From contig JAJPJX010000063.1 of NCBI GenBank assembly GCA_021324015.1, positions 62,001 to 126,000 of the forward strand: 64,000 bases of DNA, written 5' to 3'. A model generated the notes under the pieces. It did not search any database. It was given only the letters and a program-made list of their open reading frames with translations, and was not told the DNA's origin. This document shows positions 1-64,000 of the stretch, piece after piece. Position 1 is the stretch's first letter. Every line of letters begins with the position of its first letter. Made by a program: the position numbers and the translations under genes. Origin of the DNA: Solibacteraceae bacterium. GTDB taxonomy: Bacteria > Acidobacteriota > Terriglobia > Bryobacterales > Bryobacteraceae.

Positions 1-215
1 TCCTGCGGCCCGAGCTGCCGGCACAGGAAGAACCGCACACCCCGGGAAAAGACGCGATAGAGTTCCTCCATGCCGGCGGACTCGTCGTTCCGGACCTTCT
101 CGACGAGCTCGATCCACAGCCCCTCCGGCCCGCCGTCGGGCGCGGCCTCGCGGGGGGGGCTGCCCGCGGGCTCGGGGGGAGAAACGCTGCGAGTGGGCTT
201 AGCTTGCACAAGCAT
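1..215 (-). CDS. ECF-type RNA polymerase sigma factor, N-terminal part (cut by window edge)
   Basis: The frame opens at an ATG at 213-215 and runs off the left edge, giving about 71 residues. After a Pro/Ser-rich stretch comes a helix reading WIELVEKVRNDESAGMEELY and then FSRGVRFFLCRQLG, which resembles the region-2 start of extracytoplasmic-function sigma factors common in Acidobacteriota. A GAGGAAG ribosome site lies 7 bases before the ATG and overlaps the stop region of the CHAT/TPR gene, 11 bases upstream, so the two are almost certainly cotranscribed. Regions 2.4 and 4 lie outside the window, so the ECF call rests on the N-terminus only. Confidence 0.6.
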   Translation of the reverse strand, partial: MLVQAKPTRSVSPPEPAGSPPREAAPDGGPEGLWIELVEKVRNDESAGMEELYRVFSRGVRFFLCRQLGPQ

Positions 216-226
216 TATAAACTTCC

Positions 227-2467
227 TCACTGGTTTGCCATTAAGAAGTAACTGCCCCAGTAACGTGGCTGGGAGCGCCACGAATGCGACTGGATCATTT
301 CCGCGCGGGCTTTCTGGAGGGCCGCGGCAGGACCCTCGGCGGGGGCTTCCCGCAGGTGCCGATAGACGGCTACGAAAAACTGGCCGGAATCGTCGGGGGT
401 GGGCCAGGCGCTGGCGATGACGGCGCCGGCGCCGGCCGCCAGCCAGGCCCGGGTCAATCCCAGTAACCCCGTGCCGGGCAGGGATTCCGCCACCCCGGAA
501 CTGCATCCGCTCAACACAACGAGGTCCGCCTGGCCATGCAGGGCACTGATATCGGCGGGGCGGAGCAGGTCGAGATGCCCGGAAGGGGTCAGCCCCAGGA
601 CGATCGAGCCATCCTGTCCCGGGCCGGGAGAGCTCACCACGTGGGTGGCGAAATGCACCACGGCCGGGTGGCGGGCGAAGGCTGCGGCCAGGCTCTCGCG
701 GGACACCGCTCCGGTAAGCAACACGGCGGCTTGCGGCGCGGCGCTCCAGGCGCGCGCGCAGGACTCAATTTCGCGGGCGCTGCCGGGCAGACGCGCCAAA
801 GGAGCACCGTTGACGGGGGAGACGCGGCGCGGCCCTGACCAGCGCGGGTCCGCCTGGTTATAAATCCCGTCGCCGACTCCCAGGAACACGCCCTGACAGC
901 AGGACCGGGCGCCGGCCGCCAGCAGGCCCGCGCCCGCGGCGATCTGCACGGCCTGGCGCTCTCCCAGGTACAGAGGGGCTCCGCCCGGCCTCCCGGTCAC
1001 CAGGGCGGCGAACGGCAGTTGGAACAGGCTTTCGTCGAGAGCCAGCAGCCAGCGCCGCTTGTGCCGGATGCGGGGCTCCAGCGCGCCGAACAAAGCCTGG
1101 AAAAGCGCTTCGCCCTGGGCTACGGCGGAGGGATCGCCGTCTTCCACAGCCTGGCGGAAGCGCCCTACGCGGTCAGCCAGGCTGGCCCGCGGCGGAAGAC
1201 GGCGCAACAGAATTTCCTCCCGGCTGACGGCCCAGGCGTAGGACTGCGTTTCGCCCAGGTAAAAGCCCACGTACACCTCGTCCGGGGCGAGGGTGTGGCG
1301 AGTGTGCGCCAACAGATCCGACACGTCCGGGGAGCCACCGTGCGACTCGGCCAGCAGCGCGCGCAGGCTGGCGGCCCGGTTTTCTTCCGCGGCCTCGAAG
1401 GTCTCCCGGGCCAGCGCCGCATCGCCGGTAGCGAAATAGCGCTGGGCGCCGGCCTCGACCAGGGCGGCGTATACCTGTTGCAGCCAGCTTTCGATGCGGA
1501 TGCGCGTGCGGTCCCCGGGCGGAGCGGCGCGCCGCCAGGAACGCAGCAGGCGCAGGGCCGTGCGCAGATCCGGCAGGGCCTCCCGGGCATGGCCCAAGGC
1601 TAGCAGGGCCCGCCCGCGCGCCTGGTAGAGGTCCCAGGAAGGCAGCGGGCTGCCGGGCCGCGCGGAGCGTTCGATAGCGGCGTCCAGCAGGGAGAAGGCC
1701 GAGCGGTAGTCTCCCTGTGCCAGCCGCAACTGTCCCAGGTCCCGGTAGGAGGATTCCAGCGCTGGCAGACGGTCCAGTTTGCGAATGCGGAAGGCTTCCA
1801 GCAGCGGCGGTTCGGCGCGCGCCAGATCCCCCCGCTGGAGGTAGGCTTCGCCCAGGCGGCTGCAGCCCGTGGTGTAGGCCTCCAGATCGGCGGCGGCATC
1901 CGCGCCCTGGATGCCTTGCCGGAACAGCTCCAGGGCTTCGGCCATGCGGCCCTGCTGAGCGCGCAGAGTGCCGAGGTGGATCAACAGCTTGGGGAGGTGC
2001 TGGCGGCGCTCCTCGCCGCGCAGGTCTCGCAGAGCCATCTCGGCGTACCGCACCGCGGTTTCCCGTTCACTCAATCCGGTATACAAAGAAGAAATATTGA
2101 ACTCCAGGGTTCCGGCCAGGCTGTCGTCCCCGGCCGCGCGGGCCACCGGCAGCGCTTCGAGCAGAATGTCGAGGGCTTCTCGCGTGCGGTGTTGGGCCAG
2201 CCGGCAGGCTCCCAGATTGCTCAGGCAGCGGACGGCCACGCGCCGCTCTCCGGCGCGCGAGGAGATTTCGTAACCCTGGCGGAAGAGGGTGGCGGCGCGT
2301 TCCCACTCACCGGCGTGGAAAGCGGTTTGCGATTCGCGCAGCAGCCGGGCCATCTCGGCGCGCACAGGCGTATCCGGCGGAACGGGCGCCAGGGCCTTCG
2401 GCCTGGACAGCGGAACGGAACATCTCACCGTGCCGACCAGCAGCAGCACCCAGAATAGCGAGTTCAA
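227..2467 (-). CDS. TPR-repeat protein with C-terminal CHAT protease domain
   Basis: 746 residues. A hydrophobic N-terminal segment (MNSLFWVLLLVGTVRC) looks like a signal peptide or anchor. Residues ~35-330 are Ala/Leu-rich helical TPR repeats (for example RLGEAYLQRGDLARAEPPLL). Residues ~400-746 form a CHAT domain of the caspase/separase-like clan. The expected catalytic pair is visible: His in HFATH (about residue 609) and Cys in VVLSGCSSG (about 655), followed by the family-typical GLTRAWLAAGAGAVIASAW. It is therefore probably an active cysteine protease; its substrate is unknown. It precedes an ECF sigma factor by 11 bases, a pairing that suggests signalling to transcription. A perfect 15-bp inverted repeat lies 63 bases upstream of the start. 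Confidence 0.85.
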   Translation of the reverse strand: MNSLFWVLLLVGTVRCSVPLSRPKALAPVPPDTPVRAEMARLLRESQTAFHAGEWERAATLFRQGYEISSRAGERRVAVRCLSNLGACRLAQHRTREALDILLEALPVARAAGDDSLAGTLEFNISSLYTGLSERETAVRYAEMALRDLRGEERRQHLPKLLIHLGTLRAQQGRMAEALELFRQGIQGADAAADLEAYTTGCSRLGEAYLQRGDLARAEPPLLEAFRIRKLDRLPALESSYRDLGQLRLAQGDYRSAFSLLDAAIERSARPGSPLPSWDLYQARGRALLALGHAREALPDLRTALRLLRSWRRAAPPGDRTRIRIESWLQQVYAALVEAGAQRYFATGDAALARETFEAAEENRAASLRALLAESHGGSPDVSDLLAHTRHTLAPDEVYVGFYLGETQSYAWAVSREEILLRRLPPRASLADRVGRFRQAVEDGDPSAVAQGEALFQALFGALEPRIRHKRRWLLALDESLFQLPFAALVTGRPGGAPLYLGERQAVQIAAGAGLLAAGARSCCQGVFLGVGDGIYNQADPRWSGPRRVSPVNGAPLARLPGSAREIESCARAWSAAPQAAVLLTGAVSRESLAAAFARHPAVVHFATHVVSSPGPGQDGSIVLGLTPSGHLDLLRPADISALHGQADLVVLSGCSSGVAESLPGTGLLGLTRAWLAAGAGAVIASAWPTPDDSGQFFVAVYRHLREAPAEGPAAALQKARAEMIQSHSWRSQPRYWGSYFLMANQ

Positions 2468-2843
2468 GAAGTGGCGTTCCGAAATTGCCAGCAGCCAGGG
2501 GAAAAACTAGGATTACCCTGGCTCTGGTGTTCTTTGGGGATATTACAATCGCAATATCCCCAAAGAATCATACCAGCTTTTGCCGTCAACGTGGCGACCT
2601 TTTTTTTGCAGGTCTCTCGCGGTTCCCCGCCCCGGTAAAGGAGCGCCGACTTTTGTGATTCCACTGAATCGGATCCGAGACTACCATCCAATGATGATGA
2701 TGATCGGATCGGGGACCATCGCTCGTGGAACCTTCCTTCTGCTTCGAAGGTACTCCGCGAGGTGGTACGCGATTTCCCTGAATCTGCGCTAAATTGCTGA
2801 TTTCTAATCGAAAAAAAACATCAATCGAGCGCGAACGGAGCTT
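2468..2843. other. 376-base intergenic region
   Basis: No convincing gene on either strand. It lies upstream of the CHAT gene and downstream of the Gfo/Idh/MocA gene, both on the minus strand. It holds the 15-bp inverted repeat at 2530-2567. A shorter inverted repeat, GACCT at 2596-2600 with AGGTC at 2610-2614, encloses a T tract. An A8 run at 2811-2818 reads as a T tract just downstream of the oxidoreductase stop. It is AT-richer than its surroundings, as expected for a terminator-plus-promoter spacer. Confidence 0.5.
2530..2567. repeat. Perfect 15-bp inverted repeat, 8-base loop
   Basis: TTCTTTGGGGATATT (2530-2544) and AATATCCCCAAAGAA (2553-2567) are exact reverse complements separated by ACAATCGC. 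No T tract follows on either strand, so a rho-independent terminator is unlikely. Its position 63-100 bases upstream of the CHAT start fits an operator or an mRNA leader hairpin. Confidence 0.75.
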
Positions 2844-3920
2844 TTATGTCGGGAGGATGCGGCGCTGTTCGGCGGAAGCGCGGGCGACTAACACGATCCG
2901 GTTGACGCGGTAGATGTCTTCCAGGCTGAGTCCCGCGGGTTTACCGTGATACACGGACTCGAGGAAATCCAGGAACAGCGAGCGCGCCGGCGGCAGGTCG
3001 GTGATCCGGCGCGGCGGCGCGGTTGCGGTGATCAGCGTCAGGCCGCTGGCCTCCTGATACTCGACCACACCCTTGGTGCCGGCCAGGCGCAGGCGGTCGT
3101 CGCCGTGGGTGGGGGCGGTCTCCGGGCGCAGGTAATCCATGCGCAGGGCCGCGGTGCCGCCGTTGTCCAGCCGGAAGAGGGTGGCGGTGGTGTTTTCCAT
3201 GTCGCGCAGTTCCGGATAGCCCACCCGCGACTGGAAGGCCACGGTCTCCACGAGTTCGCGCCCGCTGGTGAAGCGCATCAGGTCCACCATGTGCACGCCG
3301 ATGTAGGGAATAGTGCCGCCGAAGCTGGCGTGGTGGCGCATCCAATCCGGGCGCTGCTCCAGCTTATAAGACTTCTGCGCGCCGATCTGCGCCACTTCGC
3401 CGATCTCGCCCGCGCGGACGATCTGCCGCATGGCCAGGTAAGGCGGATAGAAGCGCATGGGCAGCAGGCAGGTGAGTCGGATGCCCGACTCGCGGACAGC
3501 CTGTTGGATGCGCTCGAGGTCGGCGGCTTCGGTGGCCAGAGGCTTTTCCGCCACCACGTGCACCCGGCGCGCCGCGCAGGCCAGGATGATCTCGGCGCGC
3601 GTGCCGTTCTCGCCGCAGACCGCCGCCATTTCCAGCTTTTCCGCGTCCAGCAGGCGCCGGTAGTCGGTGTATTGGCGGGCGTGGGCGGCGTAGGGGCGCC
3701 GGGCCATGGCGGCCATGGCTTTGGCGTTGGGGTCGCAGAGGGCCACCAGTTCCACGTCCGGCACTTCGGACAAATGGCTCAGGATCTCGCCGGTGTGGCC
3801 CTCCATGCCGATGAGGGCCAGGCGGACCTTGTGCGGCAGCCGCACGGGTTCGGCGGCGCGTTGCGGGGCCGCCAGCGCCGCTCCCGTGAGCCACGTGCGC
3901 CGGGTCAAGGACTTGTGCAT
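2844..3920 (-). CDS. Gfo/Idh/MocA-family oxidoreductase, Tat-exported
   Basis: 358 residues. The N-terminus MHKSLTRRTWLTGAALAA is a twin-arginine signal. The nucleotide-binding Rossmann half follows (VRLALIGMEGHTGEIL, then VALCDPNAKAMAAM). The family signature around VVAEKPLATEAADLERI carries the EKP motif with the catalytic-type Lys. The C-terminal half has the usual mixed sheet with FGGTIPYIGVHMVDLMRF. Such proteins oxidise or rearrange sugars and cyclitols with tightly bound NAD(P). Substrate cannot be read from sequence. The first ~14 codons lie inside a 69-bp direct repeat whose second copy is at 7422-7490, so the gene 5' end has been duplicated. Confidence 0.85.
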   Translation of the reverse strand: MHKSLTRRTWLTGAALAAPQRAAEPVRLPHKVRLALIGMEGHTGEILSHLSEVPDVELVALCDPNAKAMAAMARRPYAAHARQYTDYRRLLDAEKLEMAAVCGENGTRAEIILACAARRVHVVAEKPLATEAADLERIQQAVRESGIRLTCLLPMRFYPPYLAMRQIVRAGEIGEVAQIGAQKSYKLEQRPDWMRHHASFGGTIPYIGVHMVDLMRFTSGRELVETVAFQSRVGYPELRDMENTTATLFRLDNGGTAALRMDYLRPETAPTHGDDRLRLAGTKGVVEYQEASGLTLITATAPPRRITDLPPARSLFLDFLESVYHGKPAGLSLEDIYRVNRIVLVARASAEQRRILPT

Positions 3921-3948
3921 GTTGCGATTCTGCCATAGAGTGCAGGCA
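3880..3948. repeat. 69-bp direct repeat, left copy
   Basis: Aligns without gaps to 7422-7490 with 62 of 69 positions identical (offset 3542). It covers the first codons of the oxidoreductase gene on the minus strand (Tat signal region) and about 28 bases upstream of its ATG. The two copies bracket the DUF3142-like/TPR gene pair. Confidence 0.85.
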
Positions 3949-3970
3949 CAATCAAATAAGGTTTTAAATA

Positions 3971-3985
3971 TCTGTAAGTTACAGA
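3971..3985. promoter_or_regulatory. 15-bp palindrome, possible operator
   Basis: TCTGTAA-G-TTACAGA is a perfect dyad with a single central base. It lies in the 260-base spacer (3921-4180) between the divergent oxidoreductase and DUF3142-like genes, about 50 bases upstream of the former. A second small palindrome, TTCCATGGAA, is at 4014-4023. The symmetry suits a dimeric repressor site. The rest of the spacer shows no gene. Confidence 0.45.
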
Positions 3986-4180
3986 AGGCACCCGGTTAGT
4001 GGAATGCCATCCGTTCCATGGAATTGCCAGGCTCGCGGGTTTTCGTGGCATATGCGGGCACGGCAAATCGCCTTGAGGGCGGTTAAGCCGGCGAGGAGAA
4101 CCCGCCGTTATTCCGATCAAAGGGAGGTGCCCTTCCTGCGCATAAAGGCGTCTTGCTACGCTTAGCTCCAGGATTGATAG

Positions 4181-5569
4181 ATGCGCCTCTTGGAAGCGAC
4201 GCTCTTGTTGATCAGCTCCCTCAGTCTCTCTGGTTGCGTCGTCTTGTCCAGCCAGCCAGCCGCCGCCCGCTGGACCACGGGGTTCTGGTTTTGGCAAGGC
4301 AGCTCCATTGACCCTTCGTACTCCGGCGAAACACTGGATGTCGTTTTCGTGCAGGTCGGGACGATCAGGAAGGAGACTTGGCCTGCTTATGTCCGCTCGG
4401 CGGCCAACCCGGCAGAGCGATGGCACGCCTATGGAGCTTTGCCTCGCGAACTGCCGCCAGCGCGGGAGTGCTGGCTCGTATTCCGGTACGCAAACCAAGG
4501 CGTGCCCGATATCCAAGTGGCATCAGACGTCGCAGCGGAAATTACCAGGCTTCAGGCAGAGGCCTGGGAGCGCCACCTCCATGTGGTGGGAGTCCAACTC
4601 GATATCGATAGCCCGACGTCCGCCCTTCCACGTTACGCAGAGTTTATCCGCGATATCCGAAGGGGCTTGCCGAAAGAAATGCAGGTTTCCATCACAGCAC
4701 TGCTGGATTGGTTTCGCAACGGCACGGCCATTCGCGAAGTCATCGCTCAGGTCGATGAGTTTGTGCCGCAGTTCTACGATCTCGGAGATCCCGCGGCCGG
4801 GGGCGAAGCCGCAATCGCGGCCCGCATTGATGCCGCGCACTGGGGGCCCATTTTCAACCATTTCCGCAAGCGCTTCCGGATTGGCATTTCCTGCTTTGGA
4901 CGCGCCCGCGTGATCCCGCACGAACCAATGGCACAGGGCCCCTACCGGAGGCTCGTGTTTTATGGGGATCTTCGCCCGCTCGACGTGGCGACGAATGCCG
5001 CCTTCCAGTTGCAGACGTCGCGGAATGCGGCGAACGAAACCGTGCTCAGCTATCGAGCCATCCGAAAAGTCCAAGTCGGTTATGAGCGCCTCAACCCCGG
5101 CGATATCGTCCAGTTCATCATTTCCACGCCAGACGCGATCCGAGCCGCGGTCCAGAGCGCGCGACAAATCAAAGGATACCTGGCAGGAGTCGTCTTCTTC
5201 CGCTGGCCATCTTCCAGGGAAGATTGGGCCATGCAGCCGGACGAAGTGCTGGATGCCGCTGGTGTTGGCGCGCTGGGCCGGCGGAAGGGAAGCCGTGTCC
5301 AGGCCGTGGCTGGCCCCTGCTCCGCCGTCTACTGTGTGGACGTTTACCTGGAGAGTGCCGGCCCACTGCCGTCCCAGCCTGTCCGGTATCGGATTCGTGC
5401 AACCACGCCGTTGGAGTATTTCCTGCCTGAAAGGAACATGCCGGTCCACCTCGCCGGCGCCTCCGAATTGGAGATCTCACTGCCAGCTTATTGCGCGCGC
5501 GGCCACCTCTACATCGGGCGGGCTGTCAGTTTGCAGCGCGCTGAATTCACGGTCGAGGAGGAGCCATGA
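4181..5569 (+). CDS. DUF3142-like lipoprotein
   Basis: 462 residues. The N-terminus MRLLEATLLLISSLSLSGC is a lipoprotein signal with lipobox LSGC, so the protein should be membrane-anchored. The body matches what I recall of DUF3142: a TTGFWFW start, VVFVQVGTI, VGVQLDIDSPTSALPRYAEF, ITALLDWF and VDEFVPQFYDL. These look like strands and loops of a glycoside-hydrolase-like barrel with acidic residues at strand ends. No activity is known to me. It overlaps the next gene by 4 bases (ATGA), so the pair is translationally coupled. The pair sits between the 69-bp repeats, and its base composition looks less GC-biased than that of its neighbours. Confidence 0.7.
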   Translation: MRLLEATLLLISSLSLSGCVVLSSQPAAARWTTGFWFWQGSSIDPSYSGETLDVVFVQVGTIRKETWPAYVRSAANPAERWHAYGALPRELPPARECWLVFRYANQGVPDIQVASDVAAEITRLQAEAWERHLHVVGVQLDIDSPTSALPRYAEFIRDIRRGLPKEMQVSITALLDWFRNGTAIREVIAQVDEFVPQFYDLGDPAAGGEAAIAARIDAAHWGPIFNHFRKRFRIGISCFGRARVIPHEPMAQGPYRRLVFYGDLRPLDVATNAAFQLQTSRNAANETVLSYRAIRKVQVGYERLNPGDIVQFIISTPDAIRAAVQSARQIKGYLAGVVFFRWPSSREDWAMQPDEVLDAAGVGALGRRKGSRVQAVAGPCSAVYCVDVYLESAGPLPSQPVRYRIRATTPLEYFLPERNMPVHLAGASELEISLPAYCARGHLYIGRAVSLQRAEFTVEEEP

Positions 5570-7413
5570 AGACCCTGCGTTTTTCGCTCATCTTCCTCGC
5601 GCTCCTCATCGCCGGCGCCTGTCCTTGGCACGACGAACTGCGGGAGTACCTCAACGCGTATTTCTGGTTGCCGTTCGCGAGACACGCCGCTAACTTTGAA
5701 AAGCCTAGTGTGCTGCGCATGAACGTGCCGTATGCCGGGATGGCGGCGGCGCAAGGCAATACTGCGCTGGCCCGGCTCCGCGAGGCGTACCAGAAGATAT
5801 CCCGGCCCGAGCTGTATTATCAGAATCCGCCCCCTGCTCCGGATTTAGAGTCGCTCCGGCAGGCAGTAACAGCCGCCCGCAACGACCAATCCCTCACTCG
5901 CCGCGACAAGGAAGAAGTGGACTTGGTGGCAGCAAAGATCGAAATGCGCGCGGGCGAGTTCAGTGATTCCGACCTGCTCCAGAGTGCCGAGAGGAAGTTC
6001 CAGACGTTCCTGCGCACCGCGCGGACTCCGGAGTTCCGAAGCGAAGCCCGGGGTTGGCTGGCCCATATTCATTACTTATTCGGAGAACAGACAGCGGCGG
6101 GCAAGATTTATCTTGATGAACTGAACCGCGCCGGCTCCAACCTAAGCCGTGAAACCCTGCTGAATTCTCTGCGAATGACATACGGCTACGACGGGGAACC
6201 CGGACTCGTCGCCCACCTTGACGAGTACTTCGACACGCCGGAACATGCCGCTTTCGCCATCGAACTGGCCACCAACCCTCACTGGCAGGGAGAGCTGGAA
6301 ACCGGCCGATTTGCACGGTCCCCCAACACCGCTCAGACCTATCGGCGCATCAAGGACCTTCTGGCCAAGCATGAGGACCTGCTGCGCTCTAAAAGCGGAG
6401 CAGACACCCTGGGATTGCTGGCCATGCGTAGCGCGCTGAGTATGGGGGATCCGACCGGAGCGCGGAAGATGGCCGAATCGGTTCCCGCTACCGCCTCCGT
6501 TCGCGCGAGCCCTGATTTCCAGTGGATGTCGGCGTCCGCACTCTTCCTGTCCCGGGATTACGCCGCGGCAGAGAAGCCGCTGCTGGCCCTTTTCCGTTCG
6601 CCGCGTGCGACCAAGCTACAAAGAGCAGCCGCCGCGTACGGATTGTGCGGTGTCTATTGGAAAACCGGCAACCTGGCCGAACAGATTCGCTTCGCACTCT
6701 GGCTGCACACAGCCGGCGGGCGCGAGTATTTGCCGGTTCCGAGCCGCCTCTCCGACCTGTCCGTCTATTGGGCCGCCTCCGGCTGGGACCTCAACATGCT
6801 CCTCGATGCCGAGGCACCCGTCGATGCCCTGCGATCCTTCGCGGAGCAAAATCCAAATCTGGATGGTATTCGACTGGTCGAATATTCCCTGGCTGTCCGC
6901 CTCTCCCGGCAAGACCGGTACCAGGAGGCAGCAGAATTGTATCGATCGATTCACGCCAATCGGCGGGCGCAACGTCTCCAGCGACTTGCCTTGCTCAGCC
7001 AGGCTGCGGAGAAGCCTGGGGTGAGCTCCCGGCAGAGGTTGGACGCCCGTTACGAATTGGCGGAGTTTGTCGCGGCGAACCCGGAGGGAATCTACTTCAA
7101 TGATGCTCTTTGGCATGGCATGCAGCGCTATGCTCTCCAGGCCGCAAGCGACTGCCGTCTGACCCGGACAGAGCGGGCCAGATTGATGGATGCCGAACGA
7201 GAACTCAAGGACAGCCAGGACGAGCGTTGGCGAGCCTACCTCATATTGCGCGATATAGTTCACGATGCGGGAGTCAGCAACTTAGGACGCGACGCCGCCA
7301 AGCTCGCGCTTCGTTGCCTGCGCGGAATCAATACCGATCGCTTTGGCCGCCAGGAGGAGATCCGGCGCGCGGATATCGACCTATCACGGTGGCTCCAGCA
7401 GGCATCGAGGTGA
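5566..7413 (+). CDS. Secreted TPR-like helical repeat protein
   Basis: 615 residues. The signal peptide MKTLRFSLIFLALLIAGAC could be a lipoprotein signal, although the lipobox is imperfect. The rest is almost wholly helical with TPR-like pairs, for example SADLLQSAERKF-type helices around residues 135-150, YAAAEKPLLALFRSP, and RYQEAAELYRSIHANRRAQR. No enzymatic motif is seen. Its start overlaps the stop of the DUF3142-like gene (ATGA). It may scaffold or assist that lipoprotein at the envelope. Function not recognised beyond the repeat type. Confidence 0.65.
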   Translation: MKTLRFSLIFLALLIAGACPWHDELREYLNAYFWLPFARHAANFEKPSVLRMNVPYAGMAAAQGNTALARLREAYQKISRPELYYQNPPPAPDLESLRQAVTAARNDQSLTRRDKEEVDLVAAKIEMRAGEFSDSDLLQSAERKFQTFLRTARTPEFRSEARGWLAHIHYLFGEQTAAGKIYLDELNRAGSNLSRETLLNSLRMTYGYDGEPGLVAHLDEYFDTPEHAAFAIELATNPHWQGELETGRFARSPNTAQTYRRIKDLLAKHEDLLRSKSGADTLGLLAMRSALSMGDPTGARKMAESVPATASVRASPDFQWMSASALFLSRDYAAAEKPLLALFRSPRATKLQRAAAAYGLCGVYWKTGNLAEQIRFALWLHTAGGREYLPVPSRLSDLSVYWAASGWDLNMLLDAEAPVDALRSFAEQNPNLDGIRLVEYSLAVRLSRQDRYQEAAELYRSIHANRRAQRLQRLALLSQAAEKPGVSSRQRLDARYELAEFVAANPEGIYFNDALWHGMQRYALQAASDCRLTRTERARLMDAERELKDSQDERWRAYLILRDIVHDAGVSNLGRDAAKLALRCLRGINTDRFGRQEEIRRADIDLSRWLQQASR

Positions 7414-7421
7414 CCGAAGGT

Positions 7422-7490
7422 GCTCCCGTGAGCCACGTGCGCCGGGTGAAAGATTTGTGCATGCTGCGATTCTGCCATAGAATTCAAGCA
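7422..7490. repeat. 69-bp direct repeat, right copy (fossil oxidoreductase 5' end)
   Basis: Partner of 3880-3948. Read on the minus strand from an ATG at 7460-7462 it still encodes MHKSFTRRTWLTG, a Tat signal like that of the oxidoreductase at 2844-3920, and then diverges at the cassette edge. It is therefore a truncated gene start, now lying between the TPR gene and the polysaccharide deacetylase. Confidence 0.8.
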
Positions 7491-7492
7491 GC

Positions 7493-8875
7493 ATGCGCCG
7501 CCTGCTCGCCCTCCTGATCCTGTGCGCTTCGCTTGCCTGCGCCAAAGGCCCGGTATACCTGTTGCTCTGGTTCGATACCGAGGACTATATCGAGCCGGCG
7601 GCGGACGACGCAGCCCTGCGCCTGGCCCGGGACCTGGAGAAGGCGGGCGTGCGCGCCACCTTCAAGGTGGTGGGGGAGAAGGCCCGCACGCTGGAGGCCC
7701 GCGGGCGCTGGGACGTCATCGCGGCGCTCTCACGGCACGATATCGGCTACCACGCGGACACACACAGCCAGCAGCCCACCCCGGCCCTGTACCTGAAAGA
7801 ACTCGGCTGGCTGGAGGGCATCGCGGAGTTTTCCCGGCGGGAGGGCAGGGGTGTCGCCGATATCCGCCGCATCTTCGGCGTGATTCCCAGTTGCTACGGA
7901 CAGCCCGGCAGTTCGTGGGGACCGCAGAGCTATCCCGCTCTGCGCCGCCTGGGCATTCCGGTCTACCTGGACGAGGCCACGCAGGTGGGCATTGAGGGGC
8001 AGCCGTTCTGGTTCGGCGGCATGCTTAACGTCTTCCACATGGAGCCCAACCTGGTGCGGCCCTCGCTCGAGAGCGAGGACCGCCTGGGCGCCGCGCTGGC
8101 CAAGTTCGACCGGGCGGCGGCCAGCCTGGAGGCGCGCGGCGGAGGGGTCATCAGCACGTACTTCCATCCCACCGAATTCATCACTACGGAGTTTTGGGAC
8201 CTGAATTTCGCCAGGGGCGCCAATCCGGAGCGGACCGCATGGCGCATGCCGCACCGCCGCACGCCGGAAGAGAGCGAGCGGTGCTATCGCATCCTGGCGC
8301 GTTACGTGGAGCACGCCAGGAAAGCCGGCGTCCGGTTCATCACCGCGCGGGATCTGCCGCTGCTCTACGAGGGCCCGGTGGCGCGCACACTGGACCGCCG
8401 CGCCATCGCCGCGCACATGGCGCAGCGGCAGACTTTCCTGGTCACCCCGGAGGCCTCGCTTTCGGCCGCGGACATGCTGCTGGCGCTGCTGGGCATGGAG
8501 CCGCAGGTGGTGGACGGTCCCACCCAGCGCAAGGAGAGCAACTATCCAGGCTCCGTCATTCCGCGGGCGGCCTTCGAGCGAGCCCGGCTGGACACAGTGT
8601 CCTTCATCCGCGCAAATCACCGGCTGCCTTCGCACGTGTGGATCGGTTCGGCGCGGCTCTCGCTGGCGGATTTCGCGGCCACGCTGGCGGGCGATGACGG
8701 CGCCTCGGCGGAGGTGGCCGTGCGCCGCGGCAATCCGGAAATGGAGCGCTATGTCTCGACGGATGCCACGGGCGCCTTCTCCTGGGCGATCCACCCGGAG
8801 GGTTTCCAGGCGCCGGAACTGTTGGAACTCGCCCGGCTCCAGGCCTGGACGCTCAAGCCCGCCCGGCTCAAGTGA
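7493..8875 (+). CDS. Secreted polysaccharide deacetylase-like protein (NodB fold)
   Basis: 460 residues with a signal peptide (MRRLLALLILCASLACA). The NodB signature is present: the acidic motif LLLWFDTEDYIEP near residue 25 and the metal-binding motif GYHADTHS near residue 85 (His-x3-His-Ser). A second conserved stretch is STYFHPTEFITTEFWDL. The C-terminal ~170 residues are an extra domain of unknown role. Likely removes N- or O-acetyl groups from a cell-surface or external polysaccharide. The ATG follows directly on the right copy of the 69-bp repeat, so its upstream region may derive from a divergent promoter. Confidence 0.75.
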   Translation: MRRLLALLILCASLACAKGPVYLLLWFDTEDYIEPAADDAALRLARDLEKAGVRATFKVVGEKARTLEARGRWDVIAALSRHDIGYHADTHSQQPTPALYLKELGWLEGIAEFSRREGRGVADIRRIFGVIPSCYGQPGSSWGPQSYPALRRLGIPVYLDEATQVGIEGQPFWFGGMLNVFHMEPNLVRPSLESEDRLGAALAKFDRAAASLEARGGGVISTYFHPTEFITTEFWDLNFARGANPERTAWRMPHRRTPEESERCYRILARYVEHARKAGVRFITARDLPLLYEGPVARTLDRRAIAAHMAQRQTFLVTPEASLSAADMLLALLGMEPQVVDGPTQRKESNYPGSVIPRAAFERARLDTVSFIRANHRLPSHVWIGSARLSLADFAATLAGDDGASAEVAVRRGNPEMERYVSTDATGAFSWAIHPEGFQAPELLELARLQAWTLKPARLK

Positions 8876-8908
8876 CCGTCGCGGGAGTGCTAAAATCGCG
8901 GGTTCGCC

Positions 8909-9496
8909 ATGCATTTTCGCCGACTGGCATGCTTTCTGCTGGGGGCCTGGCTCGCCGGCAGCCTTTTCATGGCCCTGGTGGCCATCGAGAATTTCCGTTC
9001 GGTGGACCGCCTGCTGGACCGCCCGGCGCCGGCCGCCGCGCGGCAATTCGAGGCCCTGGGCCACGACGCCGCCCGCACCCTGCTGCGCTACCAGGTTTCG
9101 GAGCAGAACCGCTGGTATTTTCAGGCGTGGGGCGCGGGCCAGCTTTTTCTTGGCCTGGGCCTGCTGCTGGTGCTGGTCTTCGGCAGCACGGAGACGCTGT
9201 TCAGCCTGGTGCTGGCGGGGCTGATGCTGGTGGTGGCCGGCGTGCAGCATTTCGCCCTGACCCCGGAGATTGTGGCCCTGGGCCGGGTCATCGATTTCGT
9301 GCCCCTGACGGCAGTCTCCGCGGATCGCGGGCGCTTCTGGACCATGCACTCGCTGTACTCCGGGGCCGAGGTGCTGAAATGGCTGATCGGCTTTGTACTG
9401 GCGGGGAAACTCGTGATCGGAACGCGCAAGCTGTCACGCGGTTTCCGCCAGGTCGACACGGTCAATAAATCCGATCACCGCCATGTCGATGGGTGA
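8909..9496 (+). CDS. Small integral membrane protein, unrecognised
   Basis: 195 residues with four likely membrane segments (residues ~5-25, 75-95, 97-115 and 150-168). The loop RVIDFVPLTAVSADRGRFW and the segment MHSLYSGAEVLKWLIGFVL faintly recall DUF4149-type proteins, but I am not sure. The last 63 bases overlap the convergent BMC-P gene at 9434-9712, which is unusual; both frames look genuine. It starts 33 bases after the deacetylase stop and may be cotranscribed with it. Confidence 0.55.
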   Translation: MHFRRLACFLLGAWLAGSLFMALVAIENFRSVDRLLDRPAPAAARQFEALGHDAARTLLRYQVSEQNRWYFQAWGAGQLFLGLGLLLVLVFGSTETLFSLVLAGLMLVVAGVQHFALTPEIVALGRVIDFVPLTAVSADRGRFWTMHSLYSGAEVLKWLIGFVLAGKLVIGTRKLSRGFRQVDTVNKSDHRHVDG

Positions 9497-9712
9497 CTGA
9501 GGCCGGCCCACGCTGGTCATGGCGCTGAAGCCCTCGGTGACCAGCAGCACGCGGTCGCCCACGCCGGCGCCCACAGCGTCGAGCGCCACCACGGCGTCCC
9601 CGCGGTCCGATCCATCCAGGTTGAGGGGCTGCACCAGCAGCACGGTGCGCCCTTCGTGGCTCGCGTGCTTCTGGGTGGCGATGATCTCGCCGACCACGCG
9701 CGCAATCAGCAC
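9434..9712 (-). CDS. Microcompartment vertex protein BMC-P (EutN/CcmL), copy 1
   Basis: 92 residues, the size of the EutN/CcmL pentamer family. It starts MLIARVVGEIIATQKH and has VLLVQPLNLDG, DAVGAGVGDRVLLVTEGFSA and the closing PIDMAVIGFIDRVDL, all standard positions of this fold. Pentamers cap the vertices of a protein-shelled organelle in the cytoplasm. It is the last gene of the minus-strand run aldolase - BMC-H - three BMC-P, overlapping the previous gene by 7 bases. Its 3' end overlaps the convergent membrane-protein gene by 63 bases. Confidence 0.88.
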   Translation of the reverse strand: MLIARVVGEIIATQKHASHEGRTVLLVQPLNLDGSDRGDAVVALDAVGAGVGDRVLLVTEGFSAMTSVGRPQSPIDMAVIGFIDRVDLAETA

Positions 9713-9987
9713 GGCCCGGCCCTCTTGACGCGCACCGAATCGACGATGCCGACGATGGTGCTATCGGTGGGAACCTCTTGCGGCAGGAAGGGGAAACTGG
9801 ATTCGCGGCCGCGGCACCAGTAGACCAGCTCACCCGCCCCAGCTCCGGTCGCGTCGGCGCAGACGATGCGCCGGCCGGTGGGTTTCCGCTCGGGGGTGAG
9901 CGGCTCGACGATCAGGAGGCGGTGCCCCTCGAGCCCGGGATTCTTGATGGTGGCCCACACGCAGCCCACCACGCGGCCTAAGAACAT
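9706..9987 (-). CDS. Microcompartment vertex protein BMC-P (EutN/CcmL), copy 2
   Basis: 93 residues. It opens MFLGRVVGCVWATIKNPGLEG and ends DSTIVGIVDSVRVKRAG, with DATGAGAGELVYWCRGRES in the middle, all typical of EutN/CcmL. It has a longer insertion (SFPFLPQEVP) than its two siblings, so the three vertex proteins are not interchangeable copies. It lies 3 bases after BMC-P copy 3 and overlaps copy 1 by 7 bases, consistent with one transcript. Confidence 0.88.
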   Translation of the reverse strand: MFLGRVVGCVWATIKNPGLEGHRLLIVEPLTPERKPTGRRIVCADATGAGAGELVYWCRGRESSFPFLPQEVPTDSTIVGIVDSVRVKRAGPC

Positions 9988-9990
9988 GCC

Positions 9991-10260
9991 CTAGGTCTCC
10001 AGCCGCAGATCGTCGACGATGCCGACGATGGCCGTGTCCACGGGAGTGTCCTTGCAGCCCTCGGCCATGCGGGCCGAACTGCCGGAGACCGCGATCACGG
10101 TCTCCTTGTAGCCGGCGCTCACCGTATCGACGGCGATGACGTAGCCGGCCTCATCTTTGCCTTCGGGCGACACCGGTTTGAGGATCAGCAACTTTTTGCC
10201 TTCCAGGCGGGGATCCTTCCGGGTCGCGACCACGGTGCCCACCACGCGGGCCAGAATCAT
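9991..10260 (-). CDS. Microcompartment vertex protein BMC-P (EutN/CcmL), copy 3
   Basis: 89 residues: MILARVVGTVVATRKDPRLEG, KLLILKPVSPEGK, VDTVSAGYKETVIAVSGSSA, then VDTAIVGIVDDLRLE. This is the most canonical EutN/CcmL pentamer protein of the three. It sits 6 bases downstream of the BMC-H gene on the minus strand. Having three BMC-P types with one hexamer gene resembles the planctomycete/verrucomicrobial-type loci for fucose/rhamnose degradation. Confidence 0.9.
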   Translation of the reverse strand: MILARVVGTVVATRKDPRLEGKKLLILKPVSPEGKDEAGYVIAVDTVSAGYKETVIAVSGSSARMAEGCKDTPVDTAIVGIVDDLRLET

Positions 10261-10266
10261 GGGGAT

Positions 10267-10557
10267 TTACTTGCCGGAGTTGCTCTTGCCGATCGGCAGA
10301 ACGTCTTCCAGGCTCTGATGCGGGCGCGGAATCACGTGGACGGCGATGAGCTCGCCCACGCGGCGCGCCGCCGCGGCGCCGGCATCGGTGGCCGCGCGCA
10401 CGGCCGCGACGTCGCCCCGCACCAGCGCGGTGACGTAGCCGGACCCGATCTTCTCCCAGCCCACCAGCGTGACCTTGGCCGCCTTGACCATGGCGTCGGA
10501 GGCTTCGATCATGGCCACCAGGCCGCGCGTTTCAATCATTCCCAGAGCTTCACCCAT
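10267..10557 (-). CDS. Microcompartment shell hexamer protein BMC-H
   Basis: 96 residues with the whole Pfam-type BMC domain: [40 protein letters not shown] and [16 protein letters not shown]. The KIGSG loop lines the central pore of the hexamer. Such hexamers tile the facets of the shell. It is the only hexamer gene in the window. It lies between the class II aldolase (42 bases upstream) and the three vertex genes, so it is presumably part of the same operon. Confidence 0.95.
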
Positions 10558-10599
10558 CTATTTTCTCCAGACCGGCTTCCGGCTCCTCCGGCGGCCGTT

Positions 10600-11376
10600 T
10601 CACACAATTCCGCGCGCTCTCAGGACTTCATCCACCAGCCCGATGAGCTCGTCGCGCGTGACGTAAAAGCGTTCCTCTCCCGGGATCTCTTCGGCCACCA
10701 CCGGGCATCCCGGCTCGCCTCCCGAACGGGCCTTCACCCCGTAGCGGGTTCGCGCACTCAGTAACTTGTCCACTTCCACCTTGGGCAGCACCTTGGGCCC
10801 GCCCAGCAGTTCCGCCACCAGGGAGATCCGGGCAAAGTGCTCCATGGTCTCCATGCGGAAGAAAGCCTGATACACGTTCTCGCCGTAGCATACCGCACCG
10901 TGGTTGCCCATGAGGATGGCGTCGTACTTGGGAATGTAGGGCAGCATGGGCTCAGTCAGTTCCGGCGTTCCGGGCAGCCCATAGCCGGCCAGCGGCACGC
11001 AGCCTAAGCCAATGATGACTTCCGGCAGCAGAGCCAGGTTCAGGGACTTACCGGCGGCGGCGAAGCCGGTGGCCACAGGGGGATGCGCGTGCACCACGGC
11101 ATGGATATCCGGGCGCATCTGGTAGATCGTCAGGTGCATGGCGACCTCCGAGGTGCGCTCCCTGCGGCCCTGGATCTTGTTTCCCTGCATGTCGCAGATG
11201 ATCAGGTCGTCGGGGTGCATCATGCCTTTGCTGACCCCGGTGGGGGTGGCCAGGATGCGGTCCTGGTCCAGGCGCACGGAGATATTGCCGTCGTTGGCCG
11301 CCACCCAGCCCTTTTGATACACGAGACGGCCGATCTCGACGATGTCCTGCCGGTGCTCGCGTTCGGTCTTCGACAT
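10600..11376 (-). CDS. Class II aldolase (L-fuculose-/rhamnulose-phosphate aldolase-like)
   Basis: 258 residues of the class II aldolase/adducin family. Visible features are GWVAANDGNISVRL near residue 23, the acid Glu in RTSEVAMH (about 77), zinc ligands in VVHAHPP (His 96 and 98) and His in LMGNHGAV (about 159). The family cleaves deoxy-sugar phosphates to dihydroxyacetone phosphate and lactaldehyde. With shell genes downstream it is likely the lumen enzyme that makes the aldehyde. After a Gly/Pro-rich linker (~218-235) a short amphipathic helix (~239-258) resembles a shell-targeting encapsulation peptide. It is the first gene of the minus-strand run. Confidence 0.88.
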   Translation of the reverse strand: MSKTEREHRQDIVEIGRLVYQKGWVAANDGNISVRLDQDRILATPTGVSKGMMHPDDLIICDMQGNKIQGRRERTSEVAMHLTIYQMRPDIHAVVHAHPPVATGFAAAGKSLNLALLPEVIIGLGCVPLAGYGLPGTPELTEPMLPYIPKYDAILMGNHGAVCYGENVYQAFFRMETMEHFARISLVAELLGGPKVLPKVEVDKLLSARTRYGVKARSGGEPGCPVVAEEIPGEERFYVTRDELIGLVDEVLRARGIV

Positions 11377-11436
11377 GCGGGATTACCGATTGTATCAAAC
11401 TGCGCCGGGCGGACTTGAAATGCGACAATCAAGGGA

Positions 11437-12270
11437 ATGGACAAGCGCCGCATGTGTCCGAACTGCCGGGCCTTCATCACCACCAGCGACCGTACCTGCC
11501 CCTATTGCCACGAACGCGTGGGGCCGCGCGCGGTGGAGCGGCGCGACACCGGGGCCGTGCTGGGCGGGTTGATTCCGCAGGCGCGGTTCACCACGTCCAT
11601 GATTCTCTTGATCAACTTCGGGCTGTTCGCGGCCACGGTGCTTTACAGCATGCGGGCCGGCAACTCGGATGCATTGATGAGCCTGGACCCGCGCACGCTG
11701 TTCGACTTCGGGGCCAAGTACCGGCCGGCCATCGTGTTGGGGCAGTGGTGGCGGCTGGTGACGGCCGGATTTCTGCACGGCGGCCTGTTTCACATCCTCA
11801 TGAATTCCTGGGCGCTGTTCGACCTGGGCGCGGAAGTCGAGGAACTCTACGGTGCGCACCGCCTGGTGCTGTTCTATTTCGTCTCCTCGGTGTTTGGCTT
11901 TCTGGCAAGCACGTTCTGGAGCCCGGTGCTGTCGATGGGCGCCTCGGCAGGCATCTTCGGCCTGATCGGCGCCATGATCGCGGTGGGCGTGCGCCACAAA
12001 AGCGCCCTGGGGTCGGCCATCCGGGGACTGTACCTGCGCTGGGCCATCTACGGGCTGCTGTTCGGGCTGCTGCCGTTCTTCCGGGTGGACAACGCGGCGC
12101 ACCTGGGAGGCTTGGCGGCGGGCTTCGGCGTGGCCTACCTGGCCGGCATGCCGCGGTACGAAACCCGCTGGAGCGAGCGGTTCTGGCGCCTGGCGGCGTA
12201 CGGCTGCATGCTCCTGACGGCCGTGAGTTTCCTGGAAATGTATTTGTGGTTCGCCGCGAGCGCGCAATAA
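11437..12270 (+). CDS. Rhomboid-family intramembrane serine protease with zinc ribbon
   Basis: 277 residues. The N-terminus has two Cys pairs (CPNC at ~8-11, CPYC at ~22-25) forming a probable zinc ribbon. About six or seven membrane segments follow. Rhomboid motifs are HGGLFHILMNSWALFDLG, the catalytic Ser in SMGASAGIFGLIGA and the catalytic His in NAAHLGGLAAGF, so the protease should be active within the membrane. An AAGGGA ribosome site precedes the ATG. Transcribed divergently from the aldolase, with 60 bases between the starts. Confidence 0.9.
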   Translation: MDKRRMCPNCRAFITTSDRTCPYCHERVGPRAVERRDTGAVLGGLIPQARFTTSMILLINFGLFAATVLYSMRAGNSDALMSLDPRTLFDFGAKYRPAIVLGQWWRLVTAGFLHGGLFHILMNSWALFDLGAEVEELYGAHRLVLFYFVSSVFGFLASTFWSPVLSMGASAGIFGLIGAMIAVGVRHKSALGSAIRGLYLRWAIYGLLFGLLPFFRVDNAAHLGGLAAGFGVAYLAGMPRYETRWSERFWRLAAYGCMLLTAVSFLEMYLWFAASAQ

Positions 12271-12271
12271 A

Positions 12272-12475
12272 ATGAGAATAATGCGACTGCGCGCACTTCT
12301 GGTGGCCCTGCTGCTAGCCTGGGGCGCGGCCCTGCCGGCGGCGGCCAGGACCCACACGCCCAAAACTTACCAGGGCAAGAAGATCAAGTTCAAGCGGAGC
12401 AAGCCCAAGAAGTACAAGCCTGGCAAGTACAAGGCTCCCAAGTACAAGTACAAAAAAGCCAAAGTGCGAAGGTAA
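12272..12475 (+). CDS. Tiny secreted Lys/Tyr-rich protein
   Basis: 67 residues. A clear signal peptide (to about AAAR at ~26) is followed by a mature part of ~41 residues made almost only of Lys, Tyr, Pro and Arg, with repeated K-Y-K steps such as KKYKPGKYKAPKYKYKK. It would be strongly basic and probably binds an anionic polymer of the envelope. The first ATG is one base after the rhomboid stop; a second in-frame ATG at 12281 is possible. No known family recognised. Confidence 0.6.
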   Translation: MRIMRLRALLVALLLAWGAALPAAARTHTPKTYQGKKIKFKRSKPKKYKPGKYKAPKYKYKKAKVRR

Positions 12476-12520
12476 GGCGGCCGGCTCCCGCCGCGTACAA
12501 TGTGACTGAGGAGCCAGCCG

Positions 12521-13873
12521 ATGAACTATTTCGAGGAGCACCAGGCGGACTTTCTGGACGGCCTGAAGACTTTCCTCCGCATTCCCAGCATCAGCACGTT
12601 AACCGAACACAAGCCGGACATCCGGCGCGCTGCCGAATTCGTGCGCGGCGAACTGGAGTCGGCGGGATTGGCCGCCGAGTTGATCGAGGGCGCCGGCAAT
12701 CCGCTGGTCTACGCGGAATGGCTGGGTGCGCCGGGCAAACCCACGCTGCTGCTTTACGGCCACTACGCCGTGCAGCCTCCCGAACCCCTGGAGGAATGGA
12801 AGTCGCCGCCCTTCGAGCCCGAGGTGCGCGGGGAGGACATTTTCGCGCGCGGCTCCTCGGACGACAAGGGCCAGACCTACATCCTCATGAAAGCCGTGGA
12901 GGGGCTGCTCCGGACTTCCGGGCGGCTGCCGGTGAACGTGCGGTTCCTGATCGAAGGGGAAGAGGAGACCGGGGGCGAGCACATTGAAAGCTACGTGGCG
13001 TCGAAGCCAGCCCGGCTCCAGGCGGACGCCGCCGTCATCTGCGACACCGAAATGTTCGCTCCAGAGCTGCCCACCATCTGCGTGGGCCTGCGGGGCATCG
13101 TATACGCGGAACTGCACGTGGAAGGCGCCAGCCACGACCTGCACTCCGGGGTTTACGGCGGCGCTGCGCCCAACCCCTTGCAAGCCGCCGCGGAGATCCT
13201 CACCGCGCTCAAGGACCGCGACGGCCGCATCCGGATTCCAGGCTTTTACGACCGGGTGGTTCCGCCCAGCGCCAAAGAGCGCGCCGCCTGGGCGCGCCTG
13301 CCCTTCGACGAGAGGGAATACACGGAGAAGGAAATGGGGGCCCGCGAACTGGTAGGCGAGCCTGACATTCCGCTGTTCGAGCGCCTCTGGGCCCGGCCGA
13401 CCTTCGAGGTCCACGGCATCCGCGGCGGCTTCACGGGCGAGGGCGCCAAGACCGTGATCCCCGCCCGCGCGGTGGTGAAGATCAGCACGCGCCTGGTGGC
13501 CGGCCAGTTACCCAAGGAGGCCGAGGAACAAATCCGGGCGGCGGTCCGCACGGCCTGTCCCCGTGGGGTGTCGGCGGAAGTGAAAATCGTCCACTCGGCC
13601 GCCCCATCGCTGGTGAATCCGGACAACCGCTTCATCCAGACCGCGGCGGAGGCCATGCGCCAGGTGTTCGGGAAAGAGACGGTGTACATCCGCTCCGGCG
13701 GCTCGATTCCCATCGTGGGACTGTTCGACGAGTGCCTGGGCATCCCCAGTGTGATGATGGGTTTCGGCCTGCCCGACGACAATCTGCACGCGCCCAACGA
13801 GAAGTTCCACCTGCCGAACTTCTATCGCGGCATCCAGGCCGTGGCCCGCTACCTGGAAATGCTGGGCGCATAA
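12521..13873 (+). CDS. M20-family dipeptidase-like metallopeptidase with altered HxD motif
   Basis: 450 residues, the usual size of CNDP-like M20 dipeptidases. Expected features are present: ARGSSDDKGQ (bridging Asp, ~114), IEGEEETGG (catalytic Glu, ~147-149), VICDTEMF, and a late His in LHAPNEKFHLPNF. The first metal-binding motif reads YGHYAVQPP (His 81). Relatives normally have Asp where this protein has Ala 83 (codon GCC). That Asp orients the His ligand, so activity may be changed or lost. The dimerisation lid domain (~200-330) is intact. A TACAAT box at about 12495 and a GAGGAG ribosome site precede the ATG. Confidence 0.85.
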   Translation: MNYFEEHQADFLDGLKTFLRIPSISTLTEHKPDIRRAAEFVRGELESAGLAAELIEGAGNPLVYAEWLGAPGKPTLLLYGHYAVQPPEPLEEWKSPPFEPEVRGEDIFARGSSDDKGQTYILMKAVEGLLRTSGRLPVNVRFLIEGEEETGGEHIESYVASKPARLQADAAVICDTEMFAPELPTICVGLRGIVYAELHVEGASHDLHSGVYGGAAPNPLQAAAEILTALKDRDGRIRIPGFYDRVVPPSAKERAAWARLPFDEREYTEKEMGARELVGEPDIPLFERLWARPTFEVHGIRGGFTGEGAKTVIPARAVVKISTRLVAGQLPKEAEEQIRAAVRTACPRGVSAEVKIVHSAAPSLVNPDNRFIQTAAEAMRQVFGKETVYIRSGGSIPIVGLFDECLGIPSVMMGFGLPDDNLHAPNEKFHLPNFYRGIQAVARYLEMLGA

Positions 13874-13940
13874 ACTAACAGCCCGCGGCAAATGACCGCT
13901 CTCTCACAGTCACGGCTCGATTGTAACTAAGCGCGGATGA

Positions 13941-13946
13941 TATAAT
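13941..13946 (+). promoter_or_regulatory. Candidate -10 box of the transaldolase-like gene
   Basis: A perfect TATAAT lies 24 bases before the GTG start at 13970, in the 96-base gap after the peptidase gene. No good -35 hexamer stands at 16-18 bases. A GGAGGG ribosome site at 13960-13965 supports the GTG start. Confidence 0.5.
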
Positions 13947-13969
13947 CCGAAGTAATCCTGGAGGGAACC

Positions 13970-14632
13970 GTGAAATTCTTTCTGGACACCGCGAACCTCG
14001 ACGAACTGAAGAAGGGCGCCTCTTGGGGGATCGTGGACGGAGTGACCACCAACCCCACGCTGATCGCCAAGGAAGGCCGCCCCATCGAAGACCAGATCCG
14101 CATGATCTGCGATATCGTAGACGGCGATATCAGCGCGGAGGTGGTCGCGACCGAGGCGGCCCCAATGGTTCGCGAGGGCCGGCAGTTGGCCCGCATCCAC
14201 AAGAATGTGGTCGTCAAGTGCCCGCTCACTCGCGACGGCATCCGCGCCACGTCGGAGCTGAGCAAGGAAGGCATCCGGGTGAACGTCACCCTGTGCTTTT
14301 CTGCGGCCCAGGCTTTGCTTGCCGCTAAGGCGGGCGCTTACATCATCAGTCCGTTCATCGGCCGGGTGGACGACACGGGCTGGAACGGTATGGAGCTGAT
14401 CCGCAACATCGTCACGATCTACCGGAACTACGGGTTCCGCACGCAGATCCTGGCGGCATCCATTCGCACACCCAACCACGTGATCGAAGCGGCCCTGGCG
14501 GGGGCGCATATCGGCACCATGCCGCTGAAGGTCCTGGAGATGCTGTTCCACCATCCGCTCACCGACAAGGGATTGGATCAGTTCCTGAAAGATTGGGCGA
14601 AGGTGTATCAGGAGGCTTCGGTCGCCGGCTAA
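13970..14632 (+). CDS. fsa: Transaldolase-like / fructose-6-phosphate aldolase (Fsa/TalC family)
   Basis: 220 residues, the short single-domain form. Family signatures are [31 protein letters not shown] and [12 protein letters not shown], where Lys (about 85) is the Schiff-base residue. [19 protein letters not shown] and [10 protein letters not shown] follow. It catalyses either transfer of dihydroxyacetone units in the pentose phosphate pathway or direct aldol cleavage; sequence alone does not decide. Start is GTG after a GGAGGG ribosome site. Stand-alone gene with its own TATAAT box. Confidence 0.88.
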
Positions 14633-14657
14633 TCATTCCTGAATCAGCGGATCGCCC

Positions 14658-15068
14658 ATGCCGGGATTCCTGGCGAACGGTTTTTCCCTTGCCGATCTGG
14701 TGACGCTGGGCCTGCTGGCCGCCTTCGTGCTGCTGAGCGGGCAACTGGCGATGCGGACGTGGCGGCGGTCGCGCCTCACGCCGGCGGAGCGTGAGCAGCG
14801 CCGCCGCAGAGCGCTGGTGACGTTGGGCAAGATGGGTGATGCCAACCTGGTGGAGGTTCGCGGCGACCTGCTGGTGTACACCTATGACGTGCGCGGCGTG
14901 GAATACACCGCTTCGCAGGATGTTTCGGTGCTCAGGGAATTTCTGCCGGCGGATCTTTCGGTGGCCGTCGGCCCGATTTACGTGAAGTACGACGCCCGCA
15001 ACCCGGCCAACTCCATCGTCCTGTCGGAAGACTGGACCGGCTTGCGCGGCGGGCGCTCCCGACCGTAA
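14658..15068 (+). CDS. Small membrane-anchored protein, DUF3592-like
   Basis: 136 residues. One membrane helix near the N-terminus (~10-30) is followed by a basic stretch (RTWRRSRLTPAEREQRRRR) and a soluble beta-rich part: GDLLVYTYDVRGVEYTASQD and VGPIYVKYDARNPANSIV. The V-x-Y-x-Y and YDPxNP-like pattern recalls DUF3592 proteins, though the match is weak. Function unknown. It lies 25 bases after the aldolase gene and may be cotranscribed. Confidence 0.55.
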   Translation: MPGFLANGFSLADLVTLGLLAAFVLLSGQLAMRTWRRSRLTPAEREQRRRRALVTLGKMGDANLVEVRGDLLVYTYDVRGVEYTASQDVSVLREFLPADLSVAVGPIYVKYDARNPANSIVLSEDWTGLRGGRSRP

Positions 15069-15111
15069 GATAGACCGACGAACTCGACGAGCAGGAGGAG
15101 AACAAACATCC

Positions 15112-15504
15112 ATGAAGCGCTATTTTTCGCGGAAAGCAGTGTTGGGCCTGGCGGCCGCGGCCGCCGTCTTCGGCGCGGGAGTCCTCGCCGGAGCGAACAA
15201 GTTCGGAACGCCGAACTCGGTGGTGCATGTAGTTACGGTGCAGTGGAAGTCCTCGGCCACGGCGGAGCAGAAAGCCGCCGCGATCGAGGGGGTGCGCAAG
15301 ATGGCCGCGGAGGTTCCGGGCATCAAGAACATCTGGCTGAAAACCCTCAAGGTCCAGCCCAGGGACTACAACGCCGCCATCGTGATGGAATTCAAAGACC
15401 AGGCTGCTTTCGACGCCTACAAGGATGCGCCCGCGCACAAGGAGTGGGAGAAGATTTACCTGCCCATCCGCGCGGAGAGCACCACGCACGACATCACCAA
15501 CTGA
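15112..15504 (+). CDS. Secreted Dabb-family (stress-responsive A/B barrel) protein
   Basis: 130 residues. A signal peptide or anchor (~1-28, with AVLGLAAAAAVFGAGVLAG) is followed by a dimeric alpha/beta-barrel domain: VVHVVTVQWKSSATAEQKAA, VPGIKNIW, YNAAIVMEFKDQAAFDAYKD and HKEWEKIYLPI. Dabb domains are ~100-residue ferredoxin-like barrels found in stress proteins and some small-molecule enzymes. The exported form is common in Acidobacteriota as I recall. An AGGAGGA ribosome site precedes the ATG. Precise role unknown. Confidence 0.75.
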   Translation: MKRYFSRKAVLGLAAAAAVFGAGVLAGANKFGTPNSVVHVVTVQWKSSATAEQKAAAIEGVRKMAAEVPGIKNIWLKTLKVQPRDYNAAIVMEFKDQAAFDAYKDAPAHKEWEKIYLPIRAESTTHDITN

Positions 15505-17028
<1,524 letters not shown>

Positions 17029-17032
17029 GCCC

Positions 17033-18097
17033 TTAGCCTGCCCGCCACTGTTTCCAGTCTTCGGCGGCAGCCTCCCGCATGCGCCGGGCGGCGTCAGGCA
17101 GCCACGCCTTGGGCCGGCTCCTCAGATCCGCCAGGAGTTCACGGGGGCCGCGGCTTCCCAGGTGCACATTGGCGGTTTCCCAACCCATGGCGTGCAAAAG
17201 CCGCGCCTCGTCGCGCTCGCGGGGCAGCGCGGCCAGTTCAATGCGCGAGCAATCCGGAGCCAGGCGGCGCACAATCCATCGCCCCTTGAGGCGCACATAC
17301 GGATCCACGCAGCGCACCGCGCGGTCCACGATCTCCTGATAGTGAATCCGGGCCGGTCCAGCGAGGCCGGCGGCCCAGACGCAAGCCGATGGAGCCATGG
17401 CCTTGGCTTCGCGGGCGATGCGGCCGCCCTGCCAGTCCGCGATGGCCACGAAGCGCTGGCGCCCCAGGCTGCCCAGGCCTGCCACGCGATGGATGAGGCG
17501 GTAGGGCAGGCCATGCCGCGGGAGCAAAGAACCGAGGGCGTTGGCGGCGGCGCGCGGGGCCGGGACGCGGAGCGTGGGCCGCTCATCCAGCTTCCCCCAG
17601 AAATGACAGGGATCGTGCAAGCGCGCCACCGCCAGGTCGCGCAGCGCCAGGTGATGCTCTCCTAGCACGAACGGGAGCCCGCCGGCCTCCAGGCCCTCGC
17701 GGTAGCCTTCGAGGATGGCTTCCGAGGCACTCTTTTCTCCCAGTCGCAGTCCGCTTTCGCCGATGGCCAGGCAGGCGCTCACCGCCAGCCGCACCAGGTC
17801 GTTGGTGTATTCAAGCGGCCAGGCCTCGTCGAAATCGTTGACGCCCCAGATGAGGCGCCCCTCGCTGTCGCGCCAGGTGCCAAAGTTCTCCACGTGCAGG
17901 TCGCCCACCGCCAGCACCTTCGGCGCGCATTCGGGCTGTTCAACCCAGCGCTGCGCCCAGCGATAGTACGTGGCGCGCAGGAACCGGAAGAGGTCCTCGC
18001 GCATCCGCTGGTGCTTGAGCTCCAGGTCTTCGGGTACCAGGGTCAGGCGCCGGGCCAGCCAGCGTTCGTAGCTTTCCGTGGCCGCGCGGAAGTCCAT
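17033..18097 (-). CDS. DUF2252-family protein
   Basis: 354 residues starting MDFRAATESYERWLARRL (ATG at 18095-18097). A longer open frame upstream only shadows sixA. Family features: VLAVGDLHVENFGTW near residue 80 and LIWGVNDFDEAWPLEYTNDL near 100, which resemble the kinase-like fold reported for DUF2252, and a closing KAWLPDAARRMREAAAEDW. Biochemical role unknown. It starts 8 bases after sixA and is probably cotranscribed with it. That puts it next to genes for phosphohistidine and polyphosphate handling. Confidence 0.8.
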   Translation of the reverse strand: MDFRAATESYERWLARRLTLVPEDLELKHQRMREDLFRFLRATYYRWAQRWVEQPECAPKVLAVGDLHVENFGTWRDSEGRLIWGVNDFDEAWPLEYTNDLVRLAVSACLAIGESGLRLGEKSASEAILEGYREGLEAGGLPFVLGEHHLALRDLAVARLHDPCHFWGKLDERPTLRVPAPRAAANALGSLLPRHGLPYRLIHRVAGLGSLGRQRFVAIADWQGGRIAREAKAMAPSACVWAAGLAGPARIHYQEIVDRAVRCVDPYVRLKGRWIVRRLAPDCSRIELAALPRERDEARLLHAMGWETANVHLGSRGPRELLADLRSRPKAWLPDAARRMREAAAEDWKQWRAG

Positions 18098-18105
18098 ATC
18101 GCGGG

Positions 18106-18585
18106 TCAGCTTACCCCGGCAGTGAGCAGCCAGCGCAGGCGCCCGCGCGGCTTGCCCGCGGCCGGCTCGACGTCGATGCGGCCGAGGGCGCCCTTGCGCA
18201 GGTCCACCAGCGCCCGGTCGGCGCCCAGCAGGTAGCTGAACACTTCGCCCAGCAACGGCTCGTGGCCGCAAAGCAGGATGGCCGGCTCGGAGGCGTGTTT
18301 GCTCACCTCCCGCCACACGGCTTCCGCGCTGGAACCGGGCTGGAGCGCCGCGGTTTTTGTGATCGTCCCGTGGTAGCCGAGCAGCTCGGCAGCGACTTCG
18401 GCGCTCTGGAAGGCGCGCCGGAAAGGGCTCGACAGAATTAGCGTGGGGGAGACTTTAGCCTTACGCGCGCGCCGCAGTACGCTCTCGAGTTTGCGGCGGC
18501 CTTGGGGAGTGAGCGCCCGGCTGCGGTCGGCTATGCTGCCACCCCGCTCTTCGGCGATACCGTGCCGCAGGAGATAAACTTCCAT
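18106..18585 (-). CDS. sixA: Phosphohistidine phosphatase SixA-like
   Basis: 159 residues of the histidine-phosphatase (RHG) superfamily. The motif MEVYLLRHGIAEE gives the nucleophile His 8. SSPFRRAFQSAEVAAELL gives the phosphate-binding Arg, and ILLCGHEPLLGEV the second catalytic His. SixA removes phosphate from phosphohistidine in phosphotransfer proteins, but small family members can act on other phosphoesters. It is divergent from the Ppx/GppA gene with only 38 bases between the starts. Confidence 0.85.
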   Translation of the reverse strand: MEVYLLRHGIAEERGGSIADRSRALTPQGRRKLESVLRRARKAKVSPTLILSSPFRRAFQSAEVAAELLGYHGTITKTAALQPGSSAEAVWREVSKHASEPAILLCGHEPLLGEVFSYLLGADRALVDLRKGALGRIDVEPAAGKPRGRLRWLLTAGVS

Positions 18586-18608
18586 CCCGAACTAACGCGA
18601 CCACCGCC

Positions 18609-18616
18609 TATTATAT
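18609..18616. promoter_or_regulatory. Overlapping divergent -10 elements between sixA and ppx
   Basis: The 38-base gap contains a near-symmetric AT stretch. On the minus strand it reads TATAAT (18610-18615) about 24 bases before the sixA ATG. On the plus strand TATTAT/TTATAT lies 8-10 bases before the ppx ATG, which would give an almost leaderless ppx transcript. No ribosome site is seen for ppx. The two promoters would compete. Confidence 0.4.
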
Positions 18617-18623
18617 CTGGTAT

Positions 18624-20156
18624 ATGCCCCGTTATGCGGCTGTCGATATCGGCAGCAATTCGATTCGCATGGAGGCGGCGGAAGTGGCGCCGGGCAGCGC
18701 CGCGCGCGTCCTGGCGTCGGAGCGGCAGGTGGTCCGGCTGGGCGAGAGCGTCTTTCGCGGCGGCGCGATCAGCGCGGAGGCGATGGAGCTGGCCTGCGCA
18801 GTTCTGTCCCGCATGGCGGAGCAGTACCGGAAGCTGGACGTGGTGGGCAGCCGCGCGGTGGCCACCAGCGCGGTGCGCGACGCGCGCAACCAGGCGGAGT
18901 TTCTGGAGCGTGCGGCGCAGGCCCTGGGCGGGCCGGTGGAGGTCATTTCCGGGCGGGAAGAAGCCCGCCTGATCCACCTGGGGGTGCAAAGCCGCTGGCC
19001 GCACTCCGGCGAACGGGTGCTCCTCGTGGATATCGGCGGGGGCAGTGCCGAGATCATCCGCAGCGAACACGGGCACATGCGGGACGCCTTTTCGAAACCG
19101 CTGGGCGCCGTGCGGCTCAACGAGATCTTCCTGCGCAACGACCCGCCGCTCGACCGGGAGCTGCACCAGATGTGGGAATACATCGAAGAGAAACTGGCCG
19201 GCGTCTCGCGGCGCCTGGCGGGCGGCTCGTTCCAGCGCGCGGTGGCCACCTCCGCCACCGCCGCGGCCATTCTGTGCGCCGTGGGCCGCATCCCCCGCTC
19301 GAAGCGTGACCAGGCCGACCGCCTGCGCGCCTCCACCGCCGAGATCCGGAGGTTGTACCGCCGCCTGGCGGCAGGCAGCCTGGCGGAGAGGCGCAAGATC
19401 ACGGGCATCGGGCCGCGACGCGCCGAAATCATCATTCCGGGCGCCGCGGTACTGCTGGCCGTGCTGGAGACCTTCGGCATGCGCGCCGTGTACTACTCGG
19501 CGGCCGGCGTGCGCGACGGCATCATCGCCGACCTGGCGGACCGCGGCGTGGGCAAAGAACTCACCCAGCTCACCGCCGACGAGCGCAAGGAGGTGGAGCA
19601 GCTCACTTTGCGCTACGGCGTTGCCCTGAAGCATGCGCGCCAGGTGGCCACCATGGCGCACCAGATCTTTGCGGCCGCGCAGCCACTGCACCGCCTGCCG
19701 CCGCGCTTCGGCAAGCTGTTGGAAGCCGCTGCGTACCTGCACGACGTGGGACACTACGTCAGCGACCTCAGCCACCACAAGCACTCTTACTACCTGGTGG
19801 CCAACTCGGACCTCTCCGGCTTCACCAACCGGGAGCGCGAGTTTGTCGCCAACCTTTGCCGCTACCACCGCAAGGCGCTACCTTCCCCGGCGCACTCGAA
19901 CTATCAGACCCTGGGCGCGGAAGAAAAGCGAGCGCTGCTGCTGCTGATCCCCTTGCTGCGCCTGGCGGACAACCTGGACCGCAGCCATGACCAGCGCGTG
20001 GCTGCCCTGGCCTGCGCCCTGCGGGACGGCCACTTCGTGCTGGAACTCAACTCCACGCAGGACATCGATCTGGAGCAGTGGGCCACCGAACGAACAGCGG
20101 ACGCCTTTCGCCAGATTTACGATAAGCCGGTGCTCGTGATCCGGGGACGGCCATAG
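18624..20156 (+). CDS. ppx: Exopolyphosphatase / pppGpp phosphatase (Ppx/GppA) with C-terminal HD domain
   Basis: 510 residues. The actin-like ATPase fold shows its phosphate-binding loops YAAVDIGSNSIRMEAAEV (N-terminus) and LLVDIGGGSAEIIRSEHG (~135). Residues ~335-510 are an HD-type domain with LKHARQVATMAHQIF, AAYLHDVGHYVSD (the HD pair) and CRYHRKALP. The enzyme hydrolyses terminal phosphates of polyphosphate and/or pppGpp. The CHAD gene, whose family binds polyphosphate, starts 7 bases downstream, so the pair is an operon with a polyphosphate theme. Confidence 0.92.
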   Translation: MPRYAAVDIGSNSIRMEAAEVAPGSAARVLASERQVVRLGESVFRGGAISAEAMELACAVLSRMAEQYRKLDVVGSRAVATSAVRDARNQAEFLERAAQALGGPVEVISGREEARLIHLGVQSRWPHSGERVLLVDIGGGSAEIIRSEHGHMRDAFSKPLGAVRLNEIFLRNDPPLDRELHQMWEYIEEKLAGVSRRLAGGSFQRAVATSATAAAILCAVGRIPRSKRDQADRLRASTAEIRRLYRRLAAGSLAERRKITGIGPRRAEIIIPGAAVLLAVLETFGMRAVYYSAAGVRDGIIADLADRGVGKELTQLTADERKEVEQLTLRYGVALKHARQVATMAHQIFAAAQPLHRLPPRFGKLLEAAAYLHDVGHYVSDLSHHKHSYYLVANSDLSGFTNREREFVANLCRYHRKALPSPAHSNYQTLGAEEKRALLLLIPLLRLADNLDRSHDQRVAALACALRDGHFVLELNSTQDIDLEQWATERTADAFRQIYDKPVLVIRGRP

Positions 20157-20163
20157 GGGGCAC

Positions 20164-20994
20164 ATGCGGAAATACGCCATCCGGCGGGCGGAAGCGCTGC
20201 TCGAACGGCTGATCCGGCAAATGCGCCGCGCCGCGCGCCAGGGAGATGCGGACTCGATCCATGACCTGCGCGTGGCCATCCGCCGATTTACGCAGTGCAC
20301 GCGCGTGTTCGCGGAGTTCCTGGCGCCCGGAAAGACTCGCAAGATCCGGCGACGGCTGAAACGGCTCATGGCTCTGGCAGCGGACGTGCGCGACCGGGAT
20401 ATCGCCCTGGAACTGCTGCTCGCAACGCGGGTCGCCGGCAAGGCGGAGCTGGCCCGAACTCTGCGCGCGGAGCGCGGCGAAGCTTGGCAGGCGCTGCTGG
20501 AGGGTATTCGCAAGACCAGCCGCAGGTGGCGCCCGCAACTGGCGCCGGCGAAGAAGCCTGCCCGTCTGTGGGAGGAGAAGCGCCCGGTTGCGGAGAACGC
20601 CCGCGCCCACCTTCCTACGTTGCTGCGCGAGTATTTCCAGGCCGGGAGAGAGCTGGTAGCCGCCCGACCCGCGCCCGCGGACCTGCACGCATTTCGCCTG
20701 CGCACCAAGCGCCTGCGCTATACGCTGGAGCTCTTCGCTCCCGTTTACGGCGCCCGCCTGGATCCGCGGCTGCGAGAATTGCAGCAGATCCAGCAATTGC
20801 TTGGGGAGATCAACGACTGTGCGGCCACCGAGCGGCGGCTTCCCCAGATCCAGGGTTTCCTGGAGAAGCTGGCGGCCCGCCGCACGGCGGCTTTCGAGCG
20901 GCGGTGGAAGCGATTCGCCACCGAGCGGAACCTGCGATCATGGGAAAGCGAGCTGAAGAAGATCGCTCCGCCGCAGCCGCGGCCCGGCACCTAA
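20164..20994 (+). CDS. CHAD-domain protein (polyphosphate-binding type)
   Basis: 276 residues, almost entirely basic helices. CHAD marks are IHDLRVAIRRFTQCTRVF (conserved His and Arg, ~33), VRDRDIALELL (~75), HAFRLRTKRLRYTLELF (~180) and GEINDCAATERRL. The domain's conserved His and basic residues line a surface that binds inorganic polyphosphate in characterised members. Coupled to ppx by a 7-base gap. It ends convergently with the unrecognised gene at 21020. Confidence 0.9.
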   Translation: MRKYAIRRAEALLERLIRQMRRAARQGDADSIHDLRVAIRRFTQCTRVFAEFLAPGKTRKIRRRLKRLMALAADVRDRDIALELLLATRVAGKAELARTLRAERGEAWQALLEGIRKTSRRWRPQLAPAKKPARLWEEKRPVAENARAHLPTLLREYFQAGRELVAARPAPADLHAFRLRTKRLRYTLELFAPVYGARLDPRLRELQQIQQLLGEINDCAATERRLPQIQGFLEKLAARRTAAFERRWKRFATERNLRSWESELKKIAPPQPRPGT

Positions 20995-21019
20995 CCGGGC
21001 CACGACCGCGAGGGAGTGA

Positions 21020-22372
21020 TCAGGCTGTCACTTCCTCGGTCTCGCCCGCCGGGCAGCAGCGATATTCCTGGGACTTCTCCAGCAGATCGATCTTTTTCTG
21101 GAGCAGTTGATTCTCCAGGTCCATGCGCTTGAGCTCCAGTTGGATTTTCTGCTCCACTTCGGGCTCGCACACGCTGCATTCGTCCAGGCACCCCTTGACG
21201 ATCAGGCCCGGCGTAGGCAGGCAGATGTTCTTCTCCCACGACAACTGCTTGACGGCATCCGGATTCAGGTTGCCGCTCTTGTCGAGCAGGCCTTCCTGCT
21301 GGAGATCGGCGTCCACGGCCGCCAGGGCCGCCTTGCGCGCCGCGACGGACAAGGGCTCCGCCGCGACTGCCAGCGCCAGTGACGCTCCGGCGACGGTCCG
21401 CCCGGCCGTTGGGCTGAAGTTGTTGGCTTCCGTTACACTGGTCCGCCCGCGTTGCTCGGCGTCCAGGCGCTCTTTGTTCGTGCCGAGAACCGCGCCGGGA
21501 ATCACCGAGACGCCGGTATCCGGCGAGGGGGGATTCAGCACGGTGCCAGTCGGCGCCGCCGGATCAACCACCCGCCGCTCGATGGCCACCAGGCGGAAGG
21601 TGATCTTCTGACACTTGTTGATCCGGTAGAAGAAGAAGGTGATGGCGTGGCAATGGTTGGGATTGGAGAAGGTGCGCGAAGAGGATTCGTACTGATCCTC
21701 AGATTCGCCGGAACTGTGGCTGCGCGTGGAAACTTCTCCGATCGAGGTGGAAGCTGCTGCCCGCGTCCCCGCCTCCATGTGGCTGGCCGAAGACGCCGCG
21801 AACTGCGTCAACGAATGCGCGAATGCGCTGGCGGCGTTGGCATCGTAGGAACTCGCGGACACCGACCCGCCGATGCTGAAGAATCCCAGGTCGAGACCCG
21901 CGCCGCCCCCGCCGCCCACCGAAGACGAGTGGAACGAGGAGCTTTGGGCGCCCGTCTCCAGCAGGCTGAGCTGGCTCAGGGAACTGGCGAAGCCCGCCGA
22001 GTAGTAGGACTCTTCCGACGTGGTCTCATGCCGGTAAGAGAGTTGGCTGTCGCTGTCGAGGAAGAAACGGCTGTGCCGGTCGCTGGTGAACAACCGCACT
22101 TTCTCGCCCGGCAGCAGCGTGTTGCTGTACACCAGGTCGCCCAAGGACATGGGCCCCGGACAACGCTCATAGCGGAATACCAGCGTGACTTCCACGGGAA
22201 TCACCTGCCTGCGCTGGTCTACGCTAATCGCAGGGCGGAACGGCAGTTGGTAGCGGAAGTCCAAACGGTCGCAACAATCGCATGCCTCGAGCGGCGGGCA
22301 GCAGGGAATGGCCGCCACGCCGGCGGCCGGGCTATCTCCGGCAGGGTTTCCTGCAATCGGGTTGGTCGTCAT
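21020..22372 (-). CDS. Unrecognised Cys/Ser-rich protein with C-terminal coiled coil
   Basis: 450 residues, no family recognised. Layout: a Cys cluster near the N-terminus (Cys 24, 25, 31, 33, 34); a beta-like segment RQVIPVEVTLVFRYERC then LLPGEKVRLFTSDRHSRFF (~55-100); a long low-complexity Ser/Ala/Gly region (~110-240, with SSSVGGGGGAGLDLGF); a second beta-like part ITFFFYRINKCQKITFRLVAI (~245-270); an Ala-rich helix; a Cys pair motif CLDECSVC (~388); a coiled coil (~400-436); and a final CC at 439-440. No signal peptide. The cysteines suggest metal binding or disulfides. It lies alone between convergent CHAD and upstream redoxin genes. Confidence 0.65.
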   Translation of the reverse strand: MTTNPIAGNPAGDSPAAGVAAIPCCPPLEACDCCDRLDFRYQLPFRPAISVDQRRQVIPVEVTLVFRYERCPGPMSLGDLVYSNTLLPGEKVRLFTSDRHSRFFLDSDSQLSYRHETTSEESYYSAGFASSLSQLSLLETGAQSSSFHSSSVGGGGGAGLDLGFFSIGGSVSASSYDANAASAFAHSLTQFAASSASHMEAGTRAAASTSIGEVSTRSHSSGESEDQYESSSRTFSNPNHCHAITFFFYRINKCQKITFRLVAIERRVVDPAAPTGTVLNPPSPDTGVSVIPGAVLGTNKERLDAEQRGRTSVTEANNFSPTAGRTVAGASLALAVAAEPLSVAARKAALAAVDADLQQEGLLDKSGNLNPDAVKQLSWEKNICLPTPGLIVKGCLDECSVCEPEVEQKIQLELKRMDLENQLLQKKIDLLEKSQEYRCCPAGETEEVTA

Positions 22373-22480
22373 GATGCACTCTCCTTAGCGGGTTCTCCCC
22401 TCCCGTCGAAGGGTTGTGCATACGATCTTTCCTGCGTTACAGGTGCTTGGAACCGGGTGATCCCCGGACAACTGCCTGGA

Positions 22481-23023
22481 TTACTTCTTCGCCTTCCCGC
22501 CGGCCAGCATTTTGTCGAGTTCCGCGAACAGGCCGCGGCCTTCGAAAATCGCCTTGTTGGCGTCGCTGTATCCGAAATCGTTGCGGATGAAGCCCTGCCC
22601 GTCGATGAGGAAGACGTGCGGTACGTCGAAGCTCGGGTTCTGCGGGGTGACCTTCAGATACGACCCGGCCATCTGGCCGCAATCGAACAGCACCGGATTG
22701 GTCACCTTGTTCGCAGCGATGTAATTGGACACCGAGGTTTGGTTGTCCGGAGGATTCACGATGGAGAGCACCACGACCCGCCCGGCGTATTTGCGGTTGA
22801 CTTCTTCCAGGATCTGGGTGAACCGCTCGCAGTGGGGGCAGTTGGTTTTCATGATCTCCACTACCAGCACCTTGCCCCGGTAGTCCTGGGGATCGTGAAA
22901 CTGCATCCGCATATCAGGCAGGGCGAAACCCGGCGCGCGCCGGCCCGACAACTCGCCGGCGCCGAACAGGGAGGCCGCGGATAAAAGCAAAATCAGCACG
23001 CTGCGCATTCTCATCCCTCTCAT
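22481..23023 (-). CDS. Secreted thioredoxin-fold protein (TlpA/redoxin-like)
   Basis: 180 residues with a signal peptide ([17 protein letters not shown]). The thioredoxin-like domain starts [21 protein letters not shown]. It carries the active-site motif [10 protein letters not shown], a CPHC dithiol as in DsbA rather than CGPC, and continues [18 protein letters not shown] with the cis-Pro. Likely a periplasmic thiol-disulfide reductase or peroxiredoxin-like protein. It overlaps the mtnA stop by 4 bases and closes the uvrA-mtnA gene run. Confidence 0.82.
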
Positions 23024-24048
23024 GATAGAGCCAATTTCTGCAGGCTTTCGGTATACGGCGGGCGGGCCACACCGCGCTCGGTGATGATGGCTGTGACGTA
23101 GCGGTGCGGCGTCACGTCGAAAGCCGGGTTTTCCACGCGGACGCCCGGAGGGGCCACCGGCGCGCCGAAGACGTGGGTCACCTCGGCGGCCGCGCGCTGC
23201 TCGATGGGGATCTGGTCGCCCGCGGCCAGCGTGAGGTCCAGCGTGGAGATGGGCGCGGCCACGAAAAACGGCACCTGGTTTTCTTTGGCCAGCACGGCCA
23301 GGGAGTAGGTGCCGATCTTGTTGGCTACGTCCCCATTGGCCGCAATGCGGTCGGCGCCCACCACCACGCAGCCGATCCGTCCGGACTTGAGAAAATGCCC
23401 GGCCATGTTGTCGGTGATCAGCGTGGTCGGGATGCCATCCTGCTGGAGTTCCCAGACGGTGAGACGCGCGCCTTGCAGGAAAGGACGGGTTTCGTCCGCA
23501 AAGACGTCGATCTTTTTGCCCAGTTCGACCGCGGCGCGAATCACGCCCAGCGCCGTGCCGTAGCCCGCCGTCGCCAGGGCACCGGCATTGCAGTGCGTCA
23601 GCACTGTCCTTCCGTCAGGCACCAGCGCGGCGCCGTGGCGGCCGATGGCTTCATTGATGGCGATGTCTTCCAGGCGGATCTGCTGCGCTTCGGCGATCAG
23701 CCGCGCACGGATTTCCTCGAGCGGGCGATCGCGGAGCGAGGCGTACAACTTTTTCATGCGGTCGAGCGCCCAGAACAGGTTCACCTCGGTAGGGCGGGTG
23801 GCCGCCAGGGTGGCGCAGATCTTCTCCACCTGTGCATCCAGATCGCCTTCGCCGGAGAGCAGGACGCCCAGGGCCACGCCCATGGCGGCGGCTACGCCGA
23901 TCGCCGGCGCCCCGCGAATCACCATGCCGCGGATGGCCTCGGCCACTTCTTCATAGGTGCGGCAGGTGACGTAAGTTTCCTCGCGCGGCAGCCGGGTCTG
24001 GTCGATCATCACCACCCCGTCCTCGGTCCACTGGATGGTTTCTACCAT
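23020..24048 (-). CDS. mtnA: S-methyl-5-thioribose-1-phosphate isomerase
   Basis: 342 residues. Converts methylthioribose-1-phosphate to methylthioribulose-1-phosphate in methionine salvage. Signatures are [19 protein letters not shown] (~43), [19 protein letters not shown] with the catalytic Cys (~155), [22 protein letters not shown] with the catalytic Asp (~235) and a late [20 protein letters not shown]. The family also includes eIF2B-like proteins, but these motifs fit MtnA. Starts 7 bases after the CPBP protease gene; no other methionine-salvage gene is in the window. Confidence 0.95.
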
Positions 24049-24055
24049 GAATGCG

Positions 24056-24820
24056 TCATTTCCTTCCCGTCATCAGGAGTGCGGCGAAAAACGTGCCGTT
24101 GTAGGCTGCGTGCATGATGGCCGCCGAGCGGGTGGATCCGGTGCGGTACCTCATCCAGCCGAAGGCCGCACCCGCCGCGCTGATCAGCAGGCCGTGGCGC
24201 CAGGAATTCCCGTATTCCTGCAAGTGCAGCGCTCCGAACAGCAGCGCCGCCAGGGCCACGCCGGCCCACGGCCCCAGGCTGCGCACGAACAGCGGCTGGA
24301 GGAAGCCGCGGAAGACGATCTCTTCCGCGATCGGCCCGATGGTGATGCCTAGCAGGCCCACCACGGCCAGGGAAACCGGGTCCGAGAGCAGTTCTTTCAT
24401 GGGAGAATTGAGATCCGGGGTTTTCAGAGCCGCCCCCAGCAGGGCTACGGCAAACGCGGTCGCCACGCCCCAGGCCGCGGTGACCTGGCCGGCGGGAGGC
24501 CGGTTGAACCAGCGCAGCGACTGCCAGAAGGGCTTGCCGTATTGCAGGCGGAACAGGCCCAGGAGGAAGGCGAACACGAACCCGTACATCAGGAATTGGC
24601 CGGGTAGCAGCACCAGCATGCGGTTGCGCACGGGCAGGTGCAGGATCTGCACCACCGCCGCGATCCCGGTTCCCAGCACGAAGAAGAACGCCAGCGCCGT
24701 GCCGAAGAACAGGAACATGTCCTGGTAGGTCCAGAAAGGATACGGCTCCGCGGCGGGCGGGGACGGCGCCGCTGCGGGGGGCGGAGGCGATTCCGGCACG
24801 GGCTGCGGCGGCTCGCTCAT
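24056..24820 (-). CDS. CPBP-family intramembrane metalloprotease (CAAX protease-like)
   Basis: 254 residues. A Pro-rich cytoplasmic N-terminus (~1-28) precedes about eight hydrophobic segments. The ABI/CPBP motifs are all present: the Glu-Glu-x3-Arg motif in [12 protein letters not shown] (~160), Phe-x3-His in [11 protein letters not shown] (~193) and His-x3-Asn in [10 protein letters not shown] (~238). Such proteases cleave prenylated or other membrane substrates; bacterial roles are largely unknown. It overlaps the upstream gene by 4 bases. Confidence 0.9.
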
Positions 24821-25776
24821 CCTTCCCGCTCGATCAATGCCGCGGCCAGCAGCGGCAGCATCAGTTCGTGATGTCCGGTGAGGGCGAATCCCGCGCCTCC
24901 GGCGCCCGCGTGGGGGCGCTCCACCACGTTCACCCTGGGCCGGTAATGTTGGAGAAAATCGAAGTTAACGGTCGTAAAGCGCCCCAGGGGGAGCCCCAGA
25001 TTGCGCACCGAAGACACGGCCTTGAGGAAGACTTCCGGCAGCACCACGGCGGAGCCCACATTCACGTAAACGCCGCCATCGTCCAGGCCGGAGACGAGCG
25101 CGCAAAACAGGCGGAAATCGCGGTGCGTAGCGCTACCGATGGCCGCCGGGTCGGCCGCGGGGTGGGTGTGCGGGGTATCCGTACCTACGGCCACGTGTAC
25201 GGTCACGGGAACGGCCGCCCGGTAAGCGGCCGCGAGCAGGCTGGCGCCGGCGTACGCCGGGTCGGCGATCTCCTGGAGGCGCCGCCCCAGGGCTTCGCCC
25301 ATGCCTAACCCGTCGCGGTCGCCGGCGGCGATCGCCTGGTTCATCTCCCGGCCGGTCTCCTCCGCCGCGCCGAAGCGGCCATCCGGGAGAACGGCCTCCA
25401 CGTCTTCGCTGGTATGGCCCGCGAGCGCGATCTCGAAATCGTGGATGGAGGCCGCGCCGTTCATGGTGAAGGCCGTGGCGTATCCCCGCGCGGCAAGGTC
25501 TGCCAGCAGGGGCGCCAGGCCGCACTTGATGACGTGCCCGCCCAGACCCCAGAGGATGGCCTTGCGGCGCTCCCGCGCCCGGGCCAGAGCTTCCACCACC
25601 GCGCGGAAGGAATTGCCCGCCAGAATGCGCGGCAGGGAATCCAACCATCCGGAGATCCCCGAGTCTTTGCGGTAGGGCGCGCCGAAGTCCGCGCTTCGTA
25701 CCTTGCCGCCGCGTGCCCGCAGTGGCACTGTTTTCAAGGCCGCGAAGTCCAGAGGCTTCGTCCCGTATCTGCTCAT
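24817..25776 (-). CDS. Conserved protein of unknown function, deoxyhypusine-synthase-like fold suspected
   Basis: 319 residues. Conserved-looking blocks: [20 protein letters not shown] (~75), [20 protein letters not shown] (~100), [12 protein letters not shown] (~200) and [19 protein letters not shown] (~240). The Gly-rich loops suggest a Rossmann-type NAD-binding fold, perhaps distantly like deoxyhypusine synthase, but the active-site Lys region is not recognisable. No eIF5A-type substrate is expected in bacteria. Overlaps uvrA and the CPBP gene by 4 bases each, so it is tightly coupled within the run. Confidence 0.55.
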
Positions 25777-26395
25777 GCTGCCAGCACCTTTCGCAGGGCT
25801 TCCGCGGTGTAGCTCCGCTTCGAGCGCGCCACCTGCTCCGGCGTGCCCGAAGCCACCACCCGGCCCCCGTATTCGCCGCCATCCGGCCCCAGGTCGATGA
25901 TCCAGTCCGCCGTCTTGATCACATCCAGGTTATGCTCGATCACCACGACCGTGTTGCCCAGGTCCACCAGGCGGGCCAAAACGTCCAGCAGCTTGCGGAC
26001 GTCATCGAAGTGCAGTCCGGTGGTGGGTTCATCCAGCACGTAGAAGGTGCGGCCCGTCTGGCGCTTGCTGAGCTCTCGCGCCAGCTTGATGCGCTGGGCC
26101 TCGCCGCCGGAAAGCGTGGTGGCCGACTGGCCCAGGTGGATATATCCGAGGCCCACGTCGTAGAGGGTCTGCAGCTTGGGCCGGATCTGGGGGATGTTCT
26201 CCAGAAGCGCCAGCGCCTCTTCGACGGTGGCGTCCAGCAGATCCGCGATGGAGTGCGACTTGTACTTCACCTGCAGCGTCTCGTAATTGTAGCGGCGCCC
26301 ACGGCAAACGTCGCAGGTGACGTATACATCCGGCAGGAAATTCATCTCGATGCGCTTGAGCCCATCACCCTGGCAGGCCTCGCAGCGGCCGCCCT

Positions 26396-28522
<2,127 letters not shown>

Positions 28523-28606
28523 AGGAATTTCGCAGGGGTAAGGGCGACTCTCCTATTGTGACGCGGCTTGAGTTCGGTGCGCAAACTGGTGTATAAGGTA
28601 CGCAGA

Positions 28607-29023
28607 ATGCCGAACTGTGCGAATTGCGGCGAGCGCATGCAGCGCGTCCACCGCAGCTTTCGCGAGAAGTTTCTCTTTCTGGCGCTGTACGAGTGCGGCC
28701 AGTGCCAGAGCCGGCGCCCGGAACCCCGGCGGACGACGTTCTACCTGGGGGAATATCCGCGCTGCCCGCGCTGCGGCACCTACCGCCTGCGCCAGATGCC
28801 CGTCCGTGACCAAATCGACCCCATGCGCCGCGGCCTGTTCAACCGGCTGCAGGGCTGGCTGGGTGGGACTCTCTACCACTGCCGGTACTGCCGCGTGCAG
28901 TTCTACGATTTGCGCAAAACCATCCTGCCGGAAGCTCACAAGACGGTGACGGCCGCCTCGGTCAGCCAGCCGGGCAGCCCCGCACCGGCCTCAGCGATAA
29001 GGCCAGTTGGGCCTTGTGAATAA
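28607..29023 (+). CDS. Small zinc-ribbon protein, unrecognised
   Basis: 138 residues from the ATG at 28607; an in-frame TTG at 28568 is less likely. It carries three Cys-pair sets: CANCGERM (~4), CGQCQSR (~31), [11 protein letters not shown] (~54) and [11 protein letters not shown] (~90). These make up to two zinc ribbons, linked by basic segments. A nucleic-acid or protein scaffold role is plausible. The last ~30 residues are Ser/Pro/Ala-rich. Divergent from uvrA; its 3' end overlaps the convergent SDR gene by 33 bases. Confidence 0.6.
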
Positions 29024-29752
29024 TCCGCCATCCACCCAGATGGTCTGCCCGGTGATGAATCCGGCGGCTTCGCTCGCCAGGAAGGCCACGGCGCGCGCGA
29101 CGTCCAGGGGCTGTCCCACCCGGCCGAGGGGGGTGAGCGGCGCCCAGGTGCCGGCATAGTCCGAGGTCTCGTGCTTAGTGCGCTCGATTTCGATCGCCCC
29201 GGGCGCTACGCAATTCACCGTGATGCCGTAGCGGCCCAATTCGATGGCGGCCGAGCGGGTGAACATCTCGATACCGCCCTTGCTGGCGGTGTAGTCTACC
29301 AGGTTCGGAAACGGAACCTTGTTGCAGCCCGAGCCGATGTTGATGATGCGCCCGCCGCCGTGCTCTTTCATATGGCGTCCGGCCCGCTGCGTACAGAGGA
29401 AGCAGCCTTTCAGGTTGGTGGCGATCACCCGGTCCCATTCGGCCTCCTCCAGTTCGAGCAGGGGCTTCCAGGTCTGCACGCCGGCGTTGTTCACCAGCGT
29501 GTGCAGCACCGAGAAGCGCGCCAACACCTGGGCGAACATGCGGTCCACCTCGGCGGAGGCGCCCACATTAGCCTGCACCGCGAAGGCTTCCCTGCCCATG
29601 GCCTGGATCGCGGCCACGGTGGCCTCGGCCCCCGGCGCATCCGCTTGATAGTTGACCGCTAGGTCATAGCCCTGCCGCGCGAGTTCCAGCGCGATGCCCT
29701 TGCCGACGCCCTTGCTGGCTCCCGTCACTAACGCCGTCTTCGAGTTGCCCAT
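28991..29752 (-). CDS. Short-chain dehydrogenase/reductase (SDR family)
   Basis: 253 residues of the classical SDR type: cofactor loop [17 protein letters not shown] (Gly-x3-Gly-x-Gly), NNAGVQTW (~87), catalytic Ser in [12 protein letters not shown] (~138) and Tyr-x3-Lys in [12 protein letters not shown] (~153-157). The C-terminal VDGGLF is typical. The family reduces 3-oxoacyl thioesters, sugars or steroids with NAD(P)H; the substrate is not readable. It reads toward the zinc-ribbon gene and overlaps its end by 33 bases. Confidence 0.9.
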
Positions 29753-29796
29753 GTTCCGACCCGTCGTTTCTCCTCTCCACCCTACAATATCCTGTA

Positions 29797-30702
29797 GTGC
29801 GCTTTGTGACCGAAGCTAGCGACGCCGGCAAACGCCTGGACCACTTTCTGCATGCGTGTCTTCCCGAATACAGCCGCGCCCGGCTCCAGCAGTGGATCAA
29901 GTCCGGCCGGGTCCAGGTCAACGGCTCCCCCGGCCGGCCGGCGCACCTGCTGCGCGGCGGCGAGCAGATCGAACTGGAGGCCGCGCCTCCGCGCCCGCTG
30001 GCAGCGGTTCCCGAAGACATCCCCCTGCATATCCTCTACGAGGATACTGATTTAGCGGCCATCGACAAGCCTGCGGGGATGGTGGTGCATGCGGGCGCCG
30101 GCATCCATTCCGGCACCCTGGTCAACGCGCTGCTCCACCGCTTCGGATCGCTCTCGACCACGGGCGGCGCGCTGCGCCCGGGTATCGTCCACCGCCTGGA
30201 CCGTTACACCAGCGGCGTTCTGCTGGTGGCCAAGAACGACGCCGCTCACCGCGCCTTGGCGGAACAGTTCTCCCATCGCGAGGTGGAGAAGACCTATCTC
30301 ACCCTGGTGCATGGCAGCCTGGCGGCCGATAGCGGCAGAATCGAGAAACCCATCGCGCGGGACCCGCAGCGGCGCGTCCGCATGACTGCCCGCCTGGCGA
30401 GCGGCCGCTCCGCCCGCACCGAGTACCGGGTACTCCGCCGCTTCCCTGGATTCACGTTCCTGGAGGTCCGCATCGGGACGGGGCGTACGCACCAGATTCG
30501 CGTGCACCTTTCCGCGGCCGGACACCCGGTCGTGGGCGACCGGTTGTATGGCGCGCCCGCCGCCATCGCCGGCCGGCCTCCTCTGGCGCGCTACTTCCTG
30601 CACGCCTGGCGCATCGGCTTCCGCCAGCCTTCCACCGGCGCCCCTGTGCGCGTTGAGTCGCCGCTTCCAGCCGAGCTGGAGAACTGGATGAGAGGACTAT
30701 AA
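29797..30702 (+). CDS. RluA-family pseudouridine synthase
   Basis: 301 residues from a GTG start. An N-terminal S4 RNA-binding domain ([20 protein letters not shown], ~10-75) is followed by the RluA catalytic domain: [15 protein letters not shown] (~90), the active-site Asp in [18 protein letters not shown] (~135) and [20 protein letters not shown]. It isomerises uridines in 23S rRNA, most like RluD in architecture. An inverted repeat CTACA-6-TGTAG (29782-29797) overlaps the start, together with a TACAAT box. Confidence 0.92.
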
Positions 30703-30709
30703 TAGGGGC

Positions 30710-31660
30710 ATGAAAGCCTCGATTCTCGGCGTGGCTCTGGGTGTGTGTGCCCTGATCCTATGGGCCCAACCCCGTCAGGCCGTGCGCGCGCCAGAGGCGG
30801 CGAAAGTCGAGAAAACCGACGAAAACACCCGCATCATCCTGGACGTTACCCGGGTCAACATGCTCTTCACTGTCACCGACAAGAAGGGCCGCTTTATCAC
30901 GGATCTCGGGAAGAACGATTTCGAGGTCGTCGAAGGCAAGAAGCCCCAAGTAATCCAGGAGTTCACCGCCGAAACGGATCTGCCGCTGCGGCTGGCAATC
31001 CTGATCGATACCAGCAACAGCATCCGGGAACGCTTCCGGTTCGAGCAGGAGGCCGCAGTAGAATTCCTCCGCAGCGTCCTGCGACCCCGCGAGGACAAGG
31101 CCATGGTGGTCAGCTTCGATACTTCCGCGGAGCTGGTTTCCGACCTGATCGATGACATGTCGAAGCTCGAAAACGGAATTCGCGGCCTGCGCCCGGGTGG
31201 CGGCACAGCCCTGTACGACGCCATCTTCTTCGCCTGCCGCGACAAGCTGCAGAAAGATCAGCCGCTGCACAAGTTTCGCCGCGCCATCATCCTGGTTACC
31301 GACGGCGACGACAACCAGAGCGCGGTCACAAGGGACCAGGCGCTCGAAATGGCCCAGAAAGCCGATGTCGTCATCTACGGGATTTCGACTAACATCACGC
31401 GTGTCGAGACGGACGGCGACAAGGTCTTGAAATACCTGACTCTCGAGACCGGCGGCCAGGCGTTCTTTCCTTTCAAAGTCGAAGACCTGGAGCAGTCCTT
31501 CGAAAACATCGCCAACGAATTGCGCCACCAGTACAACCTGTTCTACCGTCCCGACCCCCTGAGGACCGATGGCCTCTATCACACCGTCAGCGTGCGCGTG
31601 AAGGGTCGAAAAGACCTGGTGGTGCGTGCCCGCAAGGGCTACTACGCCCCCAGGCTGTAG
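30710..31660 (+). CDS. Secreted VWFA-domain protein (acidobacterial type)
   Basis: 316 residues. The signal peptide ends near ILWAQPRQA. A beta segment VNMLFTVTDKKGRFITDLGKNDFEVVEGKK (~50-78, the N-terminal part common in acidobacterial VWFA-like proteins) precedes a von Willebrand A domain. Its metal site reads LAILIDTSNSIRE (Asp-x-Ser-x-Ser-like, ~100), with GGGTALYDAI and ILVTDGDDNQS later. It ends YNLFYRPD...ARKGYYAPR. Likely extracellular adhesion or sensing. A TATAAT (30698-30703) overlaps the preceding stop. Its stop codon directly abuts the convergent queA stop. Confidence 0.85.
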   Translation: MKASILGVALGVCALILWAQPRQAVRAPEAAKVEKTDENTRIILDVTRVNMLFTVTDKKGRFITDLGKNDFEVVEGKKPQVIQEFTAETDLPLRLAILIDTSNSIRERFRFEQEAAVEFLRSVLRPREDKAMVVSFDTSAELVSDLIDDMSKLENGIRGLRPGGGTALYDAIFFACRDKLQKDQPLHKFRRAIILVTDGDDNQSAVTRDQALEMAQKADVVIYGISTNITRVETDGDKVLKYLTLETGGQAFFPFKVEDLEQSFENIANELRHQYNLFYRPDPLRTDGLYHTVSVRVKGRKDLVVRARKGYYAPRL

Positions 31661-32725
31661 CTACAGCACCAGCATGCAGTCGCCGTAGGAGTAGAAGCGG
31701 TAGCCGCTCGCCACCGCGTGGCGGTATGCTTCGAGCACCAGTTCCCTGCCCGCGAACGCGCACACCAGCAGCAGCAGGCTGGTGCGTGGCAGGTGAAAAT
31801 TGGTGAGCAGCGCTCCGGTCCCGCGAAAGTGGAAGCCGGGGTAGATGAACAGGTCCGTGTCGCCCGCCCCGGCCTGCAATTCCCCGCCGAGCAGAGCGCT
31901 TTCGATGGTCCGGACAGCGGTGGTGCCCACCGCTAACAGGCGCGTGGCCGTCCGCATGCGCGCGGCGTTTTCGGCGTCAATCCGCCAGCTTTCCGCGTGC
32001 AGACGCTGGCCTTCGAGGCGCTCACCGTGCAACGGCTGAAATGTGCCCAGACCCACGTGCAGGGTCACGCAGGCGATCTCCGCGCCCGCTGCCCGGCACT
32101 GGGCGAGTATCTCCGGCGTGAAATGCAGTCCCGCCGTAGGCGCCGCCACCGAGCCCCGCTCGCGCGCGAACACCGTCTGGTAGCGCTCCCGGTCGCTCGC
32201 ATTGTCCGGCCGCTTGATATAGGGCGGCAGGGGCACGTGCCCGATCTTTTCGAACTCCGCGAACAGGTCCGCGTGCCCATGGAACCGGATGGTGCGCTCG
32301 CCGTACTCCCCCCGGGCGATGATCTCCGCTTCCAGTCCTTCGCCAAAGCGCACCACCTCGCCGACACGCATCTTGCGTCCGGGCCGCACCAGACACTCCC
32401 AATCCCGGCCGCCGCCCACCGGGCGGACCAGGAGCACCTCGACCTCGCCGCTCAGGTATTCCCGCCGCTTGGGATTCTTTTTCCCGATAGGTAAGGCGCG
32501 CACCCCGGCACGATGCCCGAACAGGCGCGCGGGAAAAACCTTGGAGTCGTTCAGCACCAGGCAGTCACCGGGGTGTAGAAAGCCGGGCAGGTCACGAAAC
32601 CGGCGGTCTTCCCAGCGCCCCTCGCGGCGGTGGAGCACCAGCATGCGGGAAGCCGCCCGGTCGGCCAGAGGGGTTTGCGCGATGCTTTCTTCGGGCAGGT
32701 GGTAGTCGAACTCGGACAGGTCCAT
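31661..32725 (-). CDS. queA: S-adenosylmethionine:tRNA ribosyltransferase-isomerase
   Basis: 354 residues from the ATG at 32723-32725 (MDLSEFDYHLPEESIAQTPL); the longer upstream frame is a shadow of the radical SAM gene. QueA transfers ribose from SAM to preQ1-modified tRNA to make epoxyqueuosine. Motifs: ADRAASRMLVLHRREGRWEDR, DCLVLNDSKVFPARLFG, GSVAAPTAGLHFTPEIL and RTIESALLGG, then FLPRTSLLLLVCAFAG-like at the end. It lies 7 bases after the radical SAM gene. No nucleotide separates its stop from that of the convergent VWFA gene. Confidence 0.95.
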   Translation of the reverse strand: MDLSEFDYHLPEESIAQTPLADRAASRMLVLHRREGRWEDRRFRDLPGFLHPGDCLVLNDSKVFPARLFGHRAGVRALPIGKKNPKRREYLSGEVEVLLVRPVGGGRDWECLVRPGRKMRVGEVVRFGEGLEAEIIARGEYGERTIRFHGHADLFAEFEKIGHVPLPPYIKRPDNASDRERYQTVFARERGSVAAPTAGLHFTPEILAQCRAAGAEIACVTLHVGLGTFQPLHGERLEGQRLHAESWRIDAENAARMRTATRLLAVGTTAVRTIESALLGGELQAGAGDTDLFIYPGFHFRGTGALLTNFHLPRTSLLLLVCAFAGRELVLEAYRHAVASGYRFYSYGDCMLVL

Positions 32726-32732
32726 CCAGAGT

Positions 32733-33725
32733 TCAATGTAGCGGAAACAACGTGCCCTGCTCCTCTCCCTCCCACAATTCCGGCTGATATTCCAGCGGCG
32801 CGGGGTCCAACCCGCAGCGCTCGCGTACCCGCCGGACGCGTTCGCCAAGGTCCTTCCTGTAGGCCGGCCCCAGGTAGGCGCTGCGGGCATACTGCCGGCG
32901 GTAGGCTTCCGCCAGGCGCGGCAACCGCTCTTCGAGGAAGGGGAAAAACACCTTCTGCGCCGCCGGCATCAGGAACAGGGGACCGCCACCGAAATAGCTC
33001 GCTCCGGCCCGCCGCGCGGCCCGCGCCAGCCGGTCCAGGCTGTTTTCGCGGTCCGTGATCAGCGGCAGAATCGGATTCGGAAAGACCCCCACGCGGATGC
33101 CGGCATCCGCCAGCGCACGCACGGCGGCCAGACGCAGATCCGGCCGCGGGGCACCTGGTTCGAGCAGCCGAGCGAGCCGGCTGTGCACGGTGGTGATGGT
33201 GATGTTGACACTCAACACATTCCGCCGCGCCACTTCGCGCAGAAGGGGAATATCCCGCAGGATCAGGTCGGATTTGGTGGTCAGGGAGAGGCGCCTGCCC
33301 TTGTCCTGGAGGAAGACCTCCAGGATCGCTCGCGTCCGCCCGTACCGCCGTTCCGCCGGCTGGTAGGGGTCGGTCGCGGTCCCGATGGCGATCGCATCCC
33401 GGCGGTCAACGCCCGGCAGGTCCCGGCGCAGCAGAGCCGCCACGTTCGCTTTCGCGAAGATCCGTTCCTCGAACGCCCGGCTGTCCTCCAGGCCCAGGAA
33501 CTCGTGCGTATACCGCGCGTAGCAGTACTGGCAGCCGAACTCGCAGCCGCGGTACGGATTGATGGTCCACTGGAAGGGCATGTGCGGCCGGGTGCGGTTG
33601 AGGATGCTCCGCGCCGCAATCTCAAGATACTGCACACGCCGTTTGGCGGCCAGCAGGTCGCTGTGCGCCGCCATCTTGGCGATGCCTACGAGCGGCGAAC
33701 GGGCAGGCGCGCAATCGAATAGCAC
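32733..33725 (-). CDS. Radical SAM protein (PA0069/SplB-like)
   Basis: 330 residues. The 4Fe-4S/SAM motif is CEFGCQYCYARYTHEF (Cys-x3-Cys-x2-Cys, ~60). Further marks are AIGTATDPYQPAERRYG (~110) and SLTTKSDLILRDIPLL (~148), typical of the SplB-like/PA0069 radical SAM group. The substrate is unknown; relatives include spore photoproduct lyase, but this organism is not a spore former as far as one can tell. It is probably in an operon with queA, 7 bases downstream. Confidence 0.88.
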   Translation of the reverse strand: MLFDCAPARSPLVGIAKMAAHSDLLAAKRRVQYLEIAARSILNRTRPHMPFQWTINPYRGCEFGCQYCYARYTHEFLGLEDSRAFEERIFAKANVAALLRRDLPGVDRRDAIAIGTATDPYQPAERRYGRTRAILEVFLQDKGRRLSLTTKSDLILRDIPLLREVARRNVLSVNITITTVHSRLARLLEPGAPRPDLRLAAVRALADAGIRVGVFPNPILPLITDRENSLDRLARAARRAGASYFGGGPLFLMPAAQKVFFPFLEERLPRLAEAYRRQYARSAYLGPAYRKDLGERVRRVRERCGLDPAPLEYQPELWEGEEQGTLFPLH

Positions 33726-33755
33726 GCCTTATTTTCGCTTTTTATTCGCCTTACG

Positions 33756-34301
33756 TCAAGCCTCGATTTCGTACTTTTGGAGGATCTCTGTCCAATATCC
33801 CTGGGCCTTTAGAATCAGCTCGATCACCTCGCGCACGGCACCCTGCCCCCCGGGTTGCCGGGTGACGTAATGGGCCAACTTCTTCACCTCCGGCCGGGCG
33901 TTGGCGGTGGCGATGGCCAGTCCCACCCGCCGCATCACCACCACGTCGGTAAGGTCATCGCCGATGTAGGCCACCTGGCTCGACTCGATTTTGGCGTCCG
34001 CCAGGATTTCCTGCAAAATCGGTATCTTCTCGATGTGCCCCTGGTAGATGTAGGAAAACTTGGTCTGCGTGGCGCGTTCCACCGTGGCCGGTGACACACG
34101 GCCGCTGATCAGGCCTGTTTTGATGCCTTTCCAGTGCATCCATTGCAGAGCGATGCCGTCCTGCGAATCGAAGGCCTTGGTTTCGGCCATCTTGCCGTCG
34201 GGTCCGGGCACGTTGTAGAGTTTGCCATCGGTCATGACGCCATCGACGTCCATCAGCAGGAGGCGCACGCGGGAAGCCAGTGCAGTGATGTCAGAGTTCA
34301 T
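33756..34301 (-). CDS. kdsC: KdsC-like HAD phosphatase (KDO-8-phosphate phosphatase)
   Basis: 181 residues, the tetrameric cap-less HAD type. Motif I LLLMDVDGVMTDGKLY (Asp nucleophile and acid), motif II GLISGR, motif III Lys in GHIEKIPIL, motif IV YIGDDLTDVVVMRRVG. This is the usual KdsC pattern, acting in KDO synthesis for lipopolysaccharide. The C-terminus is longer than in E. coli-type enzymes (KAQGYWTEILQKY). Divergent from tilS with 24 bases between the starts. Confidence 0.88.
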   Translation of the reverse strand: MNSDITALASRVRLLLMDVDGVMTDGKLYNVPGPDGKMAETKAFDSQDGIALQWMHWKGIKTGLISGRVSPATVERATQTKFSYIYQGHIEKIPILQEILADAKIESSQVAYIGDDLTDVVVMRRVGLAIATANARPEVKKLAHYVTRQPGGQGAVREVIELILKAQGYWTEILQKYEIEA

Positions 34302-34325
34302 GCGGGTTCAACTAAAATCCTAGGT

Positions 34326-35726
34326 GTGCTGGAGCGTGTTGCCGGGACCATCTCTCGTTATAACATGCTGGCCTCCGGCCAACGGGTAGGGGTGGCCGTG
34401 TCCGGTGGTGCGGACTCGGTCTTCCTGCTGCACGCCCTGCGAGAACTGGCCCCCCGATGGGATCTACGCCTCAGCGTGCTGCACCTCGATCACTGCCTGC
34501 GCGGCGAAGAGTCGCGCGGCGACGCCGCCTTCGTGCGGGACCTGGCTGGAGAGCTCGCTCTGCCGTTTCACCCGGGCGAGTGCGACGTGGCCCGCCTCTG
34601 CCGTGAGACCGGTGACAACCTCGAGCAGGTCGCCCGCGCCGCCCGCCGCAGGTTCTTCCTGGGTTTCCTGGAGGATGGCCGTCTGGACCGCGTGGCTCTG
34701 GGCCATACCCGCTCCGACCAGGCGGAAACCGTCCTGTTCCGTTTCCTGCGCGGCGCCGGAACGGCTGGCTTGGCAGGCATCCGCCCCGTGACTCCGGAGG
34801 GCCTGGTGCGCCCGCTTCTGGACGTCGAGCGGAGCGAGGTAGAGGGCTGGCTGCGCGAGCGGGGGATTCCCTGGCGCGAAGACTCGAGTAACGCCGACCT
34901 TGCTTTCGCACGCAACCGGATCCGCCGGCAACTGCTGCCGCAGTTGATCCGGGAATGGAATCCGGCGCTCACACAAACCCTGGCGCAAGCGGCTGAGTGG
35001 GCTCTGGCCGAGGAAGCCTGGTGGGAACAGGAGATCAGCCGCCTGGCTGCCGCGCACCTGTTGGTCCGGGCGCCGGCTGTGCTGGTGCGGACCGGGGTGC
35101 TCGCCGCTCTGCCGGCGGCGGTGGCGCGTCGCCTGGTGCGCCGAGCCGTGGCGCTGGCAAAAGGAGATCTGCGGGGTGTCGCCTTTCCCCACGTGGAGGC
35201 GATCCTGGCGCTGGCCCGCGAGCCGGCGGGGCATGGGCGCCTGCAAGTCCCCGGCCTGGATATCTTCCGTTCTTTCGGATGGTTACGACTGGCTCCGCCA
35301 TCCCCTGGGGGCGGTGCGCAACGGTTTTTCCGGTTGCCCCTGGCCGTGCCCGGGCGAGTAACCCTGCCGGACGGGACCACCAATATTTGCATCGAACCTC
35401 TACCGGGCCCGGAGTCCCTCCGGTTACATTCTGGATATAATGGCTTAATGGGGTATTTGGATGCGGACCGCATCTCCGGTTCCCTGGAAGTGAGGAACTG
35501 GCTGCCCGGGGATCAGTATCGCCGGGTGGGGCACTCCACCGCAGAGAAGATCAAGGAGATGTTCCAACAAGCAAAAATCCCCTTGTGGGAACGCCGCCAC
35601 TGGCCGGTGGTCACCTGCGGAGATCGCATCGTTTGCACGCGGCTGTTCGGGCCCGGCGCGGAGTTTGCCGCGGACGCCGGGAGTCAAGCCGTTCTAATCA
35701 TTCGGGAGACGGCGGGCGAGGGATAG
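34326..35726 (+). CDS. tilS: tRNA(Ile)-lysidine synthase
   Basis: 466 residues from the GTG at 34326 (VLERVAGTISRYNML). An ATG at 34365 is the alternative, and further upstream extensions overlap kdsC. The PP-loop GVAVSGGADSVFLLHAL binds ATP; LHLDHCLRGEESRGDAAF and ALGHTRSDQAETVLFRFLRG are typical of TilS. The C-terminal substrate-binding domain ends GDQYRRVGHSTAEKIKEMF and HWPVVTCGDRIVC. It makes lysidine at C34 of the AUA-reading tRNA. A TAAAAT lies just before the start (34313-34318). Confidence 0.95.
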   Translation: MLERVAGTISRYNMLASGQRVGVAVSGGADSVFLLHALRELAPRWDLRLSVLHLDHCLRGEESRGDAAFVRDLAGELALPFHPGECDVARLCRETGDNLEQVARAARRRFFLGFLEDGRLDRVALGHTRSDQAETVLFRFLRGAGTAGLAGIRPVTPEGLVRPLLDVERSEVEGWLRERGIPWREDSSNADLAFARNRIRRQLLPQLIREWNPALTQTLAQAAEWALAEEAWWEQEISRLAAAHLLVRAPAVLVRTGVLAALPAAVARRLVRRAVALAKGDLRGVAFPHVEAILALAREPAGHGRLQVPGLDIFRSFGWLRLAPPSPGGGAQRFFRLPLAVPGRVTLPDGTTNICIEPLPGPESLRLHSGYNGLMGYLDADRISGSLEVRNWLPGDQYRRVGHSTAEKIKEMFQQAKIPLWERRHWPVVTCGDRIVCTRLFGPGAEFAADAGSQAVLIIRETAGEG

Positions 35727-35802
35727 TTGGAATCGCAAGCGAGTGGCGTAACGTCTATTAGGGTAGTGCCCCGGAGTGCTTGCCCTTCGGCACGGAGGTG
35801 TC

Positions 35803-37712
<1,910 letters not shown>

Positions 37713-37716
<4 letters not shown>

Positions 37717-38345
37717 TTCCCCATTTCCCGGCCTATCTGTTCGACATTGACGGCACCCTGCTGGATTCTGCCGAGGATATCTGCGGCGCCATCCAGCAGG
37801 TGTTGGCCAAGCGGCAACGCTACGACGTTCCGTTCGAGTTTCTCAAAGGCTACATCGGGCTGCACCTGATCGAGGTTTTCCGCGACGTCTTCCCGGATTA
37901 TTCCGCCGGACAGATTGATGAGCTCGTGCAAGAGTACCGGGCCATCTATCCGGCCCGCGGACACAAGTCCACTCGGGTCTTCCCGGGCGTGAGGGAGACG
38001 CTGCCGCACCTGGGGGGGCGGAAATCCACCGCTACCACGAAAGGTACCCCGACCACTCGCCTGGTACTCGAACAATTCGGCCTCATCCAGTACTTTGACC
38101 ATGTGCAGGGCACCGACGGTATCCCCTGCAAACCCGCGCCGGACGTAATCCTGGCGGCTTTGAGTAACCTGGGGGCCGAGCCGCAGGATTGCCTGATGGT
38201 CGGAGATTCGCCGGCCGACATGGAAGCCGGACGCCGGGCAGGCGTCCGCACCTGTGCGGTCCGATACGGCTACGGCAAGCCGCAGGAGCTGACCGCCTGG
38301 CAGCCGGACTTCTGGATCTCCGACCTCCGCGAACTTCTCTCCTGA
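37713..38345 (+). CDS. HAD-family phosphatase (phosphoglycolate phosphatase-like)
   Basis: 210 residues from a GTG that overlaps the ftsH stop (GTGA). Motif [17 protein letters not shown], motif II TKGTPTT (~107), motif III Lys in [14 protein letters not shown], motif [18 protein letters not shown]. The small helical cap (~20-85) is typical of Gph/PpaX-like enzymes that hydrolyse 2-phosphoglycolate or pyrophosphate. Substrate uncertain. Translationally coupled to ftsH. Confidence 0.88.
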
Positions 38346-38360
38346 ACGGGTGACCCCTAA

Positions 38361-38375
38361 GGTACTGAAGGTACC
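38361..38375. repeat. Small inverted repeat after the HAD gene
   Basis: GGTAC-TGAAG-GTACC, a 5-bp stem followed by GGTTTCTT, 16 bases after the HAD stop in a 171-base gap. It could be a weak terminator or a protein site; the T tract is poor. Confidence 0.3.
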
Positions 38376-38516
38376 GGTTTCTTATATCGAAAGATTCAAG
38401 GGGCGAGCCTGGGATTGTCACTACACTAGAAAGACCGCCGTCCCGAGGCGGGTGCGAGGGGCACAAAACTGGATTCATCCCAACACACAGGCAGCAACAA
38501 GGAGCTTTGAGGCACG

Positions 38517-40175
38517 ATGAACGATCAGTTTGACGTAGCGATTCTGGGTGCGGGCTTTGAAGGCGGGGTCCTGGCCAGCATCCTGGCCTACAACGGCGCC
38601 AAGGTATTGATCGCGGACGCGGGAGTGCATCCGCGCTTCGCCTTGGGCGAATCGACGGTGCGGCATACCTTCCGAATGATGAAGATCATGGCCGAGCGCT
38701 TCGGTGTTCCGGAGTTCAGAGAAAAGTTCAGCTCGGGCGAGATCATCCACAAGGAAGTCGCGTCCACCTTCGGCGTCAAGAAGAATTTCGGCTTTGTGTA
38801 TCACCGCGAAGGCCAGCACGGACGGCCGGACGAGGCCACGCAACTGGTGATTCCGCCATACCGCGAGGGCTACGAGGCCCACCTGTTTCGCCAGGATACC
38901 GACGCGTTCCTAACCCACACCGCCATCCACCACGGAGCCACGGTGAAGTACCGCACCCCCATCACGGGTGTGGATATCGACAAGGACGGCGTCACCTTGC
39001 GCGCCAACAATGAGACGTTCCGGGCGCGCTTTGTGGCCGACGCCTCGGGCGGTGGCGCTGTGCTTCCGCGGCTATTCCAGTTGCGTGACAACCCGCCGCG
39101 TCTGAACCTCCAGACGCGCTGCCTGTTCACGCACATGATCGACGTGAAGCCGTATGACGACCTGAACCTCCCCAACGGAGTCCCGCAGGGGCGGCGGCGC
39201 TGGTACGAAGGCACCTGCCATCACCTATTTGACGGGGGATGGCTCTGGGTGATTCCCTTCAACAACCGTCCGGGTTCCACGAACCCGCTGGTCAGCGTCG
39301 GTCTGAGTTTCGACATCCGCAAGTTTCCCAAGCCAACCGACATCACGCCGGACCAGGAGTGGCGCCGGTTCCTGGACCGCTTCCCCAGCATTTACGAGCA
39401 GTTCAAGGATGCCAAGGTGGTGCGGGATTGGGTGTCTTCGGACCGTTTGCAGACGTCCGTCAAGCAAACCCACGGCGAGCGCTGGGCGCTGATGGCGGGT
39501 GGCTCCGGGGCCGGGTTCCTGGATGCGCTGTTCTCGCGAGGGCTGGCGACTTCGACCGAAGTCATCAACTCCCTGGCAGCGCGACTGCTGCAGGCCCTCA
39601 AGGAGAACGATTTCTCGCCGGAGCGCTTTGACTACGTGGCGCAGATCCACGAAAATAACCTGCGCCACAATGACATGCTGGTCAGCGCCTCCTACACGGC
39701 GTTCCGCGACTTCGATCTGTGGAACGCCTGGTTCCGGGTGTGGGCGCTGGGCGTGGGCTTAGGCGATCTGCGCCTGGCCAGCATTTACCGCCGCTACAAG
39801 CAGTCGCACGACGACTCGATCCTGCCGGACAGCGAACCGCCCATGGGCCTGTTTTTCAGCAACCACGAGGGCTTCAAGCAGCTTTTCTACGACGGGGTTG
39901 AGAAGATGAAGGGAGTGGAAGGCGGCGTGGTGCCACCCAAGGAAGCGGCGGCCTACGTGTTCAACCTGATCCGGAATGCGAAGTTCAACCCGCCGGGCAA
40001 CGGGCTGGCGGATCCGAACAACCGCTACCTGGACCCCGGCGCTCCGCTGTCCACAGCCAAGACGCTTTTCTGGCTGATCACCAACGCTCCACCGGAGATT
40101 CGCAAGATGTCCCTGGGGGTTCTGGCCGACCTGAAGCCCAAGCACCGGGCCGTTCCGGCGGCCACCGGAGTCTAG
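38517..40175 (+). CDS. Flavin-dependent halogenase-like FAD oxidoreductase
   Basis: 552 residues. FAD-binding loop VAILGAGFEGGVLA (Gly-x-Gly-x2-Gly), LGESTVRHTF (~44), Lys 88/89 in FGVKKNFGFVYH at the place of the halogenase catalytic Lys, and GGWLWVIPF (~241) matching the Trp-x-Trp-x-Ile-Pro signature that keeps flavin halogenases from acting as monooxygenases. FVADASGGG is the second FAD site. The long C-terminal part (~350-552) is unusual. Halogenation is inferred from motifs only; the substrate is unknown and no biosynthetic cluster adjoins. Stand-alone gene with a 171-base upstream gap. Confidence 0.7.
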   Translation: MNDQFDVAILGAGFEGGVLASILAYNGAKVLIADAGVHPRFALGESTVRHTFRMMKIMAERFGVPEFREKFSSGEIIHKEVASTFGVKKNFGFVYHREGQHGRPDEATQLVIPPYREGYEAHLFRQDTDAFLTHTAIHHGATVKYRTPITGVDIDKDGVTLRANNETFRARFVADASGGGAVLPRLFQLRDNPPRLNLQTRCLFTHMIDVKPYDDLNLPNGVPQGRRRWYEGTCHHLFDGGWLWVIPFNNRPGSTNPLVSVGLSFDIRKFPKPTDITPDQEWRRFLDRFPSIYEQFKDAKVVRDWVSSDRLQTSVKQTHGERWALMAGGSGAGFLDALFSRGLATSTEVINSLAARLLQALKENDFSPERFDYVAQIHENNLRHNDMLVSASYTAFRDFDLWNAWFRVWALGVGLGDLRLASIYRRYKQSHDDSILPDSEPPMGLFFSNHEGFKQLFYDGVEKMKGVEGGVVPPKEAAAYVFNLIRNAKFNPPGNGLADPNNRYLDPGAPLSTAKTLFWLITNAPPEIRKMSLGVLADLKPKHRAVPAATGV

Positions 40176-40200
40176 GTCTCCACCCGCGGGACAGGGGGCG

Positions 40201-40845
40201 CTAGCCGATCCTGTCCCGCATATATTCCATCGTGATGCGCACCAGTTGGCTGCGCGAGCGCACCCCGGTTTTGGCGAAGAGCTGCTGCATCGCCGATTTC
40301 ACCGCGTTTTCCGAGACCTCTAAACGCGTGGCGATCTCCTTGTTTGAAAACCCTCCCAAAACCGCCATCAGCACCTGGCGCTCCCGGTGGCTGAGCTTGG
40401 CCAGGATAGCCGGTTCCTGGGCGGCCGGCGGGGGCAGCAGCCGCGGGTCGATCCACACTTGGCCCGCCGCCACGCGCCGCATGGTTCCGGGCAGCAATTC
40501 CGGCGAGGTATGTTTTAAGAAGATCCCGGAAGCTCCTTGCGCCAGGAGTTGCACTGCTTGCTGATCGGTCACGGCGGCGGTCAGCACCAGGATCTTGCCC
40601 TGAAAGCCCATATCCCGCGCGACGGCGCAGAACTCCGAGCCGCGGCGCCCGCCCAGGTCCAGATCCAGAAGCACCAGGTCCAGTTTGGTGGTGGCAATGG
40701 TGGGCAGGGCCTCTTCTACCGAACCGCACTTTGCCACGATCTCGAAATCGGGCTCGCTCGCCAGCAGCAGCGCGAGCCCCTCCCGAAATACGGCATGATC
40801 GTCCAAGATCAGAATCCGAATTTTGCTGTCTGAATCTTCGCCCAT
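40201..40845 (-). CDS. NarL/LuxR-family response regulator
   Basis: 214 residues from the ATG at 40843-40845. Receiver domain: ILILDDHAVFREGL (acidic pocket), phosphoacceptor Asp in LVLLDLDLGGRRG (~58), Thr in LVLTAAV and Lys in GIFLKHTSPE. The C-terminal LuxR helix-turn-helix reads LSHRERQVLMAVLGGFSNKE. It follows the histidine kinase gene with stop and start almost touching, so it is the kinase's likely partner. Target genes unknown; the halogenase-like gene lies immediately downstream on the other strand. Confidence 0.92.
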   Translation of the reverse strand: MGEDSDSKIRILILDDHAVFREGLALLLASEPDFEIVAKCGSVEEALPTIATTKLDLVLLDLDLGGRRGSEFCAVARDMGFQGKILVLTAAVTDQQAVQLLAQGASGIFLKHTSPELLPGTMRRVAAGQVWIDPRLLPPPAAQEPAILAKLSHRERQVLMAVLGGFSNKEIATRLEVSENAVKSAMQQLFAKTGVRSRSQLVRITMEYMRDRIG

Positions 40846-40846
40846 C

Positions 40847-42232
40847 TCACCCCTGTGGTTTGGCGCCGGCGGCCAGAAGTTCCACCAGGAAGGAACAGCC
40901 CTCCTGGGTCGGCAAATAGCGCAAGTCCCCGTGGAAGGCGCGAACGATAGCGCGCGAAATGTACAGTCCCAAGCCCGTGACGTCCGCCCCTTTTTGAAAC
41001 GGCTCGAACAGCCGGCTGGGGTCGGCAATGCGGGGCCCGTTGTTGTGAATCTCCACGGATACCCGCCGGTCACGCGCGCTGCACGTCACGGCCATGCGGC
41101 GCTCGCCCACTTGCGCTAGCGCGCGGCGGGCATTCTGAGTCACGTTCAAGAAGGTTTGCAGGAGACCGGAGGAGTCCGCCATCACCTTGGGCAGGCTATC
41201 GGGCACGGACCAGGTGATGGCGGCGCCGATTTCCTGGAACGACGGCTCAATGATAATGCGCAGTTCGGAGAGCACCGCGTGTAAGTCCACCTCCTCGAGG
41301 TGGTCGCCGCCTTCGGAGCGCAGTTCGGAGGAAACTAGCCGGCGGAGTCCTTCCACCAGGGTCCCCAGGGCACTGACCTGCCGGGTGGCGGCCAGTTCCG
41401 GGTTGCGTGCCAGGCTGGCTTGCAGAACCCCGATGGCGGCGCAGTAATTCCGCACCTCGTGCCAGGCGGCGCCCATCATCACCCGGGAACTCATGAGCAG
41501 TTGCCGCAGGCGGCTTTGCTCGCGGTCGCGCAGTTCGTCGGAGGCATTGAAGATGATGGCGGTGGCGCGCGCGCCGCCCTGGCTGGCGTAGGTGGAAATC
41601 CAGGCCTGCGCGAAAAAGGTCTCTCCGTCCAGCCGGCGGGCGGTGCATTCCACCATGCGGCGCGAGCCCTGGCCGGCCGCGAAGGAGGGGAACACGTTGG
41701 CGCCCGGCAGCAGGTCCTCGAGCGCTCGTCCGGTGAGTGTTTGGTCCGCCGCGGCGAACAGGTGGTGGGCGGCTTCGTTCGCCAGCACCACCTTGCCTTC
41801 CGCATCCACGGAGACGATGGCCGCCAGGCTGCTCTCGATCAGCATCCGGGACTGCTCTTCGGCCTGCTGGCGCAGGCGCACCTGGTTCTGGATGACCAGG
41901 TCGCGCATGCGCGCCGACTCGCGGATGAACAATCCTGTACCGGCAAAGGCGAGGATTACCAAAAAGGACCGGGGCAGCAGTTCGGGCGCGCGGGGCAAAG
42001 AACTGAACTGCTCCCGCAGCACCGTACACAGCAGGGCCAGCACGCCGATCTGCCAGCGGGTGAGCAGGGGCGCCGCCAGGGCGATCGGAAATACGTACAG
42101 GAATCCCACCGATGCGTCCGTCAGGATGCGCCAGTCTACCCACGCGATCAGCAGAATGAGCACACCCGCCAAGGCCAGAACGTGGGCTGGTTTGGCACGC
42201 AAAAACCCGGCGCTGAGGGAGTGGAGGCGCAT
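40847..42232 (-). CDS. Membrane histidine kinase with PAS domain
   Basis: 461 residues taking the ATG at 42230-42232. The ATG at 42250 overlaps a TATAAT box and longer frames are less likely. Several N-terminal membrane helices (~15-110), a PAS domain (ESSLAAIVSVDAEGKVVLAN, ~135-250), H-box WHEVRNYCAAIGVLQ with the phosphorylated His, N-box NVTQNARRAL and G-box GLGLYISRAI. The His-Glu-x-x-Asn box resembles NtrB-type kinases. Forms a two-component pair with the response regulator directly downstream. Signal unknown. Confidence 0.88.
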   Translation of the reverse strand: MRLHSLSAGFLRAKPAHVLALAGVLILLIAWVDWRILTDASVGFLYVFPIALAAPLLTRWQIGVLALLCTVLREQFSSLPRAPELLPRSFLVILAFAGTGLFIRESARMRDLVIQNQVRLRQQAEEQSRMLIESSLAAIVSVDAEGKVVLANEAAHHLFAAADQTLTGRALEDLLPGANVFPSFAAGQGSRRMVECTARRLDGETFFAQAWISTYASQGGARATAIIFNASDELRDREQSRLRQLLMSSRVMMGAAWHEVRNYCAAIGVLQASLARNPELAATRQVSALGTLVEGLRRLVSSELRSEGGDHLEEVDLHAVLSELRIIIEPSFQEIGAAITWSVPDSLPKVMADSSGLLQTFLNVTQNARRALAQVGERRMAVTCSARDRRVSVEIHNNGPRIADPSRLFEPFQKGADVTGLGLYISRAIVRAFHGDLRYLPTQEGCSFLVELLAAGAKPQG

Positions 42233-42248
42233 GGGGCCCAGGAGCCTC

Positions 42249-42277
42249 ATTATAGCGGGGCTGAGTGTTCGCGTCAC
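42249..42277 (-). promoter_or_regulatory. Sigma-70-type promoter of the kinase/regulator operon
   Basis: On the minus strand GTGACG (42272-42277) is separated by exactly 17 bases from a perfect TATAAT (42249-42254). Transcription would start about 10 bases before the ATG at 42230-42232, giving a very short leader. This argues against the upstream ATG at 42250. Confidence 0.6.
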
Positions 42278-42351
42278 GCGCGGGCGCCACGGACGGCCGC
42301 GCGCGACGGGTGCTATCATGAAGCGAAACCTTCGGATCTGGAGCACCCCTT

Positions 42352-43635
42352 ATGGCGGATGAGCTGAAACGCCGTGACTTCCTGAGAGCCTCCGCAGCCG
42401 CGGCGCTGGCGGGGCCCGCCGTGAACAGCGCGCGCGGCGCCAACGGCAAGATCAATATTGGCTGGATCGGAGTCGGCACGCGCGGAAACGCAGGCATCGG
42501 CTGGCTGCACGACGCCGCGCCCGACCAGGTCAGGCTGACGGCGGTCTGTGACACTTACCAGGGCTACATCGCCCGCGCTAAGGACCGCGTGCAGACCGTG
42601 TGGGGCAATCAGCCGGACACCTACCTGGATTATCACGACCTGCTGGCGCAGCCCTCCGTGGACGCGGTCTTCATCATGACCCCCGAGCATCTGCACCATG
42701 ATATGGCCATCGCGGCGCTGCGCGCGGGTAAGCACGTGTACGTGGAGAAACCCCTGGCGCACACCATTGAAGAAGGCTGGGATATTATCCGCGCATGGAA
42801 GCAGTCCGGGAAAGTCTGCCAGGTGGGCACGCAGAACCGCAGTTCTTCGCTGTACAAGAAGGCCAGGGCCATGGTGCAGCAGGGCATGATCGGGGATTGC
42901 CATTACGTGCGCGCCTTCTGGTACCGTAACTCGGCGGAGAACAATCCCGCTTGGCGCTATGCCATTCCGGCGGACACTAACCCCTCGAACACCGACTGGA
43001 ACCGGTTTCTCGGCAACGCACCCAAGCGCCCGTTCGACAAGCATCGCTACTTCCAGTGGCGGCTTTACTGGGACTATTCGGGGGGCATTTCGACCGACCT
43101 GCTGGTGCACCAGACCGACATCGTGAATTTCATGCTGAACAAAACGGTGCCGCTTTCCTGCATGGCGTCAGGCGGCATCTACCGCTGGACCCATCCGGAC
43201 GACGACCGCGACACCCCGGACACTTTCAGCGCCATCTATGAATACGCGGACCGCTTCCACCTGAACTATAGCTGCTATTTCGGCAACGACCACTATGGGT
43301 ACGGAGAACAGTTGTGCGGCAACGAAGGCACCATCGAGGTGCTGAACCGCAAGGACTTGTACTTCGCTCCAGAGTTGCTGAACGGCAAGGCGTCCGAGCA
43401 GGTAAAGGCCCGCGCGGTGGTGCACCTGAACGGACCGCGGGATTTCGGCGAGTCCGACGGCGCCATCAACCACTTCCGCAACTTTATCAACGCGATTCTC
43501 GGTAAAGAGGAAGTGATCGCGCCGCCCACGGTAGGCCAGCAGGCAGCCATCTCCGGCCACATGGCCACGCTGTCGTTCAAAAACTCGAAAAAGATCGTCT
43601 GGAACGAATCGGCCGAGAATTATCACTTCGTGTGA
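42352..43635 (+). CDS. Gfo/Idh/MocA-family oxidoreductase, Tat-exported
   Basis: 427 residues. Twin-arginine signal KRRDFLRASAAAALAG. The Rossmann start INIGWIGVGTRGNAGIG is followed by VYVEKPLAHTIEEGW, with the family Glu-Lys-Pro (~128). The C-terminal half has GGISTDLLVHQTDIVNFML and DFGESDGAINHFRNFI. A predicted periplasmic sugar oxidoreductase; NAD(P) would have to be bound before Tat export. Only distantly like the one at 2844-3920. It lies just upstream of the TonB-dependent receptor on the same strand. Confidence 0.88.
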   Translation: MADELKRRDFLRASAAAALAGPAVNSARGANGKINIGWIGVGTRGNAGIGWLHDAAPDQVRLTAVCDTYQGYIARAKDRVQTVWGNQPDTYLDYHDLLAQPSVDAVFIMTPEHLHHDMAIAALRAGKHVYVEKPLAHTIEEGWDIIRAWKQSGKVCQVGTQNRSSSLYKKARAMVQQGMIGDCHYVRAFWYRNSAENNPAWRYAIPADTNPSNTDWNRFLGNAPKRPFDKHRYFQWRLYWDYSGGISTDLLVHQTDIVNFMLNKTVPLSCMASGGIYRWTHPDDDRDTPDTFSAIYEYADRFHLNYSCYFGNDHYGYGEQLCGNEGTIEVLNRKDLYFAPELLNGKASEQVKARAVVHLNGPRDFGESDGAINHFRNFINAILGKEEVIAPPTVGQQAAISGHMATLSFKNSKKIVWNESAENYHFV

Positions 43636-43664
43636 GTTAGAGCGGCCGAGATCTAACCGGTAAA

Positions 43665-43684
43665 CCAGTTAAAAGCCAGTTAAC
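43665..43684 (+). repeat. Two CCAGTTAA direct repeats upstream of the TonB receptor
   Basis: CCAGTTAA occurs at 43665-43672 and 43677-43684, 12 bases apart, preceded by a related AACCGGTAA. It lies about 80 bases upstream of the TATAAT box. The near-helical-turn spacing suggests a transcription factor site. Confidence 0.4.
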
Positions 43685-43760
43685 GGGCGGATGTCACCGC
43701 TACCGCAGCCGATGTTTCACTTTTAACCACAAAAAAGGGTCCTAAACTGGCGGCCGGGAG

Positions 43761-43766
43761 TATAAT
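43761..43766 (+). promoter_or_regulatory. Candidate -10 box of the TonB receptor gene
   Basis: A perfect TATAAT 51 bases before the ATG at 43817. No clear -35 hexamer at 17 bases. The leader would include a CCGG-GAAA-CCGG hairpin at about 43774-43785 (GNRA loop). Confidence 0.5.
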
Positions 43767-43800
43767 CTACAGACCGGGAAACCGGCTAGTCCAGGCTGAA

Positions 43801-43812
43801 GCAGGAGGCTGC
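43801..43812 (+). promoter_or_regulatory. Ribosome site held in a hairpin loop (TonB receptor leader)
   Basis: GCAG-GAGG-CTGC: the GAGG ribosome-binding core forms the loop of a 4-bp hairpin ending 4 bases before the ATG. It could tune translation start; the stem is short. Confidence 0.35.
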
Positions 43813-43816
43813 GGGC

Positions 43817-46800
43817 ATGAAAGGAAAGTTGTACCTTATCGCAACGCTCTTGGTTTTGAGCGCGGCGGGTCTGCGGGGGCAAGGCGACCGCGGAATCATT
43901 ACCGGCACGGTCAAAGATGCCAGCGGAGCCGTGGTGCCGGGAGCGCATGTGACGGCCACTCAGGTGGCAACGAACACCATCTACAAAGCCGACACGACTG
44001 ACTCGGGAGATTTTACCGAAGCGGCTCTGCCGGTGGGAACTTATCGAGTACGAGTCGAAAATACCGGGTTCAAGACGTACATCGCCAGCGATGTCGTGGT
44101 GGCCGCGGGAGCGACGGTCCGGCTGGATGTGGTGATGGAACTGGGCACCACTCAACAAACCATTGAAGTTACGGGCAGTGCTGCGTTGCTGCAGGCCGAA
44201 ACAGCGCGGGTAGCCACGGAGGTATCCAACCGGCTGGTGAACGATCTGCCGCTACTCGTAAATGGCGCGGTGCGCAGCCCCTTCGATCTTGCCACCACCA
44301 CCGCGGAGGTGGCTGGCACCGGCGATTCCAACCTTCGCGTCGGCGGGGGCCGGATTGGCGCCTACGGTATGACGCTGGACGGCACCGCCGCCACGGTCGG
44401 ACGTCCCGATGCGCAGGTGAGTTGGTCGCAGATCAATGCCCCGTCGGTCGAGGCGCTCACGGAGTTCAGCGTGGAGTCCGCCGGCTTCAAGGCTGAGACC
44501 GGCCACGCTTCCGGCGGCACCATCAGCTTTGTTTCCAAGTCGGGCACCAACGAGTTTCATGGAGACGCCTACGAGTTCCTGCGGAATCAGCACCTGGACG
44601 CGCGGGGTTTTTTCGCGGCCCAGAAAGCTGTCTATAAACAGAATGATTTCGGGGTCACAGCGGGCGGTCCGGTGTTGATCCCTAAGCTGTATAACGGCCG
44701 CAACCGGACGTTCTTCTTTTTCTCCTATGAGGGGTTCCGCAACCGTATAGGCGCCTCGCCGGTTCCCTACACCGTGCCGCCGCCGGAATTCTTCAACGGC
44801 GACCTGCACAATTGGGTGAACTCGGCCGGCAAGATGATCCAGATCTACGACCCCTCCACCACTACGCTGGTGAACGGCGCCTACCAGAGGATGCCGTTTC
44901 CGAACAACCAGATTCCGCAGTCGCAGTTCGATCCGGTGGCGAAAGCCATCATGGGATACGCGCAGCCGCTGGTACAACCGAACGTTCCCGGCCTGGTCCC
45001 GGGCACGTCGGCGTATGTGCGCAATAACGCCATTTCCTACGGCACTTCCCAGTTTCCGAACAACAAGTACAGCATCAAGGCGGACCAGGTGCTCACCTCC
45101 AAGCAGAGGATCGCGTTTCTGTTCGCCCGCACGCGAGAGCAGGATCTGGGGGGTGGCGCCTCGACTCCGACGCTGCCCTATCCGCTGTCCGGCAATCCGG
45201 GGTACAACCGCTCGGATATTTATCGCCTCAGCTACGACTACACCCTCTCGCCGACCTGGCTGAACCGCTTTTACGCGGGCGGCAACAACTGGCGGCAGAA
45301 CCACGGAGCGTACTCGACCTACAAAGGCGCGCCGCAGAGCGACGGAATTCCGACCGTGTCAACGGGGTGGAAAGACAAAGGGATCTGCGTGCCCAACTGG
45401 CCCGACTGCAACCTCAATTTCCCGATCGAGGTTTTTTCCGACGAGAGTACTTGGGGCGTGGGCGCGCCGAACGGTTCGGACAATATCGTCGTCGAATTTA
45501 GAGACGACATGACCAAGGTTCACGGCGCCCACACGTTCAAGTGGGGCTATTACTACAACAACACCCACTACAACGGCTTCGGATTATCGTACATCGCGGG
45601 GTTGGAGAACTTCTCCTACCTCAACACGGCGATGCCGCTGGACACCAGCCAGCAGACCGGAAGCTCGTTCGCGTCATTCCTGCTGGGCCAGGCGTCCGGC
45701 TACCGCCTGGATACCAACCGGTACATTGCCGGGCAGTACCGCACGCACCAGATGTATTTTCAGGACGACTGGCGAGTGTCGTCACGCCTGACTCTGAACC
45801 TGGGCCTGCGATACGAGATCAACCTGGCGCCGATCTACGGAGACGACATTCTCAGCAATTTCGATCCGAGCGTGCCGAACCCGGGCGCGGACGGACGTCT
45901 GGGTGCGTTGGTGTTCGCGGGTTACGGTCCTGGAAGGCAGAATACCCATACCTTGGCGCCCAATTGGTATAAGGGCGTCGGACCGCGGCTGGGTTTCGCC
46001 TATGCCCTGAATAGTAAGACTACGCTGCGGGGCTCGGCGACGCGCAGCTATGGACCGGTAATCAACCCACTGGGCTCCACTCATTACCTGGGTTTCGTGC
46101 AGCAGATTACGGTCAGTACCGACCCCAGCCTGGGCCTCACCCCGCTGTTCACGCTGAAGGGCGGCGCGCCCTATTGGGCGCCGGTGCCGCAGATTGATCC
46201 CTCGGTTGCCAACGGCAACACCAATGTCCCCTATTACAACGGCGCTACCGCGACGCGGGAGTCGGGGGAACTGACGTACGCGTTCAATATCCAACGCCAG
46301 ATCGGCAGCAGCATGGTCGCGGAAATCGGCTACCTGGGCACGCTGGCAAGCGACATCCAGTCGTCGCTGCTGGCGTACGACCAGATCCCTTACCGCAGCC
46401 TCCCGCCCAATCTCAACCCATTTACCCCGGCGGGCCGCACCCTGCTGACCTCGCAGATCACTTCTCCGGCTGCGGTAGCGGCCGGGATCACCCCGCCCTT
46501 TGCGGCATTCACTAAGGTCTTCGGCACAGGGGCGACGGTAGGCCAGGCCCTGCGGCCTTACCCTCAATACGCCCTGATCGATACGATCAGCGGCGGCGGC
46601 GACCGGCTGGGCCATTCGACCTATCACTCGATGATGCTGAAGCTCTCGAAGAGGTATTCCTCCGGCCTCACCCTGCAGGCTTCCTATGTGCTTTCCAAGG
46701 CCCTCACGGACTCAGACAATTACAACTCCACGCCCAGTTCGATGGACGCCTACAACCTCAGGCTGGAAAAGTCGATCGCCGGCTTCGACCAGACCCACAA

Positions 46801-47359
46801 CGTGAAGCTGACGTACGTCTACGAGCTGCCCTTCGTGAAAGGCAAACGTTATCTGACCAGGGGCGTGTCGTCGGCCGTGCTGGGCGGCTGGCGCGTGGCC
46901 GGCATTCAGCAATACGCGAGCGGGACGCCGATCTCGATAGGGACCACGGTGAGTTTCCCCATCTTCAACGGGACCAACCGCGCCACCGTGCCCACCTATG
47001 ACGGCTGGCGCGCGCCCATTCACGGAGGCAGTTTCGACCCCAACAAAGACAGCTTCCTCCAGCCCGCGTCGTTCTTCGGCCCGCAGCCCACCACCGGGTT
47101 CGGCAATGAGACCCGCTACAATCCCAAGCTGCGTGGCTGGCCGAACTACAACGAGAATTTCTCGCTGGCCCGGAGCATCCCGCTCAAGGGCGAACAGCAG
47201 CGCCTGGACTTCCGCTGGGAGACGTTCAACCTGCTGAACAGAACCGCCTTTGGGCCCTTGAGCGGCGCCACCACTCTGCAGAACCCCAACTTTGGCTTGT
47301 GGCGAACGCAGTCGAATACGCAGCGCCGCATGCAGGTTTCACTGAAGCTTTACTGGTAG
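43817..47359 (+). CDS. TonB-dependent receptor with carboxypeptidase-regulatory-like N-terminal domain (Oar-like)
   Basis: 1180 residues. Signal peptide to about LRGQGDR. Residues ~25-110 are a carboxypeptidase-regulatory-like beta-sandwich (GIITGTVKDASGAVVPGAHV). A plug domain follows (~120-250, including VSNRLVNDLPLL and GGTISFVSKSGTNEFHGDAY) and then the outer-membrane barrel to the end, closing VSLKLYW with the aromatic C-terminal residue. Large numbers of such receptors are typical of Acidobacteriota and import bulky ligands, probably glycans. Upstream are repeats, a TATAAT box and a structured leader. The ligand cannot be read; the adjacent exported oxidoreductase hints at sugars. Confidence 0.92.
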   Translation: MKGKLYLIATLLVLSAAGLRGQGDRGIITGTVKDASGAVVPGAHVTATQVATNTIYKADTTDSGDFTEAALPVGTYRVRVENTGFKTYIASDVVVAAGATVRLDVVMELGTTQQTIEVTGSAALLQAETARVATEVSNRLVNDLPLLVNGAVRSPFDLATTTAEVAGTGDSNLRVGGGRIGAYGMTLDGTAATVGRPDAQVSWSQINAPSVEALTEFSVESAGFKAETGHASGGTISFVSKSGTNEFHGDAYEFLRNQHLDARGFFAAQKAVYKQNDFGVTAGGPVLIPKLYNGRNRTFFFFSYEGFRNRIGASPVPYTVPPPEFFNGDLHNWVNSAGKMIQIYDPSTTTLVNGAYQRMPFPNNQIPQSQFDPVAKAIMGYAQPLVQPNVPGLVPGTSAYVRNNAISYGTSQFPNNKYSIKADQVLTSKQRIAFLFARTREQDLGGGASTPTLPYPLSGNPGYNRSDIYRLSYDYTLSPTWLNRFYAGGNNWRQNHGAYSTYKGAPQSDGIPTVSTGWKDKGICVPNWPDCNLNFPIEVFSDESTWGVGAPNGSDNIVVEFRDDMTKVHGAHTFKWGYYYNNTHYNGFGLSYIAGLENFSYLNTAMPLDTSQQTGSSFASFLLGQASGYRLDTNRYIAGQYRTHQMYFQDDWRVSSRLTLNLGLRYEINLAPIYGDDILSNFDPSVPNPGADGRLGALVFAGYGPGRQNTHTLAPNWYKGVGPRLGFAYALNSKTTLRGSATRSYGPVINPLGSTHYLGFVQQITVSTDPSLGLTPLFTLKGGAPYWAPVPQIDPSVANGNTNVPYYNGATATRESGELTYAFNIQRQIGSSMVAEIGYLGTLASDIQSSLLAYDQIPYRSLPPNLNPFTPAGRTLLTSQITSPAAVAAGITPPFAAFTKVFGTGATVGQALRPYPQYALIDTISGGGDRLGHSTYHSMMLKLSKRYSSGLTLQASYVLSKALTDSDNYNSTPSSMDAYNLRLEKSIAGFDQTHNVKLTYVYELPFVKGKRYLTRGVSSAVLGGWRVAGIQQYASGTPISIGTTVSFPIFNGTNRATVPTYDGWRAPIHGGSFDPNKDSFLQPASFFGPQPTTGFGNETRYNPKLRGWPNYNENFSLARSIPLKGEQQRLDFRWETFNLLNRTAFGPLSGATTLQNPNFGLWRTQSNTQRRMQVSLKLYW

Positions 47360-47381
47360 AAGGCTGCTCGGATACGCCGGG

Positions 47382-48800
47382 CTATCCGCGCGGAGCGAGC
47401 GCCTCCAGCCGCGTGCGGAGGCCGGCTGCCATGGCCTGGTCCTTCATGGCCTCCACGTTGATGCGCACGTTGGCCAGCGCTCCCGCACGGCAGGCCTGTG
47501 CCAGCGCTTCGGCGGTTTCGATATCCGAGCGGAACCTGGCCGGCGCTGCCGCAGCCAGGCTGCGCAGGTGCTGCTCCAGGTCCGCGGCGTTTTCGGCGAC
47601 TTCCAGCGGCACGCGGGCCGCCTCATAGAGGGCGCGGTCCACCGCGTCGCCCCGCTCGGTTTTGGGGATTTTATAGGCCGCCACCACGCCGTCGTACGCC
47701 TGAGCATCGCGGTTTACGGCTTCGGAAAAGAACTGCCGGCGGGAGTCGAACTCCGTGGGGTCCAGCTTGGCCAGTGCCGCCACCATGGATCCCAGGGCCG
47801 CCGCCATGGCTCCCGCCGCAGCCGCAGCGCTGCCGCCCCCGGGAGTTGCCGCCGGCGCCGCCAGGGCATTCAGGAACTCGTCCAGGCCGCGTTCGGTTGC
47901 CCGTGCCAGACGGTTCTCCAGGATCAGGCCGGGGTGAAAATTCTCCAGCTGAAGGTACCACTCTGCGGTCATGCTGATAGCCTTGGCCGGGATCAGGCCA
48001 ACGATTTCGCTGCCAACTATGCTCACTCCGCAGCGCGCGGCTTCCAACCGGACCGCTTCGAACACGCGGTGGACCGGCGTCTGCTCGAAATCGGTCAGGT
48101 TCATCGAGACCTGGGCCAGACCGCGCGAAGCCAGCGGCACACCCATGGCCTTCACGTAACGAAAGCCCCCCGAGGAGAATCGGATGGCCTTGGCAATCCG
48201 CTTGGCGATCTCGATGTCCGCGGTGTTCAGGTTGATGTTGTAGGCGATTAGAAACTTCCGGGCGCCCACCACAGTTGCACCGGCCGTCGGATGCAACTCC
48301 GCCTCGCCGAAATCGGGCCGGCGCTCGGGATTTTCGCGCACCTCTTCCCGCAGGCCCTCGAACTGCCCCTTGCGAAGGTTTTCCAAGTTAACGCGATCCG
48401 GCCGGCGCGCCGCCGCTTCATAGAGGTAGACCGGCAGGCGCAGCCGCCGCCACAACTCCTCCCCCACCCAATCGGCGATCCGGACGCAATCCTCCAGGGT
48501 GACGCCTTCAATGGGGATGAACGGGACCACGTCGGCGGCGCCGATGCGCGGATGCACACCGGTGTGGGCATTCAGATCGATCAGTTCCACCGCCTTGGCG
48601 ACGCCGCGAATGGCGGCTTCGGCGACCGTCTCCGCGGGAGCGGCAAAGGTCACCACCGAGCGGTTATGGTCCGCGTCCATCTCGCGGTCCAGAATCGCCA
48701 CGCCGGGCGCCGAGCGGATCGCCGCGATGATGGCATCGACTTTGGACTGGTCGCGCCCCTCGGAAAAATTTGGAACGCACTCCACGATGGTGCGGTTCAC
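47382..48800 (-). CDS. ftcD: Glutamate formimidoyltransferase fused to formimidoyl-THF cyclodeaminase
   Basis: 472 residues from the GTG at 48798-48800, which overlaps the hutI stop (GTGA). The first ~290 residues are the formiminotransferase (IVECVPNFSEGRDQSKVDAI, HTGVHPRIGAADVVPFIP). Residues ~295-472 are the helical cyclodeaminase (AAPAATPGGGSAAAAAGAMA). Together they move the formimino group from N-formiminoglutamate to tetrahydrofolate and release ammonia, ending histidine breakdown. Third gene of hutU-hutI-ftcD. The fused form resembles the animal enzyme's architecture. Confidence 0.93.
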   Translation of the reverse strand: MNRTIVECVPNFSEGRDQSKVDAIIAAIRSAPGVAILDREMDADHNRSVVTFAAPAETVAEAAIRGVAKAVELIDLNAHTGVHPRIGAADVVPFIPIEGVTLEDCVRIADWVGEELWRRLRLPVYLYEAAARRPDRVNLENLRKGQFEGLREEVRENPERRPDFGEAELHPTAGATVVGARKFLIAYNINLNTADIEIAKRIAKAIRFSSGGFRYVKAMGVPLASRGLAQVSMNLTDFEQTPVHRVFEAVRLEAARCGVSIVGSEIVGLIPAKAISMTAEWYLQLENFHPGLILENRLARATERGLDEFLNALAAPAATPGGGSAAAAAGAMAAALGSMVAALAKLDPTEFDSRRQFFSEAVNRDAQAYDGVVAAYKIPKTERGDAVDRALYEAARVPLEVAENAADLEQHLRSLAAAAPARFRSDIETAEALAQACRAGALANVRINVEAMKDQAMAAGLRTRLEALAPRG

Positions 48801-50037
48801 TGGACGATCTGCCCGCCTTTCATGGTTTGGCGCACGTTGTTTCCTCCGAAATAGTAGGGTAACTCCCGGTAGTCGGAAACGTTCAGCACGATCAGGTCCG
48901 CCTGTTTTCCCGGTTCGAGGGAGCCGAGACGGTCCGCACACCCCAGCGCGTGAGCGCCGTTGATGGTGGCGGCGGCAATGGCCTCGGCGGGCGTCATGCG
49001 CATCTGCGCGCAGGCCAGCGAGAGCGCCATCTGCATGCTGTAAGTCGGGCTGGTGCCGGGATTGAAATCCGTGGCCAGCGCCACGGCTGCGCCCGCCCCG
49101 ATCAGCGCCCTGGCGGGCGGATAGCGTGTCAGCCCGAGATGGAACACCGCGCCGGGAAGCAGCGTCGCGATAGTCTGCGATCCCGCCAGCGCGCGCAACT
49201 CCTGCTCGCCGGCGCAGTCGAGATGATCCACGCTGGCGGCCCCCAGTTCCACTCCCAGCAGGGCCGCGCCGGTTCGTGTGAACTGCTCGGCATGCATCTT
49301 CAGCCGCAACCCCACGGCCCGGGCGCGCTCCAGGTACTGGCGCGATTGCGCCAGGCTGAACGCTCCGGCGTCGCAGTAAACATCGGCGAAACGGGCGAGC
49401 TTTCGCGCGCTCACGGCAGGCAGCATGTGGGCACACGTCCATTCGATGTAGGCATCCGGCGCGTCCCGGTATTCGGGCGGCGGCACATGCGCGCCCAGGT
49501 AGGTAGGCACGATGCGGAGAGGCTGCCCGTCGAGCCTGGCATACAATTCGAGAGTCTTGTATTCCGCGGCTTCATCCAAACCATAGCCGCTCTTGGCTTC
49601 CGCGGTGGTGGTGCCATGGCGGACCATGGCTTCGAGCGCCGCGCGAACTTGCGCTTCCAGGGCGGAGGCCGGCAGCGACCGCACTGCCCGCACGCTGGAG
49701 AGAATCCCACCCCCGGCCGCGGCGATCTCTTCGTAGGCGGCCCCCGCCAGCCGCATCTCGTAATCCAGCAGGCGCGGCGTCCCGTATGCCAGGTGCGTGT
49801 GGCTGTCCACGAAGCCGGGCATGACGACGCAACCCCGGGCATCGATTTCGTCTGCCTGCCGCGCCCCGGACAGAGCTTCCACCTCGCGGGCCGAACCGGC
49901 GGCGACGACCGCATCCCCGCGGATCAGTACCGCGCCTTGCTCGACGATGCCCAAATCGCGCAGCGCGGCGCCCCGCCGGGGACCGGCGCTGCCTCGCAAG
50001 GTCAGCACCTGGCTGGCGCGGCGAACCAGGATGTGCT

Positions 50038-50041
<4 letters not shown>
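48797..50041 (-). CDS. hutI: Imidazolonepropionase
   Basis: 414 residues from the ATG at 50039-50041, overlapping the hutU stop by 4 bases. Amidohydrolase fold: metal ligands [15 protein letters not shown] (~75), [15 protein letters not shown] (~145), [23 protein letters not shown] and [15 protein letters not shown] with the catalytic Asp. Converts imidazolonepropionate to N-formiminoglutamate, which the downstream FtcD consumes. A longer upstream frame overlaps hutU and is not used. Confidence 0.95.
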
Positions 50042-51684
<1,643 letters not shown>

Positions 51685-51740
51685 GCCCCCAGGGTAGCAC
51701 CGGCCCTTGCGGGCGATGAGCGCGCCGCGCGCCTATGCGT

Positions 51741-52016
51741 TTACGTCCGGAAGGAAAATCGATGCGCCAGTCCCGTCAGCTTGAGCACCTTGTAAACCCC
51801 GACGTTGACGCCGCGCAACTCGACTTTAGAGCCATTCTGATCGGCCCTCCCGGCGAGTTGCTCCATCGCTCCGAGGGCACGCGTATCGATGCGTAGCACG
51901 CCGGAGAAATCCAGGACCACTGCTCCTTCGGCGCCGTCGAGGTGTCCAATGACGTCCTGCAACGCGGGAACCGCGCCCGCTTCGTCACTTTTGAGCCAGA
52001 CTGTATTCATCGACAT
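51741..52016 (-). CDS. STAS-domain protein (anti-sigma factor antagonist-like)
   Basis: 91 residues from the ATG at 52014-52016; another ATG at 52010 is possible. AAGGA lies about 11 bases upstream. STAS features: AEGAVVLDFSGVLRIDTRAL, where the phosphorylatable Ser of SpoIIAA-type proteins is replaced (IDTRAL), then GSKVELRGVNVGVYKVLKLTGL. It starts inside the last ~32 bases of adhE, so it is translationally coupled to it, an odd partner. May relay partner-switching signals. Its own partner kinase is not seen nearby. Confidence 0.75.
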   Translation of the reverse strand: MSMNTVWLKSDEAGAVPALQDVIGHLDGAEGAVVLDFSGVLRIDTRALGAMEQLAGRADQNGSKVELRGVNVGVYKVLKLTGLAHRFSFRT

Positions 52017-54672
52017 ATGCCAGGCCATCCTTGGCTGCCGGTTGCTGAGAGGGAGCCGCGCCGTTCGCCTGGCGCCGCCCCGCATACGCTTTCCACAACA
52101 GATCGACCAGTTCGCTCATCAACGGCATACGCGGGTTGGTCGGCCGCCAGGAAGGATCGTCGAAGGCGATCTCGGCCAGTTCCGGAACCGCCCGCTCGAA
52201 TTCCTCCTTCGAAATCCCCAGGCCGGCGATCGAACGGGGTATTGCCAACCGGTCGAGCAACTCTTCGATGGCGGCCACCAGGCGATCCACCTTTTCCGCA
52301 ATCGTGTCGCCGCCCAGGCGGAGCAGGTCTGCTACCATGGCGTATTTCTTGTGCGCCACGTACGCCCGCTGGTGCGGCGAAGGCATGAACTTGCTGGGCA
52401 CGGAGGCGTTATACGCAATGACGTGCGGCAGCATGAGCGCATTGGCGCGGCCGTGGGCCACACCGAAGCGCGCGCCGAGGGCGTGAGCCAGGGCGTGATT
52501 CACCCCCACCGACGCGTTGGAAAAGGCCAGCGCCGCAATACACGCGGCGTTGTGCATCATGCTCCGAGCTTCCTCATTGTCGGGATGTTCATAGGCAATC
52601 GGCAGGAACTTGAACACCATGCGGATGGCCTGCATGGCATGCGAGTCGGTGTAGGGCGAGGCGTAAACCGAGACTCCGGCCTCCAGGGCATGCGTCAGGC
52701 AGTCAATGCCGGTGTCGGCGGTGAGGCCTTTTGGCATCGACATGACAAATTGCGGATCGACGATCGCCACATCCGGGCTGAGGGAGTAATCGGCGAGAGT
52801 GATCTTGCGCCCGCGGTCTTTGTCGATCAGGACGGCAAAGGGAGTGACTTCACTGCCTGTCCCGCTGGTGGTGGAGATGGCAATCAGGCGGGCCCGGTTG
52901 CTTTTCTCCGCCGGGTACTCGGCGATGCGCTTGCGGATATCCAGGAACGGGGCGCCCAGTTCGTCGATGTCGGCCTCCGGCGCCTCATATTTGAGGCGCA
53001 TGATCTTCGCCGCATCGATCACCGACCCGCCGCCCAGCGCGACGATCTGGTCTGCTTTGTAGAAACGGAGCGCCTCCAGCCCCTGCATGACCACCTTCAG
53101 TTCGGGCTCCGCGTCCGGAATGACCAAAACGTGGATATGCGTGAGCGGCGGAATGTGCCTCCGCGCGATGTCCACGTGCCCGATCTGCTCCAGCACCGGG
53201 CTGGTCACGATAATGGTGCAGCGGGACGGGAACTGGCCAAGATTCTCCACCGCGTTCCGGTTGAAGTAGATCTGGTTAGGAATGCGGAACCACGTGTGCA
53301 TTTGCGTCCTCCGGGCCACCCTTTTGATATTGAGGTAGTGATAGACATTCACGTTGTCGGTGGTGCTGTTGCCGCCGCCGGTTCCGCATCCGAAGGAAAA
53401 CGTGGGCACCATGTCGTTGTAGACGCCGCCGATCGCGCCGACGGACCCCGGAGAATTCACAATAATCCGCCCGGCGTTGATCACTTCACTGAATTTCCGG
53501 ATCACCTCGTCATCGCGCGAGAAGACCACGGCGGTATGTCCGATCCCGCCGGCATGGTTCACGTCGATGCACATCTTGAGCGCCTCATCGACGGATCGCG
53601 CGCGGTAGACCGCCAGCACCGGAAACAGTTTCTCTACCGAGAGGGGGTGTTCGCGGCCCACACCGTGAATCGGCGCGATCAGAAGCCGGGTGCTTGCCTT
53701 GACCGGCAGGCCGATCGCGCCGGCGATGGTCGTGGCCTTCTGGCCGATGGCCATCGGCCGCGCGAATCCCGTTTCGGGATCGATCACCGTCCGGCCCAGC
53801 AGTTCCGCCTCTTTCTCGTTGCAGATGTGCGCGTCGAGGTCCGCAAACTTCCGCAGGACAAGGTCATAGACCTCATCATCGATCACCACGGTCTGCTCGG
53901 AGGCGCAGATGGTTCCGTTATCGAAAGTCTTGGACGTCAGGATGTCCACGACAGCCATGTCCAGATCCGCCGTCTTTTCGAGATAGACCGGCGTATTGCC
54001 TGGCCCCACGCCCAACGCCGGCTTGCCGGAGCTATAGGCCGCTTTGACCACACCGGGCCCGCCCGTGGCGTCAATCAGCCCGATGTGCTTGTGGCGCATC
54101 AAGTACGCATTGTCCGGCAGGGTGGGCGATTCCAGGCACGTGAAGACACCCTCCGGCGCGCCGTGCTTCACGGCCGCTTCATACATGATGCGGACGGCCT
54201 CGGCGCAACAACGAAAGGCTCGCGGATGCGGGCTGAAAATGACCGCATTGCGTGTCTTGATGGCCATGATGCACTTGAAGAGAACGGTCGCTGTGGGGTT
54301 CGTAATCGGGGTGAGCGAGAAGAGAACTCCGATCGGTTCGGCGACCTCGGCCAGGTTGCGATCCGGGAACTCCCGAATCTGGCCGACCGTGCGCTTGTCT
54401 TTGACGTAGTTATAGACAAACTCCGTGGCCACCATGTTCTTGATGGCCTTGTCTTCCATCACCCCGAGCTTGGTCTCCTCAAACGCCAGACGAGCCAGGT
54501 AGCGCGCCTGCTCCATCCCCGCCACGACCATCGGCTTCACAATCCGATCCACGTCCTCTTGCGTGTACTGGCTGAAGACGGCGGCGGCGGCTCTGGCCCG
54601 ACTGACCAGCCCTTCCAGGTATGCAACGCGATCTTCACTGAGTTCAGCGAGGCTGGGCACCCTCTCTGTCAT
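51985..54672 (-). CDS. adhE: Bifunctional acetaldehyde-CoA / alcohol dehydrogenase
   Basis: 895 residues from the ATG at 54670-54672 (MTERVPSLAELSEDRVAYLE). The aldehyde dehydrogenase half (~1-440) has the nucleotide loop VGPGNTPVYLEKTADLD and the catalytic Cys in NGTICASEQTVV (~250). The iron-dependent alcohol dehydrogenase half (~460-895) has GGGSVIDAAKIMRL, STTSGTGSEVTPFAV and metal ligands in DTGIDCLTHALEAG, VNHALAHALGARF and HGRANALMLPHV. It interconverts acetyl-CoA, acetaldehyde and ethanol, mainly under fermentative conditions. It overlaps the downstream STAS gene. It is the only acyl-CoA-forming aldehyde dehydrogenase in the window. Confidence 0.96.
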   Translation of the reverse strand: MTERVPSLAELSEDRVAYLEGLVSRARAAAAVFSQYTQEDVDRIVKPMVVAGMEQARYLARLAFEETKLGVMEDKAIKNMVATEFVYNYVKDKRTVGQIREFPDRNLAEVAEPIGVLFSLTPITNPTATVLFKCIMAIKTRNAVIFSPHPRAFRCCAEAVRIMYEAAVKHGAPEGVFTCLESPTLPDNAYLMRHKHIGLIDATGGPGVVKAAYSSGKPALGVGPGNTPVYLEKTADLDMAVVDILTSKTFDNGTICASEQTVVIDDEVYDLVLRKFADLDAHICNEKEAELLGRTVIDPETGFARPMAIGQKATTIAGAIGLPVKASTRLLIAPIHGVGREHPLSVEKLFPVLAVYRARSVDEALKMCIDVNHAGGIGHTAVVFSRDDEVIRKFSEVINAGRIIVNSPGSVGAIGGVYNDMVPTFSFGCGTGGGNSTTDNVNVYHYLNIKRVARRTQMHTWFRIPNQIYFNRNAVENLGQFPSRCTIIVTSPVLEQIGHVDIARRHIPPLTHIHVLVIPDAEPELKVVMQGLEALRFYKADQIVALGGGSVIDAAKIMRLKYEAPEADIDELGAPFLDIRKRIAEYPAEKSNRARLIAISTTSGTGSEVTPFAVLIDKDRGRKITLADYSLSPDVAIVDPQFVMSMPKGLTADTGIDCLTHALEAGVSVYASPYTDSHAMQAIRMVFKFLPIAYEHPDNEEARSMMHNAACIAALAFSNASVGVNHALAHALGARFGVAHGRANALMLPHVIAYNASVPSKFMPSPHQRAYVAHKKYAMVADLLRLGGDTIAEKVDRLVAAIEELLDRLAIPRSIAGLGISKEEFERAVPELAEIAFDDPSWRPTNPRMPLMSELVDLLWKAYAGRRQANGAAPSQQPAAKDGLAYVDEYSLAQK

Positions 54673-54790
54673 GCGATTCGTCCTCCCTGGCCGTGCTACA
54701 GGGCAACAAGATCTGTTTACCTGATAATTATACTCCGAAGCAGCTCCTGGGCAGATCAACACTTGGCATCGCGGATCCGAACGAGGGTGG

Positions 54791-54796
54791 TATAGT
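54791..54796 (+). promoter_or_regulatory. Candidate -10 box of the PIG-L module
   Basis: TATAGT lies 15 bases before the ATG at 54812 in the 139-base gap between the divergent adhE and PIG-L genes. No clear -35 at the right spacing; a GGGGAAA follows as a weak ribosome site. Confidence 0.35.
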
Positions 54797-54811
54797 ACGG
54801 GGAAACAAGCT

Positions 54812-55861
54812 ATGGAACGACGAAAATTCCTCGGCCGGTCGGCGGCGGGAGGGATGGCGGTGGGCTTGGGCGCCGCTCTTAAGCCTTCACGCGGGGCTTC
54901 CGGGCTGCCGGGGAAATTCACTCCCGCGGCGCATGCGATCCCTCACTCGAAGTACAGCCCTTTCACCACGCCCGATTACTACACGTTTGCCGATGACCTG
55001 GTGATCGAACGGAATGTCCCCGGCAAGCCGCATCAGGGCAAGGTCCTTGCCGCTGTCCAGGCCCACTCAGACGATATCCCGCTTTTCGCCGCCGGTACGG
55101 TGGCCAAACTGATCGACGAGGGGTACACGGGCTACCTCATCCGGCTCTCTAATGATGAAGCCGCGGGTAGAACACTGGGCTATGGCGTGGTTCAGAACGA
55201 AGCCGACATCCAGGAAGCGGCCAGGGCCATGGGCTGTAAAAGGGCCTATTCCTTTTACTACCGGAACCACCGCATGGACGACAACGCGGTGATCGAAATC
55301 CGGGCGCGGCTCATCTTCCTGTTCCGGCTGCTGCAAGTGAATACCATCTTCGCCATGGATCCGTACGACCACTACGATGAAAATCCGGATCACATTGTGG
55401 CTGGCAAAGCGGTGGAGGGCGCCTGTTGGATGGCGGGAGGAGGCAAGGACTATCCGGAGCATTACAAGGCCGGACTCAAGCCGGCGCATATCCGCGAGAA
55501 GTACTACCACGCGCGATCTCCCCAGGGACACAATCTGGTGAATCGTGTCGTGGACATCAGTTCGTACATCGATCACAAAGTGCGGACCAACGTGGCCAAC
55601 AAAGGGAAAGGGCCTGCCGGGACGGCGGGGGTGCGGCTCCGCAGGCAACTGGCACGGCAGGGCAAGAAACTGGCCCTGCTGGGGGAGGATGACGAGACCG
55701 CCAACCTGGCGTACGTGAAGTTCTTCCTGATGGACGATTTTCACCTCCTCGGCCAGCAGTTCGGCCTCGAGTACGCCGAAGCATTCCGCTATATCGGCCC
55801 GGAACCGAGCTACGCGGGGAATATCATGAAGTACGCCAGCGAGCATGCCGTTCCGCTCTGA
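54812..55861 (+). CDS. PIG-L family deacetylase A1, Tat-exported
   Basis: 349 residues. Twin-arginine signal MERRKFLGRSAAGGMAVGLG. The LmbE/PIG-L zinc motif is intact: QAHSDDIPL with His 85, Asp 87 and Asp 88; the later metal His is in DENPDHIVAG (~190). PIG-L enzymes remove acetyl groups from GlcNAc-containing molecules. It starts the plus-strand arm of the mirrored module. It is very similar to A2 over almost the whole mature length. The C-terminal YAEAFRYIGPEP motif is shared by A1 and A2 and has a counterpart in B1/B2 (AERFYYVDRRP). Confidence 0.88.
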   Translation: MERRKFLGRSAAGGMAVGLGAALKPSRGASGLPGKFTPAAHAIPHSKYSPFTTPDYYTFADDLVIERNVPGKPHQGKVLAAVQAHSDDIPLFAAGTVAKLIDEGYTGYLIRLSNDEAAGRTLGYGVVQNEADIQEAARAMGCKRAYSFYYRNHRMDDNAVIEIRARLIFLFRLLQVNTIFAMDPYDHYDENPDHIVAGKAVEGACWMAGGGKDYPEHYKAGLKPAHIREKYYHARSPQGHNLVNRVVDISSYIDHKVRTNVANKGKGPAGTAGVRLRRQLARQGKKLALLGEDDETANLAYVKFFLMDDFHLLGQQFGLEYAEAFRYIGPEPSYAGNIMKYASEHAVPL

Positions 55862-55871
55862 GGACTGAACA

Positions 55872-56789
55872 ATGAACTCAGGCGGAGTCCCCTATCTGAA
55901 CCAGGCGGTAGCCGGCACCGGCAACGCTGAGATCGTCCTCGAAACGGACCACCCCGGTCAGCCGCATCAAGGCAAGGTTTTCGTAGCCATCCATGCCCAT
56001 CTGCACGAGTTGCCCTATTACGCGGGCGGCCTCTGCGCCAAGCTGATTCGCGAGGGCTATACAGGCTATCTGGTGCGGACAACCAACGACGAGAAATATG
56101 GCGGCCACACCATCGCCCAGAACATCTTGAGCAACGAACAGGAGCACCTCAAGATGGCCGCGGCAATGGGCTTCAAAGACGTGGCCGACTTGTACTACCG
56201 GGCCCATCGCATGAACGAGATTTCACCCACGGAGATCCGCGGCCGGCTCACCCTGCTCCTGCGCATGTTCAAGGCCGACACGGTGATCTCGTTTCACCCG
56301 TGGGGATACGGCGAAGAGGATACCGACCGCCAGGTAACCGGCCGCGCCGTGGACGATGCCTGCGTGTTGGCTGCTAGCGAGAGCGATTTCCAGGAACACC
56401 TGGAAGCCGGTTTCCGGCCTCAGTCCGTGACCGAACGATATTACTTCCACACTCGCTCTGGCCAGCCGTTCAACCGGCTCGTCGACATCGGCTCCTACGT
56501 GGAAGCGAAGATCGATGCGATGGTCGAGTGCCGGTCTCAAGGCGGCGGTGCGCTCGGCTCCGAACTGCGCGCGCGGCTCGCGCGGCAGGGGAAGCGCCTG
56601 CCCCTGCTCGGCAACGACGACCGCACGGCCAACCGGGAGTACGTCCGCCAGTTTCTCCTCGACGACTTCCGGGATTACGGCAGACCGCACAAATTCTCAT
56701 ACGCCGAGCGGTTTTACTATGTGGATCGCCGCCCGCCGGCGAAAACCAAGGTGGACGAGTACGTCGAAAAAAACGCCGTGGGCATCTGA
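55872..56789 (+). CDS. PIG-L family protein B1, catalytic residues altered (pseudo-deacetylase)
   Basis: 305 residues, no signal peptide (MNSGGVPYLNQAVAG). Clearly PIG-L by alignment with B2 (GKVFVAIHAHLHELPYYAGG), but the Ala-His-x-Asp-Asp motif reads Ala42-His43-Leu-His45-Glu46. The general-base Asp is now His and the metal Asp is Glu. The second metal motif, PDHWVTG in B2, is TDRQVTG here (Arg 153). The rest of the fold looks kept and the frame is open, so it is under selection for something other than ordinary deacetylation, perhaps as a partner of A1. It starts 10 bases after A1. Confidence 0.85.
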   Translation: MNSGGVPYLNQAVAGTGNAEIVLETDHPGQPHQGKVFVAIHAHLHELPYYAGGLCAKLIREGYTGYLVRTTNDEKYGGHTIAQNILSNEQEHLKMAAAMGFKDVADLYYRAHRMNEISPTEIRGRLTLLLRMFKADTVISFHPWGYGEEDTDRQVTGRAVDDACVLAASESDFQEHLEAGFRPQSVTERYYFHTRSGQPFNRLVDIGSYVEAKIDAMVECRSQGGGALGSELRARLARQGKRLPLLGNDDRTANREYVRQFLLDDFRDYGRPHKFSYAERFYYVDRRPPAKTKVDEYVEKNAVGI

Positions 56790-56810
56790 GGTCCGGAAGG
56801 GGCGAAAACG

Positions 56811-58070
56811 ATGCATCCGCAACCATTCACGCGGAGGACATTCCTGAAACAGGCGGCGATCGCCGCCGGTATGCTGCCGAGCCTGCGGGCGGCCATCGAT
56901 AACACAGAGCCGATGAAAATTACCCGCATCGATGCGGTAACGTTTCGTAAGGATATCCACATCGGCGGCGGCTCGGGAGGCTCCGACGAAGCCGAGTTCT
57001 GGTGGGTGCGCCTCCATACCGACAAGGGTATTGTGGGGACGGGCGAGACCTATCCCTTCTCCAACGGGGAGATCGGGGCCCTGAAGGACCATGCGCACAG
57101 CCTTCTCGGCCACGACCCGCGGGACATCGATGGTATCTGGCGCAACCTGTACTTTCAAGGAGTCATGCGGACTGCGGGCGGCGCGGAGATGCGGTTGCTG
57201 AGCGCCGTGAACATGGCCCAACTGGACATTCTCGGCCAGGCTTGCGGGCTGCCCCTCTACCGGCTCCTGGGCGGAAAAACCCGGTCCAGGGTTCGCGTGT
57301 ACAACACGACCACGGACTACTGGGCGATCAACGAGATGAAGATGGGCCGCGATACGATGAAGATCGTCCAGTTCCTGCTCGATCGCGGCACCACCGCGAT
57401 GAAGATCTATCCCTTCAGCGCCCCGGACAATTACATTTCCAGCCAGGCCCTGGAGCGCGGGCTGGGATGGATTCGCGAGATCCGTGATAAGGTGGGCAGC
57501 CAAATGGACATCGCCGTGGACTGCTGGAGCCGCTTCGATTTCACCAGCGCCCTGCGCATCGCCAAGGCACTGGAACCGTACAACATCATGTACCTCGAGG
57601 ACGCCATGATCTCGAGCAACGCCGAGACCTACGCTCACCTCGCCCGCGAAACAAGCGTGCCCATCTGTGTCAGCGAAACCCTGGCCACGCGCTATGGGTA
57701 CCGGCCGTTCCTGGAGGCGAAGGCCTGCTCGGTCGTGATGTACGATGTGACCTGGTGCGGCGGGGTGTCCGAAGCCAAGAAGATCGCGGATCTAGCGGAC
57801 ACCTACATGATTCCCACCTCACCCCATACCTGCGGGGGGCCGCTGCTGTATACCTGCGCGGCGCATCTCTCCACCGCCGTCCCGAATTTCCTCATCATGG
57901 AGAGCAACTACTGGAAGTACGCCCATCAGTTCCCCTACTTTGTGAACCACGCGCCGGTGCCCAAAGACGGCCACGTCACCGCGCCGGAAGCGCCGGGAGT
58001 GGGGGCCGGGATCAAGCCGGAGCTGTTCACCAACGGCGACGCGCTGGTGGAGACCGTCGCCAAAATCTGA
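56811..58070 (+). CDS. Enolase-superfamily enzyme E1 (mandelate racemase/muconate lactonizing type), Tat signal
   Basis: 419 residues with twin-arginine signal FTRRTFLKQAAIAAG. Capping domain ~35-150. The barrel carries the three Mg2+ ligands: Asp in DIAVDCWSRFDF, Glu in YLEDAMI and Glu in ICVSETLATRYG. A likely base His follows in TSPHTCGGPLL. The second-strand Lys region reads AMKIYPF. Members dehydrate sugar acids or racemise alpha-acidic compounds. Exported forms are unusual, since relatives are cytoplasmic. It starts 21 bases after B1 and meets E2 convergently, 33 bases apart. Confidence 0.87.
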   Translation: MHPQPFTRRTFLKQAAIAAGMLPSLRAAIDNTEPMKITRIDAVTFRKDIHIGGGSGGSDEAEFWWVRLHTDKGIVGTGETYPFSNGEIGALKDHAHSLLGHDPRDIDGIWRNLYFQGVMRTAGGAEMRLLSAVNMAQLDILGQACGLPLYRLLGGKTRSRVRVYNTTTDYWAINEMKMGRDTMKIVQFLLDRGTTAMKIYPFSAPDNYISSQALERGLGWIREIRDKVGSQMDIAVDCWSRFDFTSALRIAKALEPYNIMYLEDAMISSNAETYAHLARETSVPICVSETLATRYGYRPFLEAKACSVVMYDVTWCGGVSEAKKIADLADTYMIPTSPHTCGGPLLYTCAAHLSTAVPNFLIMESNYWKYAHQFPYFVNHAPVPKDGHVTAPEAPGVGAGIKPELFTNGDALVETVAKI

Positions 58071-58103
58071 TCGATCTTCTCCGGGGCAGGGGCGCCGAAT
58101 CCA

Positions 58104-59381
58104 TCACAGTTCCGCCACTGTCTCGGTCACGGCGTCGCCATTGCGGAAGGCCTCCTCCCGGACTTCGATTCCCAGGCCAGGCGTCTCCGGCGCGGTCACG
58201 TAGCCGTTGACCGGCGCCGGCACGTTCCGGAGGAAATGCGGATACACATCGTTGTACAGGTGGTACACGCTTTCCATGATGAAGAAGTTAGTCAGCGAGG
58301 TGGCCGTATGGATCGAGGCATACCACAGCAGCGGTCCGCCGCCCGTGTGCGGCGCCGTGGGGATCTTGTAGGTGTCCGCCATATCGGAGATCTTTTTCGC
58401 TTCGGAAATGCCGCCGCACCAGGTGACGTCGTACATCACTACGTCCACCGCCCGCGCCTCGAACATCTCCCGGAACCGGAACCGCGTGGCCAGCCTCTCG
58501 CTGATACAAATCGGGATGGAGGTCTCCCGCGCCAGCGACGCATAGGCCTCCAGGTTGTCGGGCAGCATCGCGTCTTCCAGGAACATGATCCCGTACGGCT
58601 CCAGCGAGTGCGCAATCTGCATCGAACAGGGCAGGTTCCACCGGCTGCTTAAGTCGAGCGCGATTTCGATCTCATCGCCGGCCGCTTTCCGAATCCGCTG
58701 CACCGGATCGAGCGATTGTTTCAGTTCCGCCTGGGTGATGAAGGTGCCGCCGTGCCTGGCCAGGGCGTTGACCGGCCCCCGATCGTAGGGGTAGATCTTG
58801 ATACCCTTGATGCCGCGGCCGAGCAGGAATTCGGCCAGCTTTTCCGGCGCGGTATGCTCCCGCATGCCGTTGATGGGCCAGCCGTTCATGGTGTTGTACA
58901 CCATCAGCTTTTCCTGCGACTTGCCTCCCAGGAGCTTGTAGACCGGTAGGCCGGACGCCTTACCCAGGAGGTCCCACTGCGCGATGTTGATGGCCGTGAG
59001 CATGCGCGTTTCCGCTCCGCCCCACGGCTGGTAAGAGATGTGGTAGAAAAGATCCTGCCAGAGGCGCTCGATCTTCGTCGCGTCTTTCCCCAGCAACAGG
59101 CCGGCCAGTTCCTTAAGCGCGCCGCGATGGGCCTCATAGCCGGGATAGGATTCACCGATGCCGATGATTCCCGTGTCCGTGTGCAACCGCACCCACATCC
59201 AGTTGGGCGCAATTCCCTGGATTTTCAGGTCCTGCCGGAAACGCACTCCTTCGATCTTCGTGATCTTCATGGGGCCGACAGCCGCCGCGGCCGCCTGCGC
59301 CTGCGGGGTCCAAGGCGCGATCCCGGCCCCGGCCAGCGAACCACCAGCCGTTGCCTTCAACAAATCTCTGCGCGTCATCAT
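58104..59381 (-). CDS. Enolase-superfamily enzyme E2, Tat signal
   Basis: 425 residues from the first of two adjacent ATGs. Twin-arginine signal MMTRRDLLKATAGGSLAG. Mg2+ ligands: Asp in IALDLSSRWNLP, Glu in FLEDAMLP and Glu in ICISERLATRFRF. The base His is in TAPHTGGGPLL. The Lys region is IKGIKIYPYDRG, with one more Lys than E1. It shares MYDVTWCGG-SEAKKI with E1. It is the last gene of the minus-strand arm and overlaps B2's stop by 4 bases. Substrate possibly a sugar acid released or unmasked by the PIG-L partners. Confidence 0.87.
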   Translation of the reverse strand: MMTRRDLLKATAGGSLAGAGIAPWTPQAQAAAAAVGPMKITKIEGVRFRQDLKIQGIAPNWMWVRLHTDTGIIGIGESYPGYEAHRGALKELAGLLLGKDATKIERLWQDLFYHISYQPWGGAETRMLTAINIAQWDLLGKASGLPVYKLLGGKSQEKLMVYNTMNGWPINGMREHTAPEKLAEFLLGRGIKGIKIYPYDRGPVNALARHGGTFITQAELKQSLDPVQRIRKAAGDEIEIALDLSSRWNLPCSMQIAHSLEPYGIMFLEDAMLPDNLEAYASLARETSIPICISERLATRFRFREMFEARAVDVVMYDVTWCGGISEAKKISDMADTYKIPTAPHTGGGPLLWYASIHTATSLTNFFIMESVYHLYNDVYPHFLRNVPAPVNGYVTAPETPGLGIEVREEAFRNGDAVTETVAEL

Positions 59382-60301
59382 AGGTTGACCGCGTTTTTCT
59401 CGATGTACTCGTCGGCCTTCGATTTCGCCGGCCGCCGGTCGATGTAGTAGAACCGCTCCGCAAACTCGAGGTTGTGCGGCTTCCCGTGCTCCCGGTCGTC
59501 TTCGAGAAGGAACTGGCGCACGTACGCCCGATCCGCGGCGCGGTCATCGTTCCCCAACAGTGGAAGCCGCTTTCCCTGCCTGGCGAGTTGCGCGCGAACG
59601 ATGGACCCGCGATTGCCGTCGCCCTGAGACTTGCACTCCACGATGGCGTCGATTTTCTTCTCGACGTGGGAACCGATGTCCACCACGCGGTTATATGGCT
59701 GCCCCTCCCGTGCGTAAAAGTAATATCGCTCGCCTACCGTGTGCGGTTGAATGCCCGCCTCCAGGTGCTCGTGGAAATCGTTCGGCATGCCGGCCATCCA
59801 GCAGGCTTCCTCCACGGCCCGCCCGGTCACCCAGTGGTCAGGGTTTTCCTCAGCGTGCCCCCATGGGTTGAACGAGAGAATCGTATCCACCTGGAGCATC
59901 CGGAAAATGAGAATCAGACGCCCGCGCAAGTCGATATAGGAAATGCCGTCCATGTCATGGTTCTGGTAGTAGAAGTCGAATACATCCTTGAACCCGAGTG
60001 CCGCGGCCATCCGGAAGTGGTCCTGTTCGTTGCTCAGAATATTCTCCGCCGTGCTCCGCCCGCCGCATCGCTCATCGTTGCTCGTGCGCAGGATATAGCC
60101 CGTGTAGCCCTCGCTCATCAGCTTGGCGCACAAGCCGGCGGCGTAATAGGGGATATCGTCCAGATGGGCGTGTACGGCTGCAAAGACCTTGCCGCGGTGC
60201 GGCATCCCCGGCTCGTCCTTGACCACGATTGGTTCGCCGCCATTCACCTGGGGCGCCGCGCCCGCCAAGCCGGGCATGGGGAACGATCTTCGATGCATCA
60301 T
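59378..60301 (-). CDS. PIG-L family deacetylase B2
   Basis: 307 residues from the ATG at 60299-60301, after GGGAG; the next codon is also ATG. A TTG further upstream is not needed. The N-terminus MMHRRSFPMPGLAGAAP is a weak or decayed export signal. The zinc motif is intact: VHAHLDDIPYY (His 46, Asp 48, Asp 49) and ENPDHWVTGRAV. The C-terminus AERFYYIDRRPAKSKADEY is shared with B1. Middle gene of the minus-strand arm; it overlaps E2 by 4 bases. Confidence 0.86.
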   Translation of the reverse strand: MMHRRSFPMPGLAGAAPQVNGGEPIVVKDEPGMPHRGKVFAAVHAHLDDIPYYAAGLCAKLMSEGYTGYILRTSNDERCGGRSTAENILSNEQDHFRMAAALGFKDVFDFYYQNHDMDGISYIDLRGRLILIFRMLQVDTILSFNPWGHAEENPDHWVTGRAVEEACWMAGMPNDFHEHLEAGIQPHTVGERYYFYAREGQPYNRVVDIGSHVEKKIDAIVECKSQGDGNRGSIVRAQLARQGKRLPLLGNDDRAADRAYVRQFLLEDDREHGKPHNLEFAERFYYIDRRPAKSKADEYIEKNAVNL

Positions 60302-60331
60302 CCGTCTCCCGATTGCTCTCCTCAACGTTGG

Positions 60332-61399
60332 TTACAGAGGAACCGCGTGTTCCTCGACATACTTGTTGACAATCTGACGGTGCTCCGGTTCCGGTCCGAT
60401 ATAGCGGAACGCCTCGGCGTATTCCAAGCCGAACTGCGCGCCCAAGGTCCGGAAATCGTCCATGATGAAATGCTTCACATACTGAAAATTGGCCGTGTCG
60501 TCGTCGTTTCCCAGCAGAGGCAGTTTCTTGCCCTGCTTCGCCAGGGACTGCCGGAGGCGCGCTCCGTTGTCGCCGGCCGGGCCTTTCCCCTTATTGGCCA
60601 CGTTCGCGCGCACCTTTTGATCGATATAGGAGCTGATATCCACGATGCGATTCACCAGGTTGTGTCCTTGCGGCGCCCGGGCGTGATAGTACTTTTCACG
60701 CACATTCGCCGGCTTCAGCCCTGCCTTGAGCTGTTCCGGATATTCCCTGCCGCCGCCCGTGCCCGCCATCCAGCAGGCTGCTTCCACCTCCCTGCCCACT
60801 ACGAGGTGGTCCGGGTTTTCATCGTAGTGATCAGAGGGGTCCATCAGGAACACCGTGTTCACCTGGAGCAGCCGGAACAGGAAGATCAGCCGCTGGCGGA
60901 TCTCGATGGCCGCGCAATCGTCCATGCGATGGTTCCGGTAGTAGAAGGAGAACGCCTTCTTGCAGCCCAGCGCCTTGGCTGCCTCCCTGTTATCGATCTC
61001 GTTCTGCACGACTCCGTATCCAACCGTCTTTCCGGCTTTTTCGTCGTTGGATAGCCGGATGAGATACCCGGTGTATCCTTCATCGATGAGCTTGGCGACG
61101 GTGCCGGCGCAGAACAGGGTGATGTCGTCCGAGTGCGCCTGCACCGCTGCCAGCACCTTGCCCTGGTGTGGCTTCCCCGGCTGGTTGCGCTCGATCACCA
61201 GGTTGTCGGCGTAAGTGAAGTAATCCGGCGTGAGCCCCGCGCTGTTCGGGGACTTGGGAACCGTGTACGCCGACGGGGTGAACTTCGGCGGCAGATCCGA
61301 TCGCTGCCCGTAAGCCGAGGGCGCCTGCTGTAGCGCCGCGGCGCCGCCCAGAGCTAGTCCTGCTGAGACCGGCCGGCCCAGAAACTGACGTCTGTCCAT
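60332..61399 (-). CDS. PIG-L family deacetylase A2, Tat-exported
   Basis: 355 residues from the ATG at 61397-61399, preceded by AGGAGG. Twin-arginine signal MDRRQFLGRPVSAGLALGG. Zinc motif VQAHSDDITLF (His 89, Asp 91, Asp 92) and DENPDHLVVG. Near-copy of A1. First gene of the minus-strand arm, followed by B2 30 bases downstream. Its own promoter must lie in 61400-61486, because a terminator separates it from the lactonase gene upstream. Confidence 0.88.
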   Translation of the reverse strand: MDRRQFLGRPVSAGLALGGAAALQQAPSAYGQRSDLPPKFTPSAYTVPKSPNSAGLTPDYFTYADNLVIERNQPGKPHQGKVLAAVQAHSDDITLFCAGTVAKLIDEGYTGYLIRLSNDEKAGKTVGYGVVQNEIDNREAAKALGCKKAFSFYYRNHRMDDCAAIEIRQRLIFLFRLLQVNTVFLMDPSDHYDENPDHLVVGREVEAACWMAGTGGGREYPEQLKAGLKPANVREKYYHARAPQGHNLVNRIVDISSYIDQKVRANVANKGKGPAGDNGARLRQSLAKQGKKLPLLGNDDDTANFQYVKHFIMDDFRTLGAQFGLEYAEAFRYIGPEPEHRQIVNKYVEEHAVPL

Positions 61400-61486
61400 A
61401 CCGATTCCTCCTTCGTAAGTGGCGCATTCCACGGGCTTGAAAGACTCTATCACCGGGAAGCCTGGGAGTCAAAAAAACCAAGCAAG

Positions 61487-61507
61487 AAAAAACGACCTCG
61501 AAAGGTC
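61487..61507 (-). terminator. Rho-independent terminator of the lactonase gene
   Basis: Read on the minus strand: GACCT-TTCG-AGGTC hairpin (stem 61503-61507 with 61494-61498, UUCG tetraloop), one G, then six T (61492-61487). The stem is short but the loop is very stable. It lies about 107 bases after the lactonase stop and upstream of A2. The rest of 61400-61613 shows no gene. Confidence 0.65.
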
Positions 61508-61613
61508 TATTTAGCCGGAAGTGTGGCAACAACGATTTCGCAAGAACGTGATCCCCTCTGGCCGCCCCGCACGGCTCGCCGCAGTCCCGCCGAGAGACGA
61601 CACCCTGGAGTCA

Positions 61614-62843
61614 TCAGGACCGTCCGCTGCCCCGCTCCACGAGGAAGGCCAGAAAAGACGGAGTCCCCACAGGCGTGTATTGGCCCGTGTGGGTGAGCGC
61701 GCCTGTCTTCCGGTTCACCCGGAAGGACACGATCGCGTCCGCCCGTTGGTTGCAGCAGTACACGAACCGCCCGGACGGGTCAAAGGTGAAGAAGCGCGGG
61801 TAGTTGCCTCGCGTGGGCTCTTCGCCGGCGAATCTCAGCGTCCCGTCTCCTGCTATGGAAAACCAGGCGATGGTGTCATGCAGCCTGTTGGCGGCATAGA
61901 CGAAGCGCGCATCCGGAGAGATTGCGACCTCGGAGGTGTAGTTGGTACCGGCGAAGCCCGGTGGCAGCGACGAGATCGTCTGCCTCGCCCTCAGGCGCCC
62001 GGTAGCGCCATCGTAGTCGAAGGTCACCAGGGTAGAGCCTTCCTCCTGGAGCGAGTAGAGCAGTCGGCCGTTCGGATGAAAGGCGAAGTGCCGCGGACCG
62101 TCGCCCGGCGCGACAGCAACCGAGGGCGGATCGTTAGGCATCAGCTTCCCGCCGGCGGCATCGAATTTCCAGACCAGGATCCGGTCGAGTCCGAGATCTG
62201 CGGCGAGCACGAAGCGGCCCGATGGGTCGGGCTGGATCATGTGCGAGTGCGTGCGGTCGTGGCCGCTCCAGGCAAAGCTGCCCGGCGGCGCGCTGGTGGC
62301 GCGGCGGGGGCCGAGAACGCCGTCGTGGTGCTTTACATCGCTGGCCGCGCCGAGCTCGCCGTTTGCACCGATCGGAATAACCGCCGAGGTTCCGCCGTGG
62401 TAATTCGCAACGAACAACCACTTGCCAGACTGGTGCAGGCTCAGGTGGCACGGGCCGGCGCCTTCCGACGCAACCGTGTTCATCAGCTTCAGGCGCCCGC
62501 CGGGGCGCTCGATCTCGTACGCGCTTACCGAGCCGCTGTTCGCACCCCCGTACGTCGATGTCTCGTTCGCCGAATACAGACGCGTCCCGGAGGCATTCAG
62601 CGCCAGACAGGACGGGTTCTCGGCGTTGGGAAACAGCGCGCGCTCTACGAGCACGCCGGTGATCGGGTTCATCTCGAGCAGGTAAATGCCTTTGCCCCGG
62701 CCCGGGGCGCCTTCGGCTCCGACTGGAGCGCTGTACGTGCCGGCATAGGCCAGAATCGGCCCGCGCCCGGCGGCCATCGAAGTTGCCGCTGCTGCCGCAG
62801 TTGCGCCCGCAAGGAATTCACGGCGTGAGTTCCGCACTGTCAT
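61614..62843 (-). CDS. Lactonase-family beta-propeller protein (YbhE/Pgl-like), Tat-exported
   Basis: 409 residues. Twin-arginine signal NSRREFLAGATAAAAATSMA. The rest is a seven-bladed propeller with repeated Ser-Gly-Arg/Lys-x-Leu/Val-x-Tyr/Val-x-Ala-Asn steps, for example LNASGTRLYSANE, HQSGKWLFVANYHGG, HPNGRLLYSLQEEG and DARFVYAANRLHD. Members of this family include 6-phosphogluconolactonase and muconate cycloisomerase-like proteins. An exported lactone hydrolase beside exported sugar-acid-type enzymes suggests one periplasmic route, but a terminator separates it from the module. Ribosome site AAGGAG. Confidence 0.85.
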   Translation of the reverse strand: MTVRNSRREFLAGATAAAAATSMAAGRGPILAYAGTYSAPVGAEGAPGRGKGIYLLEMNPITGVLVERALFPNAENPSCLALNASGTRLYSANETSTYGGANSGSVSAYEIERPGGRLKLMNTVASEGAGPCHLSLHQSGKWLFVANYHGGTSAVIPIGANGELGAASDVKHHDGVLGPRRATSAPPGSFAWSGHDRTHSHMIQPDPSGRFVLAADLGLDRILVWKFDAAGGKLMPNDPPSVAVAPGDGPRHFAFHPNGRLLYSLQEEGSTLVTFDYDGATGRLRARQTISSLPPGFAGTNYTSEVAISPDARFVYAANRLHDTIAWFSIAGDGTLRFAGEEPTRGNYPRFFTFDPSGRFVYCCNQRADAIVSFRVNRKTGALTHTGQYTPVGTPSFLAFLVERGSGRS

Positions 62844-63021
62844 CCTGATAATCTCCTTACCTGATTTTGGCAGGTCGCGTGCTTCTTAAGATGACTGCTT
62901 CTTCCCTTAGCCAACCGAGCCGCGACCGCCAGCGAGCCGTCTTTCAGGCCGTTCCGCATTTTTTCTCCTCCAACCGGATACGGAATGCCCCCGAAGATCA
63001 CTGCTCCTCCGGAGGGGAAAC

Positions 63022-64000
63022 ATGAAACCAGGCTATCTTGCCGCCCGACAGTCTCTGCGGGGCGCCGCGGTGCTGCTGCCGCTTGCCCTGCTGCTCGCAG
63101 CCAGCGCGGCGGTCTCGACGCCGCCAAACACCTGGACGGCGACCGGGAACATGACCTCGCCGCGCACACAGTACACCCTGACCAGCTTGCCATCCGGGAA
63201 TGTGCTGGCGGCGGGAGGCTGCGCGACTTTCTTTTGTAACAGTGCGGTCGCCAGCGCGGAACTGTACAACCCGACCGCCCAGGCATGGTCCACAACCGCC
63301 AGCATGAGCACTCCGCGTGTCAGCCACACCGCCACCCTGCTCAACAACGGAAAGGTCCTGGTGGCAGGCGGCTGTACGGCGCCGTCCCAATGCACCGCGT
63401 TGGCCAGTGTTGAGATCTACGACCCCTCCAGCCAGACCTGGAGTCCGGCGGGCTCGCTCAACGTCGGACGGTATAGCCATACGGCGACCCGCCTGGCGGA
63501 CGGGCGCGTGCTGGTGAGCGGCGGGATCTCGGTGTGCAACAGTTTGGTCTGCAATCCGCTGGCGAGCGCGGAGATTTACGACCCCGCCACCAACCGTTGG
63601 ACCATCACCAGCGCAATGTCCGCCGCCAGGGTAGGACACGCCTCCGCCCTGTTGAACACCGGCCAGGTTCTGGTCGCGGGCGGATGCAGCCAGCCTGGGC
63701 TGCCCTGCCCCGTCCTGGGGGCGGAGCTATTCAATCCCTCCACCGGCGCCTGGTCTCCCGCCGCCGCGATGCTGTCACCGCGGACCTCCGCCACGGCTAC
63801 CGCGATGCTGTCCGGCCAGGTGCTGCTGGCGGGCGGTCTGGATGGCCAGGGGTTCTTCATCCTCAACGCCGAGCGCTACAACCCTTCCACCGCAGCCTGG
63901 GTCCCCAGCGGCGGGCTGACTGCCGGGCGGTTCCAGCACACGGCCACGCTGCTTGGGAACGGGATGCTCCTGGTCGCCGGGGGCGCCACCGCGAGCGCCG
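63022..64000 (+). CDS. Secreted Kelch-repeat protein, N-terminal part (runs off window)
   Basis: 326 codons in frame from the ATG at 63022, preceded by GGAGGGG (63012-63018), with no stop before the window end. After a signal peptide (LLPLALLLAASAAV) come six Kelch-type blades of ~50 residues. Each has a Trp-x5-Met-x3-Arg start, HTATLL, GKVLVAGG and a SAEIYDP-like end (for example SVEIYDPSSQTW). Extra Cys pairs sit in the loops after the Gly-Gly (GGCTAPSQC). Such propellers are common secreted proteins in Acidobacteriota; the ligand is unknown. Divergent from the lactonase gene, with 178 bases between the starts showing no further gene. Confidence 0.85.
   Translation, partial: MKPGYLAARQSLRGAAVLLPLALLLAASAAVSTPPNTWTATGNMTSPRTQYTLTSLPSGNVLAAGGCATFFCNSAVASAELYNPTAQAWSTTASMSTPRVSHTATLLNNGKVLVAGGCTAPSQCTALASVEIYDPSSQTWSPAGSLNVGRYSHTATRLADGRVLVSGGISVCNSLVCNPLASAEIYDPATNRWTITSAMSAARVGHASALLNTGQVLVAGGCSQPGLPCPVLGAELFNPSTGAWSPAAAMLSPRTSATATAMLSGQVLLAGGLDGQGFFILNAERYNPSTAAWVPSGGLTAGRFQHTATLLGNGMLLVAGGATASA

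Follow-up and report, generated by a model that had tools for sequence, protein, structure and literature searches.

Two related, non-equivalent PIG-L/enolase-superfamily gene sets in a mirrored Solibacteraceae locus: a candidate exported route for N-acylated amino-sugar acids

A 64-kb stretch of DNA from a Solibacteraceae bacterium, a soil Acidobacterium, the whole of which we call the window, carries two PIG-L genes and an enolase-superfamily gene on one strand and the same kinds of gene in reverse order on the other. Is this mirror image a copied triplet, and what would the encoded proteins do together? An earlier note on this DNA had described three genes repeated tail to tail. The six open reading frames and their mirror order were confirmed by ORF coordinates and Pfam domains; they are given here with the gene upstream of A2.

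54812..55861, plus strand: A1, a PIG-L/LmbE protein with a Tat-type signal, a predicted zinc de-N-acylase; metal site intact (HSDD, codons 55058-55075; NPDH, codons 55382-55393)
55872..56789, plus strand: B1, the second PIG-L protein of arm 1, no signal peptide seen; altered sites (HLHE replaces HLDD, 55992-56009; TDR replaces PDH, 56319-56330)
56811..58070, plus strand: E1, enolase superfamily (MR subgroup), Tat-type signal; D-x-W at 57516-57527 (VDCW), K-x-Y at 57399-57416
58104..59381, minus strand: E2, enolase superfamily, of a second old family, Tat-type signal; D-x-S-S at 58644-58658, K-x-Y at 58785-58802
59378..60325, minus strand: B2, the second PIG-L protein of arm 2, clear signal peptide absent; intact motifs HLDD (60155-60172) and NPDH (59834-59845); start ambiguous, either TTG at 60325 or an ATG further inside the frame
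60332..61399, minus strand: A2, a PIG-L protein with a Tat-type signal; metal site intact
61614..62843, minus strand: a seven-bladed beta-propeller lactonase (PF10282) with a twin-arginine start, upstream of A2 and codirectional with it

E1 and E2 are convergent and lie 33 bases apart. Scans for sigma-70 promoters and terminators gave counts at chance level, and no tRNA was found in the 64-kb window. The lactonase may be an additional part of arm 2; none of the other stretches examined yielded a relative of it.

Four stretches of inverted repeat with 70-81% DNA identity joined the arms. Protein identity was 74% for A1/A2 and about 62% for B1/B2, compared with 42% for A1 and B1 and 46% for A1 and B2; the A copies and the B copies are thus closer to each other than A is to B, as had been noted. 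The mirror might therefore be a recent inverted duplication of the whole triplet without functional meaning, an explanation favored by the inverted repeats and by the tree in which A1 and A2 are relatives within one small Acidobacterial clade of 8 rows. In contrast, E1 and E2 (48-51% identical) fell into two separate clades (100/100 and 100/99), each spanning the group. Arm 1 matched locus L021 (85/78/91%) and arm 2 matched locus L026 (81/86/88%) better than the arms matched each other, and dN/dS was 0.06-0.18 in six arm-to-orthologue pairs. The L154 E1 row was kept although it is out of frame near its end. In the B tree, from which the fragments L156_4231, L051_1, and L035_1885 were left out, the bootstrap had not converged and most inner forks lacked resolution. 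We rejected a recent inverted duplication of the triplet on the E tree, and regard it as very improbable. Judged by their sequences, E1 and E2 are old paralogues belonging to two older, separate families. The proposal that both arms arose from one duplication was therefore not borne out, even though A1 and A2 are close; of the triplet said to be repeated, the mirrored gene order stood, but E1 and E2 are of different families and the catalytic site of B1 is degenerate. Neither gene set is a mere copy of the other, because catalytic residues have been lost from one of the deacetylases and the E families are separate. A, B, E1, and E2 together seem to make up the functional set; in this genome A-B was doubled, and a different E stayed with each pair. 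Our reading is that the locus comprises two related, non-equivalent operons that may serve exported (periplasmic) catabolism of N-acylated amino-sugar acids or lactones, and our confidence in it is evenly balanced.

The same genome is crowded with paralogues, with 20 matches to PIG-L and 73 to the enolase superfamily when fragments of a gene are counted separately, and such neighborhoods could form in it by chance. A was followed by B in 21 of 23 A loci, the contig ending in the other two, and E1 and/or E2 lay near A-B in 18 of the 23. Outside the window, 14 of 21 A loci showed the order A-B-E, and 16 of 21 had an E gene nearby (gene centres less than 4.2 kb apart if the strand is shared and less than 2.5 kb if it is not); two loci carried A-B-E1-E2 as a single run. 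In a set of 120 genomes from the order, scored with the best 14-18 candidates per genome so that misses are possible, A orthologues occurred in 8 and E2 in 6, all within those 8 (Fisher 8e-9), and E1 in 7, of which 5 also have A (6e-6); neither value was corrected for relatedness, and E1 itself was searched in 10 of the 120 and elsewhere read from the score against E2. Because the same A-B(-E) order recurs in other genomes, the arrangement is more than chance. Chance adjacency, rejected by the locus counts and by the genome-level co-occurrence, has next to no likelihood, and the idea that no other genome would have the triplet did not hold, as other Acidobacterial genomes contain it. Copies of E1 or E2 were present elsewhere in several genomes whose A-B has none adjoining. 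E was not found in 4 of 26 genomes (G001, G129, and the Latescibacterota G134 and G132); G001 is 81% complete, and locus L035 of G129 nonetheless shows a partial E2. E1 occurs in the absence of A-B in two genomes, G026 and G068 (in the latter next to an RraA gene), which counts against our reading. Locus L039 is labelled Acidimicrobiia, its genes group with Acidobacterial ones, and the bin may be mixed. Among the open-licence PMC papers listed in our searches, none dealt with an A-B-E or PIG-L/enolase system.

All four A and B proteins matched Pfam PIG-L (PF02585; E values 1.4e-8 to 4.3e-14), with 49 (A1), 35.7 (B1), 41.1 (B2), and 53.5 bits (A2), all above the gathering score of 28.2. The metal and catalytic motif of this PIG-L/LmbE-like superfamily is HxD1D2 plus H, and most of its characterised members cleave the amide of N-acetylglucosamine (PMC4101496). 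The motif was present in all 46 A and A-like rows and in B2, and D1D2 was retained in 23 of 26 covered B rows. In B1 it was replaced by HLHE and TDR, with loss of the metal (zinc) and catalytic residues, and so the suggestion of a deacetylase pair kept twice is wrong. By motif, B1 is a member of the PIG-L fold and not an active deacetylase; it is under purifying selection (dN/dS 0.17 versus L021), and we predict from its sequence that it is a pseudoenzyme partner of A1. An active/dead PIG-L pairing occurs again in the same genome as a single fused protein (L011), and L035 also has a degenerate B.

The nearest solved relative of the B1 model was a diacetylchitobiose deacetylase (4xm2, Z 27.3, rmsd 3.0, 230 residues aligned), and diacetylchitobiose deacetylases were likewise the solved structures nearest to the A/B profile. 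When A1 was searched alone, the BshB-type protein 2ixd was the best solved match (1.7e-10), followed by Dac (2.8e-9); the best family model of A1, BshB1, was below cut-off, which counts against our reading. Apart from the Tat signal domain, A, B, and E reached the cut-off of no NCBIfam model. The PIG-L fold also includes the GalB hydratase, which is not a deacetylase, a point against a deacetylase assignment.

Structural matches of the B1 model included GalB itself (5cgz, Z 24.5), and A and B could accordingly be GalB-like hydratases of a carboxylic- or aromatic-acid route, with RraA as an aldolase of the 4-carboxy-4-hydroxy-2-oxoadipate type. RraA adjoins E2-A-B in L033, and RraA neighbors match ligK_PcmE models, below cut-off. 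However, deacetylases fitted better by fold (Z 26-27), the A/B profile search of solved structures at E 0.01 did not list GalB, A and E bear Tat-type signals, and genes of AGE, DgaE, and ABC-transporter type adjoin A/B relatives. We consider a GalB-like route quite unlikely.

The twin-arginine motif RRx[FLIVMW] was found in 22 of 22 readable N-termini of A (23 rows, the unreadable L037 being left out) and in 30 of 32 E rows (E1, 15 of 15; E2, 15 of 17), and NCBIfam TAT_signal_seq scored above cut-off for A1 and E2. Among 26 B rows, two of them fragments without an N-terminus, one had the motif with a hydrophobic stretch, in a doubtful extension. By motif, A and E are putative Tat substrates, which suggests that they are exported.

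Both E proteins contain the N and C domains of Pfam MR_MLE. Their best family models were galactonate dehydratases (E2, 1e-68; E1, 6.5e-58), below cut-off: for NF010624 and NF040790, E1 scored 197 and E2 232 bits against 311, and 182 and 202 bits against a second cut-off of 750. The E2 model superimposed on 2pod with Z 53.5 and rmsd 1.6 over 375 aligned residues (36%), and several of its closest structures are titled putative dehydratases. The Mg ligands D/E/E and the His-Asp dyad, at what we take to be their positions, were kept in the E rows covering them. On strand 3, the ExH of the outgroup was DxW in E1 and DxS in E2: ExH occurred in 0 of 16 E1 rows, 0 of 18 E2 rows, and 3 of 3 outgroup rows, and 2pod also has the His. 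Each E family has its own fixed residue at the position of this His, Trp for E1 and Ser for E2. On strand 2, KxW of the outgroup was KxY in E. In the D-galactonate/mannonate dehydratase type a His lies two residues after the first strand-3 metal ligand; the strand-3 His is the acid in known dehydratases (DgoD/ManD). Its absence from E1 and E2 speaks against ordinary dehydration.

E1 and E2 might instead be C2-epimerases that turn an (N-acyl) amino-sugar acid into the stereoisomer needed downstream, racemase-like enzymes whose two bases, the strand-2 Tyr and the His-Asp dyad, lie on opposite faces, dehydration and deamination being left to DgaE and RidA encoded elsewhere. The dyad is kept without the outgroup His, the Tyr lies where mandelate racemase would have its second Lys on strand 2, homologues of DgaE and RidA lie elsewhere in A-B-E genomes, and a Latescibacterota cluster (L040) contains an AGE-type 2-epimerase. 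N-acyl amino acid racemases are also members of the enolase superfamily. Set against this are the acid-sugar dehydratase models and putative dehydratase structures closest to E and the occurrence of AGE in one of three clusters only; epimerisation is possible, if rather doubtful. Those same models and structures would suit exported use of ordinary, non-amino sugar acids that bear an ester or amide, in which A/B deacylate and E1/E2 are simple aldonate dehydratases similar to galactonate dehydratase, as would the lactonase and a PQQ dehydrogenase that adjoins E1 in L146 and, by 49% similarity, lies near A-B-E2 in L041. This pathway is unlikely, given the N-acetylglucosamine amide specificity of most characterised LmbE-like enzymes and the replacement of the outgroup His in 34 of 34 E rows.

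Returning to amino-sugar-acid catabolism, we infer a substrate and an order of steps from the gene set, its conservation and trees, the active-site residues, signal motifs, and neighborhoods. Tat would export A and E, and the signal-less B would probably be bound to A and co-exported. A would cleave off the N-acyl group, here acetyl, through the zinc mechanism of PIG-L enzymes. B would be its paired subunit, putatively an active enzyme in arm 2 and a pseudoenzyme in the other arm. E1 and E2, predicted to be Mg2+-dependent and to use the His-Asp dyad and the Tyr at the second-strand position, would abstract the proton next to the carboxylate of the aldonate that A has released, 2-amino or plain; as the outcome we favor elimination to a 2-keto-3-deoxy acid, with C2 epimerisation as second choice. 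A class II (RraA-type) aldolase, whose gene adjoins E in two genomes (next to E2-A-B in L033 and to E1 in L145), might then cleave the keto acid. More speculatively, and with considerable doubt, E1 and/or E2 may be metal-dependent, PLP-free, ammonia-releasing 2-amino-2-deoxy-aldonate dehydratases that replace a DgaE/OngC-type enzyme outside the cytoplasm, behind a two-subunit PIG-L deacetylase with one subunit possibly a pseudoenzyme.

The expectation of a pathway for an acylated amino sugar or sugar acid fared well, amino-sugar-acid metabolism being the best reading of the Dac-like folds and of the Latescibacterota neighbors. In the three Latescibacterota genomes found to have A-B, it clusters with amidohydrolase, RidA, DgaE-like, and RraA genes; these clusters are apparently an exported analogue of two known routes, ong for chitin acid and dga for glucosaminate. 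In the Acidobacterial A-B loci that were examined, the neighbor was E and never DgaE, and DgaE-like genes occurred in 6 of 68 stretches examined, none an A-B-E locus (some flanks are short). Replacement of DgaE by E through genome-wide absence failed, as every one of the 23 genomes searched, including two Latescibacterota, has DgaE-like genes. With DgaE-, RidA-, and RraA-like genes elsewhere in most A-B-E genomes searched, E stands in place of DgaE in the neighborhood only, not in the genome.

Conserved Acidobacterial neighbors were mostly no help with the substrate: flanks vary beyond A, B, and E, and are similar only among a few near-identical relatives. The RraA and PQQ dehydrogenase neighbors fit our reading. 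Two observations count against it: RraA, PQQ dehydrogenase, and lactonase were each a neighbor in no more than one or two loci, and relatives of RraA are also enzymes of aromatic catabolism. Outer-membrane proteins of the OMP_b-brl/CarboxypepD_reg kind are common near the module and were given no weight.

Soils store much nitrogen in the amino sugars of chitin, fungal walls, and peptidoglycan, and Acidobacteria of this kind are common there. If our proposal is correct, these bacteria deacetylate and break down sugar acids outside the cytoplasm, with an enolase-type enzyme at a step where PLP enzymes are known. Family models place E only loosely near galactonate dehydratase and A/B loosely near PIG-L; three sharp, testable points are offered by the invariant signatures of E1 and E2, by the pairing of A with B, and by B1 as a predicted pseudoenzyme.

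How does the module compare with known systems? In the ong cluster of Pseudoalteromonas prydzensis, which includes a RidA protein and TonB-dependent receptors, the N-acetyl amino-sugar acid GlcNAc1A is deacetylated and then deaminated to a 2-keto-3-deoxy acid (PMC9537276, PMC12017989). The Latescibacterota A-B clusters resemble it in having a probable pair of deacetylases, a gene similar to those of PLP ammonia-lyases, and RidA. OngB is a D-aminoacylase-like amidohydrolase rather than a PIG-L protein and the ong steps are cytoplasmic (PMC9537276, PMC12017989), whereas A and E here have Tat-type signals. In the window, enolase-superfamily proteins, not a PLP enzyme or RidA, are adjacent, and by family annotation the direct neighbors of the module are of other families than OngB/OngC.

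The dga route has a parallel in related loci in which DgaE-like genes adjoin A-B or an A-like PIG-L gene, some with EF_0837-like amidohydrolases (NCBIfam TIGR01437, NF047797, TIGR03583). The DgaE-like proteins of L040, L046, and L051 scored 144-169 against a cut-off of 600 and 165-186 against 385, below both; signal-type starts in the DgaE-like loci suggest export, unlike dga, and no DgaE-like gene was found in the window, which sets the module apart from dga.

Pyrococcus Dac, an N,N'-diacetylchitobiose deacetylase of the PIG-L/LmbE superfamily, is the best match by fold to the B1 model and by profile to A/B, and shares the metal site HxDD + H with A and B2. It differs in that identity is only 21-24%, A has a Tat-type signal, A and B are paired in loci with room for both, the B1 site is lost, and A1 alone matches a BshB-type protein first. 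Finally, E shares with the galactonate dehydratase-like proteins (2pod, 4dx3, DgoD models) the fold, domains, Mg ligands, and His-Asp dyad, and differs from them in its DxW or DxS on strand 3, its KxY on strand 2, and its Tat-type signal.

The earlier note had described two PIG-L genes (A, B) and an enolase-superfamily gene (E) duplicated as a mirror image, tail to tail, at window positions 54812-61399. The six genes lie there in the order claimed, A1-B1-E1 (arm 1) on the plus strand and E2-B2-A2 (arm 2) on the minus strand, and the convergent ends of E1 and E2 are 33 bases apart. A and B are PIG-L proteins, and E1 and E2 are MR-subgroup enolase-superfamily proteins; identity is 74% for A1/A2, about 62% for B1/B2 and 48-51% for E1/E2, and at the DNA level the arms form inverted repeats (70-81%, four stretches). 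As the genome (8.2 Mb, 214 contigs) contains 20 PIG-L and 73 enolase-superfamily family matches, mere adjacency is unimpressive, and the weight of the argument rests on conservation. Excerpts of PMC6946804 present SAR202 bacteria as a case of enolase-superfamily expansion. A lactonase gene precedes A2 (one case), and the following genes lie on the A1 side:

window 48797-51684, minus strand: urocanase (Pfam), adjoined by an imidazolonepropionase-like ORF (by eye only); histidine breakdown genes
window 51985-54837, minus strand: AdhE-like aldehyde dehydrogenase/iron alcohol dehydrogenase fusion, divergent and directly upstream of A1; unless translation begins at a later codon, its frame overlaps the A1 start

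The A/B alignment, used to scan genome contigs, picked up 34 loci; most of the close ones belong to metagenome genomes whose titles read Bryobacterales, Solibacteraceae, Terriglobia or Acidobacteria. A reached at least 65% in 23 loci, the window's two counted in; a same-strand B followed it in 21 of them, and in the remaining two the contig ended 3 or 292 bases past A. An E1 or E2 orthologue lay near A (gene centres within 4.2 kb) on the same strand in 17 of the 23 and divergently in one more. The triplet, proposed from the window, does occur in other genomes: the 21 loci outside the window comprise four with A-B-E1 (L021, L024, L029, L036; one intervening gene in L029), eight with A-B-E2, two with A-B-E1-E2 as one run (L028, L039), two with E2 upstream or divergent (L033, L035) and five with no E near A, two of these at contig ends. 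An E1-query search of 26 genomes found an E1 orthologue (at least 72%) in 16, an E2-type in 17, both in 11 and neither in four, yet one of the four, G129, has a partial E2 at its locus L035. Where A-B adjoins one E or none, the other E was found elsewhere in the genome in G119, G104, G053, G126, G121, G122 and G135. The order was sampled with 120 genomes, the best 14-18 candidates of each being scored: eight have an A orthologue (at least 69%, full length), six have an E2 orthologue (at least 76%), all of them among those eight (Fisher 8e-9, relatedness ignored), and seven have E1, five of them among the eight (6e-6, relatedness ignored). E1 occurred without A-B in G026 and G068. A Chloroflexi locus (L043:2718-6846) has a B-type PIG-L gene flanked by a solute-binding protein gene on one side and an ABC transporter permease gene on the other.

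A single duplication of the whole triplet is not supported by the trees. A1 (with L021, 100/99) and A2 (with L026, L033, L037 and L041, 100/99) fall within one 8-row clade (97/95), as such an event would have it; against it, E1 (16 rows, 100/100) and E2 (18 rows, 100/99) form separate clades, and each of these extends across the group. Because of long branches that join close to the outgroup, flagged by the tree program, the position of the E root is uncertain; both E clades are nevertheless well supported. B1 groups with the B of L021 (100/100) and B2 with L026, L037 and L041 (97/91); the B tree, whose bootstrap had not settled, did not resolve how B1 and B2 are related. From these partners, arm 1 corresponds to the L021-type operon and arm 2 to the L026-type operon, the two meeting at their tails. 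A, B, E1 and E2 together look like the functional set, which L028 and L039 hold as a single run; in the window's genome A-B is doubled, each pair holding a different E. The doubling may reflect duplication with complementary loss, or the acquisition of a second operon.

In LmbE-like enzymes, as set out in excerpts of PMC4101496, the motif HxD1D2 and a further His form the active site, D1 being the catalytic acid/base and D2 and the two His binding metal. D1D2 is kept in 46/46 A and A-like rows and in 23 of the 26 covered B rows. B1 has HLHE and TDR at the metal/catalytic motif positions; in the B of L021 the first motif reads HLQD, and the second His is retained. In L035 (1885-2738) B is split over two frames with a degenerate metal site (HVSD and SDR), which may reflect faulty assembly or a gene in decay. 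The dN/dS of B1 against L021's B was 0.17 (B2 against L026 0.10; A1 0.08; A2 0.18), indicating that B1 is constrained, not decaying. By its motif residues, B1 is likely a pseudoenzyme partner. Two-halved PIG-L proteins in the window's genome support paired PIG-L units. A 548-residue protein (L011:1441-3087; G000:C162:107415 ff) fuses an intact N-terminal half, the only half passed by Pfam, to a dead one lacking both His and D1 and matching A1 at 30% (tblastn); a 519-residue protein (L009:1489-3048; G000:C3:92308-94604) has two intact domains, with a further PIG-L gene adjoining. The predicted B1 model (pLDDT 90) best matched diacetylchitobiose deacetylases (4xm2, Z 27.3, rmsd 3.0, 230 aligned), tied with LnmX (26.8), with GalB at 24.5. 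These deacetylases were likewise best in an A/B profile search; A1 searched alone gave BshB-type 2ixd first and Dac second.

The residues that we take to be the Mg ligands (D/E/E) and His-Asp dyad are retained in the E rows covering them. On strand 3, ExH of the outgroup rows and 2pod is DxW in 16/16 E1 rows and DxS in 18/18 E2 rows, Trp or Ser replacing the His, and on strand 2 the outgroup KxW is KxY in 34/34 E rows. The strand-3 His acts as acid in DgoD/ManD; its absence, with the strand-2 Tyr, argues that E1 and E2 are not standard galactonate/mannonate dehydratases. The predicted E2 model (pLDDT 91) best matched 2pod (Z 53.5, rmsd 1.6, 375 aligned). E1 and E2 might dehydrate a 2-amino acid, epimerise one, or act on a neutral sugar acid.

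A twin-arginine motif was present in 22/22 readable A N-termini, 15/15 of E1 and 15/17 of E2; with a hydrophobic stretch it was present in 1/26 B rows. The A stop codon and the B start are usually no more than tens of bases apart, and some Latescibacterota B (L040, L051, L178) have a leader-like start without twin arginine. B would be exported together with A.

In Latescibacterota the A-B pair was found in three genomes, each time in the order divergent EF_0837-like amidohydrolase, A, B, RidA, DgaE-like PLP ammonia-lyase, small protein, RraA-like aldolase:

L040:2747-12657, with an AGE-type 2-epimerase; the only cluster on which family models were run
L178:3156-11155
L179:3371-10743

The amidohydrolase, RidA, DgaE and RraA have 60-81% identity to L040, and the cluster is conserved and apparently exported. 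In L051, three B genes are followed by RidA, RidA and a DgaE-like gene. Acidobacterial A-like relatives lie near DgaE-like genes in L046 (where amidohydrolases and an HpcH/HpaI aldolase are also present), L050, L110 and, in the window's genome, L120 (G000:C136:68153-72144), where the DgaE-like gene adjoins three clustered PIG-L genes. A DgaE-like gene was found in 6 of 68 stretches, some with short flanks, and in neither the window nor any A-B-E locus among them. Genome-wide, DgaE-like genes occurred in 23/23 genomes searched, RidA-like in 18/21 and RraA-like in 19/20. RraA genes adjoin E2-A-B in L033 and E1 in L145, and by eye their starts look signal-like. E1 of L146 has a PQQ dehydrogenase as its neighbour, and similarity places another near A-B-E2 in L041; RraA, PQQ dehydrogenase and lactonase neighbours amount to one or two cases each. 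Beside A-B, the PLP-enzyme slot is occupied in Acidobacteria by E1/E2.

The best-supported predicted role of A(-B) is that of an extracytoplasmic deacetylase acting on an amino-sugar acid. The superfamilies are known, in a combination not found reported in the open-licence literature searched, where we found no description of an A-B-E module. The oxidative chitin utilisation (ong) pathway of Pseudoalteromonas prydzensis includes, by excerpts of PMC9537276 and PMC12017989, a deacetylase, a PLP deaminase and RidA. The ong and Latescibacterota A-B clusters both have a PLP-enzyme-type gene and RidA, PIG-L A-B being the predicted deacetylase of the latter.
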